A stretch of DNA of 64,000 bases from a virus, in IMG/VR virus record IMGVR_UViG_3300037322_000296, positions 1-64,000 of that record. One strand, written 5' to 3'. Of the stretch, positions 1 through 64,000 are shown one piece after another (position 1 is the first letter of the stretch; the number at the start of each line of letters is the position of its first letter). The notes below the pieces were generated by a model, which saw nothing but the letters and a program-made list of their open reading frames with translations, was not told where the DNA came from and did no database searches. A program made the position numbers and the translations under genes.

Positions 1-1
1 A

Positions 2-121
2 AGTTTAATAGTCTCTATGTTAATTTACCAAACTGATACGCTAGTGAATGCGGTTTTAGTTTTATCTTTAGGAAGTTTAAGTATAACGGTAGTTGATAAA
101 ATAGTTAATAAACAACAGTAA
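2..121 (+). CDS. C-terminal part of a small hydrophobic protein (possible holin)
   Basis: The reading frame is open from the first bases of the window and stops at 119-121, so the gene is cut at its 5' side unless it starts at the ATG at 17. The visible residues are mostly hydrophobic (a run of V, L, I, S and G around residues 10-28) followed by a short charged tail, as in a single membrane segment. It lies just before the endolysin, where phages often keep a holin, but there is no motif that proves this role. Confidence 0.45.
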   Translation, partial: SLIVSMLIYQTDTLVNAVLVLSLGSLSITVVDKIVNKQQ

Positions 122-124
122 ATT

Positions 125-226
125 ATGAATGCAATCACACTAGAAAGAATTAAAACAGCACACCCTAAACTTCGTGCTGAATTAGATACGCTTTATCGAA
201 AAGCAAACAATCAATTAGGTAAATAA
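125..226 (+). pseudogene. Orphan N-terminal segment of an M15-type endolysin
   Basis: A 33-codon frame whose peptide contains ITLERIKTAHPKLRAEL and ends ANNQLGK. From memory of the family, this is how many Bacteroidota phage D-Ala-D-Ala carboxypeptidase-like (M15) endolysins begin, just before the catalytic domain. Here it stops before any zinc-binding residue. A complete but differently built M15 enzyme starts 13 bases later. I read it as the remnant of a replaced endolysin; a genuine short peptide gene cannot be excluded. Confidence 0.4.
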
Positions 227-238
227 TAATTAATAAAA

Positions 239-706
239 ATGATAACAACCGCACAATTAAAAAAGAAATACGGACAACCTAACGAAAACGGAACGCCTTA
301 TTTAGTATTGATACAATTGCCTTACGTTATGCGTTTAGCGTGGGACAAAAATATAGTAGTTTCAACTATGCGATGCCACAAATTAGTAGCCGAAAACTTT
401 AAGGCAGTATTTAAAGAAATATTAGAAGTTTATGGAATTGACGAAATTAAAAGATTAGGGATTGATTTGTTTGGAGGTTGCTTTAACTTTAGACAAATGA
501 GAGGTGGTTTGGATTATTCTCGTCATAGTTGGGGCGTTGCTATTGATTTAGATCCAGAGCGTAATTTATTAAAAGAAAGTTCCAAAACAGCAAGATTTGC
601 ACGTCCAGAATATAAAGCAATGATTGATATTTTTTATAAACACGGTTTTGTTTCTTTAGGACGTAAAAAGAATTATGATTTTATGCACTTTGAGATTAAG
701 GAATAA
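239..706 (+). CDS. M15-family peptidoglycan peptidase (endolysin)
   Basis: A 155-residue zinc peptidase that would cut cell-wall peptides during lysis. Residues about 95-106 carry the SRHSWGVAIDLD signature, in which His and Asp bind zinc. DFMHFE near residue 149 supplies the last His and the catalytic-site end of the M15 (VanY/L-Ala-D-Glu peptidase) fold. The length matches single-domain phage endolysins without a wall-binding domain. It follows a hydrophobic partial gene, consistent with a lysis cassette. Confidence 0.8.
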   Translation: MITTAQLKKKYGQPNENGTPYLVLIQLPYVMRLAWDKNIVVSTMRCHKLVAENFKAVFKEILEVYGIDEIKRLGIDLFGGCFNFRQMRGGLDYSRHSWGVAIDLDPERNLLKESSKTARFARPEYKAMIDIFYKHGFVSLGRKKNYDFMHFEIKE

Positions 707-710
707 AAAG

Positions 711-741
711 TTGTTTTGCACCTCCCCATTCTGTATATTTG
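711..741 (+). promoter_or_regulatory. Bacteroidota-type promoter before the HNH endonuclease
   Basis: TTG at 711-713, a 20-base spacer and TATATTTG at 734-741, matching the TTG / TAnnTTTG consensus. It sits 22 bases before the start of the homing endonuclease, so that gene has its own promoter. Confidence 0.6.
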
Positions 742-762
742 TTAATATAAAACATAAATAAA

Positions 763-1224
763 ATGAAAAAATTAAAACTATCAAAATGCGATTTGCCTCT
801 TTTAAATGGTAAAAAAATAACTTTAGATAAAAGCACTGGTTATTATAGAATACTGTTAGGTAATAATAAATATATTTATTTGCATAGATATATAATGAAC
901 GCTAAAAAAGGCGATATTATAGACCATATCGACAGATATAAAAATAATAATCAAAGGTGTAATTTAAGATTTGTGACATTTTCAGAAAATAATTATAATA
1001 GAGAAGTTAAAAATAATTTAGGTAGAGGAATTTACTTTGATAAGTCAGGAAATAGATTTAGAGCTTGTATAAGTTTTAAAAATAAAACATTAAAGTTAGG
1101 CTCATTTAAAGATATTGAAAAAGCAAAGATAGCATACAATATAAAAGCAAAAGAAATTCACGGAGATTCAGCTTTTCAACATTTAATCATTACTGAAAAC
1201 GGAATTACATATCCTAAAATATAA
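763..1224 (+). CDS. HNH homing endonuclease with AP2-like DNA-binding domain
   Basis: 153 residues. The HNH core is visible as LHRYIMNAKKGDIIDHID, then NNQRCNLRFVTFSENNYNR (residues about 40-88), giving the His, Asn and His positions of the HNH_3 group. The C-terminal part (GIYFDKSGNRFRACISF...LGSFKDIEKAKIAYN) is an AP2/integrase-like three-stranded DNA-binding domain. Stand-alone genes of this type are selfish homing endonucleases. It separates the endolysin from the tail appendage genes and has its own promoter. Confidence 0.85.
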   Translation: MKKLKLSKCDLPLLNGKKITLDKSTGYYRILLGNNKYIYLHRYIMNAKKGDIIDHIDRYKNNNQRCNLRFVTFSENNYNREVKNNLGRGIYFDKSGNRFRACISFKNKTLKLGSFKDIEKAKIAYNIKAKEIHGDSAFQHLIITENGITYPKI

Positions 1225-1226
1225 TT

Positions 1227-1958
1227 ATGAAAACTATATACCTAACAGATGTAAAAGATTCATTTGATAAATATTGGAAGTACGCAGTTATTATCATCTT
1301 AATACTATTCCTATTTTTTAAATGCAACTCAAATCAAGGATTAGAATTGGCTAATGATGAATTGAAAAAAAAAGCAGAAGTTCATAAGCAATTAGCTAAA
1401 ATATTTATTCAGAAAAACGAATTTTTGGTAGATAAAGAGAGGAAACATTTAGATAGCATAAAATCATTAAGAGCAGTTATAGAAAAAAATAAAGAAGAAA
1501 AGAAAAATATAATTATTGATAAGTATATTCAAATACAAAAAATAAAAAAATTTACAAGAAGTCAAATAGCTAATTACATTGCCAAAAGATACGAATCAAA
1601 AGACGGTGTAAAAACCGATAGTTTTGGAACTTCTATAACAGACACAATAGGTAAATCAATAGTTTCTGAATTAATAGAAAAAGACTACATAATAAAAGAA
1701 TTAGATACTACGGAATCTATTTTAGCAGACACCGAAATTTATGTAAAACAACAAGAAAAAATTATTGAAATATCAAAAGAAAAAGAAGTAAATTTGCTAA
1801 GTGGAATTTCTGAGTTGAACAAATCTCTTGATATTAAGGATGATATAGTTAAAAATGCTCAGAAACAAACAAGAAACGAAAGAGTAAAAAAGAATTTTTG
1901 GAAAACAACAACAGGCATAGTAGTAATAGCAAGTGGGTATTTCTTAATAACAAAATAA
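1227..1958 (+). CDS. Coiled-coil protein with membrane segments at both ends
   Basis: 243 residues. A hydrophobic stretch at about 19-32 (AVIIILILFLFF) is followed by about 170 residues rich in K, E and I, with coiled-coil character. A second hydrophobic segment lies near the C-terminus (TTGIVVIASGYFLI). This membrane-coil-membrane layout near an endolysin recalls spanin-like or disruptor proteins, but no lipobox or family signature is visible. Function unknown. Confidence 0.6.
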   Translation: MKTIYLTDVKDSFDKYWKYAVIIILILFLFFKCNSNQGLELANDELKKKAEVHKQLAKIFIQKNEFLVDKERKHLDSIKSLRAVIEKNKEEKKNIIIDKYIQIQKIKKFTRSQIANYIAKRYESKDGVKTDSFGTSITDTIGKSIVSELIEKDYIIKELDTTESILADTEIYVKQQEKIIEISKEKEVNLLSGISELNKSLDIKDDIVKNAQKQTRNERVKKNFWKTTTGIVVIASGYFLITK

Positions 1959-1965
1959 AAGCAAA

Positions 1966-2727
1966 ATGACAAAAATATCGAACAAAGAAACGGCTTATAA
2001 AATAAAATCCCCAATAAACGGAACGGATTATTTTCCAATAACTAATTCCCTAAATTTAGGTGTTGGATTAGCAAAAGGTGCTACAAAAAGTGCTGACTTT
2101 GACGGAGTTCGAGATTTTATATTGTCAGGATTAGCTCCGGAAGTAGGTGGAACACTTAAAATTACTGAAATAGAAATAGCTAGTTTAAATACCGATATTG
2201 CAACCACAGTCAATTCAATATTACCGGTTTATATCGTTTCGCAATACGAATTAGTATTTTTTAAAGTAAGTGGAATTATTTACCTATTAAAATCACAAGA
2301 CCTTACAATAGGACTTGGGCAAATGCCTTTAGCTAATTCTGACTTTATTTTGTTTCCTGTTTCTGTTGGACCACAAGGAGTTCCTGGAACAAATGGAACA
2401 AATGGAACAAATGCTGTTGAAGTAAATTTACAAAAAGTAATAAATGTATTTCCTTATACTGTTTTACCTACAGACGACAAGCACACTCTTTTTATAGAAA
2501 ACAATTTAGCAAATGTTGTAATTAACTTTCCGACAGACTTACCTTCAAACTTTTGTGCATCTATAGTTCAGAAAGGAATTGGAGATGTAACTATAATTTC
2601 GGCAGGTACTTTATTATTTCCTTCAACTTTGCAAAACGTATTAAAAAACAGATACTCTTGGGCATTAGTAGAAAAGGAATTAGCTACTTCAACCTTTTAT
2701 TTAATAGGTAATTTAAAAACGGTGTAA
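1966..2727 (+). CDS. Virion appendage protein with a short collagen-like repeat
   Basis: 253 residues. The middle (residues about 134-147) reads GPQGVPGTNGTNGTN, a short collagen-like Gly-X-Y run encoded by 9-base direct repeats. Such runs often join the stem and head of trimeric phage fibres. The N-terminal half may be a virion-attachment part and the C-terminal half a beta-rich tip. It overlaps the next gene at TAATG, suggesting coupled translation. Role as fibre or head decoration is inferred. Confidence 0.6.
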   Translation: MTKISNKETAYKIKSPINGTDYFPITNSLNLGVGLAKGATKSADFDGVRDFILSGLAPEVGGTLKITEIEIASLNTDIATTVNSILPVYIVSQYELVFFKVSGIIYLLKSQDLTIGLGQMPLANSDFILFPVSVGPQGVPGTNGTNGTNAVEVNLQKVINVFPYTVLPTDDKHTLFIENNLANVVINFPTDLPSNFCASIVQKGIGDVTIISAGTLLFPSTLQNVLKNRYSWALVEKELATSTFYLIGNLKTV

Positions 2728-3293
2728 TGATTACAAAGCACAAAAAAATATACAATCAAGACACAACAAATGTAGTTTGTACACTTAAACTAAACGACGA
2801 TTATTCTGATTGTGTAGTAAAGTCAAGCGTAACTATTAATGTATTAGCAAACGATACAGGATTGGTTTCTCCTGTTGTAACAATTAGTTTAGAACCCACA
2901 AAAGGAACTGTTGTAGTTAATTTGAACAATACAGTTACTTACAGTAATGCACAAGGACTAGAGGGAGAATCTGACTTCTTTCAGTATTTGGTAACAGATG
3001 GGTTATGTGTTGCAACCGCAACTGTATTTATATTTTTACCTGACGAACTACAACCTTTACCTGTATATCAATCCGTTACTTTAAATAAAAACGTATCTCA
3101 AGGAAATGCTTGTGCTATTAATTCAGGAAATGCAGTTACTCAATATATTGACACAAGTTCATTTACTTCGGCATCTAATTTATATCAAGATATTAATGGA
3201 CTTTATAATGCTTCTTATGGATATTATACAAACGGAAGTTTATACAGACTTTGGGATGGATTTGCATTTATAGGCGCAACAACAACTTGTTAA
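2727..3293 (+). CDS. Surface appendage protein with a cadherin-like (tandem-95 type) domain
   Basis: 188 residues. Residues about 35-105 (VLANDTG...VTISLEPTKGTVVV...VTYSNAQGLEGESDFFQYLVTDG) match the Ig-like/cadherin-like repeat with the typical VLANDTG start and the F-Y-VTD end. The last 75 residues are rich in Tyr, Asn, Ser and Thr and probably form an exposed receptor- or sugar-binding tip. The start codon overlaps the stop of the collagen-like protein, so both are probably parts of one appendage. Confidence 0.65.
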   Translation: MITKHKKIYNQDTTNVVCTLKLNDDYSDCVVKSSVTINVLANDTGLVSPVVTISLEPTKGTVVVNLNNTVTYSNAQGLEGESDFFQYLVTDGLCVATATVFIFLPDELQPLPVYQSVTLNKNVSQGNACAINSGNAVTQYIDTSSFTSASNLYQDINGLYNASYGYYTNGSLYRLWDGFAFIGATTTC

Positions 3294-3303
3294 AAAAAAT
3301 AAA

Positions 3304-3549
3304 ATGGCAAATAAAATTAGAAAATTATCAATTGGTGCGGAAATAAAAGAACGATTCCATTATATTGTAGAAGAAAGTAAAGCAGTCTATAACGCTACGA
3401 TAAATGGAAAACAAGACCGATTCAGTTTAGTAGCAATAGAAGAAACAGAAAATCATTTCCTTCTTTACTTAAAAAGCGGGGATGAAGTTCATCTTTGGAA
3501 GAAAGAACCTAAAAATGAATTTACAGCAATCGAATATTTTTTAGATTAA
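3304..3549 (+). CDS. Small hypothetical protein of the late region
   Basis: 81 residues, mostly predicted beta (KAVYNATINGKQDRFSLVAIEETENHFLLYLKSGDEVHLWKK). No family recognised. It is 10 bases after the appendage gene and 4 before the GroES-like gene, in one transcription unit that ends at the terminator near 4105. Confidence 0.6.
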   Translation: MANKIRKLSIGAEIKERFHYIVEESKAVYNATINGKQDRFSLVAIEETENHFLLYLKSGDEVHLWKKEPKNEFTAIEYFLD

Positions 3550-3553
3550 TACT

Positions 3554-4102
3554 ATGCGTTCACCATTCAAATTTATAATATCACCAATAAATAACGAGCA
3601 ATATGTTAATCAGATTGGTGGGTTAATAGTAAACACAAGCATAGAAGAAGCCGAAGATGTTCAAAGAATTGGAGAGGTAATATCTATTCCTTTTGGATAT
3701 ACAGGCTTTATTAAAATAGGAGATTTAGTTGTTGTTCAACATAATGTATTTAGAATAACTTTTAATGACCAAGGAGTTCCTATGCAGTCTGATAATCATA
3801 TTTTAGATAATAAATTTGGTGTAACTGCTGATATTATTTATATGGTAATTAGAAACGGAGAGAAAATGTCAAGCGATAATTATATTTTTGTAGAGCCTAT
3901 TGTAGAAGATGATTTTTGGACAGGAAAAAATACATTGAAAAACGAAGGAATTGCTAGATACATAAATCCAAAAATAGAAAGTCAAGGTGTTTCAAAAGGT
4001 TCAAGAATCTCTTTTGGCAACTATGGGAACTACTTATTTGAAATATTTGGAGAAAAACTATATATGATAAGGAATAAAAAAATAATGTCTGTATTAGGCT
4101 AA
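3554..4102 (+). CDS. Divergent GroES-like co-chaperonin with a long insertion
   Basis: 182 residues. The N-terminal part (FKFIISPINN...IGGLIVNT...IGEVISIPFGYTGFIKIGDLVVV, residues 4-63) follows the GroES beta-barrel order: first strand, mobile-loop hydrophobic GGLIV tripeptide, GEV strand, K-GD-V strand. After an insert, residues 131-182 (EGIARYI...VSKGSRISFGNYGNYLFEIFGEKLYMIRNKKIMSVLG) repeat the GroES second half including its closing xIMSVL strand. About twice the size of GroES, it recalls enlarged phage co-chaperonins such as T4 gp31. It ends the unit just before the terminase gene. Confidence 0.55.
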   Translation: MRSPFKFIISPINNEQYVNQIGGLIVNTSIEEAEDVQRIGEVISIPFGYTGFIKIGDLVVVQHNVFRITFNDQGVPMQSDNHILDNKFGVTADIIYMVIRNGEKMSSDNYIFVEPIVEDDFWTGKNTLKNEGIARYINPKIESQGVSKGSRISFGNYGNYLFEIFGEKLYMIRNKKIMSVLG

Positions 4103-4104
4103 AA

Positions 4105-4133
4105 AAGACCTCTCTTAATCGGGAGGTTTTTTC
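4105..4133 (+). terminator. Rho-independent terminator upstream of the terminase gene
   Basis: ACCTCTC pairs with GGGAGGT across a short TTAATC loop and is followed by a run of T. It closes the lysis/appendage unit right after the GroES-like gene. Confidence 0.75.
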
Positions 4134-4148
4134 ATTTGTATTAATACG

Positions 4149-4156
4149 TATCTTTG
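4149..4156 (+). promoter_or_regulatory. -7 box (TATCTTTG) for the terminase gene
   Basis: Exact TAnnTTTG match 26 bases before the terminase start, directly after a terminator. No good -33 TTG is spaced correctly, so a phage-encoded or activated mode of use is possible. Confidence 0.6.
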
Positions 4157-4181
4157 ACATTATATTTTAAATCTAAATTAA

Positions 4182-6836
4182 ATGGTAGGATTAAGCTCAG
4201 ATATTGAAATCGCTATAAAGGATTCTATTGAAGGAATGAATCTAAGCGTTAATGTTTTAAACGTTGACGATGATAAATTAGAAAAATTGATGAAGTCAAG
4301 ATTAGATTCTTTTTCATCAATAAAACACATGATTAAACTTTGGCAAGAAAGTCCAAATTCTCCAAGTCAAGAAAAGCTACGTAGGTATTCAAAAGATTTA
4401 ATAAAGTCAGGAGAAAACTCTATTGATGTATTAAGACAAGCATTAAGAAAAAAAATATCTTTTAGTGAATTACACGCTGAACAATATGGTGCTGCAATTA
4501 AATCTAAACCAATTATATTTCGTGCTATAACCGAAATAAACTCAGGAGTAATATCTTTAAAACTCCAATTAGATGCAGGACTATTAGACTTTAAGGAAAG
4601 AGAATTTAAACGTTCGTTTCCTGAGAAATTTGCAAATCAAGAATTTTACCCAGAAAAAGACTATCATAAAGAGTGGTATGATGAGAAAAAAGATAGCGTA
4701 ATTCTTTGCCCTTTTGGAACTAAGGGTAATATGATAACGCTTGACGGACTTAACATTACATTGCCAATTCCTCCAAAAAACAAAGAAGATATTTTATTTA
4801 GCAATTTACCAATAGAAGAACAATATTGGAGAAGAATTGAATTGCCATCAGGACTAACTCTTGAGAACGAAGATATGTACTATGAGTTCATTATGAATGA
4901 ATTTAGACGAAGAAGGGAAGGAATATTTTTTATGAATAAAGGAGAAGTAGTTTACCTAACTCCTGCTCATTATATGGCTTTACAGCACGTAAAAATGCTT
5001 GACGATGGTTCGTATATGGATTTTAGATACGCACAATTAAATATGTTTTACTTTACAAAAGCTTGCGTACTTGACAAAAGATGTTTGGGCGAATTTTTTG
5101 TAAAATCCCGTAGAACAGGATTTACATACCAAATTATTTGTGAGATGATAAATGACGGAACAAGTATGTCAAATTCAAAATTCGGTATAATATCTAAAAC
5201 GGGAGATGATGCACAAGAAGCATTTCTTAAAATGACTTATGGTATTCAGAATTTACCGTTCTTTTTTATTCCTGTTGTTAAAGGAAAAATAGATAGCAAA
5301 ACCGAAGTTGAGTTTTCAAAACCTTCTGATTCAACCAAAATATCAAAAAAGAAAAAAGATAACAATACAGATGATTATCTTAATACACTAATGAATTGGA
5401 AAACTACTACTGAATCCGCTTATGATGGACAAAAAATGAAACGCTTGTTAGTTGATGAAGCATCAAAGCCATTACCACCATTTTCTTTAGAAACTTATTG
5501 GGGTAGGGTATCTCCAACTGTAGAAAATGGAGGAAGAATTGTGGGTAAAATATATGTAGGAAGTACCGTAAACCCAATGAAGTCAGGTGGATTAGCTTTC
5601 TTAAAAATGTATAAAGGCTCAATTGTTTCTAAGCGAGATGTACACACTAAAAGAACTGCAACAGGATTATACGCATACTTTCTTCCGGCACATCTAAATA
5701 TGGAATTATTTACAGACAGATATGGTGTTTGTCATACAGTAGTTATTCCTGGTGATTATTTTATAAATGTTTATGGAGATAAAATATACGAAGGTTCAAT
5801 TCAATTTTTAGAAAACAAAAGACGTTCAAAAAGGAAACAATCTGATATTCTTTACAATGAGGAATTACGAGCTTTTCCTATGACCATAGAAGAAGCCTTT
5901 AGAGATGAAAGTAAAGGAAGTTTATTTAACTTAGAAAAGATAAACGATCAAGTTTCTTACAACGACAGCGGAAATATAGAAGACACAATAGTTCGAGGTA
6001 ATTTTGAATGGGAAGGTGGAATTAAAGATACTTTAGTTGTTTGGCGACCAAGTTCAAAAGGTAGATTTTTAATATCTTGGTTACCTCCAAAGGAAATGCA
6101 AAATAAATGGATTGAAAAAAATAACATTTTTGGTGGTAGAAGTAAGCATCCTATAAACGAAGATGTAGGTTGTTTTGGAGCAGATACTTACGATATTGAT
6201 TCTACAGCGGGAAGTAAATTAGAAAATACTGAAAATGGTTCTGAATATAATTTAGGTTCAAAAGGTGCAATTAGTGGAGTTACGAGTTTTTCAATGAAAA
6301 ATATTCCTAGTAATTTCTTCTTTTTAGAATACATAGCAAGACCACAATCGGCAGAGATATTTTTTGAAGATGCCTTAATGTGTTGCGTTTTTTACGGAAT
6401 GCCTATGTTGATAGAAAGTAATAAGGCTCGAATGCTTTATCACTTTAAAAACAGAGGGTATAGAGGGTTTTCACTTAGCAGGTTTGACAAAGAAACTAAC
6501 AGACTTTCTCCAACAGAAAAATTGCTTGGTGGAGTGCCTTCAAATAGTGCAGACGTAATATCTATGCATGCGTCTGCAATAGAAGCCTACATTAATAAAT
6601 ATGTTGGTTTTTATGAGCAAGGAGATGATTTATACCTAGTGCGAGAAGAAAATGAAATCGGTTCAATGCCGTTTAATAGAACTTTAAGAGATTGGGCGGG
6701 ATTTAACATCGGAAAACGTACAGACTTTGATATATCTATTGCTTCGGGGTATGCATTGATGGGTGTTAACAGAAAATCATACAAAGCGCAATTACCTACA
6801 AAACAACCAATTCAATTTAAGATTAGAACGTATTAA
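4182..6836 (+). CDS. terL: Terminase large subunit (DNA packaging ATPase/nuclease)
   Basis: 884 residues, within the size of crAss-like terminases. The ATPase P-loop is the variant KSRRTGFTY near residue 307. Walker B is RLLVDEA near residue 420. An acidic nuclease-type motif follows at GCFGADTYDID near residue 664. It pumps DNA into the prohead and cuts it. No small-terminase gene is adjacent. It has its own -7 box and precedes the portal gene, the usual order. Confidence 0.85.
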   Translation: MVGLSSDIEIAIKDSIEGMNLSVNVLNVDDDKLEKLMKSRLDSFSSIKHMIKLWQESPNSPSQEKLRRYSKDLIKSGENSIDVLRQALRKKISFSELHAEQYGAAIKSKPIIFRAITEINSGVISLKLQLDAGLLDFKEREFKRSFPEKFANQEFYPEKDYHKEWYDEKKDSVILCPFGTKGNMITLDGLNITLPIPPKNKEDILFSNLPIEEQYWRRIELPSGLTLENEDMYYEFIMNEFRRRREGIFFMNKGEVVYLTPAHYMALQHVKMLDDGSYMDFRYAQLNMFYFTKACVLDKRCLGEFFVKSRRTGFTYQIICEMINDGTSMSNSKFGIISKTGDDAQEAFLKMTYGIQNLPFFFIPVVKGKIDSKTEVEFSKPSDSTKISKKKKDNNTDDYLNTLMNWKTTTESAYDGQKMKRLLVDEASKPLPPFSLETYWGRVSPTVENGGRIVGKIYVGSTVNPMKSGGLAFLKMYKGSIVSKRDVHTKRTATGLYAYFLPAHLNMELFTDRYGVCHTVVIPGDYFINVYGDKIYEGSIQFLENKRRSKRKQSDILYNEELRAFPMTIEEAFRDESKGSLFNLEKINDQVSYNDSGNIEDTIVRGNFEWEGGIKDTLVVWRPSSKGRFLISWLPPKEMQNKWIEKNNIFGGRSKHPINEDVGCFGADTYDIDSTAGSKLENTENGSEYNLGSKGAISGVTSFSMKNIPSNFFFLEYIARPQSAEIFFEDALMCCVFYGMPMLIESNKARMLYHFKNRGYRGFSLSRFDKETNRLSPTEKLLGGVPSNSADVISMHASAIEAYINKYVGFYEQGDDLYLVREENEIGSMPFNRTLRDWAGFNIGKRTDFDISIASGYALMGVNRKSYKAQLPTKQPIQFKIRTY

Positions 6837-6878
6837 ATATAAAAAAATAGTAAATTATAAAACACTACCATTTTTTAT

Positions 6879-6886
6879 TATCTTTG
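6879..6886 (+). promoter_or_regulatory. -7 box (TATCTTTG) for the portal gene
   Basis: Exact TAnnTTTG match 21 bases before the portal start, in the 70-base AT-rich gap after terL. Confidence 0.6.
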
Positions 6887-6906
6887 TTACAAATATTTAG
6901 TAACCA

Positions 6907-9342
6907 ATGGATAACCAAAATAAGACTTTAGAGATTTCTCCAACTATAATGTTTCCTAGCCAATTAGATTCTTTTGAAAATAAAAAAAAGAAAGCTTGGG
7001 GATTAAGATTGGCGCAAACGATTGTTAGTGATTGGTTTTACGGAAAAAATATTACCGATAACTCAATGTCTAAGTTTTTTACACAACGTAATGAATTTAT
7101 AGAACGTAGGCTGTATGCAAAAGGATTGCAATCTATGGACAAATATAAAGAATCATTTACTTCAGATGGAGATAAATCTTTCTTAAATCTTTCTACTAAG
7201 CCAATTAGTATTATTCCAAAAAATGTAAATATTATAGTTAACGGAATGTGCGACAGAGGTTATTCTATACGAGCAACCGCAATAGATGTTTTATCTACTA
7301 ACGAACGAATTGCTTATAGAAGAAGAATTGAAGACGATCAAAATACTAAAGACTTTATAATTGCTGCCAAAGAAAAATTAGGAATTGATGTTGGAAATAT
7401 GCCGGTTGAACAAATACCTGAATCAAAAGAGGAATTAGATTTACACATGCAATTGGAATACAAACAGTCAATAGAAATTTCAGAAGAATTAGCTATTGAC
7501 CATACAATGAAAGAAAACTTTTTTGAAGAGATAATTGACAGAACTATTAAAACTGATTTAACTATTTTAGGTGTTGCATGGGTTAAGCATAAGTTTTGTA
7601 AAGAAAAAGGAATAGTTTTAGAATCGGTAAATCCCGAAAATAAAATTCAATCGTATTCAGATGATAAATATTTTAGAGATTGTTTTTATCATGGTGAATA
7701 TAAAGTAGTTCCTATTAGCGAAGTTTTAGTAGAATTTCAATGGTTAAATGAAGAAGAACACGCAGAAGAAAGAAAACAATTAGAAAGTTCTGCAACTCAA
7801 TGGTGGGATTATAATAGAATTACAGAAAACGAAAGGATAAAAGGAACGGTTAATTTATTGTATTTTACCTACAAAACTACTCGTGATAAAGTAAAAAAAG
7901 TAATTGATACTGAAACGGGCGGAAAAGAAGTTGGCGAATTTACCGAAGGGAAAAACAAGAAAAAAGACTTTAGAAAATATAAAACTGTTACAAGAACAGA
8001 AGAGGTATTGATGGAAGGAGTACTTGTTTTAGGCACTAATATTCTTTTAAAGTGGGAACTTTCTGAGAATATGTCAAGACCTAAATCAAACAAACAAAAA
8101 GTAATTGACCAATATATAGGAGTTGCTCCTGAGAAAGAAAAAGGCTACATAGATTCTTCAGTAGCTAGAATGATTCCAATAGAAGATAAATTAAACGTTT
8201 TAGAGTTAAAAGCCGAACAAATAATTCAAGCAATTCAACCAGACGGTTTTATTATCGATCCAGATTCAATGGCGGAATTAGACATGGGTGGTGGAAATAT
8301 ATTAACTGTTCAAAACCAAATGGATATGTTTTGGCAAACAGGTAGTGTTTTTGCTAGAAGTTACGGAGCTAATGGCGATCCAATTTACTCAAAACCAATT
8401 AGCGAATTAAGAACAGGAGATTCTTTAAATAAATTACAAGCCTTACGTAACGAAAGAGAAGGCTATATGAATTTAATGCGTGATGTTGTAGGCTTAAACA
8501 AGGCTTCTGATGCATCAACTCCTGATAAAGAATCTTTAGTAGGAATACAAAAATTAGCGGCTTTAAGTAGCAACATGGCGACTAGGCATATTTTAGATGG
8601 TGCTTGTTTTATGACTAAATTATTGGCTCAAGGAATTAGTTACAGACTTGCCGACTTGCTTAAATACTCAGATTTAAAAGAAGACCTTGCTAGAATAATT
8701 GGAGCAACAGCCGTAGCTGATTTAGAAGAAATTAAGTCATTACATTTATACGATTTTGGTATCCATTTAGATTTACATTTAGACCACGAAGAAAAAGCTA
8801 AATTAGAAATAGATTTATCAAACGAAATCGCAAATAAAACTTTGAGTTTTTCTGACAAGTATAAAATTTTGTCTATTCCTAACTTTAAGTATGCGGTAAA
8901 TTACGCTTCTATTCTGCGTGAGAAAAGAATGAAAGAAATAGAAAAGTCTGAGATGGCTAAAATACAAGCAAATACAGAATCACAATCTGCAATATCTCAA
9001 AACGCAGAAGCTTCAAAGCAACAAACCGCTCAAATTATTGGAAATATAGAAATGCAAAAACAAGCAATGATTAATGAAGGCTTGATTGCAAAAGAAAGAA
9101 TTAAGGCAGAAGAAGAAAGACTTACTTTACAAACTAAATTTAATGGAGATTATCAAATAGCCAATTTAAACGCAAGTTCTCAATCTAACAAGGTAAACAT
9201 CATAGAAGACAGAAAAGATGAAAGAGGCGTTGCTGAAGCCACAAGAGATTCTAAAAAAATAAAGCAAAGACAATCTGACGGAGAACCGATTGATTTTGAA
9301 TCAGAAGAGCAACAAAACAGAATTTTTGAATTAGAAGATTAA
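6907..9342 (+). CDS. Portal protein
   Basis: 811 residues, identified by position right after terL, length (crAss-like portals are about 800) and composition. There is a mixed alpha/beta core (residues about 150-560) with an ARMIPIEDKLNVLELKAEQIIQAI segment typical of portal stems. A long charged coiled-coil C-terminus (about 670-811, rich in E, K and Q) may reach into the capsid. It would form the dodecameric DNA gate and bind terminase and neck. Confidence 0.75.
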   Translation: MDNQNKTLEISPTIMFPSQLDSFENKKKKAWGLRLAQTIVSDWFYGKNITDNSMSKFFTQRNEFIERRLYAKGLQSMDKYKESFTSDGDKSFLNLSTKPISIIPKNVNIIVNGMCDRGYSIRATAIDVLSTNERIAYRRRIEDDQNTKDFIIAAKEKLGIDVGNMPVEQIPESKEELDLHMQLEYKQSIEISEELAIDHTMKENFFEEIIDRTIKTDLTILGVAWVKHKFCKEKGIVLESVNPENKIQSYSDDKYFRDCFYHGEYKVVPISEVLVEFQWLNEEEHAEERKQLESSATQWWDYNRITENERIKGTVNLLYFTYKTTRDKVKKVIDTETGGKEVGEFTEGKNKKKDFRKYKTVTRTEEVLMEGVLVLGTNILLKWELSENMSRPKSNKQKVIDQYIGVAPEKEKGYIDSSVARMIPIEDKLNVLELKAEQIIQAIQPDGFIIDPDSMAELDMGGGNILTVQNQMDMFWQTGSVFARSYGANGDPIYSKPISELRTGDSLNKLQALRNEREGYMNLMRDVVGLNKASDASTPDKESLVGIQKLAALSSNMATRHILDGACFMTKLLAQGISYRLADLLKYSDLKEDLARIIGATAVADLEEIKSLHLYDFGIHLDLHLDHEEKAKLEIDLSNEIANKTLSFSDKYKILSIPNFKYAVNYASILREKRMKEIEKSEMAKIQANTESQSAISQNAEASKQQTAQIIGNIEMQKQAMINEGLIAKERIKAEEERLTLQTKFNGDYQIANLNASSQSNKVNIIEDRKDERGVAEATRDSKKIKQRQSDGEPIDFESEEQQNRIFELED

Positions 9343-9360
9343 TCACTAAATCATAATAAA

Positions 9361-9621
9361 ATGGAAAAAAAAGAAACGGTAACGCAGAAGAAAGTAGCGG
9401 TAAAAAAGGTAAAAAAGGCTAAGGTAAATAAAGAAATCCCAACAAGAGTACAATTAGTACAAGATGGAATTGATTTTAAGTCGGAAGGAAATAACATCTA
9501 TTTTGATGTTAAAAAACTAAAAACAAAGTATAACTTTCTAACAAATTTTGAATTTGACGAGAAGGAATTTGAAGATGGTTTTATTGGTGTTAAACTGCAA
9601 GATTTACAGATTAAAGAATAA
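9361..9621 (+). CDS. Small lysine-rich head-region protein
   Basis: 86 residues. The first 25 are a Lys/Val-rich basic tail (KKVAVKKVKKAKVNK), followed by a small acidic beta-type part. No family recognised. It lies between portal and scaffold and is followed by a terminator, so it is cotranscribed with the portal. A DNA- or capsid-contact role is a guess. Confidence 0.6.
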   Translation: MEKKETVTQKKVAVKKVKKAKVNKEIPTRVQLVQDGIDFKSEGNNIYFDVKKLKTKYNFLTNFEFDEKEFEDGFIGVKLQDLQIKE

Positions 9622-9622
9622 T

Positions 9623-9652
9623 AAAAAAGCTCTCATAATTGGGAGCTTTTTT
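9623..9652 (+). terminator. Rho-independent terminator after the portal unit
   Basis: AAAAAGCTC pairs with GAGCTTTTT (with extra inner pairs), short loop TAATT, then a T run. Confidence 0.75.
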
Positions 9653-9687
9653 AATGTAATACGATAATTTAATAGCATTATGAAAGA

Positions 9688-9770
9688 TACCTTTTAAAGA
9701 ACTATTAGGGAAACAATCATTACCGCAATCGACTATCTATACCGAGATAGATTAATTCTCCTTAAAAGAT
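9688..9770 (+). ncRNA. Possible structured RNA segment between portal and scaffold units
   Basis: In the 285-base gap without a gene, CTTTTAA at 9691 can pair with TTAAAAG at 9762. The enclosed stretch holds a perfect hairpin, CTATCT/AGATAG, at 9733-9750. The segment sits after a terminator and before a -7 box, so it would need its own promoter, which I do not see. It is a weak candidate for a small RNA; otherwise the gap may be simple spacer. Confidence 0.2.
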
Positions 9771-9842
9771 GACTGTAAAGAACAAATCTAATAAAATTAT
9801 ACTCATAAAAACAATAATTTCTAAAAATAATATAGGAATGTC

Positions 9843-9869
9843 TTTTGTGATAAACTTTTTATATCTTTG
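9843..9869 (+). promoter_or_regulatory. Promoter for the scaffold/capsid unit
   Basis: TATCTTTG at 9862-9869 with TTTTG at 9843-9847 upstream (spacer 14, shorter than ideal). The scaffold-like gene starts 38 bases downstream. Confidence 0.55.
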
Positions 9870-9906
9870 TAGTTCAAAATACATTTTAAATTTAATCTAA
9901 ATAGCT

Positions 9907-10977
9907 ATGCCACAAGACGAAGAAATTCCGGAAGTAATAATTGACGAAACTAAAACTTCGACTGATGAAATAATTCAGCCTTGGAAATTAGTTGGAGAAG
10001 AATACGAATCACCTATTCAACAAGAAGTGGTTTTAGAAGAGAAGGAAGTTATAATTCCTGAAGCAGTAGAAGAAGAAGTTATAGAAAAAGAAGTTCCTTT
10101 AGTTATTGATGATAATTCAGTATTAAGTTACTTAAAAGAAAAAGGGTTTAACGCAGAAACTTTGGAGGATTTAAAACCTAAAGAAATTGCTAAATTAGAT
10201 TCTGAAACTCAAAAGTATTTGGAGTATAAAAAAGATACAAATCGTTCTTACTCAGATTTTTTAGAAACACAAAAAGATTGGAGTACGGCAGAAAAAGAAG
10301 ACATCTTATTGCAGAATTTAAAATTGGAAAATCCAACATTAAATACAAAGCAAATAGATAGATTATATCAAAGAGAATATGGTTATGATGCTGAGTTTGA
10401 TGATGATGATGTCATTACAGACAAACAGATTAACATAGAGAAAGACTATCAAAAAGGATTAGTAAAACTAGAAGGTCAAAAAGAAAAGTACAAAGTAGTC
10501 AAAGGTTTTGACGAAACGATACCAGAAGATTTTCGAAATGCTAAAGAATTTTCAGATAACTTTCAAAAACAACAAGAAGAAAATAAAGTTGCTTACGAAC
10601 AGACAGCAAAAGATTTTCAAGAAAAAACAGATGAAGTTTATTCTAAAGATTTTGAAGGTTTCAAAGTCAAAATAGGAGAAGACGAATTTACTGTTAAACC
10701 TGAAAATTTAGAATCAAGTAAAAAAAATCTGTCTGATTTAAACAATTTTAACGACAAGTTCTTTGACCAAACCGGAAAACTAAAAGATGCAAATGGATAT
10801 TACAAAGCATTACACTTTGCAATGAATCCTGATAAAGTTGCCGAACATTTTATTAAAATTGGAATGTCTAAGCAATTAGAGAATGATGAAAAAGAATCTA
10901 AAAACATAACTGTTTCAGGTTCTAAAAACATTCAAACAGGAAGTCCGATAGTTAAATGGAACGTGGTAAAAGAATAA
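9907..10977 (+). CDS. Probable capsid scaffolding protein
   Basis: 356 residues, strongly acidic N-terminal third (E/D/V-rich, residues 1-75) followed by charged helical sequence. No catalytic motif is visible. The position directly before the capsid gene, and the acidic, helical, low-complexity make-up, are typical of scaffolding proteins that guide prohead assembly. No family was recognised by motif, so the assignment rests on context. Confidence 0.55.
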   Translation: MPQDEEIPEVIIDETKTSTDEIIQPWKLVGEEYESPIQQEVVLEEKEVIIPEAVEEEVIEKEVPLVIDDNSVLSYLKEKGFNAETLEDLKPKEIAKLDSETQKYLEYKKDTNRSYSDFLETQKDWSTAEKEDILLQNLKLENPTLNTKQIDRLYQREYGYDAEFDDDDVITDKQINIEKDYQKGLVKLEGQKEKYKVVKGFDETIPEDFRNAKEFSDNFQKQQEENKVAYEQTAKDFQEKTDEVYSKDFEGFKVKIGEDEFTVKPENLESSKKNLSDLNNFNDKFFDQTGKLKDANGYYKALHFAMNPDKVAEHFIKIGMSKQLENDEKESKNITVSGSKNIQTGSPIVKWNVVKE

Positions 10978-11044
10978 GTCATTTCTTAGTGTTGATAATG
11001 CGATAAAAAAAGGTAAAAACAACAACACAAAAAATTAAGAAACT

Positions 11045-12355
11045 ATGGCATTACAAGCTATTCCAGGAGTACAATATACTCCATCTCCAACCAAAGTTCC
11101 TACTCCACAGAATTATATTTCTAATTCTGAGTACAACTTACTAACTCAGTACATTCCTGAATTAGAAGCTCAAATTTCCGATGGTTACGGATCACAAATG
11201 GTTACAGGTATGATTGCTGCATTAGGAAAAGAATCTCCTTTCCAAGCAGATTTAATCAAATGGAACGAAGAAGGTCGTCTTGACCAATTAGCAACAGGTG
11301 TTGCTCGTACAGGTAATGTATTTACAACTGCTGCCCATACTTTTAGAGAAAATGACACAATTGTAGTAAGAGATGCGGCAGGTGCTGTATTAAGAAAAGG
11401 ACAAGTTACTGCGACTACAACAGGTGGATTTACTGCATTATGTGGTAATGACTTGGGTTGGACTTTAGTAGGAACTACAGGTTTAGTAGTTTATACTTTC
11501 AGTAATGAGTACGCAAAAGGTTCTGAGTTTGTTGGCGGTGGTTTAACTAGCCAAGTAAAGCAGTACACTCAAAAGCCAATTATTATTAGAGAAATAATTG
11601 AAGAAAGTCGCTCAAACTTAGCTTTAAGAACATGGGTTGATACAGGTTCAGGTTTCTTATGGTACTTTAAAAATCTTGAAGACACTAAAAAACGTTTTGA
11701 CAACAAAATTGAAAACCAACTTATCTTAGGAGAAAATTGGGGTGGAGATTTGGCTGCTGCTGGAGTTCAAGGTTCTGAAGGTTTATTTGCTGCTGCTGAA
11801 GAAGGAAATGTATTTGCAGGTCCTGTTGTAGATTTGAACGATAGAGATGAATTGATTGACAGATTAAACGCTCAAGGTCATATCTCTGAGAACTATGAAT
11901 ATGCCACTTCTGCTCAAAACAGATTAACGGACAGAATGCTTCAAGCAGAAAACGTTACAGGTTCTTCTTGGGGTGCATTTGACAACAAGGAAACAGGTAT
12001 TAAATTAGGGTTTAAAGATTTTAATTATGGAAACTACAATTTCTATAAGTCTAATTGGAGATTCTTAGACCACGTTACAGGAGAAGGTTCTGCGGTAGGA
12101 GCTACTAAAGTTCATGGTATTTTAATTCCGTCTGCATCTAAAAAGGTGTACGACATAATGGAAGGAAAAGAAGCAACTGTTCCAATGTTACACGTTAAGT
12201 ATCGTGCATCTCAATCAGTTAATCGTAAGTACGAAATGACTGTTAGAGATTGGGCAACAGGTACGAACAGAAAAGATGTTAGAGAAACTGAATTCTTAAC
12301 AGAAAAAGCCTTAATGGTTTCAGGAAGAAACAATCTTGTTATCTACAAAGGATAA
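11045..12355 (+). CDS. Major capsid protein
   Basis: 436 residues. The codon choice is more conservative here, as in highly expressed genes, and a strong isolated terminator follows. The N-terminal arm (to about 60) leads into QADLIKWNEEGRLDQL, resembling the corresponding stretch of crAss-like capsid proteins. A beta-rich inserted part (residues about 95-160) and a C-terminal part ending in a beta strand follow. Order portal-scaffold-capsid and size support an HK97-fold capsid subunit. Confidence 0.75.
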   Translation: MALQAIPGVQYTPSPTKVPTPQNYISNSEYNLLTQYIPELEAQISDGYGSQMVTGMIAALGKESPFQADLIKWNEEGRLDQLATGVARTGNVFTTAAHTFRENDTIVVRDAAGAVLRKGQVTATTTGGFTALCGNDLGWTLVGTTGLVVYTFSNEYAKGSEFVGGGLTSQVKQYTQKPIIIREIIEESRSNLALRTWVDTGSGFLWYFKNLEDTKKRFDNKIENQLILGENWGGDLAAAGVQGSEGLFAAAEEGNVFAGPVVDLNDRDELIDRLNAQGHISENYEYATSAQNRLTDRMLQAENVTGSSWGAFDNKETGIKLGFKDFNYGNYNFYKSNWRFLDHVTGEGSAVGATKVHGILIPSASKKVYDIMEGKEATVPMLHVKYRASQSVNRKYEMTVRDWATGTNRKDVRETEFLTEKALMVSGRNNLVIYKG

Positions 12356-12374
12356 TATTATTATGTAATACCCT

Positions 12375-12410
12375 AATAAGGCTTGTTGTAATAGCAAGCC
12401 TTATTTTTTT
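12375..12410 (+). terminator. Strong terminator after the capsid gene
   Basis: An 11-bp perfect stem, AATAAGGCTTG/CAAGCCTTATT, with a 9-base loop and a T run. Its strength fits a highly transcribed capsid gene. Confidence 0.85.
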
Positions 12411-12435
12411 AAATAAAAATTAAAATCAAATCAAA

Positions 12436-13434
12436 ATGGAAAACACAGAAGAAAAGAAGCATTGGAAAACTATTGAAAAGGAAGAAAAGGAAAAATTAGC
12501 ATTGGCAGAAAATCCTCAAGAAACCGAAGTAAAAGAAGCTACCATTCCAATATCTCAGGTAGAAGAAATGATGGCAAGGCTAAAAGAAGATATTTTAGCA
12601 AATCTACCAACTCAGCAACCAAAAAAAGCTGAAGAAAAAATGGCGTACAAGCAATTAAATGTACAAGAAGAAAACTTTGATGAAATCCCAGGCTTAGAAG
12701 ATTTTGAAATTAAAGACAGAATGTATGTTTTGTGTAATAACGCAAAGCCTTTAACACAAGGGATTAAGAATAGAAGTAGACCTAATAGTCCTTTGACTTA
12801 TTTAAACCCAAGAACAAAAAAAACACATTCTTTAAGATACTCTATAAATCAAGTATCATTCTTTGAGGACCAACAATCAGGAGATGTTAGGGTAACAACT
12901 ATTCTTACTAGAGATGGTATGTTGAAAACCACAAGAGATGAAATTCCTTTACAAAAATTCTTGTCTATACACCCTGACAACGTGGTTAATGGGGGTTCTG
13001 TTTTTGAAGAATACGATCCTGTAAAAGAAGCTTCTATTGACTTAGAAAAGGAAGATAAATTATACGAAGCTCAAACTTTGGTTCGTTCAATTAACGAATT
13101 AAAAAAAGATGCTATTGCAAGATTAATGTGTTCTGATTATAATGAAAGCTGGAGTTCTGCGGAATTAAAGCGTTCTTTATTTAGTGCGGTTGTTAAAAGT
13201 CCTGAGAAATTCTTGACGTTAGTAAACGACACTTCATTAGAAGTAAAAGGAATCTCAAAAACTGCTTTGGCAAGAGGTGTTATTAGTTATTCAAACTACA
13301 AATGGTACAACGAAAATAAAGAAGTAATTGCAGAAGTTTCAAGAAACGAAGACGAATTTGACGCTATTGCTACTTATTTACTTTCAGGAAAAGGACTTTC
13401 TTACTACGAATTTTTGAAAAATGCAATTGGATAA
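12436..13434 (+). CDS. Head/neck structural protein of unknown fold
   Basis: 332 residues. Residues 1-75 are highly charged (E/K-rich). The central part (about 95-185, IKDRMYVLCNNAKPLTQG...TILTRDGMLKTTRDEIPLQKFL) looks beta-rich. The rest is helical. It follows the capsid gene after a terminator, without an obvious -7 box of its own, so it may be expressed by readthrough. No family recognised; a decoration or head-completion role is inferred from place. Confidence 0.5.
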   Translation: MENTEEKKHWKTIEKEEKEKLALAENPQETEVKEATIPISQVEEMMARLKEDILANLPTQQPKKAEEKMAYKQLNVQEENFDEIPGLEDFEIKDRMYVLCNNAKPLTQGIKNRSRPNSPLTYLNPRTKKTHSLRYSINQVSFFEDQQSGDVRVTTILTRDGMLKTTRDEIPLQKFLSIHPDNVVNGGSVFEEYDPVKEASIDLEKEDKLYEAQTLVRSINELKKDAIARLMCSDYNESWSSAELKRSLFSAVVKSPEKFLTLVNDTSLEVKGISKTALARGVISYSNYKWYNENKEVIAEVSRNEDEFDAIATYLLSGKGLSYYEFLKNAIG

Positions 13435-13458
13435 CAATTAGCAAATGCTTAATATTTT

Positions 13459-13488
13459 AAAAGCCACTCTATTACGAGTGGCTTTTTT
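13459..13488 (+). terminator. Rho-independent terminator before the neck unit
   Basis: AAAAGCCACTC / GAGTGGCTTTT with a TATTAC loop, followed by T residues. Confidence 0.8.
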
Positions 13489-13511
13489 ATTACTTATTAC
13501 TTATTATTAAT

Positions 13512-13519
13512 TATCTTTG
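13512..13519 (+). promoter_or_regulatory. -7 box (TATCTTTG) for the neck/tail unit
   Basis: Exact TAnnTTTG match 18 bases before the start codon, in a stretch of short TTATTAC repeats after a terminator. Confidence 0.6.
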
Positions 13520-13536
13520 TCATTAAAATAACTACA

Positions 13537-14403
13537 ATGGCAACAACTATTCCTTCCGAGTATTATGAGAATGAAGAAAATCAAGGTTCGTATCAGTTCG
13601 TTTCATTAGAAAACATCGTAAATAACTTTACTCAAAACTATTTAGGAGATGATACTTTACTTGGCTACATACCTCGTTCAAAAGTCATTTATCAAGCAAA
13701 ACAAGGAATTAGAGAGTTTACTTTTGGTGCTTTAAAAAATGCTAAGGTGGTGGAGTTAGAATTAGGAGATAATTTAGATATTATCAAACCTTTTGACTAC
13801 GTTGATTATATTAGAATTTCTTGGGTAAATAAAGAAACAGGTAAGATACACCCAATGTCTGTAAATAGAAATACGCCATTAGGGATAGCTCATTTACAAG
13901 ATAATGAAGCGGAAATACTATTTGATAACGATGGAGATGTTTTAATCGGAACAACAGCCATTGAAGCGGTAAACGATTCTTTAGCAGACGAGTATCAAGT
14001 ATCTAGCAATTATAATAACAATCCTAATATTTGCAACTATGGAGTTAACAATAATTGGGCGGTAGATACTTCTTTAAATCATAATGGAACTTTTAATATT
14101 AATGAAAAAAGAATCCATTTTAGTTCAGAAAATGCAGATAGAATTATTTTGCTAGAATATGTTTCTGACGGAAATGAAGTGTTGGAAGCAGATATGAAAG
14201 TTCATAAATTTGCAGAAGAAGCTTTGTACTCTTACATACACGATAGGCTAGTTAAGGTTTCTATTAGAATCCCTGATTACGAAAAAAGAAACGTAAAGAA
14301 AACTTACGATACGCTTTACAGAAATGCTAGAGTTAGATTATTAGGTATTAAACCTCAAGAATTCATACAGTCTTGGAAACAAGGTAAAAAATGGATAAGA
14401 TAA
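13537..14403 (+). CDS. Head-tail connector (neck) protein
   Basis: 288 residues. The start (residues 15-60, FVSLENIVNNFTQNYLGDDTLLGYIPRSKVIYQAKQGIREFTF) and the C-terminal helix pair (VHKFAEEALYSYIHDRL...VRLLG) fit the adaptor type that binds under the portal. The order before a 1452-residue tail protein is that of podoviral connectors. It is one base from the next gene and has its own -7 box. Confidence 0.55.
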   Translation: MATTIPSEYYENEENQGSYQFVSLENIVNNFTQNYLGDDTLLGYIPRSKVIYQAKQGIREFTFGALKNAKVVELELGDNLDIIKPFDYVDYIRISWVNKETGKIHPMSVNRNTPLGIAHLQDNEAEILFDNDGDVLIGTTAIEAVNDSLADEYQVSSNYNNNPNICNYGVNNNWAVDTSLNHNGTFNINEKRIHFSSENADRIILLEYVSDGNEVLEADMKVHKFAEEALYSYIHDRLVKVSIRIPDYEKRNVKKTYDTLYRNARVRLLGIKPQEFIQSWKQGKKWIR

Positions 14404-14404
14404 T

Positions 14405-17400
14405 ATGAAAATACAAAACACTTTTATTTCAGGTAAAATACAAAAAGACCTTGACGGAAGATTCGTACAAACCAATGAATTAATAGACGCTGAAAATGCT
14501 ATTGTAATTACTTCAGAAGATTCTAATTCGGGAGTGTTGAAGAATGTTACAGGAAACATAAAAAAGACATCTCTTAATGCTTCTAATGGTAAAACAATCG
14601 GACATGGGGTTTTGGCTTCTAAAAATAAAATATACAATTTTGTATCAGGAAGTGTCTACGATTATATTGTAGAGATTGATTCTACCACTTGGAATTCTGT
14701 AATTGTTTGCCAATCTTCTGTTGGGCAGTTACTTAATTTCAATCCAAACAAAAGAATGACCGATGTTGAAATAGTTATCGATCCCGAAGGAGATGGAGAT
14801 TTACTTTTCTTTTGCGGAAATGGATATAGATTAGGTTGTTTAAATATTAAAATAGCTAAAACTTGGGCGATTAACGGATTTTCAGTAGATGAAATTTCTT
14901 TGATGAAACCAAGTCCAATATTTGCTCCTAACATAAATTTAACCACAAGCGTTGACGGAGTGGAGAATAATTTTATAGAAGACAAATTTCTTTGCTTTGC
15001 TTACAGATATAAATATGTGGGTGGTTTTTATTCTGCACCAGGCTCTTGGAGTAAAGTTGCTTTTCAGCCAAGAGATTTCATACTTGATTTTCAGTCAAAC
15101 GTAAATAATGGAATGTTAAATATTTCTAATGCAGTAGACATTTCATTTAATGTTGGACCAAGAGATGTTATATCGGTTGATTTATTATTCAGAGAAAGCG
15201 ATACACAAACTATTTATGTAATAGAGCAATTTGTAAAACAAGAAAAAGGTTGGGCAGATAGTTCAATTCAAGAATACCAATTCAGTAAAAGTAAAATATA
15301 TTCTGTTTTAGGTGAAGACCAATTCCTAAGAAACTTTGACAACGTTCCTCTTGAAGCAAATTCTATGGCTTTAATTGGTAATAGGGTTGCTTACGGAAAC
15401 TTCTTAGAAGGTCAAAACATATTAGAGCAAACAGATTTTGAAGTTTCTTTAGTTACTGATAATTCCATTTCTGATAGTAAAGATGCTAATATAAGTAATT
15501 TTGTAGATGTAATAAGTCGTTCAAATAATACAGATTTTGTAGAGGGTATTCCTGGTGGTGGTTCAAATACCGTAGACCAAATGAATTACACAAACAACGA
15601 AATAACCATAGCATCAGCACCTTCAGGAAGTGATTTTTATGATTTTAACATAGAGATTACTCCAAAAGCAGGATATTCTACAACTCCTTATAACATATTT
15701 GTAAAAGACGGAAACACCGTTTTGGAATCTTGGTTGTTACAGACAGGAACGCAAGTAAAGTCATTCGGTAGTGGCGTAGGTGTAAATATAAAGATATTTG
15801 TAACTTCCACAGACGGATTACTATACGCTTCTAAATTAACTTACGACATTGGAAATTTAGGAACTTTAGCTTCAAGATACAGATACTACGGATATAATCA
15901 ATTAGCATATCCCAATTCTACAGCATATCCTTCTACATTAGAGGGAAATACCGTAATAAATACAATAGCGGAATTTGACCTAACAGGAATACAATTTACT
16001 TCAGGAAGACAACTTAGGATAAACTTTGAGTTAAAATCTTCTCTTGTAAGTGATTTTTTACCATCTGTTACTTTCTTTTATAATTTAACTAAAAACCATA
16101 CTGACTTAGCAGATTTTATAGCAAATTCATCGTTCAAACAACAATTAGAAGATATATTTTCTTTAAGCTTTAAAAATTCAGAAATAAGTAATGCAGGAAC
16201 AATTGTAAGCTATACTGATTTTGAATTAACCGTAGTTGGCAATTCTATTTTTATAAAAACTCCTTCGGTAGTTTATAATGTAACCGAGCCTTCAAATGCG
16301 GTAGAAAACAAAACGGAATTTTATTTAATTACAGAATCTTTACTTTTCTTCACAACTCTTAACGGATTTGCTTCAAGACATTCTAATCGAGATAATGAAG
16401 TTGGAATGATATATATGGATGGGAAAGGAAGAAAATCAACCGTATTAGTTTGTGGTGCAAATTCAATTCATATTCCCATTGACAGTAGCGACTTGATAAC
16501 TTCTTTAAGTGTTAAGGTAAATAATCCTCCTCCAACTTGGGCAAAGTACTATAAGTTTGCTATAAAACAAACAAAGAGAGATTACGACATAATTTACGGA
16601 AACGTTGTTTATACAGATGGTATTTTTCGTTGGATAAAACTTATTGGCGGAGATAAAGGAAAGGTCTTAGAAGGAAATTTATTAACGGTAAAAAGAGATT
16701 ATGCAGGTGCTTTAGAAAGCTTACAAAAAGTAAAAGTTTTAGAAGTTGTTGAAAAACAAGCAAACTTTATATCAGATAATTTTATTTCTGCAAATAATGA
16801 ATTAAAAGAAGAAGCCGGACTTTACTTTAAAATTAAACAGGGTGCTTTTGATATAAATATAACTACGGCAGATTTCCTTACATTTAAAGGTACTGCAAAA
16901 AGAAGATATGCATCTGAATCTTTTACTTTAACAAATCCTATTTTTGGAGAAGAAAATCTAGGTGTTTATACCCCATACGATGTAAAAGGCGGTTCTAGGG
17001 TTAGATTCTTTTTGCAGTTCAAGGCTTTTGGAGCAATCTCATTTACAAATACTTTTGAAAAAAACTTAATAGCACAAGAAGATTATTTAAGCGTTCAAGA
17101 TTGGTTTAATGCCGAAATAGCAATATTAGGAGATTGGATTCAATATGCTTCTGAAAACCTAACTTCTTTTGGCTTTACTGCCGACGGAAAACAATTTCAA
17201 GTAAAAGTAAATAGAGATGGTACTCAGGTTAGAGATATTTTAACAGACATTGAATTTGATATAAACTTTTCAGGCGGAACACTTGTTTTTGAAACCGAAC
17301 CTATTGAGCAGTTAACGTCTTCTTTCTTTGAAACTCCTGAAACTTTTACAATAACAAATGGAAATCACGAATTTGTAAATCACGTATTGAACGATGCGTT

Positions 17401-18763
17401 TAATTGTTTTTCTTTTGGTAACGGTGTGGAGAGTTATAAAATTAGAGATTCTATTACAGGTAAATCATTTTCGGTAGATTCTAATCCTAACGGAGTAAAC
17501 AAAGAGGGCTATCGTCAAATTAGAAGATTTGCTGATATTACTTATTCCGAAGTTTACAATTTTGGAACGAATATAAACAGACTAAACGAATTTAATTTGT
17601 CTTTGGCTAATTACAAAGATGATATAGAGAAAGCGTATGGTCCAATTTATAAAATGCGAGGCAAAGACACAAATTTAGAAGTTTGCCAAGAAGATAGAGA
17701 TTCAATTGTATTTTATGGTAAAGATATTTTATACAACGCAGATGGAAGTACAAATTTATCTCGAATAAAAGAAGTTTTAGGTCAACAAAAAGTATATTCG
17801 GGAGAATATGGTATTTCAACACATCCTGACAGTTACGATTTCTACGAAAACACATCTTTTCATACAGACCTAAAGCGTGGAGTAGTTGTTAAATTAGGCG
17901 GAAACGGAATGTTTGAAATTTCATCTTTGGGAATGAGAACATACTTTAAAAAATTATTTAGAGATAATACAATCACTCAAATAATAGGGCGTTACGACCA
18001 ATTTTATGATTACTACTTATTAAATATAAAGTATATTGACTGCGATAATGATCCTCAATATGTTACTTGGGCGTTTTCAGATAAAATAAATGGTTGGTTA
18101 ACTAGACTTACTTTTAATCCAGAAGATATGTGTAGAATTAATTCTCAATTCGTATCGTTTAAAAAAGGAGAGGTTTGGTTACATAATAGCGATGCGATTT
18201 ATAACACTTTCTACGGAAAAGAAACGCAAAGTAGCTTTAAATTTAATTACAGCCAAGAGCCAAGTACAAGAAAAATATACAAAGCTTTGTCTATTGAAGG
18301 AACAATCCCTTTACAAACCGATTGTTTTACCGACTTAGAAAAAGGATATGTAAACCGTTCTGATTTCGATAAGAAAGAAAACGTTTATTATGGATATATA
18401 AGAGGTAAGAACGGAGAATTAAACACAAGTCAACTTAGTTATCAAGGAGTTGGAAATTGTTCTTTAAACGGCTTTGTTTTATCTTTTGATTTTGAACTAG
18501 ACAGTATCATATCTGTTGGAGATATTGTATTAAACTCTAGTCTGCAAACAATTGGAACTATTTTACTTAAAAGTCCAAACAGCCTTACATTAGATACCGT
18601 AGTTAATATCTCAAATGGAGATTTCGTGTTAGTTTCTAAGCCTGAAAGTATTCAAAAGCAAGGTGTTTTAGGTTATCACTTAGAAGTAGATTGCTCTTTT
18701 TCAAGCAATTCAAAAGAAGAAATTTATAGTATTGGTGCTGAAATTGTAAAGTCGTATATGTAA
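14405..18763 (+). CDS. Large tail hub/nozzle (stabilisation) protein
   Basis: 1452 residues, beta-rich throughout and without transmembrane segments. The N-terminus (GKIQKDLDGRFVQTNELIDAENAIV) is of the kind seen in podoviral tail nozzle or stabilisation proteins that frame the tail tube. Residues about 1100-1330 include WAFSDKINGWLTRLTF, a beta-propeller-like repeat element. Directly downstream of the connector gene. The assignment is by position, length and fold impression. Confidence 0.55.
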   Translation: MKIQNTFISGKIQKDLDGRFVQTNELIDAENAIVITSEDSNSGVLKNVTGNIKKTSLNASNGKTIGHGVLASKNKIYNFVSGSVYDYIVEIDSTTWNSVIVCQSSVGQLLNFNPNKRMTDVEIVIDPEGDGDLLFFCGNGYRLGCLNIKIAKTWAINGFSVDEISLMKPSPIFAPNINLTTSVDGVENNFIEDKFLCFAYRYKYVGGFYSAPGSWSKVAFQPRDFILDFQSNVNNGMLNISNAVDISFNVGPRDVISVDLLFRESDTQTIYVIEQFVKQEKGWADSSIQEYQFSKSKIYSVLGEDQFLRNFDNVPLEANSMALIGNRVAYGNFLEGQNILEQTDFEVSLVTDNSISDSKDANISNFVDVISRSNNTDFVEGIPGGGSNTVDQMNYTNNEITIASAPSGSDFYDFNIEITPKAGYSTTPYNIFVKDGNTVLESWLLQTGTQVKSFGSGVGVNIKIFVTSTDGLLYASKLTYDIGNLGTLASRYRYYGYNQLAYPNSTAYPSTLEGNTVINTIAEFDLTGIQFTSGRQLRINFELKSSLVSDFLPSVTFFYNLTKNHTDLADFIANSSFKQQLEDIFSLSFKNSEISNAGTIVSYTDFELTVVGNSIFIKTPSVVYNVTEPSNAVENKTEFYLITESLLFFTTLNGFASRHSNRDNEVGMIYMDGKGRKSTVLVCGANSIHIPIDSSDLITSLSVKVNNPPPTWAKYYKFAIKQTKRDYDIIYGNVVYTDGIFRWIKLIGGDKGKVLEGNLLTVKRDYAGALESLQKVKVLEVVEKQANFISDNFISANNELKEEAGLYFKIKQGAFDINITTADFLTFKGTAKRRYASESFTLTNPIFGEENLGVYTPYDVKGGSRVRFFLQFKAFGAISFTNTFEKNLIAQEDYLSVQDWFNAEIAILGDWIQYASENLTSFGFTADGKQFQVKVNRDGTQVRDILTDIEFDINFSGGTLVFETEPIEQLTSSFFETPETFTITNGNHEFVNHVLNDAFNCFSFGNGVESYKIRDSITGKSFSVDSNPNGVNKEGYRQIRRFADITYSEVYNFGTNINRLNEFNLSLANYKDDIEKAYGPIYKMRGKDTNLEVCQEDRDSIVFYGKDILYNADGSTNLSRIKEVLGQQKVYSGEYGISTHPDSYDFYENTSFHTDLKRGVVVKLGGNGMFEISSLGMRTYFKKLFRDNTITQIIGRYDQFYDYYLLNIKYIDCDNDPQYVTWAFSDKINGWLTRLTFNPEDMCRINSQFVSFKKGEVWLHNSDAIYNTFYGKETQSSFKFNYSQEPSTRKIYKALSIEGTIPLQTDCFTDLEKGYVNRSDFDKKENVYYGYIRGKNGELNTSQLSYQGVGNCSLNGFVLSFDFELDSIISVGDIVLNSSLQTIGTILLKSPNSLTLDTVVNISNGDFVLVSKPESIQKQGVLGYHLEVDCSFSSNSKEEIYSIGAEIVKSYM

Positions 18764-18769
18764 AATTTG

Positions 18770-18777
18770 TATATTTG
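18770..18777 (+). promoter_or_regulatory. -7 box (TATATTTG) for the internal-protein genes
   Basis: TAnnTTTG match right after the tail gene stop and 19 bases before the next start. Confidence 0.55.
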
Positions 18778-18796
18778 TTGAAGTCAAATCAATTAT

Positions 18797-19195
18797 ATGA
18801 AATTTCAGGTAAAGCAAGTAAAAAAAGAAGAAATATATACAGATTACGCAAGAATGTGCAGTCTACATCACTTTACTTCTTGGAATATTGATTTACTGCC
18901 CGAATACGCTTTTGTTTGCTACGCTGATGAAATACCAATATACCTAGTGTGGTTTTGGTTTACAAACTCTAAAATGGCAATTGTTACATTCATACTCTCT
19001 AATAAAGGAGTTAATTATAAAAAAAGAATTGGTGGTATGCAGTTTTTAATTACGGAAGTGATAAATTACGCTAAAAAGAAAAAACAGAAAATGATATATT
19101 TTCCAACTTCAAATCAAGAGGTTGCCAATAAACTAATAAAATTAGAATTTTTTGAAGGAGATCCTGGATTCGGACAATACTTCTATAAACTTTAA
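18797..19195 (+). CDS. GNAT-like acetyltransferase-fold protein
   Basis: 132 residues. The pattern of a central strand pair (YAFVCYADEIPIYLVWFWF...MAIVTFILSNKG), a helix containing GGMQFLITEVINYAKKKK and a final strand pair (MIYFPTSNQEVANKLIKLEFFEGDPGFGQYFYKL) is that of the GNAT fold. The helix is where acetyl-CoA binds in active enzymes, but the R/Q-x-x-G-x-G/A motif is not conserved. GNAT-like proteins occur in this position in several podoviral late operons. Enzyme activity is unproven. Confidence 0.45.
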   Translation: MKFQVKQVKKEEIYTDYARMCSLHHFTSWNIDLLPEYAFVCYADEIPIYLVWFWFTNSKMAIVTFILSNKGVNYKKRIGGMQFLITEVINYAKKKKQKMIYFPTSNQEVANKLIKLEFFEGDPGFGQYFYKL

Positions 19196-19205
19196 AACAC
19201 AAAAA

Positions 19206-19928
19206 ATGGGAGCAGGAGCAGCGGCAGCAGGAGCGCAATCAGCGGTTGGAATGGGAATGGGAATTTACCAAACTATAAAAGGCGCAAAAGAAAAAAGAGA
19301 TGCACAAACAGCCTTAGAGAATATTGATCGTCAAGATTTAACTAATTCTTTTGATAGTACCGCAATTTCTACTTTAGGTGCAGACAGAGCGCAAACCGAA
19401 CAAGCTAGACTTGCTTCAGGTCAAATTTCTGCATTACAAGATTCAGGCACGCGTGGATTAATAGGCGGACTTGGTAGAGTTGAAGTTGGAAACCAAAATG
19501 TAAACCAACAAATTGCAGTAAATTTAGACGAGCAACAAAAATCTATTGACTTTGCTAGAGCAAACGATCAAACCAGAATTCAAGGTATGCAAGAAAATCG
19601 TGAAAACGCAGATATAGCAGCGTTGTCTTCTCAATATATGGCAGGAAAACAAGACGAAAACACAGGACTTTCAAATGCTGTATTAGGAGCAGGAATGTTA
19701 GGAAATCAATTAAGTGGACAGACAGGCGGAGTTGGGTTACAAAATGAACAACAACAAGCAGTTACTATGAATGCTGTGGGAGTAAATCCAACACTTGCAA
19801 GACCTCAACCTCAGTTTATAAACATAAGGGGTAACGGTACGTTTAAACAACCAGGTATTCCTCAATCACAGTACGGAAGAATTATTACAGGATATAATAT
19901 GAGTGGTGAACCAATTTATAATCAATAA
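19206..19928 (+). CDS. Gly/Ala/Gln-rich virion internal protein
   Basis: 240 residues if it starts at the ATG at 19206. An upstream start at 19152 would run through the end of the previous gene and add an unlikely segment. The N-terminus is a small-residue helix (GAGAAAAGAQSAVGMGMGIYQTI) that could insert in a membrane. The remainder is Gln/Asn/Ala-rich. Such proteins are found among ejected internal proteins of podoviruses. Position before two other candidate internal proteins supports that. Confidence 0.55.
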   Translation: MGAGAAAAGAQSAVGMGMGIYQTIKGAKEKRDAQTALENIDRQDLTNSFDSTAISTLGADRAQTEQARLASGQISALQDSGTRGLIGGLGRVEVGNQNVNQQIAVNLDEQQKSIDFARANDQTRIQGMQENRENADIAALSSQYMAGKQDENTGLSNAVLGAGMLGNQLSGQTGGVGLQNEQQQAVTMNAVGVNPTLARPQPQFINIRGNGTFKQPGIPQSQYGRIITGYNMSGEPIYNQ

Positions 19929-19931
19929 GAT

Positions 19932-21497
19932 ATGGCAATAGGTAGAGTTGGATCGTTTGCTACAGACAGACCTGTTCAAGATGGTATTGGAGATGCTTTA
20001 AAGTATAACGAACAAATGGGTTTCAACTATCGTGCTGAAGCTGAAAAAAAGAAAGAGAAAGAGGATGCTATAAAGGCTGCTAAGGAAAAAGATTTAGAGT
20101 TACCTAAAATGGAAACTGTTTATACTCCTTACGCATCTGATAACGCTATGAGATTAGGTTTTGGTACTAAATCGAAAAACACTATTATTGAAGCAGGGAA
20201 CAAAGTAAGGTTAGGCAAAATGACTGCGCAAGAGTTTAGCTTGATAAAGGCTAACGTAATGGAAGGTTTAAGTCTTTTTAATCAAGGAGCTAAAAACATA
20301 AACGAAGCGGCTGCTGCTAACGGAGTATTAATAAAAGAAGGGAAATTAGCTGATGGTGGAATAAAAGAAGCTATGAATTTAGGATATGCCTATGAAAATA
20401 GAAACGTAGATTTTCAATTTAACCCTGACGGTACTTCAAATGTAGTAACTTACGATGAAGACGGAACAACAGTACTTGCTAAAGAAGGATTGGAAAAAGT
20501 AGGTTATAAATTATATAATCCTGTTTATAAAGTTGATTTTAACGATGAGTTGTTACAATTTCAAAAAACACACTCTATGGATTCTACGGAGTGGATTTCA
20601 AGAAACCAAAAAACAGGTTTAGAAGAAATGACACCAAGATTAAAAACGAGTATTTCTAATTATGCAGATGCTAAATTACAAGATAAAACTGCTTTAACTA
20701 ATGCTTATTATTCTGCTACGGGAAAATTCAAAAGAGATATAACTGACGAAAAAGAAATTGCTGCTGCAAAAGAATACGTTGTAGGAACTTTTGAAAAATC
20801 TTATAACAGAAAGAAAACTGCTGCCGAAGCTTTTCAAGGAGCTAACTTTGGATTAGCTAAAAAAGCTGCTGAAAAAGACGAAGTAAAAGGTAAAGAATTT
20901 GTTTCTCAAACTGATTTAATAACTGATTTACCAAAAGGATTCGTGGTAGAAAAAGAGAAGTATTATCCAAATTCAATCGGATTTGCAGAGAATACATTAA
21001 AATTTAATAATTTAGGAGGCAAAAAGTCAGGTATAAATAATGGATATGTAAACTCTTTTCACTTAGAAAAAGACGGACACGTTATAGCTCAAGTTAAATA
21101 TTTAATAGATAAAGGACAAAAATTCACGTTACCTAGCGGGAAAGAAGTTAGTTATAACGTTGGTATGGCAATGTATGGCGACGAAACTACGCCTCAAGCT
21201 ACAAAAGACGCATTAGCTCCTCAATTAAATAGTTTTACAACTTCCGCTACTTATGGAGAAACGAATGTTATTTATAACGGAAACGATCCTGAATTAAACT
21301 CATTGGCAGTAAAAGCTAATTATACAAATAAAGATCAATTGATTAAAAAGTTAAAAAGAGATAATCAAAAAGAAATTTTATCTGATAGAAAACGCAAAAC
21401 AGAAAAATCAAAAGATACCAAAAACGAAAGACCAAAAACTGTAACTCAAAAAGGAGTTACCTACACTTGGAATGAAAGCAACCAATCTTACGAATAA
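19932..21497 (+). CDS. Probable internal virion protein
   Basis: 521 residues, soluble, Lys/Glu-rich, without a recognisable enzyme motif. It lies three bases after the Gly/Ala-rich protein and eight before the giant polyvalent protein. This is the position of internal (ejection) proteins in podoviruses. The C-terminus is a basic low-complexity tail. Confidence 0.5.
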   Translation: MAIGRVGSFATDRPVQDGIGDALKYNEQMGFNYRAEAEKKKEKEDAIKAAKEKDLELPKMETVYTPYASDNAMRLGFGTKSKNTIIEAGNKVRLGKMTAQEFSLIKANVMEGLSLFNQGAKNINEAAAANGVLIKEGKLADGGIKEAMNLGYAYENRNVDFQFNPDGTSNVVTYDEDGTTVLAKEGLEKVGYKLYNPVYKVDFNDELLQFQKTHSMDSTEWISRNQKTGLEEMTPRLKTSISNYADAKLQDKTALTNAYYSATGKFKRDITDEKEIAAAKEYVVGTFEKSYNRKKTAAEAFQGANFGLAKKAAEKDEVKGKEFVSQTDLITDLPKGFVVEKEKYYPNSIGFAENTLKFNNLGGKKSGINNGYVNSFHLEKDGHVIAQVKYLIDKGQKFTLPSGKEVSYNVGMAMYGDETTPQATKDALAPQLNSFTTSATYGETNVIYNGNDPELNSLAVKANYTNKDQLIKKLKRDNQKEILSDRKRKTEKSKDTKNERPKTVTQKGVTYTWNESNQSYE

Positions 21498-21505
21498 AAA
21501 AAAGT

Positions 21506-24500
21506 ATGTTACAACCTAAACCAAAATTCGATCCTAATCAACCATACAAGGTTGTTAAAGAAAATAAATCTGAAACTACAGGAAAACCAGCGTTCGATCC
21601 AAACGAACCATTTGATGTTGTAAAAAAAAAAGAAGATACTACATCAACTTCTACAATTCAGAAGGAAAATTTGGCTTTGGAACAGAAAAGTGGTTCTTCG
21701 GATTTGCCAAAAATGAAGTCTTTTGATGGATTAAGTAAAAAAGATATTGCTTCTTTAAAGTCTAATCCTAATGCACCAAAATTAAATATTCCAAAACCTA
21801 TTGAACGTACTTTGACAGGAACAAATGCGTATTTAAAAAAATTATCAAATAATAAACCTAAAATATTAGAAAACTACACCAAACTTACAAATTCAGAAGT
21901 AGTAGACCAAGCATATATTGACCAAGAAAGACAAGACATAGAAGCTGATTTTAACGATACAGGGTTTTTAAATACCGTTACGACAGGACTAAAAAACGTA
22001 GCCAACGCTATTATTGCACCAACACAAGCCGCATTAACTTTTGGAACATCTGATCCAGAGCCATTTTTTCAAACAGATCCTTTTTCTAAAGAAAAGTTAA
22101 CCGTTGAAAAAAGAATTACATTAGAGATTTCAGAAGCTAAAAAACTAAACCTTCCAAAACCTATTTATAATCAAGAAGCCATTAATAAAATGGTTAAAGA
22201 AGAAAAGTTATCTAACAATATAGCTTTAAAAAAAGAAAGTCAAGTTCGTAGTTTTATTGAAGATTTAGATGAATCAGATAAAGACGATTTAAGCAACTAT
22301 AAACTAATAGATGCTCTATCTTTAGATTTAAAAGAAAAAGACAACCTAAAGAAGCAAGGCGTTATATCAGAAACAATTTCTGTAACACAAGAGGAAATAT
22401 TAGGATTAGTATCTAAGTCTAAGAAAGGTAATTTAACCGAAGACGAAAAAGTTAATTTACAAAATTATTCTGCTAGTGTAAAACAAAACCAAACCGAACT
22501 ATTAAAACTAAAAGAAGATTTTTATAGCAATGATAAAAAATTAGGTACTGCTAAAGAAAATTTAGATTTATTGAAAAGAGATTACACGTTTTCTCGACAC
22601 TTTAAAAACCTAGAGGCTTCTGTTGTAGATTTATTTTCAAACACATCAGGCGTTTTAGATTATGGATTTAAAGCAGGACAAAATGTGGTTGATAATTTTG
22701 ATATGCCTATACTTTCGGGTGCTATGAAACTAGGTCAACGGGTTTTTGGAGAATCTTCTATTGAATTGAAAAAAGATTCAGAAAATTTAAGGTCAAAAAC
22801 TGCAAAACCTATTTCTGTAGATGGTATAAAAAGTTTAGACGATCTTGGTAGTTGGGCGGGAGATAATTTTACTTCGCAAGCGACTGTTTTTGCATTAATT
22901 GCTACAGGATTACCAGGCGTTGCTACATTAGGTGCAACTTCTACAGGTCAAAAATACCAAGAGATGAAGGCTGAAATGGAAGCAGGAACTGAAATTTATG
23001 ACGATTCACAATTATTATCAATTCCTGCAATTTTTGGAGCATCTGAAATAGCTAGTGCAACCGTTGATTTGTATTTATTCAAGCAAGCTCAAAGAACTTA
23101 TCGGGCAGCAACAAGCGGAGAAAGAAGTATGATTGCTGACGGATTTGGAAAAAAACTATTTAACTTAGTAAAAGCTCCTGCAATTGAAGTTCCTGACGAA
23201 ATAAGCACACAATTTGTTCAAAACGCTGCTGATATTTACTTAGGCGGAAAGACAGATAAAGACCTTACCGATGGGTTTAAAGATGCGGGTGCAGCAGCAG
23301 TACTTTTTGGATTAGTAATTGGTACAGCTCCTGCAATAATATCAAAAGCAACTAACAAATATAGTACAGATACAAAACTTCAAAAGGTTAATGCAGAAAT
23401 GATTGGTTTACAAGCCGAACTAGACAAATTTGACATAAGTGATGCTAATAGAAAAACCATTACAGACCAACTAAACGTTGCAAAAGAAAAATCAACTTCT
23501 TTACTAAAAAAGAGAGTTAAGGATATGTCAACTTTATCCAACGAGCAATTTTTAGAGATAAATAAGATTGAAAAAACACAAGCAAATATTCGAGATAAAG
23601 CAAAATCTATAAAAGAAGATACTTCGTTAAATAACGACACTAAAAAACAGATTTTAGGCAATTTAAAAGAAGAATTTAACGCTACAGAACAAAGACGTGT
23701 AGATTTATTAAATCGTGGCGCAAATGTACAGTTAGAAAGAATAGACGAGAAAGATAGAACTCGTTTAAAAGAAAAAGCGTTAAAAGAATTAACTAAAGAG
23801 CAAAACCCTGATGGCACAAAAGAAATCACTATTAAAGATGATGAAATTTCTAAACGTGCAGTTCAAATTTACAATCAGGAAGTTCAAGTAAAAAACGCAA
23901 AAATAAAAGAGGCGATTTTAAAAGAAGAAGCTTTAAAGAAAGAAGAATCAGAAAAAATAGTTCCTGTACAAGATGTAGTTATTCAGCCTATTGAATTAAG
24001 TGTTGAATCAAATACTATTGAAGATATAAATGAAAAAGGAATTGAATTTGGTTTAGACAAGCCTTTAAGAAGAGAGTTTGAAGAAGGAGAAGATGGAGAT
24101 AAAAAATATGCGGAGGCTAATATACAACACAATAAAAATGTAGATGAAGCAATATCGGGTTTGACTCAAAATGGGATATTGATTGCCGAAGGTGCAGAAT
24201 ATGAAGTTGAAGTTACTTCACAAGGAGTTACCGTAAGACCAAAAGGACAAGATTACAAGAATTATTATAAAGGCAAACGTGTTTCAGCAGATACGCCATT
24301 TACGAAAGGATTTAAGTTTATACCAAACGAAGTAAAACCACAAATAAATACTCCTGCTCAACAAGTAGAAGGTCTTAGAGCAGACGAACAAGCAGAACTT
24401 CGAGAAGCGATACCTAACGCAGAACAATTTGTTACAGATGGTAAAATTGATGAAACTAAGTTAGAAAATACCGAAGATAAAGCAAAGTTTAATGAAATTT

Positions 24501-27500
24501 ACGACAAGTACGACAAGTTAATTACTCCATTATTAGAGCAACAAAATGAAGCAACACCGAGCAAAGATACTCCTGCTAATGGAAACGTTCGACCTAGAAT
24601 TGATGGGTTGGAGCAAACACCGCAACAACCAACTAATACACCAAGTAACGTTTCCGAAACCGTTGACGTTGGAGAAAGTGAAGGCGATGTTGAAGTAGTA
24701 AAAAAACCTGTAACTTTACAAGAGGATGCGAAACCTAACGCTTTAGATTTTTTAGATAAGAATATATTTGCTGATTTCAATAAAGAAGGCGAAACCCCAA
24801 AAGCAGTCAAAACACCTAATAAAGTGGTGCAAAAAGGAATATCCACTTCTGTTACGGACTTACCGATTAAAGATATTGTTACAGACGAGTCAAGATTTCA
24901 AAACAGAGAAGGACTAGACGAAGAAAGAGTTCAAAATATAGTTGAAAATTTTGACAAGAACAAATTACTCCCTATCACAGTTTTTGAGGAAGGTGGTAAA
25001 TACACCGTTTTATCAGGCCATCACCGTTTTGAAGCAATGAAACGTATGGGCGTTAATAAAATTGCGGTAAAAATATTCGATGGAACAGAAGCCGAAGCTA
25101 AGGAATTTGCAAAAGACAGCAATACATTAGAAAAGCAAGAAACGGCAATAGAAAGAGCAAGTCGTTATAGAGAATTAAGAGCGCAAGGGCTATCTGAAAA
25201 GCAAATTACAGATATGGCAAGACAGGCTCATGGTAGCGATGCGGTTAAGATTGTAAATATGTCAAGACTTGAACCGAATGGAAAAGCATTGGAAACCGTT
25301 AAGCAGTTTGAAAAAAGCACTGATACTGATACTAAAAATAAAGTTCAAGCAGTGGCAGAATGGATAGGAAATGTCAAATCCAAGCATCCTGACTTATCAA
25401 AGGTTCAAGAAAATGAAATGTTTGATTATTTAATGGATGCTTATTCTACTAAAAAAGGAGCAGGAAAAATAACCAACAGAACACAATTTTTCGATTTAGC
25501 TAACGCACTGATTACTAAGTTAAAAGAAAAAGGTAACTTTGACGAAAACACAACCGTAAATTTTAAAAACTCATTAGGCAAAAGCAGTATCGAACTAGAG
25601 TACGATAAAGCATTAAACGACGCAAAAGAAGCCGTTAAATCAGCTCAGAAAGAATTAGATAATAAAAGAGCCGACTTTTTAGCTAAGGGAGCTACAAAGG
25701 AAGATTTTGATAGAGTATTACCAAGTTACGAGAGTAAATTACAAACCGCTATTAAGAATGAGAATGATATTAGAAAAGACAAAGGTTTATTAAAAGAAGC
25801 CGTAAAAGACCAAGTATCATTATTTGACGAGATAGAAAATAATAAATTAGATGAAAAACCAAACGCCCACAGAGAAGTTCAGAACATTCTTGAAGGAAAC
25901 TCAGAAGAAACACCAAGCGATAAGAGAAGTGCTGAAGAAGAACAGCAAGAAGTAGGTAAAGAAAACTTAATAAAAGTATATCATGGAGGTAGTGTTAAAT
26001 CTATCGAAAACTTAGATAAAGGAGAACCATTATTTGTATCTGAAAATGAAGCGCAGGCTAAAGAATATACTAAGGAAAACGAAGGGAGTGTTGCTAGTTT
26101 TGAAATAAACGAAAATACAGTAGCTTCCGAAGAAACAGTAAGAGAAGCTATAGCGGAATTAGGTTTAATACCTAAAGAAGAAGGTTGGGAGGCAGATGAA
26201 TTGAATATTTTTGAATTAATAGACCCTAAATTTGATACGTCTTTTACCGTTGAAGATATTAATATATTATTTAGAGAGTTAGAAAAAAGAGGTTTTGAGT
26301 CAGCTAGGTTTTACGATACTAACCTTAAAACTCTTAAACAAGATATTGAAAATATAGTAATATTTAATCCCCAACAAACATTAAGCGATAAACAAAAACC
26401 TCTAACCAAAGAACAAAAGAAACAAGTCAAGTTTAATGCTATTGATGTAGCAGTAGGAAAGATAAATAAAGCGCTCCCAAAAGGAGGCGGTGATGGTTAC
26501 GACGGAAACATAAACGGAGTAAACCAAGATGCTATTTTAGACCACATAGCCGAAGCTATAAAAAAAATGGTTAGCGCAGGATACGATATTGAAGAAGCTA
26601 TTACTGAAATGATAAAAACGGTAAAAAACAACTTTAACTTTGATTTAAACATCGACGACATCAAGGCAAGGCTAAATCAAAAAACAAAACAGCAAGGAGA
26701 GGAATTCGAAAGAAAATCAGGTAAAAAGTCTATTGCTAACAGAATATTTGACGGAGATAATAAAGCAATGCGAAAAGCCGTTTCTAAATATTCTCTTGAT
26801 TATGAAGTGGAGAATCAAAACGAAGCAAAAGAAAATGCTGAAAATTTTGTAGACGAAGTAGGTATTCAAAACGCATATAATGAAGTTAAAAAAGGCAATA
26901 TAAAAGGTGCTGAGAAAGCATTTGTTTATGCTAAAATAATAAAAGAATTATCAGAAGATATAAATTCTTTCCCAGAATCAGAAAGGTCGGAGATTGAAAG
27001 CATAAAAGAAAAGATGCTAGAAGATATTCAGCAAGAATTTGACCAAGAAGCTAGAAGTTCAGGTAGATTTATTGCTGCATTGGCAAATGTGTATAATTCT
27101 TCTCAAGGAGCATATAGTTTTAACAAAATGGTTAAGGATTATAAGGCTAAAAATAAAGGGAAAATAGATACCGAAACTTTAAAAAAGTTTGTTGAATTAG
27201 AAGCTAATTTAAAAGCATTAGAAGATAAAGTAAAAGTACTAGAAGCTCAAAAATTAGTTGAAGAAGAAAATCAAGCTTTCAACAATATAGTTGAATCAAT
27301 TGCTCGTGGTAAAAAAATAAACACAAATCAAAAAATAACCAACAAGCAAAAAGCAAAAAGTTTAGCTGATAAATTAAGAACTTTTAAAACAACCAATAAA
27401 GGAAATTTAAACGCTGCAACTCCGTTTAGTTTAGCTTACGACCTTGCTATTGAAGCCGCAGCAAAAATAATTGAAACTTCAGGAAGTATTGCAGATGCTA

Positions 27501-30403
27501 TAAAAGCAGGACTAGAATCAATTAGAAAAAGTAATTTAGATAAAAACGAAAAAAGTCAAGCAGTAAATGAACTTTTTGATGCTTTTGATAATACGGAAGG
27601 AAGTTCTAAGGCTTCAATGTCAATAAACGAAGATGGAAGATTACGTATTCCGAATTCATTGATTAGAGAAAAGGTAGAAAGCGGAATTGATAATATTGAA
27701 GATTTAACTACGGAAATACTAGCTGAGGTTGAAGAAATGTTTCCTGACCAAGAGTTTACAGAAAGAGAAGTTAGAGATGCAATTACCGGATATGGAAAAA
27801 CTTCTAACCCTAACTTAGACGATATACAAACCGAAGTTTCAGTAATGAAATCTTTAGGTAGAATTGCGTCAGGAATAGAAGATGCTAATGCAGGGAAAAG
27901 ACCTTTGCGTTCAGGACAACAACGCAGAGAAACCACTCCTAAAGAACGTATGGAGATGAAGAAATTAAAGGCGTTGTTAAGAGATTTACCTTTAGCCGCT
28001 GCTGATATTGAAAAGGCATATAAAACAGCCTTAGAAACGATTAAAAAACGTTTATCAAACGAAATTGAAGAAATAGACATTCAACTTGCGAATGGAGAAA
28101 GAAGAAAAGGAGAAAAAAGCGTAATTGAATACGACAAAGAAGCAAATGAATTAAAAGCTATTCGTAATTCTAAAAGAGAACAACTTGATGAATTAGTTGG
28201 AAAACCTCAATTAACAGATGAACAAAAAATCGAAAGATCAGAGAAACTTTTACAAAAGAGAATTGATGATTTACAAGAGAAAATAGCTAAAGGCGAGATT
28301 GAGTATGCTAAAAAGCCAGAACAAGTAACTTCTAATAAATTAGAAGAAATGCGTAAGGTTAAAAAAGAATTAGACGATCAGGTTAATAAGATGCGTGAAG
28401 ATTCAGGTATGTTAGAAACTAGATTAATTGAAATTGCAAAGAGAAACGCAAGAAAAAGACTTGAAACCTTAAAGAAAAAAATTGCCGATAAAGATTTTTC
28501 TAAAACAAAAAGAAAGCCAGGTCCAACAGATGTAGAATTAGATAAATTAAAATCACAAATATTAGAGCAAAAGGAATTATACGATACAGAAAGTTATTTG
28601 ATAGAATTAAAAAACAGAAGTAAAGCTAAAAAAATAGGAGATTTTATAAAAGATTTAATATCTGTTCCTAAAATTATGAGTTTTACTGTCGATTTAAGTT
28701 TTGTGGGGATACAAAATGTAACTCAGGTTTATAAAATGAGTGCTAATTCTCTAGTAAGTTTAATAAAAACAGGTAAGCTAAAGGGCGAATTAAGGGGTTC
28801 TTTAATGAATATGGCTAAGGCTATGGCTAGTCCTGATTTTGAGCAGAAATATATGGATAAAGTTAAATCAGATCCAATGTACGCATTAATGAAACAAGTG
28901 AAACTAGGTTTAGTAGAATCTCATTACAAAGAAGCCGCTAAAGCTGAAGTATTTCAAAATAACTTAATAAGCACTTTGTTTGATTTATTTGGTAATTATG
29001 TAGCTAGACAAGGTTTTGAAAAGGCAGGAGATATAATTAAAAACTATGTAAATATAGTTGCTATTTTTGAAAGAGGACAAACCGTATTTGAAAATGAAAT
29101 AAGAAGAAAACGTTTTGAAGAAGGCGTAAAGCTTTTAGAGATTCAAGGATATAATCCCATAGAAAATATTGATGAATACAAAAAAGTAGCTGCTGCGGTA
29201 AATACATTAACAGGTAGAGCAAATACAGGTAGTAAAATTGCATCAGGATTAAGAGAAATGAATGGAATATTATTTTCTTCTTTCTCAAATTGGGCAGCAG
29301 GAATTAATCAACTAAATCCTTATTGGTATTCTACATTAACTCCTACTGCAAGAAAAATGGCTTTAACAGACGTGGCGCATCATATTATAGGCGCAGGATC
29401 TATAGTAACAATGGCTGCAATGTATGGATTAGGTCAATCGGGAGAAGAAGACGAAAAAGATAAAGTAACTGTTGAAACAGATTTAACTAGCTCAGATGCC
29501 GGAGTTATTAAAGTGGGTAACGTTAGGATTGATCCTTGGGCAGGTAAGAAAACAACGATTGTTGCTATGTCAAGATTATTTAAAGGAGGTAGGTTAGATA
29601 AATACGGAAACTTCAAAGAATACGGGAATAAATATGAAGATATACCATACATAGATTTACCTTTAGATTATGCAGGAAACAAACTTGCTCCTGGAATTAG
29701 AGCTGTTTTAGAAAGAACTTTTTTAACTGAAAAAGTAGAGCTAAATAACGGAGAATCTTTCAGAGAAGACAAATACGGAACTGATTTTAAAGAATCTGAT
29801 TATTTAACTCCGCTTGTTTTTGATGCTTTTTCGGAAGTAAATAGAGAACAACCTGGACTACTTGGAAAAGCAGTAATGGCTATATCTTGGACAGGATTAG
29901 TAAATACTAATGTGTATGGCGGATATAGAGAAGGTATAAAAGGAATGCGAGATGGTCGTATGGATATAGAAACTAAAGAAGAACTTCAAAGACTAACCGA
30001 CAAAGAAGGTGTTTTTAAAAATAAATTTGACAAATTGGCTAAGGATGCTTTTGAAGAAAAACTAAATCCTAAACAAGTTCAAGATAGTCTTTACAAATTA
30101 GTACAAGGAGATCCTGAATTATACAATAAAAAAATGGAATCTTTAATAAATAAAGTAGATAAAGAGAACGTGAAAAAGTACGTTACAGATGCTTTCTTTA
30201 TAGCTTTAGAAAAAGAAAATAATCCTGAGAAACAAGCCATAATGTATTACTCTCAGTTTAAGGATGGAAAAGGATTAAGTAAAGAGGTACAGAAAGATAT
30301 AGACAAAAACAGTATGTTAGTTAAGTTTAAAGTAACTCCTGAATTCTTGGATGCTTATAGAAAAATAATAAAATTAAAAAGTGAAAAGAAAGCCATCAAT
30401 TAA
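21506..30403 (+). CDS. Giant polyvalent virion protein (ParB-like and ADP-ribosyltransferase-like domains)
   Basis: 2965 residues. It opens with two copies of a short motif (FDPNQPYKVVK, FDPNEPFDVVK). Residues about 445-600 contain hydrophobic helices (GLPGVATLGATSTG). Residues about 1110-1250 match a ParB/Srx-type domain (LPIKDIVTDESRFQNREGL...VLSGHHRFEAMKRMG). Residues about 1490-1640 resemble an ADP-ribosyltransferase or PolyVal ART domain (VYHGGSVKSI...LFVSENEAQAKEYT). Long coiled coils follow, then a C-terminal domain (about 2350-2965) of polyvalent-protein type. Such proteins are packaged and injected with the DNA and act on the new host. The stop codon lies inside the terminator loop. 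Confidence 0.7.
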   Translation: MLQPKPKFDPNQPYKVVKENKSETTGKPAFDPNEPFDVVKKKEDTTSTSTIQKENLALEQKSGSSDLPKMKSFDGLSKKDIASLKSNPNAPKLNIPKPIERTLTGTNAYLKKLSNNKPKILENYTKLTNSEVVDQAYIDQERQDIEADFNDTGFLNTVTTGLKNVANAIIAPTQAALTFGTSDPEPFFQTDPFSKEKLTVEKRITLEISEAKKLNLPKPIYNQEAINKMVKEEKLSNNIALKKESQVRSFIEDLDESDKDDLSNYKLIDALSLDLKEKDNLKKQGVISETISVTQEEILGLVSKSKKGNLTEDEKVNLQNYSASVKQNQTELLKLKEDFYSNDKKLGTAKENLDLLKRDYTFSRHFKNLEASVVDLFSNTSGVLDYGFKAGQNVVDNFDMPILSGAMKLGQRVFGESSIELKKDSENLRSKTAKPISVDGIKSLDDLGSWAGDNFTSQATVFALIATGLPGVATLGATSTGQKYQEMKAEMEAGTEIYDDSQLLSIPAIFGASEIASATVDLYLFKQAQRTYRAATSGERSMIADGFGKKLFNLVKAPAIEVPDEISTQFVQNAADIYLGGKTDKDLTDGFKDAGAAAVLFGLVIGTAPAIISKATNKYSTDTKLQKVNAEMIGLQAELDKFDISDANRKTITDQLNVAKEKSTSLLKKRVKDMSTLSNEQFLEINKIEKTQANIRDKAKSIKEDTSLNNDTKKQILGNLKEEFNATEQRRVDLLNRGANVQLERIDEKDRTRLKEKALKELTKEQNPDGTKEITIKDDEISKRAVQIYNQEVQVKNAKIKEAILKEEALKKEESEKIVPVQDVVIQPIELSVESNTIEDINEKGIEFGLDKPLRREFEEGEDGDKKYAEANIQHNKNVDEAISGLTQNGILIAEGAEYEVEVTSQGVTVRPKGQDYKNYYKGKRVSADTPFTKGFKFIPNEVKPQINTPAQQVEGLRADEQAELREAIPNAEQFVTDGKIDETKLENTEDKAKFNEIYDKYDKLITPLLEQQNEATPSKDTPANGNVRPRIDGLEQTPQQPTNTPSNVSETVDVGESEGDVEVVKKPVTLQEDAKPNALDFLDKNIFADFNKEGETPKAVKTPNKVVQKGISTSVTDLPIKDIVTDESRFQNREGLDEERVQNIVENFDKNKLLPITVFEEGGKYTVLSGHHRFEAMKRMGVNKIAVKIFDGTEAEAKEFAKDSNTLEKQETAIERASRYRELRAQGLSEKQITDMARQAHGSDAVKIVNMSRLEPNGKALETVKQFEKSTDTDTKNKVQAVAEWIGNVKSKHPDLSKVQENEMFDYLMDAYSTKKGAGKITNRTQFFDLANALITKLKEKGNFDENTTVNFKNSLGKSSIELEYDKALNDAKEAVKSAQKELDNKRADFLAKGATKEDFDRVLPSYESKLQTAIKNENDIRKDKGLLKEAVKDQVSLFDEIENNKLDEKPNAHREVQNILEGNSEETPSDKRSAEEEQQEVGKENLIKVYHGGSVKSIENLDKGEPLFVSENEAQAKEYTKENEGSVASFEINENTVASEETVREAIAELGLIPKEEGWEADELNIFELIDPKFDTSFTVEDINILFRELEKRGFESARFYDTNLKTLKQDIENIVIFNPQQTLSDKQKPLTKEQKKQVKFNAIDVAVGKINKALPKGGGDGYDGNINGVNQDAILDHIAEAIKKMVSAGYDIEEAITEMIKTVKNNFNFDLNIDDIKARLNQKTKQQGEEFERKSGKKSIANRIFDGDNKAMRKAVSKYSLDYEVENQNEAKENAENFVDEVGIQNAYNEVKKGNIKGAEKAFVYAKIIKELSEDINSFPESERSEIESIKEKMLEDIQQEFDQEARSSGRFIAALANVYNSSQGAYSFNKMVKDYKAKNKGKIDTETLKKFVELEANLKALEDKVKVLEAQKLVEEENQAFNNIVESIARGKKINTNQKITNKQKAKSLADKLRTFKTTNKGNLNAATPFSLAYDLAIEAAAKIIETSGSIADAIKAGLESIRKSNLDKNEKSQAVNELFDAFDNTEGSSKASMSINEDGRLRIPNSLIREKVESGIDNIEDLTTEILAEVEEMFPDQEFTEREVRDAITGYGKTSNPNLDDIQTEVSVMKSLGRIASGIEDANAGKRPLRSGQQRRETTPKERMEMKKLKALLRDLPLAAADIEKAYKTALETIKKRLSNEIEEIDIQLANGERRKGEKSVIEYDKEANELKAIRNSKREQLDELVGKPQLTDEQKIERSEKLLQKRIDDLQEKIAKGEIEYAKKPEQVTSNKLEEMRKVKKELDDQVNKMREDSGMLETRLIEIAKRNARKRLETLKKKIADKDFSKTKRKPGPTDVELDKLKSQILEQKELYDTESYLIELKNRSKAKKIGDFIKDLISVPKIMSFTVDLSFVGIQNVTQVYKMSANSLVSLIKTGKLKGELRGSLMNMAKAMASPDFEQKYMDKVKSDPMYALMKQVKLGLVESHYKEAAKAEVFQNNLISTLFDLFGNYVARQGFEKAGDIIKNYVNIVAIFERGQTVFENEIRRKRFEEGVKLLEIQGYNPIENIDEYKKVAAAVNTLTGRANTGSKIASGLREMNGILFSSFSNWAAGINQLNPYWYSTLTPTARKMALTDVAHHIIGAGSIVTMAAMYGLGQSGEEDEKDKVTVETDLTSSDAGVIKVGNVRIDPWAGKKTTIVAMSRLFKGGRLDKYGNFKEYGNKYEDIPYIDLPLDYAGNKLAPGIRAVLERTFLTEKVELNNGESFREDKYGTDFKESDYLTPLVFDAFSEVNREQPGLLGKAVMAISWTGLVNTNVYGGYREGIKGMRDGRMDIETKEELQRLTDKEGVFKNKFDKLAKDAFEEKLNPKQVQDSLYKLVQGDPELYNKKMESLINKVDKENVKKYVTDAFFIALEKENNPEKQAIMYYSQFKDGKGLSKEVQKDIDKNSMLVKFKVTPEFLDAYRKIIKLKSEKKAIN

Positions 30404-30415
30404 GATGGCTTTTTT
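30390..30415. terminator. Bidirectional terminator between converging late and early units
   Basis: AAGCCATC / GATGGCTT with the loop AATTAA. The stop codon of the giant gene (TAA, 30401-30403) is part of the loop. T runs follow on the + strand and, less purely, on the - strand, so it can stop both units. Confidence 0.8.
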
Positions 30416-30416
30416 G

Positions 30417-30794
30417 TTATTTCAACTTGTCTATAACCTCTTGTAAATCTGCAATAGAACTGCCCGTCAATTGCTTAATTTCTTTAATTATCAATAACAA
30501 GCTTTTCAATTTTAAAGAATCTCGAAGCGCATACCTTTCTTTTCTAATTAACATTCCGTCTATTTCTTCTTCTGTAACCCATATAGCATCTAGCTCGTTT
30601 TTATCAATTAAAATTCCTTCCATTGGGTGTTGCTTGTACATATCCTCTAAAGGCACACGTTTTTTAGGTTTGTTAACTGTTTCTTCAATTAGCAAATTCT
30701 CTAAAAATACGTTAAGTAAAAACTTACGTTTCTTTTTTCTACTACTCAATGTTTTGATGTAATCTAATTGCTCTTCGTTGATTTGTAGTTTCAT
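30417..30794 (-). CDS. Hypothetical basic helical protein at the end of the early operon
   Basis: 125 residues, rich in Lys, Leu and Glu and almost fully helical by eye, with no recognised family. It lies downstream of the left 92-bp terminal element of the cassette array, just as the integrase gene lies downstream of the right copy. It could be the first ordinary gene after the array or an eroded last cassette. Confidence 0.55.
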   Translation of the reverse strand: MKLQINEEQLDYIKTLSSRKKKRKFLLNVFLENLLIEETVNKPKKRVPLEDMYKQHPMEGILIDKNELDAIWVTEEEIDGMLIRKERYALRDSLKLKSLLLIIKEIKQLTGSSIADLQEVIDKLK

Positions 30795-30818
30795 AATTAT
30801 TTGGGTTTTAGTTTTAAT

Positions 30819-30910
30819 ATCTATTTTTTTTAGCGCAATTGGTTAAATTTTTAATTGTTTGGTTATTAGTTATTTAGAAACGTAGGTTCGTATATATACA
30901 AGTTGTAGGT
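30819..30910 (-). repeat. Left copy of the inverted 91-92 bp array-end element
   Basis: Read on the minus strand it starts ACCTACAACTTG and ends AATTGCGC, an A run and TAGAT. It matches 48702-48792 on the plus strand at about 90% (I count about nine differences, mostly around its positions 21-40). It begins with the inverse core of the last cassette of array A. The part matching the -7 box of the other copy is altered here (TACGTTTC instead of TACATTTG). Confidence 0.85.
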
Positions 30911-30920
30911 AATGCTGCGT

Positions 30921-32048
30921 TTATCTTAAATAAGACAATATGTAAGCTATAACATCGATTGTCCAGCCATTACCTAACATTTTGTATCGTTGTGTATCTG
31001 AAACGTGATTTGTATAGTTTTCAGGTACGGTTTGCAATCTTTCACATTCTATTGGTGTTAATCTTCTTATGTTGGTTTTTGTTTGTATTAAATCCATATC
31101 ACTATGATTCCCACCACTATTTCCGCCAGCAGTATAACAACTCGCTTTTTGTTGATTTTTTTTAATATTTCCTTTTTTATCAACTTTTATATAAGTATCG
31201 GCATTTCCCATTTTGTGAACTCTTGCACTTATGCAACTTGATTTATTTTCAGATTGTAATGTTTCAGTTGTATATTTATTGAAAACTTCGTGATTTTTCA
31301 AACATTCTAACATTTTGCCACTCAAAAAATATTTATCAGCAACATCAATTTCTAAAATATCTTTCAATAAAATTCCTTTGTCTTTTGGTTGTGGAATTGT
31401 ACATTCTAAATCGCCAAAAAATCCAATTTGTTCAACTCCAATATTTGTCCAGTACAAACGATTTCTATTTTGAGCAGAAAGCAAAGCACTATTAATTTGG
31501 ATCGGATTAATTCCGATTGCTCTTGTTAATACTTTTTGCCACTTTTCGCCCATTACTACGTTTTCAAGTAAAAAGTAAATGTTTGGATTAGTTTCTCGCA
31601 ATTCGTTTAGTATTCGGATATATTCCCAAAACAAATAAGATTGTCCTTCAAATTCAAAGTTTTGACTTTTCAACTCCAGGTAATGCTCGATTGATAAAAT
31701 TTCAAGTTCACATTTTGTTGCCATTCCTTTTCTTTTTCCAGCAAACGAAAAACTTTGACAAGGCGAACCTCCAGCAAGTATGTGTACAAATCCTAAATCT
31801 TTACCTTTTACGTTTCTTACATCGCCAATTTGTATCGTATTTGGAAAATTAGCCATTGTAACTTGTATTGGATATTTTTCTATTTCAGAAGCGTAATATT
31901 TTGTTGGTGTTTTACTAATTTTATTTAACGCTAATTGAAAGCAACTCATTCCATCGAACAAAGAAACTGCTACAAAATCCGCACTACCTACAACACGTGT
32001 TTTGCAAGATTGTGAATCCTGTGGTTTAATAATATTTTCGTTTCGCAT
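30921..32048 (-). CDS. DNA (cytosine-5) methyltransferase, cassette A6
   Basis: 375 residues with all main C5-methylase motifs: SLFDGMSCFQLAL (motif I), GGSPCQSFSFAGKRKG (IV, catalytic Cys), LLENVVMG (VI), QNRNRLYW (VIII), RLTPIECERLQTVPENY (IX) and MLGNGWTIDVIAYIL (X). It methylates cytosine in an unknown recognition sequence. The first 21 residues (MRNENIIKP...SCKTRVVG) are encoded by the upstream recombination site. Motif I begins only about 10 residues after the cassette core, and no own ATG precedes it. No cognate restriction enzyme gene is nearby. Confidence 0.9.
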   Translation of the reverse strand: MRNENIIKPQDSQSCKTRVVGSADFVAVSLFDGMSCFQLALNKISKTPTKYYASEIEKYPIQVTMANFPNTIQIGDVRNVKGKDLGFVHILAGGSPCQSFSFAGKRKGMATKCELEILSIEHYLELKSQNFEFEGQSYLFWEYIRILNELRETNPNIYFLLENVVMGEKWQKVLTRAIGINPIQINSALLSAQNRNRLYWTNIGVEQIGFFGDLECTIPQPKDKGILLKDILEIDVADKYFLSGKMLECLKNHEVFNKYTTETLQSENKSSCISARVHKMGNADTYIKVDKKGNIKKNQQKASCYTAGGNSGGNHSDMDLIQTKTNIRRLTPIECERLQTVPENYTNHVSDTQRYKMLGNGWTIDVIAYILSYLR

Positions 32049-32118
32049 TGTAATTTATTTTAAGTTGAAATTTTACTGTTACGAAGTTCACAACCTCGCA
32101 AAGCACCAAACGTTAGGC
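31986..32118 (-). other. attC-like recombination site between cassettes A5 and A6
   Basis: 133 bp. Inverse core GCCTAAC at 32112-32118 (minus strand) and core GTTGTAGGT at 31986-31994. Inner arms are near-complementary: GTGCTTTGCGAGGTTGTG on the left against the reverse complement GTGTTTTGCAAGATTGTG on the right, 15 of 18 matching. The start codon of A6 lies inside the site, 54 bases before the core. Confidence 0.75.
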
Positions 32119-32124
32119 GTAATG

Positions 32125-33078
32125 CTAAGACAACCCTCCGAAGATATGAGCAATCGTATCAACATTCCATCCATTTCCTATCATTTTTCTAATTTGGTTA
32201 TCACTTGCCACACCATCAAAGTAAGTTTCAGGCACGGTTTGTAATCTGCAATATTCTTTGATTGAGTAATAGCGGAAAGGTAAATTGTTTTTGAATGCGT
32301 TAGGGTGTCGTCCTATTGGCATTGTGGTTAAAACATTGTCTTTTGCTACTGTGGTTAAACAGTTGCTTTTATCTCGGTTTGTGGCTCTCACTTCAAGGCA
32401 TTGCGTTATTGGTATTTCTTTGTTGTAATCCTCTCGTTTACCTTTATCGTTCAATCTTCTACCCAAAATAGTAGCCTTATTCAATCTTCGTCCTCTTATT
32501 GGACTTGGACCAATCATCCCAGTATCTTCTAAAATATCAATCAATTTTATTTGTTTGTCGGTTGGTTGTTCAATTGTAAAGTTTGCCCAATACAATCGTT
32601 CTCTATTTTGGGCTGATACCAAAGCACTATTTATCCTTACAGGTTCTACCCCTAAGTGTTCGGTTATCACTTGTTCAAATTCCTTTTTCATAACCACATT
32701 TTCCAAAAGCCAATATTTCGGTTTACATTCCTTAATCAGTCTTACAAATTCAAAAAATAATTTGCTTCGTGGGTCATCAAAATTCAATTGCTTCCCGCTA
32801 AAACTAAATCCTTGGCAAGGGCTTCCACCTATCAATAAATCTACTTTCGGTAAATCCGTGCCTTTAATATCGGTAACACTTCCAAGTTGTATCGTATTAG
32901 GGTAATTGTGTTGTGTTACTTTTATGGCGTGTTTATCAATCTCCGAAGCATAATATTTGCCATAGGAAATGGATACTCTGTTGAGTGCAATTTGTCCGCA
33001 ACTCATACCATCGAATAACGAAAGCACTGCACCTAACACGGGTTTGGCAAAATTGCCGTTTTGTTCTTCTATCAACAT
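32125..33078 (-). CDS. DNA (cytosine-5) methyltransferase, cassette A5
   Basis: 317 residues, a second C5-methylase similar to its neighbour but clearly different. Motifs: LSLFDGMSCGQIALNR (I), GGSPCQGFSFSGK (IV), WLLENVVM (VI), QNRERLYWAN (VIII), CRLQTVPETYFDG (IX), MIGNGWNVDTIAHIF (X). The variable target-recognition part (about 190-255) is short and basic. The N-terminal 16 residues come from the upstream recombination site. Phage-borne solitary methylases usually protect against host restriction. Confidence 0.9.
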   Translation of the reverse strand: MLIEEQNGNFAKPVLGAVLSLFDGMSCGQIALNRVSISYGKYYASEIDKHAIKVTQHNYPNTIQLGSVTDIKGTDLPKVDLLIGGSPCQGFSFSGKQLNFDDPRSKLFFEFVRLIKECKPKYWLLENVVMKKEFEQVITEHLGVEPVRINSALVSAQNRERLYWANFTIEQPTDKQIKLIDILEDTGMIGPSPIRGRRLNKATILGRRLNDKGKREDYNKEIPITQCLEVRATNRDKSNCLTTVAKDNVLTTMPIGRHPNAFKNNLPFRYYSIKEYCRLQTVPETYFDGVASDNQIRKMIGNGWNVDTIAHIFGGLS

Positions 33079-33158
33079 TCGTTCTTAATTATTAAGTTTT
33101 GTATTTCAATTGAGCTTTCGGTTCGGCAACTTCGCCAAGCCCGAAACCGTTATGCCTC
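33031..33158 (-). other. attC-like recombination site between cassettes A4 and A5
   Basis: 128 bp. Inverse core GAGGCATAAC at 33149-33158 and core GTTAGGT at 33031-33037 (minus strand). Arms CGGGCTTGGCGAAGTTGCCG and the reverse complement of the right arm, CGGGTTTGGCAAAATTGCCG, agree at 17 of 20 positions. The A5 start codon is 41 bases before the core. Confidence 0.75.
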
Positions 33159-33161
33159 ATT

Positions 33162-34130
33162 TTAGGAGGACTTACAGAAACAATCAGTTTCAAATTCAAA
33201 TAACTCTTGTTGTTGTTTTGAAAGTTCGTGTAAATCTTCCGCTTTTGTGAATGGTCTTTGTGCCATTTCTACAAGTTCCTCAATACTTTTATTTGTTCTT
33301 AAATCAAATCTCGGTACATCTTCAAAAGCATAAGTTTCTTCCATTCTTTGCCACCATTCCGCAATACTTGGATTATCTTTTATAATTGTTAATCGCTTTT
33401 TTAATGACTTTTTAAAGCATAAATCACAATTTCCCTCGTAATCTTTTAAACCTAAATCAAAACTTTGTTTTTCCCAAAACTCACGAACCATTCTTTGATT
33501 CATTGGCAATTCATCGCACAAAGGGTAAATTATATTTTCTTCTTTAGCGTGTATTGATTTTCGGTGCGCCTCGTCTGCTCTAATGCCTATTGCACGAATT
33601 ATATTCATATTTTTAAAATTATCTCTTAAATATGCGTCAATAGGCCTTTGTTTTAACTCTCTTGTGCAATTTGAAGCCATGTTGTTTGGTAATGGGTATT
33701 TTTTAAGCATTGCTTCAAATGGTTCTCCGTTTCTTGATGCAGTTTCAAAATTTACTATTGTGTATGTCGTACCTGTTTTAAAAAACCTTACGTCTCTATC
33801 AAATTCTCTTAAACCAATAGCGTAATTTTCTCCAAGCATTTCTTTAAAGTCTTCCAGTCCATTTATATCGCATTTCATTCTTCCGAATCCTGGATAAACA
33901 AAATCGTAATTAACGCTTGCTTCAAGCCATATTAAATTTAATCCAAACTCTTTATCACATTTATCGGCAAAAATTAAACTCTTTTCTAATTCTCTACCTG
34001 TATTTAAAAACACATAAATAACGTTTGGATATTTATGTGGATTTTCTTTTAAATGCTTTGCTAAAATTGCAGATGTTCTACCACTTGAAAACATACATAC
34101 ATACAATTTATTATTCAATGATTTTTCCAT
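33162..34130 (-). CDS. PAPS-reductase-like adenine-nucleotide/sulfur-transfer protein, cassette A4
   Basis: 322 residues of the phosphoadenosine phosphosulfate reductase/ATP pyrophosphatase superfamily. MFSSGRTSAILAKHL at residues 13-27 is the PP-loop. NCTRELKQRPIDAYL near residue 152, RADEAHRKS, and clustered Cys residues (GNCDLCFKK) that could bind an Fe-S cluster follow. Relatives include CysH and the phosphorothioation protein DndC. Here the partners needed for Dnd modification are not visible, so a phage-specific role in DNA modification or sulfur handling is only inferred. Confidence 0.75.
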   Translation of the reverse strand: MEKSLNNKLYVCMFSSGRTSAILAKHLKENPHKYPNVIYVFLNTGRELEKSLIFADKCDKEFGLNLIWLEASVNYDFVYPGFGRMKCDINGLEDFKEMLGENYAIGLREFDRDVRFFKTGTTYTIVNFETASRNGEPFEAMLKKYPLPNNMASNCTRELKQRPIDAYLRDNFKNMNIIRAIGIRADEAHRKSIHAKEENIIYPLCDELPMNQRMVREFWEKQSFDLGLKDYEGNCDLCFKKSLKKRLTIIKDNPSIAEWWQRMEETYAFEDVPRFDLRTNKSIEELVEMAQRPFTKAEDLHELSKQQQELFEFETDCFCKSS

Positions 34131-34281
34131 AAGTATCTATTTCAAATTTTAATTCAAATTCACATTTTATTCCAAAATTTTGAGTGGAACAAGGATATTT
34201 AGATTTACAAACATTACAATAAAAACGAGGCATAACATCGGTTTGCACGCATTGCTCGTTTTCGTTTATATCGTTTTTCAT
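34111..34281 (-). CDS. Leader-encoded small Cys-rich protein opening cassette A4
   Basis: 56 residues. The first 15 (MKNDINENEQCVQTD) lie in the upstream recombination site and the rest in the cassette. YCNVCKSKYPC gives a zinc-ribbon-like half site. Its last 20 bases overlap the start of the PAPS-reductase-like gene, which suggests translational coupling: the site supplies the start codon, and ribosomes then restart at the enzyme gene. Confidence 0.5.
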   Translation of the reverse strand: MKNDINENEQCVQTDVMPRFYCNVCKSKYPCSTQNFGIKCEFELKFEIDTYGKIIE

Positions 34282-34355
34282 TTACTTTTAGTTTTTAATA
34301 ATTAAAATTCGTTTTCATAAGTCGCAACGACGTGCAAGCCGCAGCCGTTAGCAAA
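34227..34355 (-). other. attC-like recombination site between cassettes A3 and A4
   Basis: 129 bp. Inverse core TTTGCTAAC at 34347-34355 and core GTTATGCCTC at 34227-34236 (minus strand). Left arm GGCTTGCACG faces CGTGCAAACC on the right. The left half is nearly identical to that of the next site upstream. Confidence 0.75.
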
Positions 34356-34359
34356 CAAC

Positions 34360-34809
34360 TTAGTTTGATTCTGCCAATAGTTCAGGATTTTCAAAAATGT
34401 TTCCAATTACATTACAAACTAGATTAATGCAGTTAATTCTAAAAGTCATTTCTTGTTGATTGTATTTGGGTAGTTTATTATTATAAACAAAATTACATAC
34501 GAACATTCCTTCTTTAAACCTCATTATTCCTTGAGCATTAAATCCATTATGTAAAATATCTCCTTCGTAAATATCAATGCCGTTTTTATCTTTTAATCCT
34601 GTAAACTGCATTATGTTTATTTCTCTTGAAAATTGGTCATTTAAAGGTGCATATTCTGAAAAAGCAAAGTCACTACCATAAAGCATTTTTGGTTCAGAAC
34701 AACCAGTAAGATGTTCGTCAAAAACCCTAAAAAATCTAAATTTGAAAAGTCGATTTGCTAACAACGGTTTGAACGCATTGCTTAAATCTGTGGAATTACT
34801 TTTTTTCAT
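34360..34809 (-). CDS. YopX-family protein, cassette A3
   Basis: 149 residues. FRFFRVFDEHLTGC near the start, INIMQFTGLKDKNGIDIYEGDIL in the middle and NVIGNIFENPELL at the end are the landmarks of the YopX family, common in phages of Gram-positive bacteria and Bacteroidota. Function unknown, though the family travels with phage early genes. The first 16-18 residues are supplied by the recombination site; the family normally begins near the FRVFD segment. Confidence 0.8.
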   Translation of the reverse strand: MKKSNSTDLSNAFKPLLANRLFKFRFFRVFDEHLTGCSEPKMLYGSDFAFSEYAPLNDQFSREINIMQFTGLKDKNGIDIYEGDILHNGFNAQGIMRFKEGMFVCNFVYNNKLPKYNQQEMTFRINCINLVCNVIGNIFENPELLAESN

Positions 34810-34884
34810 GTTCGTTTGTTTTTAATTATTAAATTTTGTTTTCATAAGCAAGCAACGACGTGCAAGCCGCAGCCGTTACAAGAC
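34754..34884 (-). other. attC-like recombination site between cassettes A2 and A3
   Basis: 131 bp. Inverse core GTCTTGTAAC at 34875-34884, core GTTAGCAAA at 34754-34762 (minus strand). Arms CGGCTTGCACGTCGTTGCTT and the reverse complement of the right arm, CGGTTTGAACGCATTGCTT, align with few differences and one extra base. The A3 start codon is 47 bases before the core. Confidence 0.75.
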
Positions 34885-34887
34885 AGT

Positions 34888-35370
34888 TTAGGACAACTGA
34901 ATAAAACGACCTTTTATGTTGCAGTTCTTTAATATTTCAGCATTGTTTTTTCCGTATGCTATTAATACACTTGGTGCGCCAGCCGAAGATCCTTTTACTC
35001 CTGTAACATGGTAAAAACTTAATCGACCTTTTATAAACAATATCGCATCAGCTTTTTCCCAAACGCACTTAAAAAACATTTTAGTTTCAGTTCTTGCAAA
35101 AGTCAAAGCAATACAATTTCCATGCATTGCAGCTTTTTCTAAAAAATGTTCAGCATATTTTCCATAAGGTGGATTACACCAAACCCTACCAAACCAATTT
35201 TGCATTAATCCGTTATCATTTATATTGAAATGATTTGTCGCAGTATCCCATGGTCTATTTATCGGAGAACAAGGATCTAAGTCAAAATCCCCCAATGATT
35301 TTATTAGTTCTGGAGGCGTTAACCATTCGTCTTTTCCTGTTGCTGTATTTCCTTCAAAAGTTACATTCAT
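34888..35370 (-). CDS. Phage DNA N6-adenine methyltransferase (Dam-like), cassette A2
   Basis: 160 residues from the ATG at 35370. A GTG at 35403 would add 11 residues crossing the cassette core. KDEWLTPPELI followed by LDPCSPINRPW (SAM site) and VWCNPPYGKYAEHFLEKA (catalytic NPPY) define the phage N6-adenine methylase family that methylates adenine in short sites. The family size (about 160-190) fits. It is one of four DNA methylases in the cassettes. Confidence 0.85.
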   Translation of the reverse strand: MNVTFEGNTATGKDEWLTPPELIKSLGDFDLDPCSPINRPWDTATNHFNINDNGLMQNWFGRVWCNPPYGKYAEHFLEKAAMHGNCIALTFARTETKMFFKCVWEKADAILFIKGRLSFYHVTGVKGSSAGAPSVLIAYGKNNAEILKNCNIKGRFIQLS

Positions 35371-35391
35371 AATTTGTGTGAATAAAAAACC

Positions 35392-35528
35392 GTCTTGTAA
35401 CACTCGTTTTGTGCTATTACGGCAGTTGTGGTTAATTCATATTTGTTTTGCACGTAGGCGTTTATTTTTAATTGAAAATCTAGTTTTCGCTAATCCGTAA
35501 CAGACACAAAGCGAGGGAACGTTAGTGG
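35392..35528 (-). other. attC-like recombination site between cassettes A1 and A2
   Basis: 137 bp. Inverse core CCACTAAC at 35521-35528 (sharing the A1 stop codon) and core GTTACAAGAC at 35392-35401. Arms CTCGCTTTGTGTCTGTTACGG and, from the right, CTCGTTTTGTGC then TATTACGG are close matches. The in-frame ATG in this site meets an immediate stop, so the site supplies no long leader. Confidence 0.75.
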
Positions 35529-35959
35529 TCAGTTAAAGAACTAATCTGCAATTCTTCACTATTCCGAAAAAAGAATATATTTTGCAAGTGGTGTAGCCCT
35601 TTGATTTCAACTCTTGAAACGTATTCAATCCATAGTCCATTGATGAAATTAATTTGCATTCCAAATAAATTAAAACTTGGAAAATCTTTTAAATCTAACT
35701 TTACAGCATTTAATTTTAAAAGCAATTCTTCTGAAATTGGTATCGATTCAAATTCAGAGTGTTCGGTATAATCAAACGTAATTTCATCAATGTATAAGTA
35801 TTCAGAATCTACACCAGTAACTGTACTATATTTTCTTTCTCCGTAAATTAATTTTACAATATTTCCAATACGTATTTCGGTTGGTAAAATAGCCGAACCG
35901 CTGACAGCATTTTGGCAAGATTGCTGATTTTGTGGTTCATTAATGTTTTCGTTTAACAC
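35522..35959 (-). CDS. Phage protein of the LRIGN family, cassette A1
   Basis: 145 residues, starting at GTG. After a site-encoded leader (about 21 residues, including QQSCQNAVSG), the body starts EIRIGNIVKLIYG and continues through IPISEELLLKLNAV to HHLQNIFFFRNSEEL. This is the pattern of a widespread Bacteroidota phage protein of unknown function. A paralogue is at 38550-38936 outside the array. This suggests that an ordinary early gene was captured as a cassette, or the reverse. Confidence 0.7.
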   Translation of the reverse strand: MLNENINEPQNQQSCQNAVSGSAILPTEIRIGNIVKLIYGERKYSTVTGVDSEYLYIDEITFDYTEHSEFESIPISEELLLKLNAVKLDLKDFPSFNLFGMQINFINGLWIEYVSRVEIKGLHHLQNIFFFRNSEELQISSLTDH

Positions 35960-35975
35960 AATAAGTAATTTTAAA
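35898..35975 (-). other. Degenerate right half of an attC-like site at the start of array A
   Basis: The core position reads GTCAGCGG at 35898-35905 (minus strand). The adjoining 65 bases closely follow the right half of the A5/A6 site (shared GGCAAGATTG-like and TTTTCGTTT stretches). The left half is missing where the antirepressor gene begins, so this is probably the array boundary. Confidence 0.55.
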
Positions 35976-35978
35976 TTT

Positions 35979-36701
35979 TTATTTATTAACTTTTATTTTA
36001 TCGGCAAAGTATATTTGACCTTTGCCTGTAATTTTGGTAGTTTTAGTTGTAAATGTTTCTAAGCCACTTCCAATAGTCCTAGTTACCACTTCAAATAGTC
36101 CAGAAGCAACATGGTTTTGATATGGTTCATTATCTTTGTTTAAGTATTTTTTATCTCTAAACCATTCAAAAACTCTATTTTGACCTATTTCAAAACCGCT
36201 ATCACATAAATCCTTAGCAAATTGACGAACTAATATTGAGTTTGAACTGCCAATGACACTTTCTGCAAAAATAACCTTAGATTTATCCTGTTCTATCTTA
36301 TCAGTCGCTTCTAGTAATAAATTAGATACTCTAATGTTCTCAACCAACAATACTCTTTCTGAATCAATTACTTCCAGATGTGTTCTTGGTCTTAGGACTG
36401 CTTTTTCACAAGCGATAAAATATCTTCTAACTTCTTTTCCTTTTGGAACTTTAGAAAGCATCGCTAATTCCTTAGCGCAATCAATAGTTAATGCATAGTC
36501 AATTCTATTAGTGCCTCCAATTCCGTTATCGTGGTTAACGTATGCCTTAATCGCCTGATAATCAATGTTCTCATCAAATTGAACTTTATTATCATCAAAC
36601 CATTGTGTAAAGTGATTTTTAATATCAAGAGCTTCGTAAAGATTTCTTGCGGAAACAACTTGTTCTCCGTTTCTTTCTGTAATTTTTATTAATTGTTCCA
36701 T
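35979..36701 (-). CDS. AntA/AntB-type antirepressor with KilA-C-like C-terminus
   Basis: 240 residues. Residues 1-95 (VSARNLYEALDIKNHFTQWF...AYVNHDNGIGGTNRIDYALTIDCAKELAMLSKVPKGKEVRRYFI) are the AntA/AntB domain. Residues about 145-235 (LVRQFAKDLCDSGFEIGQNRVFEWFRDKKYLN) match the KilAC domain. Such proteins counter phage repressors and promote the lytic switch. It lies two bases after the small HTH gene, with which it shares a repeat-controlled promoter. Confidence 0.85.
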   Translation of the reverse strand: MEQLIKITERNGEQVVSARNLYEALDIKNHFTQWFDDNKVQFDENIDYQAIKAYVNHDNGIGGTNRIDYALTIDCAKELAMLSKVPKGKEVRRYFIACEKAVLRPRTHLEVIDSERVLLVENIRVSNLLLEATDKIEQDKSKVIFAESVIGSSNSILVRQFAKDLCDSGFEIGQNRVFEWFRDKKYLNKDNEPYQNHVASGLFEVVTRTIGSGLETFTTKTTKITGKGQIYFADKIKVNK

Positions 36702-36702
36702 T

Positions 36703-36900
36703 TTAAAAAGGTAATTTTTTAATTATTTTTTTAATTTCAGATAGCTCCCAATTATGAAGCTTTAATCTTCTCTCTAAGGTAGGTCTTGTGAATCCAATAA
36801 TACCACAAATTTGGCCCTTTGTTAACGTTCCAACCCAATTTAATACACCGTAAGAAACCAACTTTTTGTTAACTATTAATTTTTTCAAACCTTCATCCAT
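36703..36900 (-). CDS. Small HTH DNA-binding protein upstream of the antirepressor
   Basis: 65 residues. LTKGQICGIIGFTRPTLERRLKLHNW fits a helix-turn-helix of the kind that precedes antirepressor genes. The promoter in front of it carries three 11-bp repeats, so autoregulation by this protein is plausible. Confidence 0.65.
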   Translation of the reverse strand: MDEGLKKLIVNKKLVSYGVLNWVGTLTKGQICGIIGFTRPTLERRLKLHNWELSEIKKIIKKLPF

Positions 36901-36915
36901 ATCTAAATATTTTTA

Positions 36916-36950
36916 CAAATATATTAAAAATATATTAAAAATATATTAAT
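36916..36950 (-). promoter_or_regulatory. Promoter overlapped by three 11-bp tandem repeats
   Basis: On the minus strand TATATTTG lies at 36916-36923. Three direct copies of AAATATATTAA occupy 36918-36950, one helical turn apart, covering the -7 to -33 region. This is the usual layout of an operator bound side by side by a small regulator. Confidence 0.6.
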
Positions 36951-37086
36951 TACAAAGTTTTTGATTAAAAAAATAATTTCTATGCTATTTTTATGGTAAA
37001 CTCACATCTTGGATTTTCTTTATCAATAAACTTTCTTGCATGTATTAAAGAGCAATTATTATCGTTTTTAATAACCTTTAATTTGG

Positions 37087-38130
37087 TTATTTTTTATATA
37101 ACTTGTAATAATGCTTTCTACATAATTCTTTTGAGTGATTTTTATTTTCACAACCATCAACAGAACACTTTATTACTGAACTTAAATATTCATCTGAATC
37201 TAAAATACCCCAGTTAGGGATAAAAGAAGATGCTTTCTTAATCTCATTATATCTTTTTTTATCTATTAAAGACATTTTTTCGTTTGGATAATATTTTGCA
37301 AATCTTTTTAATTTAGTTTTTGATTTATCATCCATCCAACCTTTAATTTCTATCCAAAATTGAGATCCATCAATATTTGTTATTAATAAATCAGGTTTAT
37401 AACTTCTAACACCTCTTTTTATTAATTCAAACCAAAATGTTTTAGGTTCATATTCCCATTCCTTTATTTCATTTTTAGTTTTTAAAAACTCATAATAAGC
37501 TATGATGTTAGCTTCCCAAGAAGACCTAACAAAAACAGTTTTACCACCAATAGTTATTGTTCCTTGTTTTGCTCTAGAATAATTACTAGATAACACTCCA
37601 TTTGCTCTATTTTTACTCATTATGTTAGATTGGTTTTGTTTATGTTCTTCTGAATTAAAAAAGTGATTTTTATTTTCCCATGCTTTTTTAGTTGATTCTG
37701 AAATCTTTTTTTTAGTTTCTTGACTATGTTTACCTCCTAAAAATCCTTTTGGATGCCCTTTTTCTTTTAACCTTTGTTTTGTTTTTTTTGATAAATTATC
37801 TTTAGCTTTATCTGGTATTTTTGAATTTCTATTTGTTAACCCTAATTTTTTAGCTTTTCTACTAATGAAAGGGATTGTTCTATTCATAATTAAAGCTAAT
37901 TCTTTTAAGTTCCAATCATCTTTGTATTTTTCATAATTTTCTATCAAAAATTTTTCATCTTCTTCTGTGAAATAATTTATTTTTTTACATAAATTATGTT
38001 TGCTTAAAACAAAATGTATATATTGACCTGTAAGGTTAAAGAAATGACCAACCTTCCATACGTTTTTTAATTCAATATATTTTTTATTTATTTCAGACAA
38101 ATGTATTCCTTTATAAAAAATATCTTCCAT
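37087..38130 (-). CDS. Homing-endonuclease-like protein with NUMOD3 and PD-(D/E)XK-type domain
   Basis: 347 residues from the ATG at 38130. The upstream ATG at 38154 is rejected because a promoter box (38141-38148) lies inside it. Residues about 25-110 are HTH-like. GHPKGFLGGKHSQETKKKISESTKKAW near 125 is NUMOD3. Residues about 200-285 (VRSSWEANIIAYYEF...YKPDLLI...FWIEIKGW) form a PD-(D/E)XK nuclease core. SVDGCENKNHSKELCRKHYYK is a C-terminal zinc module. It probably inserted itself in this operon. Confidence 0.75.
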   Translation of the reverse strand: MEDIFYKGIHLSEINKKYIELKNVWKVGHFFNLTGQYIHFVLSKHNLCKKINYFTEEDEKFLIENYEKYKDDWNLKELALIMNRTIPFISRKAKKLGLTNRNSKIPDKAKDNLSKKTKQRLKEKGHPKGFLGGKHSQETKKKISESTKKAWENKNHFFNSEEHKQNQSNIMSKNRANGVLSSNYSRAKQGTITIGGKTVFVRSSWEANIIAYYEFLKTKNEIKEWEYEPKTFWFELIKRGVRSYKPDLLITNIDGSQFWIEIKGWMDDKSKTKLKRFAKYYPNEKMSLIDKKRYNEIKKASSFIPNWGILDSDEYLSSVIKCSVDGCENKNHSKELCRKHYYKLYKK

Positions 38131-38140
38131 TTTTTTTTGA

Positions 38141-38148
38141 CAAAGATA
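38141..38148 (-). promoter_or_regulatory. -7 box of the homing endonuclease
   Basis: TATCTTTG on the minus strand, 10 bases before the chosen start codon, giving this selfish gene its own promoter as also seen for the HNH gene at 763. Confidence 0.5.
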
Positions 38149-38200
38149 ATACATTTAAGAGTATAGAACAAAGTATTTTTGCTGATAATTCCATTTATTT

Positions 38201-38572
38201 TTAGTTTAAATATCCTAATTCTCTTGCTTCTTTTGGGTTATCGTGAATCCAAAGATGTCCTTCTCTGCTAACAGCTAGCCAAGTTTCTGTGTCTAAGTAA
38301 TACTTGGCTCTATCTTTTCCTGAAAATTTGTGATGAACTTCTGTTGTTTGCCATTTTGTAATAGAGCAAATCTTATTTTCTGGCTTATTTAAAAATTCTA
38401 ATCGTAATTTTTTATACTCAGCATCTTCTATTTTTCTTTTATCTGATACTTTTTTAATTCTACTAGGTACTTTTGCCTTTTTATTATTTAAAGCCTTAGA
38501 ATCGCACTTTATTTGACAAATTTTAGATGTTTCAGAGTAAGGGCAGTCTTTACAATTCATTTTCTTTATCAC
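38201..38572 (-). CDS. HNH-like protein with two Cys pairs
   Basis: 123 residues. N-terminal CKDCPYSETSKICQIKC could bind zinc. The C-terminal half, TEVHHKFSGKDRAKYYLDTETWLAVSREGHLWIHDNPKEARELGY, has the His-His and the distal His of HNH-fold nucleases seen in phage early operons. It overlaps the upstream gene by 23 bases. A recombination/resolution role is possible but not shown. Confidence 0.6.
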   Translation of the reverse strand: MIKKMNCKDCPYSETSKICQIKCDSKALNNKKAKVPSRIKKVSDKRKIEDAEYKKLRLEFLNKPENKICSITKWQTTEVHHKFSGKDRAKYYLDTETWLAVSREGHLWIHDNPKEARELGYLN

Positions 38573-38936
38573 TATTTACAATTAATTCATTTTTTGTTAG
38601 TGCAAAGTATAAATTTTGTAATTCGTGTAAGTAATACGGCATTCCTAATTCTACATTATTTTTGCATTTAGTATGAATCCAAATTAATTCTCTACTTGTA
38701 TTAATTAAAATATCATCTAGTTCGTAGCAAAAAGCCTCTTCACTTTGAAAACCTAGTTTAATTAACCATTCTTCTGTTAATTCTACTGGTTTTAAATGTA
38801 TTATTTTTATAGGAATTAATTCTTTAAATTTTACATACGCTGATGAAAATTCGCCCGAAGTAAGCCCTGTTACTATTCTATTTTCACCTAATACTTTTAC
38901 AATATTACCAATTCTCAATTCTTTTACCTGTATCAT
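38550..38936 (-). CDS. Phage protein of the LRIGN family (paralogue of cassette A1)
   Basis: 128 residues. ELRIGNIVKVLGE at the start, VELTEEWLIKLGF in the middle and YYLHELQNLYFALTKNELI at the end are the family landmarks. Function unknown. The family is frequent in Bacteroidota phage early regions. Confidence 0.75.
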   Translation of the reverse strand: MIQVKELRIGNIVKVLGENRIVTGLTSGEFSSAYVKFKELIPIKIIHLKPVELTEEWLIKLGFQSEEAFCYELDDILINTSRELIWIHTKCKNNVELGMPYYLHELQNLYFALTKNELIVNSDKENEL

Positions 38937-38947
38937 AATTTTTTGTT

Positions 38948-39145
38948 TTATAACAATACTATTTCAAATTTAATTTTTAGATTATCTAGTATGTCTGCTA
39001 ATTTGTTGTAAGACAATGGTAAATCACCTTTTAACCAAACATGTAGGTTTCCTGATCCTTTCAAGCCGCATTGTATTGCAAAATCTAGTTTTGACATTTC
39101 TGAATTATCAAATAAATCTCTTAATATTTGGTTCGTTTTATACAT
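38948..39145 (-). CDS. Small HTH (XRE-like) protein
   Basis: 65 residues. ILRDLFDNSEMSKLDFAIQCGLKGSGNLHVWLKG resembles a short lambda-repressor-like HTH. It overlaps the gene before it by 8 bases. Confidence 0.55.
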   Translation of the reverse strand: MYKTNQILRDLFDNSEMSKLDFAIQCGLKGSGNLHVWLKGDLPLSYNKLADILDNLKIKFEIVLL

Positions 39146-39296
39146 TTTCTATTATTTCTATCGTTTTAATAAATCTAAATTTTTCTTTTGCCTGGTCTAT
39201 TGCTTCTTCCGGAGAATTAGCAATTACATCATATTCCTCAAAATCTTCTTCTTGGTTACCAATGAAGAACCACACTATTAATCTAAAGTTTTTCAT
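39138..39296 (-). CDS. Small hypothetical protein
   Basis: 52 residues: a strand, then acidic stretch QEEDFEEYDVIANSPEEAIDQAKEKF, then a strand, of the kind annotated as small phage proteins related to the DUF of split beta-alpha-beta type. Start is directly after the previous stop and the end overlaps the next start, so it fits an operon frame. Confidence 0.55.
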   Translation of the reverse strand: MKNFRLIVWFFIGNQEEDFEEYDVIANSPEEAIDQAKEKFRFIKTIEIIENV

Positions 39297-39297
39297 T

Positions 39298-39663
39298 CTA
39301 TTTGTTGTGTTTTTTTAATACTCTGTGAGTTGTAGCTTCTATTGTTTCTTTTTCTAAATTAAAAGCCTGAATCATTTGGGTTAAAATAACCTTGCTTGGC
39401 ACGTCAAAATCTCTAATTTGAGAAACTAAATTCTCGTATTCTCTAATTATATTTTGAGTTTCAAATTCTCCGTTTTTAAATACAATTCCGTAATCTCTTT
39501 CGGCTAATGGTGCTATTACACTTAGTGATTTTTTTAAACAAGATTTTATTTGCATCTTGTTGTAGTGGTTTTCAATTTGGAAATTTTCTATTTTTTCAAC
39601 TAGCATTTGCATTAATATTACAATATCTAGCAGGTCCATTAAATCCTTCTCTTTTTGTTTCAT
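39298..39663 (-). CDS. Hypothetical helical protein
   Basis: 121 residues, almost entirely helical by composition. No family recognised. Its start overlaps the stop of the preceding small gene at ATGA, showing translational coupling. Confidence 0.55.
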   Translation of the reverse strand: MKQKEKDLMDLLDIVILMQMLVEKIENFQIENHYNKMQIKSCLKKSLSVIAPLAERDYGIVFKNGEFETQNIIREYENLVSQIRDFDVPSKVILTQMIQAFNLEKETIEATTHRVLKKHNK

Positions 39664-39755
39664 TTTAAATAAATCATCTTGTTATTAACCCCTTTCTTTA
39701 CTACAATTTTGTTCTCATAGTGCAGTTCGTTTAGTATTTTTTTTATTTGGTTCAT
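39660..39755 (-). CDS. 31-residue winged-helix-like mini-protein
   Basis: MNQIKKILNELHYENKIVV... to the TGA that overlaps the next ATG. The helix followed by a basic beta hairpin recalls the recognition half of a winged helix. Tight coupling on both sides supports that it is translated. Confidence 0.45.
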   Translation of the reverse strand: MNQIKKILNELHYENKIVVKKGVNNKMIYLK

Positions 39756-39757
39756 AT

Positions 39758-40663
39758 TTAAAATTTTACGTCGTCATTAAATTTACTTTCTTCTTGATAA
39801 AAATCTTCGTTTGTTACATAGGGAAGCCAATCTTTGTTTACTGAAATTGAGAAGTCAGCAAATTTTTTACCTCTGCCTCTCTGACAAATAACTCTTGAAC
39901 TATCGCCCTCGTCTTTTATAATAATTACAGTTTCAGATTTTTGTTGTAAAATAGTTCCTAAATGACCTCTTCCTTTGTCTTGACCAGGATTTAAGTGCAA
40001 AACACCTGTTATATGACTTTTACTAATGGTCGAATATTTCATTAATGATTGTGTAAAATCTACACATTCTACAAGATCATTAAAGTTGTCTAACATATCT
40101 ACATATCCGTCTATCGAAACTATACCAAGTTTATTTTTATACTCAGATTCCATAAAAATCCAATTCAAATATTCTCTTCGTATTTTAGCAGAATGTTCTC
40201 TAAGATTTACAGATACATAATTTTGAGGAACTACTATTTTATGAGGATCACCATACATTTTTGGTATTCTACTAGCCGCTAACCAATTATAATATTTATC
40301 TTGCTCTGTATCAACATCAATTATATATTTATCTTGAAGTTCGTGTCCTCTAATATCTTTAGAGTAATTATTTGAGTTTCCCCCAAGAGAACAAGCTAGT
40401 ATTAAAGACTTTAGCCATGATTTTCTAGCTTTTTCTTCTCCTTTAATCATAGATATATTACCAAAAGTTCCAAGTATCAAAGGAAAATACTCTCCGTTAA
40501 AAGACACATCGTCATAACCTACTGAGATAGCCAATGGAGGTCTTTGTGGCTTCCCTAATAGATTTATTGTTGCTTTTGAGTGTATATCATTAAAGTCTAA
40601 ATTTAGTGGCTCAAAAGCTTGTTTTAATTGAATGTCGGGTATTGTTATTAAAAAATCGCTCAT
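39758..40663 (-). CDS. RepA-like AAA ATPase (RecA-fold helicase/loader candidate)
   Basis: 301 residues. GTFGNISMIKGEEKARKSWLKSLI near residue 65 is a Walker A region in which the usual GK is RK (GEEKARKS), a variant I associate with Bacteroidota mobile-element ATPases. LGIVSIDGYVDML near 180 is the Walker B-like strand, and SHITGVLHLNPGQDKGRGHLGTILQQKSETVIII follows as in the AAA_25/RepA family. It probably acts in phage replication with the initiator upstream. It overlaps the preceding gene by 4 bases. Confidence 0.65.
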   Translation of the reverse strand: MSDFLITIPDIQLKQAFEPLNLDFNDIHSKATINLLGKPQRPPLAISVGYDDVSFNGEYFPLILGTFGNISMIKGEEKARKSWLKSLILACSLGGNSNNYSKDIRGHELQDKYIIDVDTEQDKYYNWLAASRIPKMYGDPHKIVVPQNYVSVNLREHSAKIRREYLNWIFMESEYKNKLGIVSIDGYVDMLDNFNDLVECVDFTQSLMKYSTISKSHITGVLHLNPGQDKGRGHLGTILQQKSETVIIIKDEGDSSRVICQRGRGKKFADFSISVNKDWLPYVTNEDFYQEESKFNDDVKF

Positions 40664-41178
40664 TGTTTGTTTTTAAATCGGTTAATAAATTCTGTAATTG
40701 TGTTGTTAAGTGATTTTCTAGTCGGTTCTTCTTCAAAAACTCCATTAAGATATTTTAACATCTCGGTTTGGTTTTCTTTAATTACTTTTTCTTTAAATAA
40801 AATTTCTTCATCTGTTAGAGTTTTAGGATGGTTATTTGATAATCCTAAAATTTCTGTATAATTATTCATTGCTAAATCATTTATACTTTTTGTAAACATT
40901 TCATAATGCTGTTCAATTGGCATTTCTAAATAGTCAGCAATTTTCTTTTGAGATAGTTTAAAATCTCCTTTGTAATAATTTACCTCTTGTGTAAAAACGT
41001 GAATAAACATTTTAGCAAACAATGTGTTTTCTTTTAGATTTTTTTCTTTTTCTCTGTTTATCCAATCTACAATGAAATTTAAAGCTTCTACATCACTTTG
41101 GTTTGGTTCGTATTTTCCATGTTGCAGTCTGTAAACAAATTGGTCAATGGCTTTTTCTATGTTGAATATTTTTTTCAT
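40660..41178 (-). CDS. Hypothetical early protein between replication genes
   Basis: 172 residues with KLSQKKIADYLEMPIEQHYEMFTKSI, an HTH-like stretch, in the middle. It overlaps both neighbours by 4 bases (ATGA), so it is translated with the initiator and the ATPase and probably belongs to the replication machinery. Confidence 0.55.
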   Translation of the reverse strand: MKKIFNIEKAIDQFVYRLQHGKYEPNQSDVEALNFIVDWINREKEKNLKENTLFAKMFIHVFTQEVNYYKGDFKLSQKKIADYLEMPIEQHYEMFTKSINDLAMNNYTEILGLSNNHPKTLTDEEILFKEKVIKENQTEMLKYLNGVFEEEPTRKSLNNTITEFINRFKNKQ

Positions 41179-41921
41179 TGTTTTGATTTAATTATTAAAG
41201 TCATAATTTGTTTTCTTAATTTTTCAGTTGATAAAATATTACTTATCCAAAAGTCGCCTTTAGGAGATCTTAAATATTTTATAACATTTCTTAAATCTTG
41301 AATATCACATTCTTTGTTTTCAAGCATTAACCTAACAGGCGTTACCCAATTTAAAAATTTAGCATTCTCAACGGATTTTGTACTTACCTTTTTATCAGAA
41401 AGATTTTTAATGATTATTTCTTGAAAGTTTTTAGCAATAGTTGCATAAAGCTTTAAAGAATCTTCTACGTCGGAAATTTCAATTTCTGACAAGAGAACTT
41501 TTTTATCTTCTCTTCTCTTCTCTTCTCTTATGGCATCGTTTTCGCATTGCGGTTTTGATGCGCTCGCATTGCGCTCGCATTTATCCCTTTGGCTACGCAC
41601 CTTTTCCCATCTTTCTTTTGCGTTTTTACTATTTTGTTTGCTTGTATTTTCAAATTCTGCTAGTTGCTCATTAAGAAAATTAATACAAATACAATCATCA
41701 ATAACTTCAAAAATAAGCTCTTTTATAAGCGAATCGAATGCGATCGCATTGCCACCGCATAACTTTTGTACAGCTAACTTTAATGGAACATCTCCTAATC
41801 TTGACCAATACATAGAGCATAGATCAATAAATAATCCTTTGTCTTCTCTGGATAACATTTGTATATTTCCATTTTCCCATTGGTTTGGTTCAAATTTAAA
41901 ATAAGGTAATTCCTTTGCCAT
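41175..41921 (-). CDS. Replication initiator-like protein
   Basis: 248 residues. The start, LPYFKFEPNQWENGNIQMLSREDKGLFIDLCSMYWSRLGDVPLKLAVQKL, is the winged-helix opening of DUF1376/phage replisome-organiser proteins. The middle is a basic low-complexity linker, and residues about 155-245 form a helical C-terminal part. GC-rich iteron-like repeats lie in the linker-coding stretch (41542-41581 and 41737-41750), as in lambda O, which carries its origin inside the gene. Confidence 0.65.
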   Translation of the reverse strand: MAKELPYFKFEPNQWENGNIQMLSREDKGLFIDLCSMYWSRLGDVPLKLAVQKLCGGNAIAFDSLIKELIFEVIDDCICINFLNEQLAEFENTSKQNSKNAKERWEKVRSQRDKCERNASASKPQCENDAIREEKRREDKKVLLSEIEISDVEDSLKLYATIAKNFQEIIIKNLSDKKVSTKSVENAKFLNWVTPVRLMLENKECDIQDLRNVIKYLRSPKGDFWISNILSTEKLRKQIMTLIIKSKQ

Positions 41922-41961
41922 GTTTTTTAGGTTAATATTTTTAACTTTTTTTTGCTAAAAA

Positions 41962-42120
41962 TTAAGCTTTAATTAATATAGCACCGTTTACAGTAACGGT
42001 ACTTACTTTATTCTCTTTTATTAATTTATTTACATACGGAACAGATTTGCATATTTTCTTAGCATACTCTGTCTGCGTATATAAATCTTGTCTAATTTCT
42101 TTTTTTATTTGAGTTAACAT
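41962..42120 (-). CDS. Small HTH DNA-binding protein
   Basis: 52 residues, IRQDLYTQTEYAKKICKSVPYVNKLIKENKVSTVTVNGAILI, an excisionase/Cro-like HTH. It is the first gene after the promoter at 42178-42208 and could govern the hairpin or operator in its own leader. Confidence 0.6.
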   Translation of the reverse strand: MLTQIKKEIRQDLYTQTEYAKKICKSVPYVNKLIKENKVSTVTVNGAILIKA

Positions 42121-42144
42121 TTTTTTTAGTTTTGACTTAATAAA

Positions 42145-42168
42145 AGCGGTAAATTTTATTCTACCGCT
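42145..42168. promoter_or_regulatory. Inverted repeat in the leader of the replication genes
   Basis: AGCGGTA and TACCGCT separated by about 10 AT-rich bases, between the promoter and the small HTH gene. It could be an operator for that HTH protein or an attenuator hairpin. Confidence 0.45.
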
Positions 42169-42177
42169 ATTGAATTA

Positions 42178-42208
42178 CAAATATAGTTATTTATTTGTTA
42201 TTTACAAA
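42178..42208 (-). promoter_or_regulatory. Consensus promoter for the replication genes
   Basis: On the minus strand TTTG, exactly 19 bases, then TATATTTG: the best match to the Bacteroidota consensus in the window. Confidence 0.7.
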
Positions 42209-42213
42209 TTATT

Positions 42214-42594
42214 TTAAAATGGTAAACCCGAATGATCCTCTTCATTAAAATCCGAAGTAGGTGCATTAGGAGTAGAATCTTGCAAAGGTTTCGCTTCGTA
42301 TTGAGCAGCGTTTTCTTGACTATCCAATCGTTCTAATTTCCAACCCTTAATTGAGTTGAAATATTTAGTTTCTCCTTTAGGATTAACCCATTCTCTCCCT
42401 CCAATATTTATACCTACTTTAACCGATGTTCCAATTGCCAAATTCTCCAATGAATCAACTTTATCTTGCACAAATTCAATTAAAATGTGCTGTGGATATT
42501 GCTCTTCTGTAGTAACAACCAATTCTCTTTTTATAAACGTTGGACTAACTGATATAAGTTCTCCAACAAATTTTACTTTTCCTTCTAATTCCAT
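42214..42594 (-). CDS. DUF3127-type single-stranded DNA-binding-like protein
   Basis: 126 residues. An OB-fold pattern (GKVKFVGELISVSPTFIKRELVVTTEEQYPQHILIEF...GREWVNPKGETKYFNSIKGWKLER) matches DUF3127. The C-terminus is a disordered linker ending EEDHSGLPF, like the acidic tip with a final Pro-Phe by which SSB recruits partners. It probably coats phage ssDNA during recombination and replication. Next to recT and exonuclease genes. Confidence 0.8.
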   Translation of the reverse strand: MELEGKVKFVGELISVSPTFIKRELVVTTEEQYPQHILIEFVQDKVDSLENLAIGTSVKVGINIGGREWVNPKGETKYFNSIKGWKLERLDSQENAAQYEAKPLQDSTPNAPTSDFNEEDHSGLPF

Positions 42595-42599
42595 AATTT

Positions 42600-42863
42600 C
42601 TAGTTTCTAAACCAATTAGTCTTGGCTGTTATGTATTTATATCCTTTTATTGTTGAGTTTCTACTCTCTATGATTTCTAATATTTCATAATTAGAGTTTT
42701 CACCATCGCTTCCGTCAATTGTTAAAACATCAAGTTCTTCTACATCGAACTTATCTTTTATATTGAATTTAACAATATTGTTTTCGTTTCTTTTATTGGG
42801 ATCAGTTTCCCAAATCATAAGTCTAAAATCTTGATTTTCAATGTTCAATCTGTAATTTGTCAT
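42600..42863 (-). CDS. Hypothetical early protein
   Basis: 87 residues, acidic, mixed beta. No family recognised. Spaced 5 bases from both neighbours in the early operon. Confidence 0.6.
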   Translation of the reverse strand: MTNYRLNIENQDFRLMIWETDPNKRNENNIVKFNIKDKFDVEELDVLTIDGSDGENSNYEILEIIESRNSTIKGYKYITAKTNWFRN

Positions 42864-42868
42864 AATTT

Positions 42869-43255
42869 CTAGTTTATTAATTTTGTTAAATCTACTGCTT
42901 GAAACCCTTCTGGCTTTAAAATCTTACCAAATTCATTTCTTTTTACTTTTCCATCAGGACCAACTTTTGTCATATTATTCAAATGAACAAGGTTGAAAGC
43001 TTCTCCAACTACGTTTTGCAACCCATGAAAATTAATTGTTCCTGCTAAAACATATAATTGATCTACACAAGCGTCTAAAATTTCAATTAAATCTGAATCT
43101 CTACACGCATCTATGTATTCTTCATTTTCTTCCTTCATAAGGTCGAATCTAAGATTTGCGTGGTCTATTTTTGATAAAGTTGGCTTATCGCTTGTTGGTT
43201 GTCCTGTGGCTTTTTGAAAGTCCGATACCGATTCTAATAATTCTTTTAAATTCAT
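42869..43255 (-). CDS. MazG/HisE-like nucleotide pyrophosphohydrolase
   Basis: 128 residues. LMKEENEEYIDACRDSDLIEILDACVDQLYVLAGTI carries the EExxE and ExxD metal-binding pattern. HLNNMTKVGPDGKVKRNEFGKILKPEGF is the typical continuation. It likely hydrolyses (d)NTPs or alarmone-like nucleotides to shape the pool during infection. Confidence 0.8.
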   Translation of the reverse strand: MNLKELLESVSDFQKATGQPTSDKPTLSKIDHANLRFDLMKEENEEYIDACRDSDLIEILDACVDQLYVLAGTINFHGLQNVVGEAFNLVHLNNMTKVGPDGKVKRNEFGKILKPEGFQAVDLTKLIN

Positions 43256-43258
43256 ATT

Positions 43259-44158
43259 TTAGTTTTTATTCTTTTCGTAAATTTCTATTTCTTTCTCACA
43301 CAAATATTTTCTTGCCAACATAACGACTAACTTCATTTCGTCTATGTCTTCTGGATATAATTCAATGTCAAACTTTTTAACTCTAAATTGTGGCGGAATT
43401 GTAAAATCAAGAATTTTGCTTTGAAACACATAATGTGGAAATTCCTCTTGAAATTCTTTTATATCAAACACCATATTTCTTTCTAACTGCTGAATTGCCT
43501 TGATCCAACTTTCGTTATCATCATCAGGATTTCCTGCTTGATAAAACATTCTAGTTTTCTCGTTTAGAATTTGATGTACCGGATTATTTACACAACAATA
43601 AACCAACTGACCTTTGTTTAAATTAGTAAGCCAACAATATGCTTTTATTTGAGATTCATACAAGGTCGTAATATCCGAATTTTCAAAAGATTCTAAATCA
43701 AACGAACACTTTGTATCTCTGACTATTTTATCAACATTATCAGGCGTTCCGCAAACGTATTCATTCTCAAAATATTCATCATTTTTGGAATAAAATGCGT
43801 TATCTACTTTAGATAATAAGTCTAGCGCATTTTGCTCTTGAAAATTTCCTTTTTCTAAATACTTATTTGCTAAAAACCTTTTCCTTTTCCAAAATAAATC
43901 TCTAAAAACTTCATCGAGATATGATTTTGCACCTTTTGATAATTCATCTGGCGCATCTCTTTTTGCTTTTAGCTCACCTAGTTTAATTCGCATATTTTCA
44001 GTCAATGCTAATTTAGGGTTGTTCATTGATTCCAAAACTCTTTCTTCAAGTTTTCTAAGTTCGTCTAATTGGTTTTGGGTAATTTTATTCAAACTACCCA
44101 TTAATTTACCAATAGAACTTGCTCTAGCCTTCCAATTTTTAAAAACTAATTCGCTCAT
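43259..44158 (-). CDS. PD-(D/E)XK exonuclease (lambda-exo/YqaJ-like) partner of RecT
   Basis: 299 residues. FQEQNALDLL (first acidic residue), VCGTPDNV then VRDTKCSFDLESF (the D and D-x-K of the active site) and LYESQIKAYCWLTNL (QXXXY-like) trace the nuclease core at residues about 110-190. It would resect double-stranded ends for RecT annealing. It ends just before the MazG-like gene and follows recT by 3 bases. Confidence 0.8.
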   Translation of the reverse strand: MSELVFKNWKARASSIGKLMGSLNKITQNQLDELRKLEERVLESMNNPKLALTENMRIKLGELKAKRDAPDELSKGAKSYLDEVFRDLFWKRKRFLANKYLEKGNFQEQNALDLLSKVDNAFYSKNDEYFENEYVCGTPDNVDKIVRDTKCSFDLESFENSDITTLYESQIKAYCWLTNLNKGQLVYCCVNNPVHQILNEKTRMFYQAGNPDDDNESWIKAIQQLERNMVFDIKEFQEEFPHYVFQSKILDFTIPPQFRVKKFDIELYPEDIDEMKLVVMLARKYLCEKEIEIYEKNKN

Positions 44159-44161
44159 AAT

Positions 44162-45076
44162 TTATTTTTTAGTTTTGAATTCTTTTAATTTATCTGAATA
44201 CTCTACAAATAAGTCATAATCGTCTTCAGCAGAAGGAGTAAATACACAACTTTTCAACTCTTCTAATGTTGTGCTTAATAACATGTGCTTTCGTACATAA
44301 GTACTAATCAAGTCGGCATCAATTGGACGGATGGCAGCAGAACATTTTTCTAATTCTGCAATTGTGGCAGATTCTTTTTCAATATGCGAAATTACTCTTG
44401 CGTGTTGTTTATTTATCGCTACTTCTTGAACACTTGCTTTAGGAGTAACATCAATGTATGGACCAACTTCTGAAGCGTCGCCGTCAGGAATGTCAGTTCC
44501 TTCAACCGTATTAAATAACCATCTTCTTGCTTTTCTTTCTGCTTTGCCTAAAATAGCGTCAGCAGTAGCATAAGCATTTGATTTAATAGCAAATTCTTGT
44601 TCTTGAATGTTAGATACTCCATTCAATTCCCATTTAATTGTAGCGGTACAATTTGCAGAAGACTTGTCTGTTGTAAAAATTGGATTAGAATAAGAAATAG
44701 AGTATTTCAATCCATTTATTTTTTTAAGAAGCGATCCAAATCCTTGTCGAGTTGGGTACATTTGTTTTGCTATGATGTTAAATTCATTATTTGTGGGAGA
44801 AAGCCCAAGCAAAACTGCATCAATAAGACAAGCTTTAACTTCCTCCATTGAATAAACTTTATCTGTCTTAAATCCTAAATTAGAGCCTTGAAGAGCCAAA
44901 ATTGGGTTCATAAATTCAGGAGTTAATTTTTTTTGCAAAACCATTATAGCTGATGCCGTAACGAATGCTTTTTCAAATCCTTCAATTTTATTACTTAAAA
45001 CTGCTAAAATTTGATTGTTTAGTTCTTGCGACACTAAAGATTGTGATTCTGTGATGTTTTTAATTTCTGTTGACAT
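44162..45076 (-). CDS. RecT-like single-strand annealing recombinase
   Basis: 304 residues. The LLGLSPTNNEFNIIAKQMYPTRQGFGSLLKKI stretch (about 95-125) and GKAERKARRWLFNTVEG (about 195) match RecT/Redbeta-like phage recombinases. The C-terminal third is helical and may bind SSB. With the exonuclease and SSB-like genes it forms a complete annealing-recombination module. Confidence 0.75.
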   Translation of the reverse strand: MSTEIKNITESQSLVSQELNNQILAVLSNKIEGFEKAFVTASAIMVLQKKLTPEFMNPILALQGSNLGFKTDKVYSMEEVKACLIDAVLLGLSPTNNEFNIIAKQMYPTRQGFGSLLKKINGLKYSISYSNPIFTTDKSSANCTATIKWELNGVSNIQEQEFAIKSNAYATADAILGKAERKARRWLFNTVEGTDIPDGDASEVGPYIDVTPKASVQEVAINKQHARVISHIEKESATIAELEKCSAAIRPIDADLISTYVRKHMLLSTTLEELKSCVFTPSAEDDYDLFVEYSDKLKEFKTKK

Positions 45077-45080
45077 TTTT

Positions 45081-45302
45081 TTACTTTTTAAATTGTTTTA
45101 AATATTTTTGTTCAATTCTAGGCGATTTCCCTATAAATACTTTAATAATATCGCCATTTTTTATTTTTCGGTTTACAGTATCTCTTGAAAGACCTGTTAG
45201 TTTGGCAAATTCCGTAATTGAATAATTCCTATCATCATCGGACTTTACATTAATGATGATTCGTTCTCCTGGGTTAACATCTATTGTTCTTTCTTCTGCC
45301 AT
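45081..45302 (-). CDS. Excisionase-like HTH protein
   Basis: 73 residues. ITEFAKLTGLSRDTVNRKIKNGDIIKVFIGKSPRIEQKYLKQF is a MerR/excisionase-type HTH. It could be the recombination directionality factor for the integrase or an early regulator. Start touches the stop of the preceding gene. Confidence 0.6.
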   Translation of the reverse strand: MAEERTIDVNPGERIIINVKSDDDRNYSITEFAKLTGLSRDTVNRKIKNGDIIKVFIGKSPRIEQKYLKQFKK

Positions 45303-46498
45303 TATTTTTTAGTTGGTACGTTATAATCTTCTTGCAATATATTCAAGACTTGAAGTAGAACATCTTGTTTCGATCCGTAGTCAATTTTATCTGCAATATA
45401 ATTAAAAATTGAATCCCAAGTTTCTTCAAACTCTACTTCTTGGACCACGACTTCAGTATCTAAAATTACTTTGTCTTCAAGCATTGGCAATTCTACTTTT
45501 TCTACAACTACTTCCTTTATAGGATCGGGTTTTAAACTTTCTGCTAATTTAGCATCTAAAACTAATTTTTTAGCTTCAAATTCTACTTTTTCCTTTTCAA
45601 ATTTATCTTGTGCAATTCGGTTTTTTTCGTCAGCAAGTCTTTGATCTTCTATCTTAGATATTATTTCTACCTGCTGATTTAAACGAGTTTGCATTATAGA
45701 ATACTTAGCATAAAATTCTTCTTGATAATGCTTTAAACCTGATAATTTAGCAGATTTAAAAGAATTTTTCATTTCCGCAATGTCTTGAAGTTTCAAAGAC
45801 GATCCATTTGCGTTCCATTCATTTTCCCACATCCAAATTTTAGTTTGCTCCGATTTCTTTTCTGCAATCAATAAATTCTCAACACGAATATTTTCTTGTT
45901 CGGTAAGAGTAGAAATTTTATTTTCAAAAACATCGTCTATATAATTTGTTGTTTGCTCAAATAAAACATCATACTCTTGAAATAAATTTCTATCTACTTC
46001 AGAAACCGAAATAGAGTATCCGTCTTTTATTTCTTGAATATTTTCATACTGCATAACTGAAATTTCATTTTCCCATTTTTCCTTAAATTCTGCAATAGTT
46101 TCCTTAATACCATTAATTCTTTCTTCTTCTAAACGTACTTTTTCAAGGCGTTCAAGCTCTTTTACTTCTTCCCAAGCCGAAACCTTTTCTTGACGAACTT
46201 CTTCCGCTAGTCTAACTTCTTGTATTAAAGATTCGTACTGCGTTTTAACCGATTCTATTACGATCACCTTCAACTTACTTACAACTTCTTTAGATTCTCT
46301 TTCCAAACCTGTACGCAACGTTTTAACGGCAGTTCTTGACTTTTTCATATCTTCATACGAACTGTTGTCAATTACATCTTTAATAGGGTTGTTTTTTATA
46401 ACCTCAGCGATGCTTTCTTTTTTACCTTGAAGTTCTGGTAGATTTTCTGATTTGAACTTCGATAAATCAATAATTTCATTTTTAACTTGTTTTGCCAT
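45302..46498 (-). CDS. Coiled-coil early protein (DUF1351-like)
   Basis: 398 residues, mostly long charged helices (E, K, V-rich, residues 60-320), resembling the DUF1351 group that accompanies RecT-type recombination genes. First gene of the leftward early operon and directly controlled by the divergent promoter at 46531-46564. Confidence 0.65.
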   Translation of the reverse strand: MAKQVKNEIIDLSKFKSENLPELQGKKESIAEVIKNNPIKDVIDNSSYEDMKKSRTAVKTLRTGLERESKEVVSKLKVIVIESVKTQYESLIQEVRLAEEVRQEKVSAWEEVKELERLEKVRLEEERINGIKETIAEFKEKWENEISVMQYENIQEIKDGYSISVSEVDRNLFQEYDVLFEQTTNYIDDVFENKISTLTEQENIRVENLLIAEKKSEQTKIWMWENEWNANGSSLKLQDIAEMKNSFKSAKLSGLKHYQEEFYAKYSIMQTRLNQQVEIISKIEDQRLADEKNRIAQDKFEKEKVEFEAKKLVLDAKLAESLKPDPIKEVVVEKVELPMLEDKVILDTEVVVQEVEFEETWDSIFNYIADKIDYGSKQDVLLQVLNILQEDYNVPTKK

Positions 46499-46530
46499 AT
46501 TAAATAATTTAGATTAGTAACTCTTGAATG

Positions 46531-46566
46531 CAAAGATAAGAATGTATTTTAAATAACCGCACAATT
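46531..46566 (-). promoter_or_regulatory. Leftward early promoter with conserved upstream box
   Basis: On the minus strand TATCTTTG lies at 46531-46538. The box AATTGTGCGGT lies 17 bases upstream at 46556-46566, covering the -33 position. The same 11 bases precede the rightward promoter. Confidence 0.65.
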
Positions 46567-46657
46567 ATTGTATTATTTTTATATAAAAAATATCGGAGTA
46601 AAGTTTTTCCTACAAATGAAAAGTTACCTAAAACGCTAGGAGTATAGTCTTTGCACT

Positions 46658-46682
46658 ACAATCGTAATATGATTGTGTTTTT
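46658..46682. promoter_or_regulatory. Candidate operator in the divergent control region
   Basis: CAATC-GTAATAT-GATTG is an inverted repeat followed by a T-rich stretch. A related stretch (ACAATCGTAGTAAGATTAT) occurs at about 57280 in the second control region, so one regulator may act at both. Confidence 0.4.
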
Positions 46683-46700
46683 AATAAAAAATTGTATTAA

Positions 46701-46735
46701 AATTGTGCGGTAATCAAAAATAATTTATATATTTG
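46701..46735 (+). promoter_or_regulatory. Rightward promoter driving cassette array B
   Basis: AATTGTGCGGT at 46701-46711 and, 16 bases on, TATATTTG at 46728-46735. The first cassette core begins at 46755, so this promoter sits where the cassette promoter of an integron would. Confidence 0.65.
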
Positions 46736-46754
46736 CGTATTGAATAAAACCGCG

Positions 46755-46763
46755 GTTATAGGC
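46755..46763 (+). other. Core site opening array B
   Basis: GTTATAGGC directly after the promoter. Its inverse partner GCCTATAAC closes the same cassette at 47524-47532; including the neighbouring bases, 13 of 14 positions are complementary. Confidence 0.7.
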
Positions 46764-46784
46764 AGTATGGGAATTTAAAAATAA

Positions 46785-47513
46785 ATGAAAATGAAATATA
46801 TGGGAAGTAAGGCAAGGTTTGCAAAAGAACTATTGCCAATAATATTAAAAGATAGAAAAGAAAATCAATACTATGTAGAGCCTTTTGTTGGTGGTGCAAA
46901 TATGATTGACAAAGTAAATGGGTTGAGGATTGCTGGAGATAGTAATAAATATCTAATTGCATTATGGAATGGTTTAAAAACTAATAGCGATTTACTTATG
47001 GAAATATCAAAAGACACTTTTTCAAAAGCAAGAACTGAATACAATGACAAAACTAATATTGAATTTACAGATTTTGAATTAGGTTGGATTGGTTTTATGG
47101 GAGGGTTTAATGGTAGATTTTATGGTGGGGGATATTCAGGCAAGCATAGAAATAGAGATTATGTAAATGAGCAAATCCGAAATACATTAAAGCAATTAGA
47201 AGCCATAAAAGATATTGATTTTAATAGTTGTAATTACGACCAATTAGAAATACCAAACGGAAGTATTATTTATTGCGATATTCCTTATCAAGGTACAAAA
47301 GAATATGATACAAAGGATAGATTTAATCATACAGAATTTTGGAGCTGGTGTAGGGAAAAATCAAAAAATAATACTGTCTATGTTTCAGAATATAATGCAC
47401 CAGATGATTTTGAGTGTGTTTGGGAAAAGAAAGTAAACGTATCAATTAGACCAACAAAAACCTTACAACAAACAGAACGATTATTTAGGCTAAAATCGAC
47501 TATTGAAAACTAA
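46785..47513 (+). CDS. dam: Dam/D12-class DNA N6-adenine methyltransferase, cassette B1
   Basis: 242 residues. MKYMGSKARFAKELLPII (a second ATG, at 46791, gives the common start), YYVEPFVGGANMIDKV (SAM site) and IIYCDIPYQGTKEY (catalytic DPPY, here DIPY) are the D12-class motifs. It methylates adenine, classically in GATC, though the target cannot be told here. First gene behind the array B promoter. Confidence 0.85.
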   Translation: MKMKYMGSKARFAKELLPIILKDRKENQYYVEPFVGGANMIDKVNGLRIAGDSNKYLIALWNGLKTNSDLLMEISKDTFSKARTEYNDKTNIEFTDFELGWIGFMGGFNGRFYGGGYSGKHRNRDYVNEQIRNTLKQLEAIKDIDFNSCNYDQLEIPNGSIIYCDIPYQGTKEYDTKDRFNHTEFWSWCREKSKNNTVYVSEYNAPDDFECVWEKKVNVSIRPTKTLQQTERLFRLKSTIEN

Positions 47514-47523
47514 TAATAATATT

Positions 47524-47660
47524 GCCTATAACGTTCCCTCGCTTGCTCGTCGTTGCGGATTTCGTAACGATAAATTTTCAACTTAAAAATAAATATGATG
47601 CGAAACGAAAATATGATTAAACCAATAAACTCACAATCTTGCAAAACACGTGTTGTAGGC
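47524..47660 (+). other. attC-like recombination site between cassettes B1 and B2
   Basis: 137 bp from GCCTATAAC (47524-47532) to GTTGTAGGC (47652-47660). The right half is nearly the same as that of the A5/A6 site on the other strand, including the encoded peptide QSCKTRVVG. The left half shares AACGTTCCCTCGCTT with the A1/A2 site. Confidence 0.75.
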
Positions 47661-47696
47661 ATACCACTTAACACTTTTAAAAATAACTTAAATTAA
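47595..47696 (+). CDS. Site-encoded leader peptide before the RNA ligase
   Basis: 33 residues, MMRNENMIKP...QSCKTRVVGIP..., starting in the recombination site and ending 22 bases before the RNA ligase ATG. The first 21 residues are nearly those fused to the cytosine methylase of cassette A6. It may be translated only to bring ribosomes to the cassette gene. Confidence 0.4.
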   Translation: MMRNENMIKPINSQSCKTRVVGIPLNTFKNNLN

Positions 47697-47718
47697 AAAT
47701 AACTTAAATTAAATAAAA

Positions 47719-48684
47719 ATGAAAAAATATCCAAGTATCGAGCAGTTTAGAAATGTTATTAGAACTGTAAAAACAAATCACGATTATCAAGGTAAAGATG
47801 AAAATGGAGAAAGTATTTATTCTCACAATTCTAATTACCCAACTTTAAAATTCAAAGGAACTGTAAAGCTTCACGGAACAAATGCTGGAGTTGTAAAATA
47901 CGCTGATGGAAAAATAGAATTTCAATCAAGAGAAAGAGTTTTAACTTTAGATTCAGATAATTCTGGATTTATGAATAAAATGCACTTATTAGATTTTGAA
48001 AAATATTTTTCTCAATTAACATTTACAGAAAGTTGTGCGATTTATGGAGAATGGTGTGGTGGAAACGTTCAAAAAGGAGTTGCTATAAACGGACTTGAAA
48101 AAATGTTTGTGATTTTTGGAGTAAAAACAGATGATGAATGGATTGAAATTCCTGTAACATTTATAGATGAAGAAAATAAAATATTCAATATTAATCAATT
48201 CAAAACGTATGAAGTTGAAATAGATTTTAATAATCCAGAATTAATACAAAATAAACTTATTGAATTGACTATTGAAGTTGAAAATGAATGTCCTGTTGGT
48301 AAATATTTTGGGAATATTGGTATTGGAGAAGGAATTGTATTTACTTCTTTAAAGTACCCTGATTTAATATTCAAATCAAAAGGAGAAAAACATTCTGTAT
48401 CAAAAGTAAAAGTGTTAAATGAAATTGATGTTGTAGCAATGGAAAATATTAATGAATTTATTGAACTATCTGTAACAGAAAATAGATTGAAACAAGGATT
48501 ACAAGTTTTAAAAGAAAATGGAATATTGATAGAGACTAAATCAATTGGAGAGTTTTTAAGATGGATTGTAACTGATGTTTTAAAAGAAGAAAAAGACACT
48601 TTAGAAACAAGTAGATTAGATGAGAAAAAAGTGAAAGGAGCAATTGTAAACAAAGCAAGAGTTTGGTTTTTAAACAATTTTTAG
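47719..48684 (+). CDS. RNA ligase (Rnl2-like), cassette B2
   Basis: 321 residues. FKGTVKLHGTNAGVVKY near residue 53 holds the nucleotidyl-accepting Lys of motif I in the KxHGTN form of the T4 Rnl2 group. YGEWCGGNVQKG is motif III-like (about 106). GEGIVFTSLK and FKSKGEKHSV are motifs IV and V (about 205-225). It seals 3'-OH/5'-phosphate RNA nicks, for example in tRNA cut by host defences. It has its own ATG, unlike several cassettes. Confidence 0.85.
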   Translation: MKKYPSIEQFRNVIRTVKTNHDYQGKDENGESIYSHNSNYPTLKFKGTVKLHGTNAGVVKYADGKIEFQSRERVLTLDSDNSGFMNKMHLLDFEKYFSQLTFTESCAIYGEWCGGNVQKGVAINGLEKMFVIFGVKTDDEWIEIPVTFIDEENKIFNINQFKTYEVEIDFNNPELIQNKLIELTIEVENECPVGKYFGNIGIGEGIVFTSLKYPDLIFKSKGEKHSVSKVKVLNEIDVVAMENINEFIELSVTENRLKQGLQVLKENGILIETKSIGEFLRWIVTDVLKEEKDTLETSRLDEKKVKGAIVNKARVWFLNNF

Positions 48685-48701
48685 CGATAATATGGGCGGT
48701 T

Positions 48702-48792
48702 GCCTACAACTTGTATATATAAGAACCTACATTTGTAAAATACTTATAACCAAACAATTAAAAATTGAACCAATTGCGCTAAAAAAATAGAT
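48702..48792 (+). repeat. Right copy of the inverted array-end element, abutting the integrase gene
   Basis: 91 bp from GCCTACAAC (inverse core of cassette B2) to TAGAT, ending two bases before the integrase ATG. About 90% identical to 30819-30910 in reverse orientation. It contains a hairpin-forming CAATT-AAA-AATTG and a -7 box. By place it corresponds to an attI-like or array-boundary site. Confidence 0.85.
48728..48735 (+). promoter_or_regulatory. -7 box (TACATTTG) for the integrase
   Basis: Inside the repeat element, 58 bases before the integrase ATG. A TTG lies at 48711-48713 (spacer 14). Confidence 0.45.
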
Positions 48793-48793
48793 A

Positions 48794-50044
48794 ATGAATA
48801 TAATTTATAATTTAAAAATAGGAAAAAAGAGCAATCAATTATTTTTGCGGTTGTATAAATCTAAGCTTGATATTAGTTGTAGTATTGGGATTGTTTTAGA
48901 TACTAATGATTGGAATCAAGAATTACAATTAGCAAATTCTTCAATTATTAATCAGAAGTTGTCAGAACTTAAGTCTAACGTTTTAAGAAGCTATAACGAA
49001 ATGTTTGTGCAAGGTTTTATAATTGATAAAAACGCTCTTAAAAATATAATATCTGATTGTTTTAATAGGCCAACAAAAGAAATTTCACAAGCAAATAATG
49101 ACATGTATGTTTATTATTCAGATTTTGCTCAAAATTGGCTTGATAAAGATTCGGATCAATGGAAAACTTCTGCTAGAAAAACAATGGTTAAGTCCTTGAA
49201 AAAACAATACCAGGACTTTGTTAATTTGTTTTTAGAATTTGAAAAAACATTGGAATCGAAACTTATTTTAAAGGATATGACTATTGATGATTTTTACGGA
49301 TTTGCTAATTATATGGAAGAAGAAAGCTACAATAATAGCACGATAAAGAGAACGCTATCTAGGATGAAGTTTTTTTGTCAAAGAGCAAACGAGCAAGGGA
49401 TAAAGATTTCCTCTGCTTATAATCAAAGAGTTTTTGTAGAAAATGATAGTGATGAAATTGAAGGTGTATATTTGAATGAGGTGGAAGTTTTAAAAGTTTA
49501 TAATACTGATTTTAGTTTTGATCCAAAATTGCAAACGGCAAAAGAAAATTTGTTGATAGGTATTTTTAGCGGACTTCGTTGTAGTGATTACCTAACAAAT
49601 TTAGATTTAAAAAATATCAAAGATGATTTTATTACAATAACCACTCAAAAAACTAAAACGAAAGTCGTGATTCCGGTACATGACATAATAAAAGAAATTA
49701 TTAAAAGTAATTTTGGTCAATTACCTCCGAAAATGAATGCTTTTGAATTTGGAAAGTCTATAAAGATAATTGGGCAAATTTGCGGATTTGATGAATTAGT
49801 ATTTGGAAAAAAATGGGATGCTGATAAAAAAAGAAAAATAGTTGGTTATTTCAAACGTTACGAACTATTTACTACACACATTGCGAGAAGGAGTATGGCT
49901 AGTAATTTGTATGGTAAAATTCCTAATGATAGTATTTTATCGATATTGGGATGGCAGAATGAATCCATGTTATTTCATTATGTTAAAACCTCAAAGAAAG
50001 AACACGCACAAAAATTAAACGATTATTGGCAAACTAAAAACTAA
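48794..50044 (+). CDS. int: Tyrosine recombinase/integrase
   Basis: 416 residues, the size of Bacteroidota phage and transposon integrases. An Arm/SAM-like N-terminal part (1-215) is followed by the catalytic domain: GIFSGLRCSDYL with Arg I near residue 260, TTQKTKTKV with the beta-hairpin Lys, THIARRSMASNL with the HxxR pair near 360, a Trp in ILGWQNE and the nucleophile Tyr in LFHYVKTS near 398. It probably integrates the phage. Its adjacency to an array-end element makes it the first candidate for cassette recombination as well. Confidence 0.85.
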   Translation: MNIIYNLKIGKKSNQLFLRLYKSKLDISCSIGIVLDTNDWNQELQLANSSIINQKLSELKSNVLRSYNEMFVQGFIIDKNALKNIISDCFNRPTKEISQANNDMYVYYSDFAQNWLDKDSDQWKTSARKTMVKSLKKQYQDFVNLFLEFEKTLESKLILKDMTIDDFYGFANYMEEESYNNSTIKRTLSRMKFFCQRANEQGIKISSAYNQRVFVENDSDEIEGVYLNEVEVLKVYNTDFSFDPKLQTAKENLLIGIFSGLRCSDYLTNLDLKNIKDDFITITTQKTKTKVVIPVHDIIKEIIKSNFGQLPPKMNAFEFGKSIKIIGQICGFDELVFGKKWDADKKRKIVGYFKRYELFTTHIARRSMASNLYGKIPNDSILSILGWQNESMLFHYVKTSKKEHAQKLNDYWQTKN

Positions 50045-50049
50045 AAAAT

Positions 50050-50421
50050 ATGACAAAACCAAAAACAGGAATAGCCGTTGATGGAGCTTGCTCGGGAAAT
50101 CCTGGTCCTGCTGAATACAGAATAGTAGATATAGCGACAAATAAAATTTTGTTTGAAAGAAAAATAGGTATCGGAACTAATAATCATGCTGAGTTTATTG
50201 GTTTATGTGATGCTATTTCTAAATTCCCTAATGAAACAATATATACTGACAGTCTAACAGCTATATCTTGGGTATTTAAAAGAAAAGTAAATAGTAAGCA
50301 TTATCACAAAGAAATTGATAAATGGATTGATATGCTTAAAAAAATTTCTAAATTTCCAAATATTGTAAAATGGGAAACTAAAAAATTTGGAGAAATTCCT
50401 GCTGACTTTGGCAGAAAATAA
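50050..50421 (+). CDS. Ribonuclease H type I
   Basis: 123 residues. GIAVDGACSGNPGPAEYRIVD (first Asp), GTNNHAEFIGLCDA (Glu), TIYTDSLTAISW (Asp) and the late Asp in IPADFGRK give the four metal-binding positions of RNase HI. It cleaves RNA in RNA-DNA hybrids, perhaps removing primers. Five bases after the integrase, so probably cotranscribed. Confidence 0.85.
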   Translation: MTKPKTGIAVDGACSGNPGPAEYRIVDIATNKILFERKIGIGTNNHAEFIGLCDAISKFPNETIYTDSLTAISWVFKRKVNSKHYHKEIDKWIDMLKKISKFPNIVKWETKKFGEIPADFGRK

Positions 50422-50422
50422 C

Positions 50423-50530
50423 TATATTTGCCTTAAATAACAAGTAAGGCAGTTATGAACTTTTAAAAGTCCTTTTACAAGGCACATATAAAGTCTAATA
50501 GAACGCCTTACTTCTATTGGACTTTTTTGT
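50423..50530 (+). ncRNA. Candidate small structured RNA with attenuator-like alternatives
   Basis: A -7 box TATATTTG (50423-50430) is followed about 60 bases later by a 14-bp terminator stem, AAAGTCTAATAGAA / TTCTATTGGACTTT (one G-U), and a T run. The loop sequence GCCTTACTT (50505-50513) is perfectly complementary to AAGTAAGGC at 50442-50450, and AAAAGTCC at 50465 to GGACTTTT at 50519. The transcript would be about 90 bases without an ORF, able to form a pseudoknot or switch between folds. Confidence 0.45.
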
Positions 50531-50642
50531 TTTTTACAAGTATTGAATAAATGGTTTTCAACTGCATACCATTAAACGATTTTGCAACAACGCAAACTAA
50601 AAAAAGCAGAATAATACAATATGAGTTTAAAATAAAAAGAAA

Positions 50643-50780
50643 ATGTTGAAAGGAACGTGCCAAAGAAACACCTGCTCTGTATTAGCTTTACAACAGGCAA
50701 CTCCTGCATCGAAAGATGGTTTCGGTAACGAGTTAAAAAGAATGAAATTTAGTAGGATTCATTCACCTAAAATTAGGTAA
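50643..50780 (+). CDS. Possible 45-residue protein
   Basis: An ATG-initiated frame, MLKGTCQRNTCSVLALQQ..., basic, with two Cys and no AT-rich codon bias. It is the only sizeable frame in the 520-base gap 50422-50942. No promoter or family seen. It may be real or chance. Confidence 0.25.
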   Translation: MLKGTCQRNTCSVLALQQATPASKDGFGNELKRMKFSRIHSPKIR

Positions 50781-50913
50781 GGGGTAACAATTGTCCGATT
50801 AAGCATAGTGTAATAGTCCTAAACTCAAAATCAATTTTATTTTAAACTTAGTTGTTGTAGATAGGAGGGGTAAAAGCGAAGCTATATTTTATAGTTAAAA
50901 AATCAAATAAAAA

Positions 50914-50940
50914 AACCACTTATTTCTAAATGGTTTTACT
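50914..50940. terminator. Terminator between converging units
   Basis: AAAACCA(C)TTA / TAA(A)TGGTTTT with a small loop and one mismatch, flanked by A and T runs, adjacent to the stop of the leftward accessory operon. Confidence 0.65.
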
Positions 50941-50942
50941 TT

Positions 50943-51302
50943 TTATCTATGTTGTTCTTGTCTTGTTTTTAAAACTTTATCGTTTGATATTTTTGTATGG
51001 TATTTTAATTCTTTTCCTTTTTCAATTAACATTTCGTGCGTGAAATACAAAGGTTGTCCTACAACATCAACTCCGATTTGAAAAGAAACTTCTTGTGTTC
51101 TAAATCTATTGGTTAAGTTTTTTTCTTGAACTATTTTGTTTTCTAACTTTTTTACCAGAATAAGCAAGTCTGCTTGTTTTTCTATCCACCGGCTTTTTAG
51201 AAATTGTTTACCTGCTGCTGAAGTTTTTGGTCTGCCTGGATTTTGATGTTCGATAACCTTTACGTATCGGTTAATCAATTCGTCAATGCTACATTTTTTC
51301 AT
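50943..51302 (-). CDS. Hypothetical protein at the end of the accessory operon
   Basis: 119 residues, basic and helical, with NPGRPKTSAAGKQFLKSRWIEKQADLLILVKKLENKI. No family recognised. It overlaps the repressor-like gene by 4 bases. Confidence 0.55.
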   Translation of the reverse strand: MKKCSIDELINRYVKVIEHQNPGRPKTSAAGKQFLKSRWIEKQADLLILVKKLENKIVQEKNLTNRFRTQEVSFQIGVDVVGQPLYFTHEMLIEKGKELKYHTKISNDKVLKTRQEQHR

Positions 51303-51772
51303 GGTTTTTCATTTTGAATTTCAATTATATCTTTTAGTATTTTTAATTGATACCCCGATATGTTATCAGGAATTTTGCCTGTATTTCTAAACACATTCAA
51401 GCCATTGGTTATCATTTCTCTACTTTGCCGCTTGACTAATAACTGTTGGTGTACTTTGTTGTTTAGAAACGGTGTTTTTGGATCTACTTTACTTAAGTTA
51501 ATGAAAGTATTCGTAGATTCGATTAGGTCGGATGAAACTATATTTTCTTGCATTTTGTTATTTTTTTCTATAAGCAAACTTACTAAATTAATTCCTAAAT
51601 ACTTTACAATTTTATCTACTGTATTGAAAGTAACTCCTTGATTAAGATTTCTTTCTATTTTAGAAATTACGCTGGCATAGTTTTCAGTTCCGTAAATTTG
51701 TTTTGATAATTCTTGCAAGGTTAATTCTTTTTGCGTTCTTAGATCTTTGATTTGTTCGCCTAATTCTCTCAT
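51299..51772 (-). CDS. XRE-family repressor-like regulator
   Basis: 157 residues from the ATG at 51772. A start at 51823 is possible, but the family opens as MRELGEQIKDLRTQKELTLQELS and a coupled small gene ends exactly at this ATG. Residues 1-60 form the Cro/CI-type HTH (LTLQELSKQIYGTENYASVISKIERN), the rest a helical C-terminal part. It is a candidate lysogeny regulator. Confidence 0.7.
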   Translation of the reverse strand: MRELGEQIKDLRTQKELTLQELSKQIYGTENYASVISKIERNLNQGVTFNTVDKIVKYLGINLVSLLIEKNNKMQENIVSSDLIESTNTFINLSKVDPKTPFLNNKVHQQLLVKRQSREMITNGLNVFRNTGKIPDNISGYQLKILKDIIEIQNEKP

Positions 51773-51846
51773 AGTAAATTGTATATTATAACCACCGCTA
51801 TTATGCTTCCTATTCTGTAACATAACTCTTTGTTTGTTTCTGACAT
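51769..51846 (-). CDS. 25-residue membrane peptide coupled to the XRE gene
   Basis: MSETNKELCY then a hydrophobic stretch (SIIAVVIIYNLL). Its TGA overlaps the ATG of the regulator as ATGA. It is short, but the coupling makes translation likely. Confidence 0.4.
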   Translation of the reverse strand: MSETNKELCYRIGSIIAVVIIYNLL

Positions 51847-51849
51847 GGT

Positions 51850-52023
51850 TTAGTTTATAAGGTTTTGTAATTGTATTTTTTGGTTTTTTGATAGTTTGAC
51901 TATTGGTAAGTTAAATGAAGGATCGGTTGCTAAGGTTTCCAATTCGTGTTTAGGAAGTCTTTTTATGCTATTAATCATTTTAAGTTGTAGCATCCGGTTG
52001 TTGTTTTCTATTATTTTTTTCAT
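51850..52023 (-). CDS. Small hypothetical protein
   Basis: 57 residues. Contains LKMINSIKRLPKHELETLATDPSFNLP. Operon spacing on both sides is good. No function recognised. Confidence 0.5.
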   Translation of the reverse strand: MKKIIENNNRMLQLKMINSIKRLPKHELETLATDPSFNLPIVKLSKNQKIQLQNLIN

Positions 52024-52038
52024 AATTTTTATTTTTTA

Positions 52039-52356
52039 TTAGTCCATTCCTAACCTTTTTTTGATAGTCGATATTTCATCTGCTAAATATTTCACACGCC
52101 CTGATATTAAAGATTTCATTCTGCTTTTTGGGATGTAACAACTTTCTGCAATTTGATCTTGATCCATTCCAAGAAAATTCAATTCATCTATGATTCTAAG
52201 GTTGAATTCTGCGGAATTAAATCCTATTGAACTTTCAATTATTAAAAACCTTTCTTGAGGTAATTCCTTATTCATTTTTGATTCAAATATTAAGTCAGTA
52301 TCTATTATTACAGATTCAAATATTAAGTCTTCCTTTTTTGGTTTTTTAAGCTTCAT
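52039..52356 (-). CDS. Hypothetical protein with an HTH-like C-terminus
   Basis: 105 residues. LRIIDELNFLGMDQDQIAESCYIPKSRMKSLISGRVKYLADE resembles an HTH in which SRMKSLISG is the recognition helix. It overlaps the membrane protein gene before it by 10 bases. Confidence 0.5.
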   Translation of the reverse strand: MKLKKPKKEDLIFESVIIDTDLIFESKMNKELPQERFLIIESSIGFNSAEFNLRIIDELNFLGMDQDQIAESCYIPKSRMKSLISGRVKYLADEISTIKKRLGMD

Positions 52357-52523
52357 ATTCCTCTATTTTTTTAACTATTTTGTAAGCCGAAAGAGTAATT
52401 AAAAAGCATCCTAAACCCATTGTGAAAATTACATATATGTTTACAAAAAAGCATTCAGAAATCAGTAGCGATCCTGTAAATAACATAATTCCTGCGATTA
52501 AAATTATTAAATTTCTTACCATT
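52347..52523 (-). CDS. Two-segment membrane protein
   Basis: 58 residues with hydrophobic segments at about 4-21 and 28-47, then a charged tail. It overlaps both neighbours by 8-10 bases, supporting real translation between the barrel protein and the HTH-like protein. Together with the barrel it may alter the host envelope. Confidence 0.5.
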
Positions 52524-53010
52524 TTTTATATTTATCAAAAATCCATATTACTCCTACATAATTACTAAAATTCCAATTATTCCCACCATATAAATAATCC
52601 AGGTCCGTTCGTGCTGACAAATTTGTTGTTGCTGAAATTCCTAAATTATCATTTATCATGTAAATACATTCGATATTTGCGCCTATTGTCCACGTGTTTA
52701 GTTTATATCTTTCAATCCATCCGGCTTCAAGAGAAGGTATTAATAACAAGGATTCAGTTACCGGAATTCTTTGTCCTAAATCTACGCAATATTTGTTAAA
52801 ATCAATTGCTTTAAAGTTTTCGTAAATAAGTCCAACTTTGAAACCTTTATTACCTAAAACTCCCATTTTGAATAGTAAATCTATTTCGGGTTTGTTTTCC
52901 GTACCTGCTGATCCAACGATTGCGTTTTTTCCATCTAATTGTAAAGATACGTAAGGCTGGGCGTTTAAAAATTGAGTTGCTAAAATAGCTAATAAGATTA
53001 ATTTTTTCAT
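52516..53010 (-). CDS. Outer-membrane beta-barrel protein with signal peptide
   Basis: 164 residues. MKKLILLAILATQFLNAQ is a Bacteroidota Sec signal peptide with cleavage after NAQ. The rest alternates polar and hydrophobic residues in strands (VSLQLDGKNAIVG, GFKVGLIYENF, LNTWTIGANIECIYMI, NFSNYVGVIWIF), ending in aromatic residues like a small barrel. An exported protein in a phage accessory operon suggests lysogenic conversion, such as blocking superinfection; this is inferred. Confidence 0.65.
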   Translation of the reverse strand: MKKLILLAILATQFLNAQPYVSLQLDGKNAIVGSAGTENKPEIDLLFKMGVLGNKGFKVGLIYENFKAIDFNKYCVDLGQRIPVTESLLLIPSLEAGWIERYKLNTWTIGANIECIYMINDNLGISATTNLSARTDLDYLYGGNNWNFSNYVGVIWIFDKYKKW

Positions 53011-53022
53011 GGTTTCTAGTTT

Positions 53023-53133
53023 TTAATTGTAGTTTTTATTTTTGTATTTTGTCCAAAATTTTAATAGTTTATTATTCAAGTCAATTATTTTTTCTGAACT
53101 TGCTTTTTGCGATATTTTTTTTATTTCATTCAC
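53023..53133 (-). CDS. Possible short basic peptide
   Basis: 36 codons from a GTG: VNEIKKISQKASSEKIIDLNN.... The frame is open further upstream but without an ATG. It fills the gap between its neighbours but the start is uncertain. Confidence 0.3.
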   Translation of the reverse strand: MNEIKKISQKASSEKIIDLNNKLLKFWTKYKNKNYN

Positions 53134-53162
53134 ATAAAAATCTATTCTTTTGTTTACAGATT

Positions 53163-53438
53163 CTAGTTTTTACGTGTGAAAGTTATCTTTTGAACTTCTT
53201 GTATGTTATGCAAATAATCGTTTGTAATTCGCTCTAATTTCGCTCTAAATTTATAGTTAAAACTTAGTTTGTTTTCTTTCAATCCTTGCAATTCATTCGG
53301 ATCTAATTTTTGCTTAACTAACTTCATTTTTACGAACGAATCAAAAAGGTTTTTTTTAGGTGCGCTGCATTCGTTTATCGGCTTGTCGTTTATGGTCCAA
53401 TAACCATTTTTTACTTTTATGTTAATTTCGTTTTGCAT
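53163..53438 (-). CDS. Hypothetical accessory protein
   Basis: 91 residues, basic. Opens with a beta hairpin (EINIKVKNGYWTINDKPINEC). No family recognised. Confidence 0.5.
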   Translation of the reverse strand: MQNEINIKVKNGYWTINDKPINECSAPKKNLFDSFVKMKLVKQKLDPNELQGLKENKLSFNYKFRAKLERITNDYLHNIQEVQKITFTRKN

Positions 53439-53443
53439 GATTT

Positions 53444-53773
53444 CTAATTTTTTATTTGTTGTTTTAAATTTTCTATTTGATTCTCTATTATTTGTAAAAA
53501 CAAAACTCTTTTTTGCTTTGTTGTTTCAATGATTTTTTGATTCTCGGATAATTGATCCAATTTAATAAGTTGTTCGTTTATTTCAAGCGAAATAGATTCT
53601 ACATAACATTGCAGTTCTTGGTTTCTTTCAATTTTCACTTCGTAAACAATAACGCTTCCGAATATTTCCGAACGCTTAAAAAACAAAGCTGCTTTTTTTT
53701 GAAAATTGTGAGTTCCTCGTTCCTGGATATTTTTATATAAAAAGCAAGTAACTTTTGTTTTTTTGCGGTCCAT
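53444..53773 (-). CDS. Hypothetical accessory protein
   Basis: 109 residues. The basic N-terminal part, then SIFGSVIVYEVKIERNQE-like strands (here FGSVIVYEVKIERNQELQCYVES) and a coiled C-terminal helix. No family recognised. Confidence 0.5.
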   Translation of the reverse strand: MDRKKTKVTCFLYKNIQERGTHNFQKKAALFFKRSEIFGSVIVYEVKIERNQELQCYVESISLEINEQLIKLDQLSENQKIIETTKQKRVLFLQIIENQIENLKQQIKN

Positions 53774-53790
53774 GATGTTAGTTTTTTTAA

Positions 53791-54135
53791 TTAATCCTCT
53801 GTTATTACTTCAATCAATCTTTCTCTATTTTCATCTAAAATAGCCAAACAAACGTTTTTTATCCAATTGTCATAATTTCTAGTTCCTTCCTCTAAATCTT
53901 GGTAAGCGTCAAAACTTTGCGAATTGTGTGTAAAAGTTTTAATAATTACTTTTGTTTTATTGATTTCAATTCTCAAAACAAAATAATATGATCCATAGCC
54001 TGAAGCTCTTTCCATGCCGCAAGAATCTAAATAAATCTCGTTTGTTCCTTCAGGTAGTAATTTTAAAATATTATTCTCAAATCTTTTTGTATTTTTCATT
54101 CTTAATCCGTTTAAATAATCTATTGATTTTTTCAT
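53791..54135 (-). CDS. Hypothetical accessory protein
   Basis: 114 residues, mixed alpha/beta: YGSYYFVLRIEINKTKVIIKTFTHNSQSFDAYQDLE. No motif. Part of the run of small genes on this strand. Confidence 0.5.
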   Translation of the reverse strand: MKKSIDYLNGLRMKNTKRFENNILKLLPEGTNEIYLDSCGMERASGYGSYYFVLRIEINKTKVIIKTFTHNSQSFDAYQDLEEGTRNYDNWIKNVCLAILDENRERLIEVITED

Positions 54136-54139
54136 GATA

Positions 54140-54268
54140 TTATTTTTTAAGTTTGTTAATTTCTTTTTTGTAATTTTCTATTATGTGGTCCGGTATATGA
54201 TCCACCTGAAGCCATTTTTTGTATTTTTCAAATAACTTTTGTTCGTGTTTTGTTTTCTTTACTATCAT
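54140..54268 (-). CDS. Small basic hypothetical protein
   Basis: 42 residues, HEQKLFEKYKKWLQVDHIPDHIIENYKKEI, with amphipathic helices. Fits snugly between neighbouring genes. Confidence 0.5.
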   Translation of the reverse strand: MIVKKTKHEQKLFEKYKKWLQVDHIPDHIIENYKKEINKLKK

Positions 54269-54273
54269 GGTTT

Positions 54274-54876
54274 TTAGTTTGTTAATTGTTCCATATTTTT
54301 TACTGACAAATAAGGCGGCTCTATCATGCCGTCGTTATAAGCATAATTAATAATATCAAAGTTTTCATTCTTGCAAATAAAATCTAGTATTGCATATATT
54401 TCGATGTGGTCCAAGTTTTTAAAAGAATTCATTTTTTCAAGCCAAAAGTTTAAATCATATTCGTAAAAACTACTAAAACCATCGTAACTTTTAAAATTAT
54501 TTCTTAAATAGGATTCAAAACTTTCTAAATTTTCATTAATGTATTTTTTACAATTTTTTATGTTAATGTCAATGCTGCATTCTATAACATCATTCTCAAA
54601 ATTGTAATATTTTGGGCTATGTAGTTTAATAAATTTTATACTTTTTATTATTCCCAAATCTTGCAAAAATACTTCAACTGAATTGGTTAAAATAACATTC
54701 CATTCATTAAAATATTGATCATAATCATAATCAAAATCATTATCATTTTCTAACTCTTCAAAACCTTTTTCAAGTCTTAATTCGTTAATATAATCTAGTT
54801 CGCCTGAAGTATCTGGATCGCTTATTATTGATCCGTAATATCCTGTAAATGCTGGTAAATTTGAATTTGTTTTCAT
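54274..54876 (-). CDS. Acidic phage protein of unknown function
   Basis: 200 residues, strongly acidic (clusters such as ENDNDFDYDYDQYFNEW) and rich in Asn, Tyr and Phe. A DNA-mimic or anti-restriction role would fit the charge, but no known family is recognised. Confidence 0.5.
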   Translation of the reverse strand: MKTNSNLPAFTGYYGSIISDPDTSGELDYINELRLEKGFEELENDNDFDYDYDQYFNEWNVILTNSVEVFLQDLGIIKSIKFIKLHSPKYYNFENDVIECSIDINIKNCKKYINENLESFESYLRNNFKSYDGFSSFYEYDLNFWLEKMNSFKNLDHIEIYAILDFICKNENFDIINYAYNDGMIEPPYLSVKNMEQLTN

Positions 54877-54895
54877 GATGTTAATTTTTAAAGTT

Positions 54896-55474
54896 TTAAA
54901 ATATATTTCCTGCTGCTGTAAATTCGTAATTGTTTGCCATTATGTTTTCGATTATGTTTTCGTCGCTATATTGATACTCAATTTCTTTATATCCTGTATT
55001 TTCTAAATCTTTGCATAAATTAGTATATAAATCCTCGAGCATCTCGCAAACTTTGTTTATTGCTGCATCAATATTTTTTGAACTTCTTGCATAATAATTA
55101 TCAAGATAAAAATCTAAATCGCTTTTTGCAGCATAACAATAATGCCCTGTATTTCCTTTTAATTCAAACGAACAATTGTTTATAATGCAGTCTATAGTTT
55201 TTTGCTTTCCATGTCCTAAAACTTTTGTAAACAATTCATTTAATTTGTCGTAATAATCACAAGAAAAACTTAATCCGTCGCCTTGACAATACGACAAAGA
55301 ATATTGCATTTTAATATTTCCTTTAAATCCTGCATTTTCAATTTGTTCTTTTGCATCTTCTTTAAAAAAATCTAAAAATATTTCTTGATCTTTTTTGTAC
55401 CATTCAACTGCGTTTTCTTTTGCGTTTTCGTTTAATTCGTTAAACTGAAAAACTTTGGTTCTTATTGTTCTCAT
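54896..55474 (-). CDS. Phage protein of the TIRT-KxxELxxxAKExAxEWY family
   Basis: 192 residues. The N-terminus, VFQFNELNENAKENAVEWYKKDQE, and the C-terminus, YSDENIIENIMANNYEFTAAGNIF, match a family found in many unrelated phages, often as a gene of unknown function with variable middle. Acidic. Function unknown. Confidence 0.65.
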   Translation of the reverse strand: MRTIRTKVFQFNELNENAKENAVEWYKKDQEIFLDFFKEDAKEQIENAGFKGNIKMQYSLSYCQGDGLSFSCDYYDKLNELFTKVLGHGKQKTIDCIINNCSFELKGNTGHYCYAAKSDLDFYLDNYYARSSKNIDAAINKVCEMLEDLYTNLCKDLENTGYKEIEYQYSDENIIENIMANNYEFTAAGNIF

Positions 55475-55557
55475 AATTTGCCCGTCTTTTTAAAGTGAAG
55501 CGGCTAACACAATTTGAAGTTTTAAATATTTATAGTTTGCTAATTAAAGCGGTTGAT

Positions 55558-55600
55558 CCTTTGCCGGTATCGATCCGGTTAACGTCTAAACGTTCAAAGG
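55558..55600. other. 43-base element folding as two hairpins in an outer stem
   Basis: CCTTTG pairs with CAAAGG. Inside lie CCGG-TATCGAT-CCGG and AACG-TCTAAA-CGTT, all perfect. On the minus strand the second hairpin (loop ATCGATA) looks like a tRNA T-arm next to its acceptor strand, but no D-arm is present. It lies in a 197-base gap after a possible 14-codon peptide frame (55624-55668). It could be an RNA control element or a tRNA-derived attachment remnant. Confidence 0.4.
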
Positions 55601-55671
55601 TTTTTAATTTAATTTAAATATTTATTGTAATTCGTTTCTTTTGGCTGCTTGCTGTTTAAAGGTCATGGCTT

Positions 55672-55941
55672 TTATTTTTTAAAATAATAATGACTTTCAA
55701 AATAAATACTTGCTTCAGTTTCCCAATTTGCAAACCTTAAAAAGTCCGCTTTTGATACTCTTATAAAGTTATTTTTTACTGGGTTAAATTCCTTTATATA
55801 ATCTATTCCGGTTTTGTCGTATGTTTTTAAAATGTTCATTAAGTCCGTCGCCGAACTAAAAATAAATTTGTTATCTGTAGTTTTATATAAAAAACTAACT
55901 AAAAAAATTCTTGTATCTGTGTTTAAAATTGTGTTTTTCAT
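55672..55941 (-). CDS. Hypothetical accessory protein
   Basis: 89 residues, with FIFSSATDLMNILKTYDKTGIDYIKEFNPVKNNFIRVSKADFLRF. No family recognised. Operon context only. Confidence 0.5.
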   Translation of the reverse strand: MKNTILNTDTRIFLVSFLYKTTDNKFIFSSATDLMNILKTYDKTGIDYIKEFNPVKNNFIRVSKADFLRFANWETEASIYFESHYYFKK

Positions 55942-55945
55942 TATA

Positions 55946-56188
55946 TTATTTTTTAAGATTAATTATTAAATTTAATTTTTCGCGCATTGTGGTAAAATTT
56001 ACTCGGGATTCACACCCATTACCGCCAAAAGCTCCAAAGCTTGCACCGGTTTCCTTTTTTATAGTTACTAATCTATAACCACCGTACACAGATGAGTGTT
56101 CCATAAAATAACGCATTCCAATTGGTGCGGGTGTAATCGATTGAATTTCATCTAATAATTCGTTTAAAATTTGTTTTCTTGTTGCCAT
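55946..56188 (-). CDS. Hypothetical accessory protein
   Basis: 80 residues. GMRYFMEHSSVYGGYRLVTIKKETGASFGAFGGNGCESRVNFTTMREKLNLII looks like a compact alpha/beta domain with a Gly-rich loop. No family recognised. Confidence 0.5.
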   Translation of the reverse strand: MATRKQILNELLDEIQSITPAPIGMRYFMEHSSVYGGYRLVTIKKETGASFGAFGGNGCESRVNFTTMREKLNLIINLKK

Positions 56189-56199
56189 AATGTTTTGTA

Positions 56200-56394
56200 T
56201 TAAATTGTTATTTCGTTTTCGTTAATTAATTCTTTAAAAATTCTTATTGCTTCCGTTAAACTGAAATGTGAGTCAATTTCTATCATCCCATTTTCTAAAA
56301 TACTAAATCTGTTTTGATCCTCGAATTCGGGCGTTAAATAACCGCTATAGGCTACTAGTTCAAAAATTCCGTTTACTTTACAAAGTGCCTTCAT
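56200..56394 (-). CDS. Small hypothetical protein
   Basis: 64 residues, acidic: NGIFELVAYSGYLTPEFEDQNRF. No function recognised. Confidence 0.5.
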   Translation of the reverse strand: MKALCKVNGIFELVAYSGYLTPEFEDQNRFSILENGMIEIDSHFSLTEAIRIFKELINENEITI

Positions 56395-56405
56395 AATAAA
56401 TAGTA

Positions 56406-56540
56406 TTAATAGTTTATATAAATCGCTTGAAATTCTGTATTATTTAAGCAGTTTAAAACTGTTTCTTTGTAAATTGATTGATTAGGATAGCAATAATTTA
56501 ACGCTTGAATAGTTCGCTTAATTCGTGTGAAATTTGTCAT
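56406..56540 (-). CDS. Small hypothetical protein, first gene of the accessory operon
   Basis: 44 residues, TRIKRTIQALNYCYPNQSIYKETVLNCL, closest to the promoter at 56583-56590. Could be a small helical protein; function unknown. Confidence 0.5.
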   Translation of the reverse strand: MTNFTRIKRTIQALNYCYPNQSIYKETVLNCLNNTEFQAIYINY

Positions 56541-56582
56541 AATAAATAGTATTAAATTAATATTGTTTGTTGTTATCTTTAG

Positions 56583-56590
56583 CAAACATA
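56583..56590 (-). promoter_or_regulatory. -7 box (TATGTTTG) of the accessory operon
   Basis: Minus-strand TAnnTTTG match 43 bases before the first gene. No clear -33 box. Confidence 0.45.
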
Positions 56591-56630
56591 CGAACGTAAT
56601 TTGATTAAATTATATAAAATCGTATAAATC

Positions 56631-56653
56631 CGATTAACTGTATGGTTTAATCG
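56631..56653. promoter_or_regulatory. Candidate repressor operator
   Basis: CGATTAA and TTAATCG, 9 bases apart, about 40 bases upstream of the accessory -7 box: the size and symmetry of a CI-like operator. The XRE protein at 51299-51772 is the obvious candidate ligand. Confidence 0.4.
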
Positions 56654-56752
56654 ATGAAATGCATTAATGTTGTTGTATTTTCCTACAATTATATATAAAA
56701 TTAGGTAATAAATTTACTGGAACTAAAAAAAATATAGTTTGGAATATGGTTA

Positions 56753-56835
56753 ATTTGCTAATGAAAAAAGAAGTAAGAAGCAAGAAAAACAACAATAACA
56801 AAACAGGAAACAACCAAAAAAAAACAGATCTTACA
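56753..56835 (+). repeat. Duplicated purine-rich segment, copy 1
   Basis: Begins AATTTGCTAATGAAA and continues with an A/G-rich, CAACAA-containing stretch and a later ACAGATCTTA. The second copy lies 209 bases on. The ATG opens a 32-codon frame, basic and Asn-rich. Confidence 0.55.
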
Positions 56836-56961
56836 TATATTTACATATATTCGATTTAAGCGATCTAAACATTATAAACGTTGTTTGCACTACATAAACT
56901 TATATTATACTTACATCGCCTTAATTATCGCATTATTAAACCTATTATTTGAAATTTGCCC

Positions 56962-57065
56962 AATTTGCTAATGAAAGAAGGAGGAAAGCAAGAGAAGAAC
57001 AACACAACAACCATAAAACAAACTATAAATGTAACTTTCTAAAAAAAAATAGAGTTGATCTTATA
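56962..57065 (+). repeat. Duplicated purine-rich segment, copy 2
   Basis: Begins AATTTGCTAATGAAA like copy 1 and shares GCAAGA and ACAAC stretches and TGATCTTATAT-like sequence further on. Its ATG opens a 23-codon frame. The peptides of the two copies diverge after the first residues. Confidence 0.55.
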
Positions 57066-57473
57066 TCTAATTTAAACGTTTGTAACCGTTTGTTGTCGGT
57101 TAATTTGTGGGGTATTGTGCATCCCTTTACACGTGCAAGAGTAACGAAATCAATACTTTACAGATGTTATTGTAGTACTTGGATCACTACATTAATACAA
57201 GTCAATACTACAATTATCGGACTAATCGACAAAGAAAATATATAATGTACTGAAGTATAGGTAGTTATATTTATAAAACACAATCGTAGTAAGATTATAT
57301 TTTTGTAATTCAGTTACTAAAATAGTTCACAAATCGAGTCTAGTTTGTACGTAATGCGTTGTAAATCAAGTACATAAAGCTAAAAGTATTTGAAATTGAA
57401 AACTCAAAAAATGTAACGGGTGGATCAAAAAAAGCGTTTCGGAAACAGGATTTTTGCCTGGGATATGGGGGTA

Positions 57474-57482
57474 TTATCCACA
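57474..57482 (+). promoter_or_regulatory. DnaA-type box
   Basis: TTATCCACA, identical to the consensus high-affinity DnaA box, followed by a run of CCCACAC elements in a long gene-free AT-rich stretch. Possible part of a phage origin or a host-replication sensor. Confidence 0.4.
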
Positions 57483-57583
57483 CTTCCCACACACCCACAC
57501 CAATTTACAAGAACCTTCATAAAACCCTTTAAAACGTTAGCTTTATTGAATTAATAAAAAAATTAACATAAATAGTAGTCTTA

Positions 57584-57638
57584 GTGTAATGAATGTACAT
57601 TACATTTGCATCGTACAGAAGTTACACGTACGTTACAT
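57584..57638 (+). promoter_or_regulatory. Promoter with symmetric and helically phased repeats
   Basis: TGTAATG and CATTACA form an inverted repeat over the -7 box TACATTTG (57601-57608). ATTACAT, GTTACAC and GTTACAT recur at 57599, 57621 and 57632: spacings 22 and 11, two turns and one turn of DNA. Such phasing suggests cooperative repressor binding. Confidence 0.55.
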
Positions 57639-57648
57639 GAGGTATTAT

Positions 57649-58188
57649 ATGGGAAAGAGAAAGGTTACGCTTATTTATGGTGAGAAGACGGTTCAGGTTA
57701 ACTTTAGAATACCTGAGAGCAAGCGGGATATTATTGAGAAGGAGATATATGGTTTACTTGAGAAGTATCAGAATGTTCAGAGAGTTGAGATAGATGTGAA
57801 GAATCAGTCATCTGTGATTGCTGGATGGGATAGTAAGTTAGTTCGGAATATGAGTAAAAAAATCGAACCACAAGTGGTTGTAGATATTGCTGCGAGGGTT
57901 TCGGAGAAAAAGGTAGTTGATATGGATGCATTGAGAGCTATTGCAAGTGGTATTAATTTGAGTGATAGTTTTGTTAAGAAGAAGGTTAATATTGACGAGG
58001 TGTATGATTTTGAGATATGCAAGGGTATTCCTGTTGGCGATGATGCTATTTATTTGGATAAGCAAGGATTGGCTTGTTACAATCGTTATGATTTGGGAAT
58101 TTATTATGTTAAGTGGGAGAATAGGTATTTGAAGTTTTTGGACAAGAAGGAGTTTGACAGATTTAGTAAGGAATATTTAAAATTTTAG
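57649..58188 (+). CDS. Unknown protein with codon use unlike its neighbours
   Basis: 179 residues from the ATG at 57649. The frame is open from an ATG at 57589, but the promoter box lies after that. The body (VTLIYGEKTVQVNFRIPESKRDIIEKEIYGLLEKYQNVQRVEIDVK) is of unknown fold. It uses AAG, GAG and TTG much more than the AAA, GAA and TTA of the surrounding genes, suggesting a different origin. No family recognised. Confidence 0.6.
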   Translation: MGKRKVTLIYGEKTVQVNFRIPESKRDIIEKEIYGLLEKYQNVQRVEIDVKNQSSVIAGWDSKLVRNMSKKIEPQVVVDIAARVSEKKVVDMDALRAIASGINLSDSFVKKKVNIDEVYDFEICKGIPVGDDAIYLDKQGLACYNRYDLGIYYVKWENRYLKFLDKKEFDRFSKEYLKF

Positions 58189-58192
58189 AGTT

Positions 58193-58429
58193 ATGAAAGC
58201 AAAAGAAAAAGCAAAGGAGTTGTTTGATAAATTTAGACCGCTTGCGTATCACGATGAAAGAGAAATAAGTTCATATCAATTAATGCAAGAAATGCACAAC
58301 GCAAAGCAATGCGCGTTAATTTTAGTTGATGAGATATTAGAAAACAACGAAATTATTTTACATCCAGACGAATGTTATTTATATTCTTTACATTGGAAAG
58401 AAGTTAAACAAGAAATAACCAAACTATGA
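58193..58429 (+). CDS. Small conserved phage protein (AKExAKELxxKF type)
   Basis: 78 residues. AKEKAKELFDKFRP...HNAKQCALILVDEILENN is a pattern often seen in short Bacteroidota phage proteins of unknown function. It overlaps the next gene by 4 bases. Confidence 0.65.
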   Translation: MKAKEKAKELFDKFRPLAYHDEREISSYQLMQEMHNAKQCALILVDEILENNEIILHPDECYLYSLHWKEVKQEITKL

Positions 58430-58914
58430 AATACTTTAAAGTAAACAGAAAGAAAGAGAAGAAGGACATCGAGAAATTGATTAAACTGCTAAAACCGATT
58501 ATAACAAAAGATACTGTTATTGTGAATTGTAGTCCAGATTACTCGTCTATTATTTCTCAGCAAGTGATTCACGCATATTTTGACAATCCTTTAACGATGA
58601 TTAATTTTGAGATGCCGTTTCCTAATACTCCATTTGAATTAAAATATCCTGAATATTGCCGAAGATTTACTTTAAATTTATTAAGAAACAAGCATCATGT
58701 TTTTATTGATAGTGGCGTACTTAGAGGTAGAAACTTTAAAACGCTATATGATACTCTAGTAGATTTTAGCTATACAAACTTTACATTTGCTTCGCTATAT
58801 GTTCAAGATGATGCGATATTTACTCCTGAGTATTACGTAGAAGAATTTAATAGAAAAGACGAAGGAATGTTACTGTTCTGGTGGGAAAATAAAAAATGTA
58901 ATTTATTCGATTAA
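58426..58914 (+). CDS. Possible phosphoribosyltransferase-like protein
   Basis: 162 residues. HHVFIDSGVLRGRNFKTLYDTLVDF resembles the PRPP-binding loop region (strand, acidic residue, Gly/Arg turn, helix), preceded by a parallel strand pattern (DTVIVNCSPDYSSIISQQVI). The classic DD pair is not present. Nucleotide-related neighbours fit, but the assignment is by shape only. Confidence 0.4.
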   Translation: MKYFKVNRKKEKKDIEKLIKLLKPIITKDTVIVNCSPDYSSIISQQVIHAYFDNPLTMINFEMPFPNTPFELKYPEYCRRFTLNLLRNKHHVFIDSGVLRGRNFKTLYDTLVDFSYTNFTFASLYVQDDAIFTPEYYVEEFNRKDEGMLLFWWENKKCNLFD

Positions 58915-58916
58915 TT

Positions 58917-59249
58917 ATGAAAACAATAATAATTGACCAAAGACTTCATTTTGAAGCTCAAGTAAAATATACCTTAGCAAAAATAGAAAGTTTGCTAATA
59001 ACAAAAGGCAGAGAATACCAAAGAAACAACGATGTATTTCACAACTTCAATCAAGGAAGTAATAAAACAGGAAAAACTCCCGAAGAAGTACTAAAAGGAT
59101 TTTTATTAAAGCACGAGATTAGCGTGGAAGATATGATCCAAGATATTTCAACAGGCAAGTTGCCTAAATTAGAAACCGTTGAAGAAAAATTAAACGACAT
59201 ACTAGTTTATAATATTATTCTGAAATGTATGATAATTAGTAGATTGTAA
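58917..59249 (+). CDS. Nucleotide-modification-associated (Nmad1/DUF1599-like) protein
   Basis: 110 residues. LITKGREYQRNNDVFHNFNQGSNKTGKTPEEVLKGFLLKHEISVEDMIQD...VEEKLNDILVYNIILKCMI matches the small helical family with KGxEY, D-F-NF and EEKxxD landmarks. It is related to MazG-type folds and travels with modified-nucleotide genes in phages. Confidence 0.7.
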   Translation: MKTIIIDQRLHFEAQVKYTLAKIESLLITKGREYQRNNDVFHNFNQGSNKTGKTPEEVLKGFLLKHEISVEDMIQDISTGKLPKLETVEEKLNDILVYNIILKCMIISRL

Positions 59250-59521
59250 TGATAACAAAAAAACTATTTGTTGAGGTTATTGAGAGTATGCGAGTTCAAT
59301 ACATACAAGACGTAATAAATAAGGATTTGCTCATTGATTTAGAACAAAAAGAAGCGTATTTTATTTATGACAACGCAATTTTGTACAATCAAATTATTAA
59401 TTTGTTATCTTTATGGTTCGATAGAAATGATTTAACACATTTCTGCTTTGTTTGCGATTTTGGTAAATTAGATGATACATCAATAGAGGATTTTTACGAA
59501 CAATTAAATAAAAAAATATGA
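59249..59521 (+). CDS. Hypothetical protein
   Basis: 90 residues, acidic, helical start (VEVIESMRVQYIQDVINKDLLIDLEQK). Overlaps both neighbours by 1-4 bases. No family recognised. Confidence 0.55.
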   Translation: MITKKLFVEVIESMRVQYIQDVINKDLLIDLEQKEAYFIYDNAILYNQIINLLSLWFDRNDLTHFCFVCDFGKLDDTSIEDFYEQLNKKI

Positions 59522-59772
59522 TTTCAGGATTAAAATTAAACTGTTCTTATGTTTCAGAAGAAATGATGAACGAATCTGAGTTAATTGGCAAGGAAATTAC
59601 TCAAAACGATATTCTAAAAAAACCAATTACGTTTTATATCATATCACACGTAATTCCTATTGATAAATCTAGCTGTACAGTTGTTTCAGACGGTTGTGAG
59701 TATATGGTTAGCGAATCTGCCGATAAGGTAAACGTATTAATTGCTGAAAGAATGTCCTTCAAATTAAACTAA
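59518..59772 (+). CDS. Hypothetical protein
   Basis: 84 residues, mostly beta: ITFYIISHVIPIDKSSCTVVSDGCEYMVSESADKVNVLIAERMSF. No family recognised. Same operon. Confidence 0.55.
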   Translation: MISGLKLNCSYVSEEMMNESELIGKEITQNDILKKPITFYIISHVIPIDKSSCTVVSDGCEYMVSESADKVNVLIAERMSFKLN

Positions 59773-59773
59773 A

Positions 59774-60571
59774 ATGGCAGAAGAAAAAAAAGACGGAAGA
59801 TCAAATAACGGAAAAAGATTAGGTTCTAAAAACAAATTACAAGGCGAAATTGCACCTAAAAAAGACAGGTTTGGTAGCGTTTTAGCTAAGACTTCTAACT
59901 ATCAATCACAAACTTTAGAGTTGTTTTTAAAAAGAAGACAAGGCGAAAGCTTTGAGCAATGGAATAAGCGAACGGAAAGTAGAAGAATTCATGGTGTAAA
60001 TAAAAAAACGCATCTAAAAATTGCTCAAAAAGGCAAGGTGGTAGTAAAACCACAAGTTTTAAAGGGAATGAAAAGAGAACTTCAATTAACTGTTGTAAAT
60101 CGTTTTATTGAAAGACCTTACGACTACCTGGAAAACTACGCTTTTGTAATGCGATGGGCAAGCGTTCGATATGGCATTAGCAAAGACGATATTGAGATAG
60201 CATTTTTCTTCTACAACAAAGGAATGTTTACTAAAGATGAATTTAATCGTGTGTGCGTACAATTAGGTACTGTTCGTGGCGTTTGGTCAAGATTTGTTAA
60301 AAAGCCATACATTACTAAATCAATTTTGGTAATGGAAGATAAGATGGTAAGAGAATTTGAATATTATCAGTTAACTTCTGAGTTTTTAAGACTTTTAAAT
60401 GCGATTTATGGTGCTTTATCTAAAGTAAATAAACTAACTTTGACGGCTCGAACAAGTGCCGATTATAAAAGAGTTGTCGTTTCTCCTGAATTGAATGAAT
60501 TTTTAACTCAGCTAAATAGAGAAGTAGATGAAGTTAATTTAGGAATAGAAAAGCCAATATCCAAGAAATAA
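59774..60571 (+). CDS. DNA-binding candidate with a winged-helix-like centre
   Basis: 265 residues. The N-terminus is a basic tail (NNGKRLGSKNKLQG). Residues about 115-180 (YDYLENYAFVMRWASVRYGISKDDIEIAFFFYNKGMFTKDEFNRVC) look MarR-like. It ends shortly before the HU gene. It could be the missing small-terminase-like or a structural-gene regulator. Confidence 0.5.
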   Translation: MAEEKKDGRSNNGKRLGSKNKLQGEIAPKKDRFGSVLAKTSNYQSQTLELFLKRRQGESFEQWNKRTESRRIHGVNKKTHLKIAQKGKVVVKPQVLKGMKRELQLTVVNRFIERPYDYLENYAFVMRWASVRYGISKDDIEIAFFFYNKGMFTKDEFNRVCVQLGTVRGVWSRFVKKPYITKSILVMEDKMVREFEYYQLTSEFLRLLNAIYGALSKVNKLTLTARTSADYKRVVVSPELNEFLTQLNREVDEVNLGIEKPISKK

Positions 60572-60621
60572 GCGGAATCCGAAAAGCTAAACAGAGTAGG
60601 AAAAATTAAAATTAAATTAAA

Positions 60622-60870
60622 ATGACTAAATCAGATGTAATTAAATTAGTAGCAGAGAAAACTTCTTTGACTAGGCTACAAGTAAAGGAAGTTATTAATG
60701 CAACTTTACAAATTATCAAAGAAGGAACGATGTCAGAAGGAAAAGTTCAATTAGCCGAGTTTGGAGTTTTCAAGAAGCACAATAGTCCTGCAAGAAAAGG
60801 TCGTAATCCGCAAAGTGGAGCAGAAATTGATATTGCAGCCAAGACTACTATGAAATTTAAGGCTTCATAA
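60622..60870 (+). CDS. HU/IHF-family DNA-bending protein
   Basis: 82 residues. MTKSDVIKLVAEKTSLTRLQVKEVINATLQII then LAEFGVFKKHNSPARKGRNPQSGAEIDIAAKTTMKFKAS covers the two helices and the beta arms, with RNPQSG as the arm tip. It is a little shorter than bacterial HU (about 90). It compacts or bends phage DNA, possibly at packaging, recombination or the promoter repeats. Confidence 0.9.
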   Translation: MTKSDVIKLVAEKTSLTRLQVKEVINATLQIIKEGTMSEGKVQLAEFGVFKKHNSPARKGRNPQSGAEIDIAAKTTMKFKAS

Positions 60871-60891
60871 ATACAACAACAATGCAACTAA

Positions 60892-60920
60892 AAAAGCCAA
60901 CACTAATAATGTTGGCTTTT
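60892..60920. terminator. Bidirectional terminator after the HU gene
   Basis: AAAAGCCAACA / TGTTGGCTTTT with a 7-base loop, T-rich afterwards. The leftward gene at 60924 ends right beside it, so it can serve both strands. Confidence 0.8.
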
Positions 60921-60923
60921 ATT

Positions 60924-61088
60924 TTATTTCTTGTTTTTAATTTTCTTGTCTTGCTTCAGCATCGCTTTTGTTGGTTGCTTTGGTTTTGCACCGGTTTCTT
61001 TATTCTTTTTAGCAGCATCTCTAATATTGTCGTACAATCCTCTTGGAGATGAAGAACCATCTGCTCTTTTAATCATTTGTTTTGCCAT
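60924..61088 (-). CDS. Small basic RADGSxSPRGLYDNIR-type phage protein
   Basis: 54 residues. MIKRADGSSSPRGLYDNIRDAAKKNK...PTKAMLKQDKKIK is a short basic protein type I associate with crAss-like and other Bacteroidota phages, usually unannotated. Possibly a virion or DNA-bound protein. Confidence 0.65.
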   Translation of the reverse strand: MAKQMIKRADGSSSPRGLYDNIRDAAKKNKETGAKPKQPTKAMLKQDKKIKNKK

Positions 61089-61105
61089 TTTGTTTTTATT
61101 AATTA

Positions 61106-61558
61106 TTAATCAGTTGTTTTTGTATATTCTAAAATACGATATTGTCCTACAAATATAGTCGGAAACTCTGTTTCTGTATCCGTTGGAAAAGGATCACTAT
61201 CTAACTTAACCAATCTGTAAATTGGCTTACCATCAATCCAAGTACCACTTGTTTTCACTTCGGTTAGTGAGTAACTTTCAATTTGGGGCGTCGCTCCACC
61301 CAAATTAAAATTTACAACAAGAAGTAATAATTTTTCGTATGCATCTTCTATATCTACGGGTAATATTGAATCAATTGTACCGATCTGATTGAAATACATT
61401 GCGGTTTTATACACGCCACTTTCGTTCATTATGATTTTATCAACCGATAACTCAAAACTTGGTTGTTTGAAAGATTCCAAGCGAGGACTTTGACCTACTT
61501 CTACATCAAGCTCTTTTATAAAAGAACTTCCAACTATTCTAAAATTGTATTTTCCCAT
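61106..61558 (-). CDS. Hypothetical protein, possibly virion
   Basis: 150 residues, beta-rich, with VEVGQSPRLESFKQPSFELSVDKIIMN. Transcribed with the small basic protein away from the GroEL promoter. No family recognised. Confidence 0.5.
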   Translation of the reverse strand: MGKYNFRIVGSSFIKELDVEVGQSPRLESFKQPSFELSVDKIIMNESGVYKTAMYFNQIGTIDSILPVDIEDAYEKLLLLVVNFNLGGATPQIESYSLTEVKTSGTWIDGKPIYRLVKLDSDPFPTDTETEFPTIFVGQYRILEYTKTTD

Positions 61559-61622
61559 TTTATTTTTTTTAAGTCGTTAACTATCAGCAAAAATAAGAAA
61601 TATAATCCATAGTGTTTTATTA

Positions 61623-61654
61623 TTTGTTTGTGAATTTTTAATATCCTAAATTTG
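61623..61654 (+). promoter_or_regulatory. Promoter of the chaperonin pair
   Basis: TTTG at 61623-61626, 20-base spacer, TAAATTTG at 61647-61654, a good Bacteroidota consensus 28 bases before the GroEL-like gene. Confidence 0.65.
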
Positions 61655-61682
61655 TGAATTAAATTTAATCTAAAACTAAATT

Positions 61683-63230
61683 ATGAGAGAGAGAATCTTA
61701 AAAGACATTACTTCAAAAGAGGATGCCAAAAAACTTTTAATGTCAGGAATTGACAAGGTAGCAGATGTTGTTTCTTCTACTTTTGGGTATCGTGGAAGAA
61801 CGGTACTTATAGAATCTGATTACGGTATGCCCGAACCTACAAAAGATGGTTATAAAACACTTCAATCAATATTTTTAGAGGATGCAGTTGAAAATATTGC
61901 TTGTGAAATTGCAAAACAAGCATCTCAAAAAACAGTTGATTTTGCAGGAGATGCTACAACTTCAACTATAATACTTTTACAAGCGTTTTTTAAACTTTCT
62001 ATTCAAGCGTTAGAAAACGGAACATCTCCAATAGATATAAAGTATCAAATAGAGAAATCAAGAGATTTAATACTAGAACATCTTGATAAAATATCTACTC
62101 CAATAACGAATAAGCTAATTTACGATGTTGCTTTTACATCGGCAAATGGAGAAAAAGAAATCGCAGATATTGTTTCAGATGCATTTATAAAATCAGGGGA
62201 AGATGGTTCTGTGGCACATTTCCGAAGCAATACAGACGAAACTTATTTAGAATTTATTGAAGGTACTCTTTTGGAATCAGGATATGTAGACGAAAGATTT
62301 ACAAACGTTTTTTCTGACAGAACTTGCGTTTTTGATAATAATCCTTTGGTTATTTGCTCTACAATAGAGTTTAAAACAACAAGACAGATTTTACCTTTTA
62401 TGAAGTATGCACACGTAAATAAAAGACCATTGGTTATTATTTCAGAAGTTGCTCCAAACGTAAGAGATGTTGTTTTACAGAATGTACTTGAAAATAATGT
62501 ACCTTTTGTGGTTGTAAACGCTCCAAGTTTCGGTAAAAAAAGAATTGACTTTCTAAATGACTTAGCGGTTTTGTGTAATACGCAGGTTATAAACACATTA
62601 TCGGGAGATGATTTTGAAGGTAGAGAACATTTGTTTTTAGGAGAATGTAAGAAAATAATTGTAGGAAAAACAGACACAATTATTACTCCTATGAAAACTT
62701 CTGATATTCAAGAAGTTGTAGATAGTAAAATTGCAGAGATAAAAACTATTATTGAAACCACTAAGAATACTGCGGAGAAAAAATACTTACGTGAGAGAAT
62801 TTCTAAGTTGTTTGGTGGTGTTTCAATTATTAAAGTTGGCTCTATTATAGAATCGGAATTACAAGAGAAAATAGATAGAGTAGACGATGCGGTTTGTGCA
62901 GTAAGAAGTGCGAAAGAAGAAGGAGTTTTAGCAGGTGGAGCTTCTGCATTATATAATTCTGCAAGACTTGATTTAGATCCAATCACAAAAATTGTAGTAG
63001 TAGCTCCTTTGAATAAACTATTAGAAAACGCTTCAATTACAGAAAATATAAACTTAGGAGAATACCCAATGGGATATGACTTAAAAGAATTTAAAGAAGT
63101 AAATATGTTTGATGCGGGAATTGTAGATAGCACAAAAGCAATCAAGTATGCGTTAATTAACGCAGTCGCAGCAAGCAACACTTTGCTCTTAACCAACACA
63201 GTATTAACCAACCAAAGAATCATTACATAA
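61683..63230 (+). CDS. groEL: GroEL-like chaperonin (phage-encoded)
   Basis: 515 residues, slightly shorter than bacterial GroEL (about 545) and lacking the Gly-Gly-Met tail. Visible equivalents: GYRGRTVLIES (nucleotide-site start, where the usual Asp is Glu), KTVDFAGDATTSTI at about 83-96 (the GDGTTT motif, with Gly changed to Ala), FGKKRIDFLNDLAVL and RVDDAVCAVRSAKEEGVLAGGASAL (catalytic Asp kept). It probably folds a phage virion protein. Such changes suggest altered ATP turnover. It overlaps the GroES-like gene by one base. Confidence 0.85.
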   Translation: MRERILKDITSKEDAKKLLMSGIDKVADVVSSTFGYRGRTVLIESDYGMPEPTKDGYKTLQSIFLEDAVENIACEIAKQASQKTVDFAGDATTSTIILLQAFFKLSIQALENGTSPIDIKYQIEKSRDLILEHLDKISTPITNKLIYDVAFTSANGEKEIADIVSDAFIKSGEDGSVAHFRSNTDETYLEFIEGTLLESGYVDERFTNVFSDRTCVFDNNPLVICSTIEFKTTRQILPFMKYAHVNKRPLVIISEVAPNVRDVVLQNVLENNVPFVVVNAPSFGKKRIDFLNDLAVLCNTQVINTLSGDDFEGREHLFLGECKKIIVGKTDTIITPMKTSDIQEVVDSKIAEIKTIIETTKNTAEKKYLRERISKLFGGVSIIKVGSIIESELQEKIDRVDDAVCAVRSAKEEGVLAGGASALYNSARLDLDPITKIVVVAPLNKLLENASITENINLGEYPMGYDLKEFKEVNMFDAGIVDSTKAIKYALINAVAASNTLLLTNTVLTNQRIIT

Positions 63231-63535
63231 TGGATAGTATAAACAAAAAAATAGTAGATTCTTTCAAAGGTCAAGCCTTAAATTTTGTAGTTGTTTTAAA
63301 AGAAATAGAAAACAAAAACGAAACCGAATCTGGATTAAATATTAGTTCAGATGTTGACAAAAACGAGAAGTATAAAAAAGCAATCGTAGTTTCTATTGGA
63401 ACAGAGTGTCCAAAAGACGATATAAAGACGGGAGATATTGTGATTTACGACAAATACAAAGCAAGTTCGTTTACACAAAACGCAATAGAATTCACAACTT
63501 TATATTACGCAGACCTTATTTGGGTTTCTGAGTAA
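63230..63535 (+). CDS. groES: GroES-like co-chaperonin
   Basis: 101 residues, near the normal GroES size. ESGLNISSDVDKNEKYKKAIVVSIG aligns with the mobile loop (hydrophobic GLNI) and the GEVVAVG strand. IKTGDIVIYDKYKASSFTQNAIEFTTLYYADLIWV is the KxGDxV...Y strand set. It shares its first base with the GroEL-like stop codon, so it is translated with it. Confidence 0.75.
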   Translation: MDSINKKIVDSFKGQALNFVVVLKEIENKNETESGLNISSDVDKNEKYKKAIVVSIGTECPKDDIKTGDIVIYDKYKASSFTQNAIEFTTLYYADLIWVSE

Positions 63536-63561
63536 AAATTGGCAAAACATATAAATACTAA

Positions 63562-63589
63562 AACACTTCTTATAGAGGTGTTTTTTTTT
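63562..63589 (+). terminator. Terminator after the chaperonin pair
   Basis: AACACTTCT / AGAGGTGTT with a 3-base loop and a long T run. Confidence 0.8.
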
Positions 63590-63590
63590 A

Positions 63591-63598
63591 TATCTTTG
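63591..63598 (+). promoter_or_regulatory. -7 box (TATCTTTG) for the last gene
   Basis: Exact TAnnTTTG match touching the T run of the terminator, 20 bases before the GTG start at 63618. Confidence 0.6.
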
Positions 63599-63617
63599 TC
63601 AATAAAACATATCTATC

Positions 63618-64000
63618 GTGATTTCAATCAACTACATACGTAACGCTACATTGTTTATCCTAAATAAGTCAAATCTTGGGTATATTGGAGTAGATGAATT
63701 TAACATATTTTGCGGATTAGCGCAACAAGATATTTTTGAAAACCTTTTTTTTCAATACAATCAATTTGTAAATAGACAAAACAAAAGATTAACAGGTACA
63801 GACTATGCTGATTTACCCAAAAACCTTAGGGAACAAATTGATGTTTTTGCAGAATATACATTACCGACTAATTTTACTTACCAATCATCTACGAATACTT
63901 GGAATTATATAGAAAGCGACCTTTACAGAGTAGAAAATCTTTCTTTAGTAAAAACATCTACAAATAAAAAAATAGACGTTGAAGAAGTGAATAAACGTCA
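63618..64000 (+). CDS. Virion structural protein, N-terminal part (cut by the window end)
   Basis: Starts at GTG after the -7 box, and the frame is open to the last base (127 codons seen). ISINYIRNATLFILNKSNLGYIGVDEFNIFCGLAQQDIF is the helix-strand pattern of small tail/neck adaptor proteins in Bacteroidota phages. No full-length comparison is possible. Confidence 0.55.
   Translation, partial: MISINYIRNATLFILNKSNLGYIGVDEFNIFCGLAQQDIFENLFFQYNQFVNRQNKRLTGTDYADLPKNLREQIDVFAEYTLPTNFTYQSSTNTWNYIESDLYRVENLSLVKTSTNKKIDVEEVNKR

What the first reader, a model, noticed from the sequence alone, without database searches (positions are those of the whole stretch)
3554..4102. Second, oversized GroES-like protein beside the packaging genes
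The 182-residue protein shows the GroES strand order twice over (GGLIV mobile-loop type motif, K-GD-V strand, and a C-terminal block ending IMSVL) with a long insert. A normal-sized GroES-like gene is paired with GroEL at 63.2 kb. Two different co-chaperonins in one phage, one next to terminase, would be unusual. One may work with the host GroEL and the other with the phage GroEL, or one may have become structural.
Basis: inference. Interest (0 to 1): 0.72.

Follow-up and report, generated by a model that had tools for sequence, protein, structure and literature searches.

The report
Two-in-one GroES lid protein in phages
Next to its DNA-packaging genes this phage carries a protein made of two GroES-like "lid" domains fused in a row, like the Cpn20 lid of chloroplasts; it is conserved across many marine phages together with an ordinary GroES, so the phage probably builds its own lid for the protein-folding cage that helps make virus particles.

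Summary
The 182-residue protein at 3554-4102 is two complete Cpn10/GroES domains head to tail, not one domain with a long insert. It belongs to a catalogued family (PHROG 13932). AlphaFold2 gives a confident model (pLDDT 85.6) whose best PDB fold match is the two-domain chloroplast Cpn20. The N-terminal domain keeps a disordered, conserved GroEL-binding mobile loop. In the C-terminal domain a short ordered hairpin stands in that place. Having two co-chaperonins is not unusual in this phage group: 27 of 28 long records with the tandem gene also carry a separate single-domain GroES (the exception is a cut contig), and 25 carry GroEL. Three GroEL-less genomes, two of them cultured, still keep both lid proteins. 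Published virion proteomics annotation of two relatives does not list the tandem protein as structural. Best explanation: a phage Cpn20-type lid subunit, made with the late virion genes. It probably joins the single GroES in a mixed ring (3 x 2 + 1 = 7 domains) on phage or host GroEL to fold virion proteins. The fold, conservation and gene order are shown; the mixed ring and the clients are inferred.

The parts
3554..4102 (+). tandem (Cpn20-type) co-chaperonin gene, 182 aa
   Evidence: PHROG 13932 full length E 3.8e-18; AF2 model pLDDT 85.6, pTM 0.80; top PDB fold match 7ekq_R, E 4.6e-5, named 'Cpn20 co-chaperonin subunit'
3554..3865 (+). N-terminal Cpn10 domain, residues 1 to about 104
   Evidence: PHROG 3188 GroES match at residues 19-63; strands in the AF2 model
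3605..3658 (+). mobile loop of the N-terminal domain, residues 18-35 (contains GGLIVNTSIEE)
   Evidence: pLDDT < 50 at 18-22 and 26-35; positions 24-25 hydrophobic in 98-100% of 62 representatives, E31 invariant, S29 and R38 nearly so
3866..4099 (+). C-terminal Cpn10 domain, residues 105-182
   Evidence: Pfam Cpn10 residues 141-180, weak, E 0.043; family profile search hits PDB GroES, E 0.002; relatives above the Pfam cut-off
3881..3961 (+). ordered beta hairpin in place of a second mobile loop, residues 110-136
   Evidence: strands 110-120 and 124-136 at block pLDDT 88-96; no conserved hydrophobic triad
3304..3549 (+). small upstream gene, 81 aa, conserved neighbour of unknown function
   Evidence: found in 56 loci; small ORF in the same position in named phages
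4182..6836 (+). terminase large subunit
   Evidence: PHROG 6681 E 8.6e-147; found within 1.3 kb downstream in 149 of 189 family loci
6907..9342 (+). portal protein
   Evidence: PHROG 6547 E 1.6e-97
11045..12355 (+). virion structural protein (probable major capsid protein)
   Evidence: PHROG 13704 E 5.2e-86; homologue annotated as structural by MS/MS in phi40:1
61683..63230 (+). phage GroEL, 515 aa
   Evidence: PHROG 5725 E 1.8e-102; Pfam Cpn60 E 2.2e-34
63230..63535 (+). single-domain phage GroES, 101 aa, overlapping the GroEL stop
   Evidence: Pfam Cpn10 40.2 bits, above the cut-off

Best explanation
The gene encodes a Cpn20-type co-chaperonin: two GroES/Cpn10 domains joined head to tail. 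It is made with the late head and packaging genes. As a lid subunit it binds a GroEL ring mainly through the mobile loop of its first domain; the second domain mostly completes the ring wall. Seven Cpn10 domains are needed to match a GroEL ring and an all-tandem lid gives an even number. The most likely working form is therefore a mixed ring with the phage's single-domain GroES (three tandem plus one single = seven domains), as proposed for chloroplast Cpn20/Cpn10. It caps the phage GroEL, or host GroEL in relatives that lack their own, and helps fold abundant virion proteins. Shown here: the two-domain fold (predicted), the one-loop asymmetry in the model, the conserved gene trio and the gene order. 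Inferred: ring make-up, which GroEL it binds, and the clients. I put co-chaperonin function at about 0.8 and the mixed ring at about 0.45.
For: All 60 representatives match PHROG 13932 'co-chaperonin GroES', and 28 also match the ordinary GroES PHROG. The AF2 models of the window protein and of phi38:1's homologue both have 7ekq_R as top PDB match, a Cpn20 subunit, followed by GroES chains. The N-domain mobile loop is disordered and its hydrophobic pair is conserved. Single GroES is present in 27 of 28 long records that carry the tandem gene, and GroEL in 25 of 28. phi18:3, phi46:3 and G013 keep single plus tandem without GroEL. Terminase follows in 149 of 189 loci, and nearly all of the rest are contigs that end nearby. 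The protein is not in the MS/MS-annotated virion sets of phi40:1 and phi18:3. Chloroplast precedent for mixed Cpn10/Cpn20 rings: PMC5780408. Purifying selection.
Against: No complex could be modelled or measured. The C-domain match to Pfam Cpn10 is below the curated cut-off in the window protein, and the N half versus the C half shows no useful profile similarity. Published work cited in PMC5780408 shows that lids of six or eight domains can work, so a mixed ring is not obligatory. The single and tandem genes are about 59 kb apart in this record (closer only if the genome is circular, which is not shown), so co-expression is not shown.
Confidence: 0.72

Rival explanations
1. The tandem protein works alone: a homo-oligomeric lid of three or four copies, specialised for large virion clients, while the single GroES serves general folding with phage GroEL.
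For: Separate location and probably separate timing: the tandem gene is in the head module and the single GroES overlaps or follows GroEL. Purified chloroplast Cpn20 tetramers and the Plasmodium Cpn20 work without Cpn10 (PMC5780408, PMC5904260).
Against: The single GroES is kept even where GroEL is absent, so it is not simply the GroEL partner. The second mobile loop is lost in the window protein, leaving few GroEL contacts for an all-tandem lid.
Confidence: 0.25
2. It has left the chaperonin cycle and become a head, portal or packaging assembly factor (or minor virion protein) that uses the Cpn10 ring as a structural ring.
For: Fixed position directly before terminase and portal across very different phages. 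One mobile loop is lost in part of the family.
Against: The homologues carry no MS/MS 'structural protein' annotation in phi40:1 and phi18:3, unlike many of the neighbouring head genes. The GroEL-binding loop of domain 1 is conserved and predicted disordered, as in working GroES.
Confidence: 0.15
3. A phage modulator that caps host GroEL to redirect it to phage clients, as a gp31-like replacement of host GroES.
For: phi18:3, phi46:3 and G013 have no GroEL of their own yet keep the protein. T4 gp31 is among the fold matches (rank 28).
Against: Most members live with their own GroEL (25 of 28), and two lids rather than one are kept.
Confidence: 0.2

Closest known systems
PHROG 13932 'co-chaperonin GroES' (Elemovirus, Callevirus phi38:1/phi40:1/Calle, Maribacter phage Panino, ctfjg026; distant: phi18:3 gp096)
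   Same: Full-length match, same size, same place before terminase; this is the family it belongs to.
   Different: Only about 28-41% identical to the named phages. Database names do not say that it is two domains, and the C-domain loop differs between groups (phi18:3 keeps a longer one).
Chloroplast Cpn20 (PDB 7ekq chains R and Q)
   Same: Two Cpn10 domains head to tail; found together with a single-domain Cpn10; top fold match.
   Different: About 11-16% identity, so no close relationship is shown; phage origin; second mobile loop replaced by a hairpin in the window protein.
GroES / Cpn10 (Pfam PF00166)
   Same: Each half has the Cpn10 strand order; GroES chains are the next fold matches.
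   Different: Twice the length; window protein below the Pfam gathering score.
T4 gp31 co-chaperonin (PDB 1g31)
   Same: Phage-made lid for a chaperonin that folds virion protein (known for gp31; inferred here); weak fold match.
   Different: Single domain, works on host GroEL; no such fusion.

Membership tests
PHROG 13932 (phage tandem co-chaperonin) | Full-length profile match | tested here: met
   E 3.8e-18, residues 1-180 to profile 1-198 of 200; all 60 representatives match
PHROG 13932 (phage tandem co-chaperonin) | Position directly upstream of terminase large subunit | tested here: met
   Window; 149 of 189 loci; named phages
Cpn20-type co-chaperonin | Two Cpn10 barrels in one chain | tested here: met
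   AF2 model pLDDT 85.6; top match 7ekq_R over 202 columns, TM 0.56
Cpn20-type co-chaperonin | A GroEL-binding mobile loop in each domain | tested here: not met
   Present in domain 1, replaced by an ordered hairpin in domain 2 of the window protein; so it is called Cpn20-like here, not a Cpn20
Cpn20-type co-chaperonin | Binds and caps GroEL/Cpn60 with nucleotide | not testable with these tools
   Needs purified proteins
Cpn10 / GroES (PF00166) | Score above the Pfam gathering threshold | tested here: not met
   14.3 bits against 21.1; relatives phi40:1 and phi18:3 pass (28.2 and 32.6 bits)
Virion structural protein | Found in purified particles | tested here: inconclusive
   Not annotated as structural by MS/MS in phi40:1 and phi18:3; no data for this phage

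The most novel reading that the evidence does not exclude
A large group of podoviruses of Flavobacteriia and their kin arrived at the chloroplast solution on their own: a seven-domain GroEL lid assembled from three tandem and one single co-chaperonin. The two lid genes are more strictly conserved than the phage GroEL itself, giving a virus-specific folding cage.
Probability: 0.4. Interest if true: 0.68.

Novelty: new variant of a known kind. Interest (0 to 1): 0.5.

Why it matters
Two-domain co-chaperonins are known mainly from plastids, where how an even number of domains fits a seven-fold ring is a discussed puzzle. A compact phage system with a GroEL, a single lid and a double lid, plus natural relatives without GroEL, would allow that question and the role of phage chaperonins in capsid folding to be tested directly. 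The gene family is already in databases as 'co-chaperonin GroES'. I found no paper in the searched library that describes its two-domain nature or the constant pairing.

Tried and rejected
Long insert inside one GroES domain: rejected, the model shows two barrels. Chance resemblance: rejected by the family match, fold match and purifying selection. Strict dependence on phage GroEL: rejected by phi18:3, phi46:3 and G013. A direct single-sequence PDB search gave only weak hits (E 0.3). Literature searches for a description in Flavobacterium/Cellulophaga phage papers found GroEL mentioned (Nishimura 2017, PMC5332604) and 'GroEL and GroES homologs' in Panino (PMC11590407), but no tandem lid. PMC7077304 mentions no chaperonins.

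Full report
What is there. The ORF at 3554-4102 (+, 182 aa) is as described. It lies between a conserved 81-aa gene (3304-3549) and the terminase large subunit (4182-6836), followed by portal and virion proteins. At the other end of the window a 515-aa GroEL (61683-63230) overlaps a 101-aa single-domain GroES (63230-63535). The window is part of a 67,084-base virus record.

What it is. hmmscan places the protein in PHROG 13932 'co-chaperonin GroES' (E 3.8e-18, full length), with a second match of its N half to the ordinary phage GroES family PHROG 3188 (E 3e-5). The C half matches Pfam Cpn10 weakly (E 0.043), and a family profile finds solved GroES chains with the C half (E 0.002). In relatives the C half passes the Pfam cut-off (phi40:1 28.2 bits, phi18:3 32.6 bits). 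AlphaFold2 with 60 aligned relatives gives pLDDT 85.6 and pTM 0.80. Foldseek's only PDB match below E 0.001 is 7ekq_R (E 4.6e-5, 202 columns), a chain named 'Cpn20 co-chaperonin subunit'; the next matches are GroES chains, and T4 gp31 also appears. A second model, of the phi38:1 homologue, gives the same top match and also 7ekq_Q. The TM-scores of about 0.56 with high rmsd show that the relative placing of the two domains differs or is uncertain. So the 'long insert' is a second Cpn10 domain.

Anatomy. In GroES the mobile loop grips GroEL (PMC5780408). In domain 1 the loop region (residues 18-35) holds the only stretches of the model below pLDDT 50. In 62 representatives its positions 24-25 are hydrophobic in 100% and 98%, E31 is invariant and S29 and R38 are nearly so. 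In domain 2 the same place holds a short ordered hairpin (residues 110-136) with no such triad. phi18:3 keeps a longer, loop-like segment in domain 2 (SLIYIPEDNKEK), and phi38:1 is intermediate (block pLDDT 69-79 at residues 121-140). Loss of the second loop thus appears to be graded in the family (inference from these sequences).

Surroundings and spread. Among 189 family genes pulled, a terminase lies within 1.3 kb downstream in 149, and nearly all the others sit on contigs that end nearby. One locus, L006, has the terminase inverted about 4 kb downstream. Named relatives are Flavobacterium Elemovirus, Cellulophaga Callevirus, Maribacter phage Panino and ctfjg026. phi18:3 (Pachyviridae) joins by profile (54.7 bits), and the gene two places downstream of its tandem gene is a terminase of the same family (665 bits). 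The gene is under purifying selection (dN/dS 0.06-0.14, dS near saturation).

The gene trio. I counted 28 records of about 49 kb or more that carry the tandem gene: 8, and phi18:3 plus phi46:3. Some are the same or nearly the same phage sampled more than once (for example phi38:1, phi40:1 and Calle_2, or the Elemovirus records), so they are not 28 independent events. A separate single-domain GroES is present in 27; the exception, G008, is cut within GroEL at its contig end. GroEL is present in 25. The three without are phi18:3 and phi46:3 (complete cultured genomes) and G013, a 72.8-kb contig whose ends share a 32-base repeat, as expected of a complete circular assembly. The pair of lids is therefore at least as conserved as the phage GroEL. 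GroEL in relatives of phi38:1 was already reported (Nishimura 2017, PMC5332604).

Virion or not. In phi40:1 most head genes downstream of the homologue gp089 carry 'structural protein, MS/MS' notes, but gp089 does not. In phi18:3 gp096 and the terminase likewise have none, while gp099, gp104 and gp112-115 do. Absence from a proteomics list is not proof, but it speaks against a major virion role.

Mechanism. GroEL rings have seven-fold symmetry. Chloroplasts pair a two-domain Cpn20 with a one-domain Cpn10, and the native lids there are thought to be mixed rings of seven-fold symmetry; lids of six or eight domains can also work in vitro (PMC5780408). The constant pairing of a tandem and a single lid gene in these phages suggests the same solution, with the tandem gene timed with the head genes. 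This step is inference. The clients (capsid, portal or others) are inferred from gene position and from T4 gp31, a precedent I take from general knowledge.

Novelty. The gene family is catalogued and named in databases, so this is not a new family. What seems undescribed, within the library searched, is that it is a Cpn20-like double lid with one apparent mobile loop, constantly paired with a single GroES. I score it as a new variant of a known kind with interest 0.5.

Noticed in passing
window 63618-64000, continuing to 64349 in the parent record (L256): A virion structural gene (homologue of phi40:1 gp095, MS/MS structural) sits directly after GroEL-GroES instead of in the head module, where relatives have it; the expected place (between 13434 and 13537) lacks it.
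   Followed up: partly
L261/L262 (phi18:3), KC821622 (phi46:3), G013 (L124, L251-L255): Three genomes with single plus tandem GroES but no GroEL, so both lids presumably work on host GroEL.
   Followed up: yes
KC821624 (phi14:2, crAss-like), 94977-96380: A phage GroEL with no Cpn10 match anywhere in the same genome, the opposite situation.
   Followed up: no
L006, 2455-12203: Terminase inverted and about 4 kb away from the tandem gene, unlike the other loci; rearrangement or assembly error.
   Followed up: no
window 763-1224: ORF with the look of an HNH homing endonuclease near the start of the window; judged by eye only, not tested.
   Followed up: no
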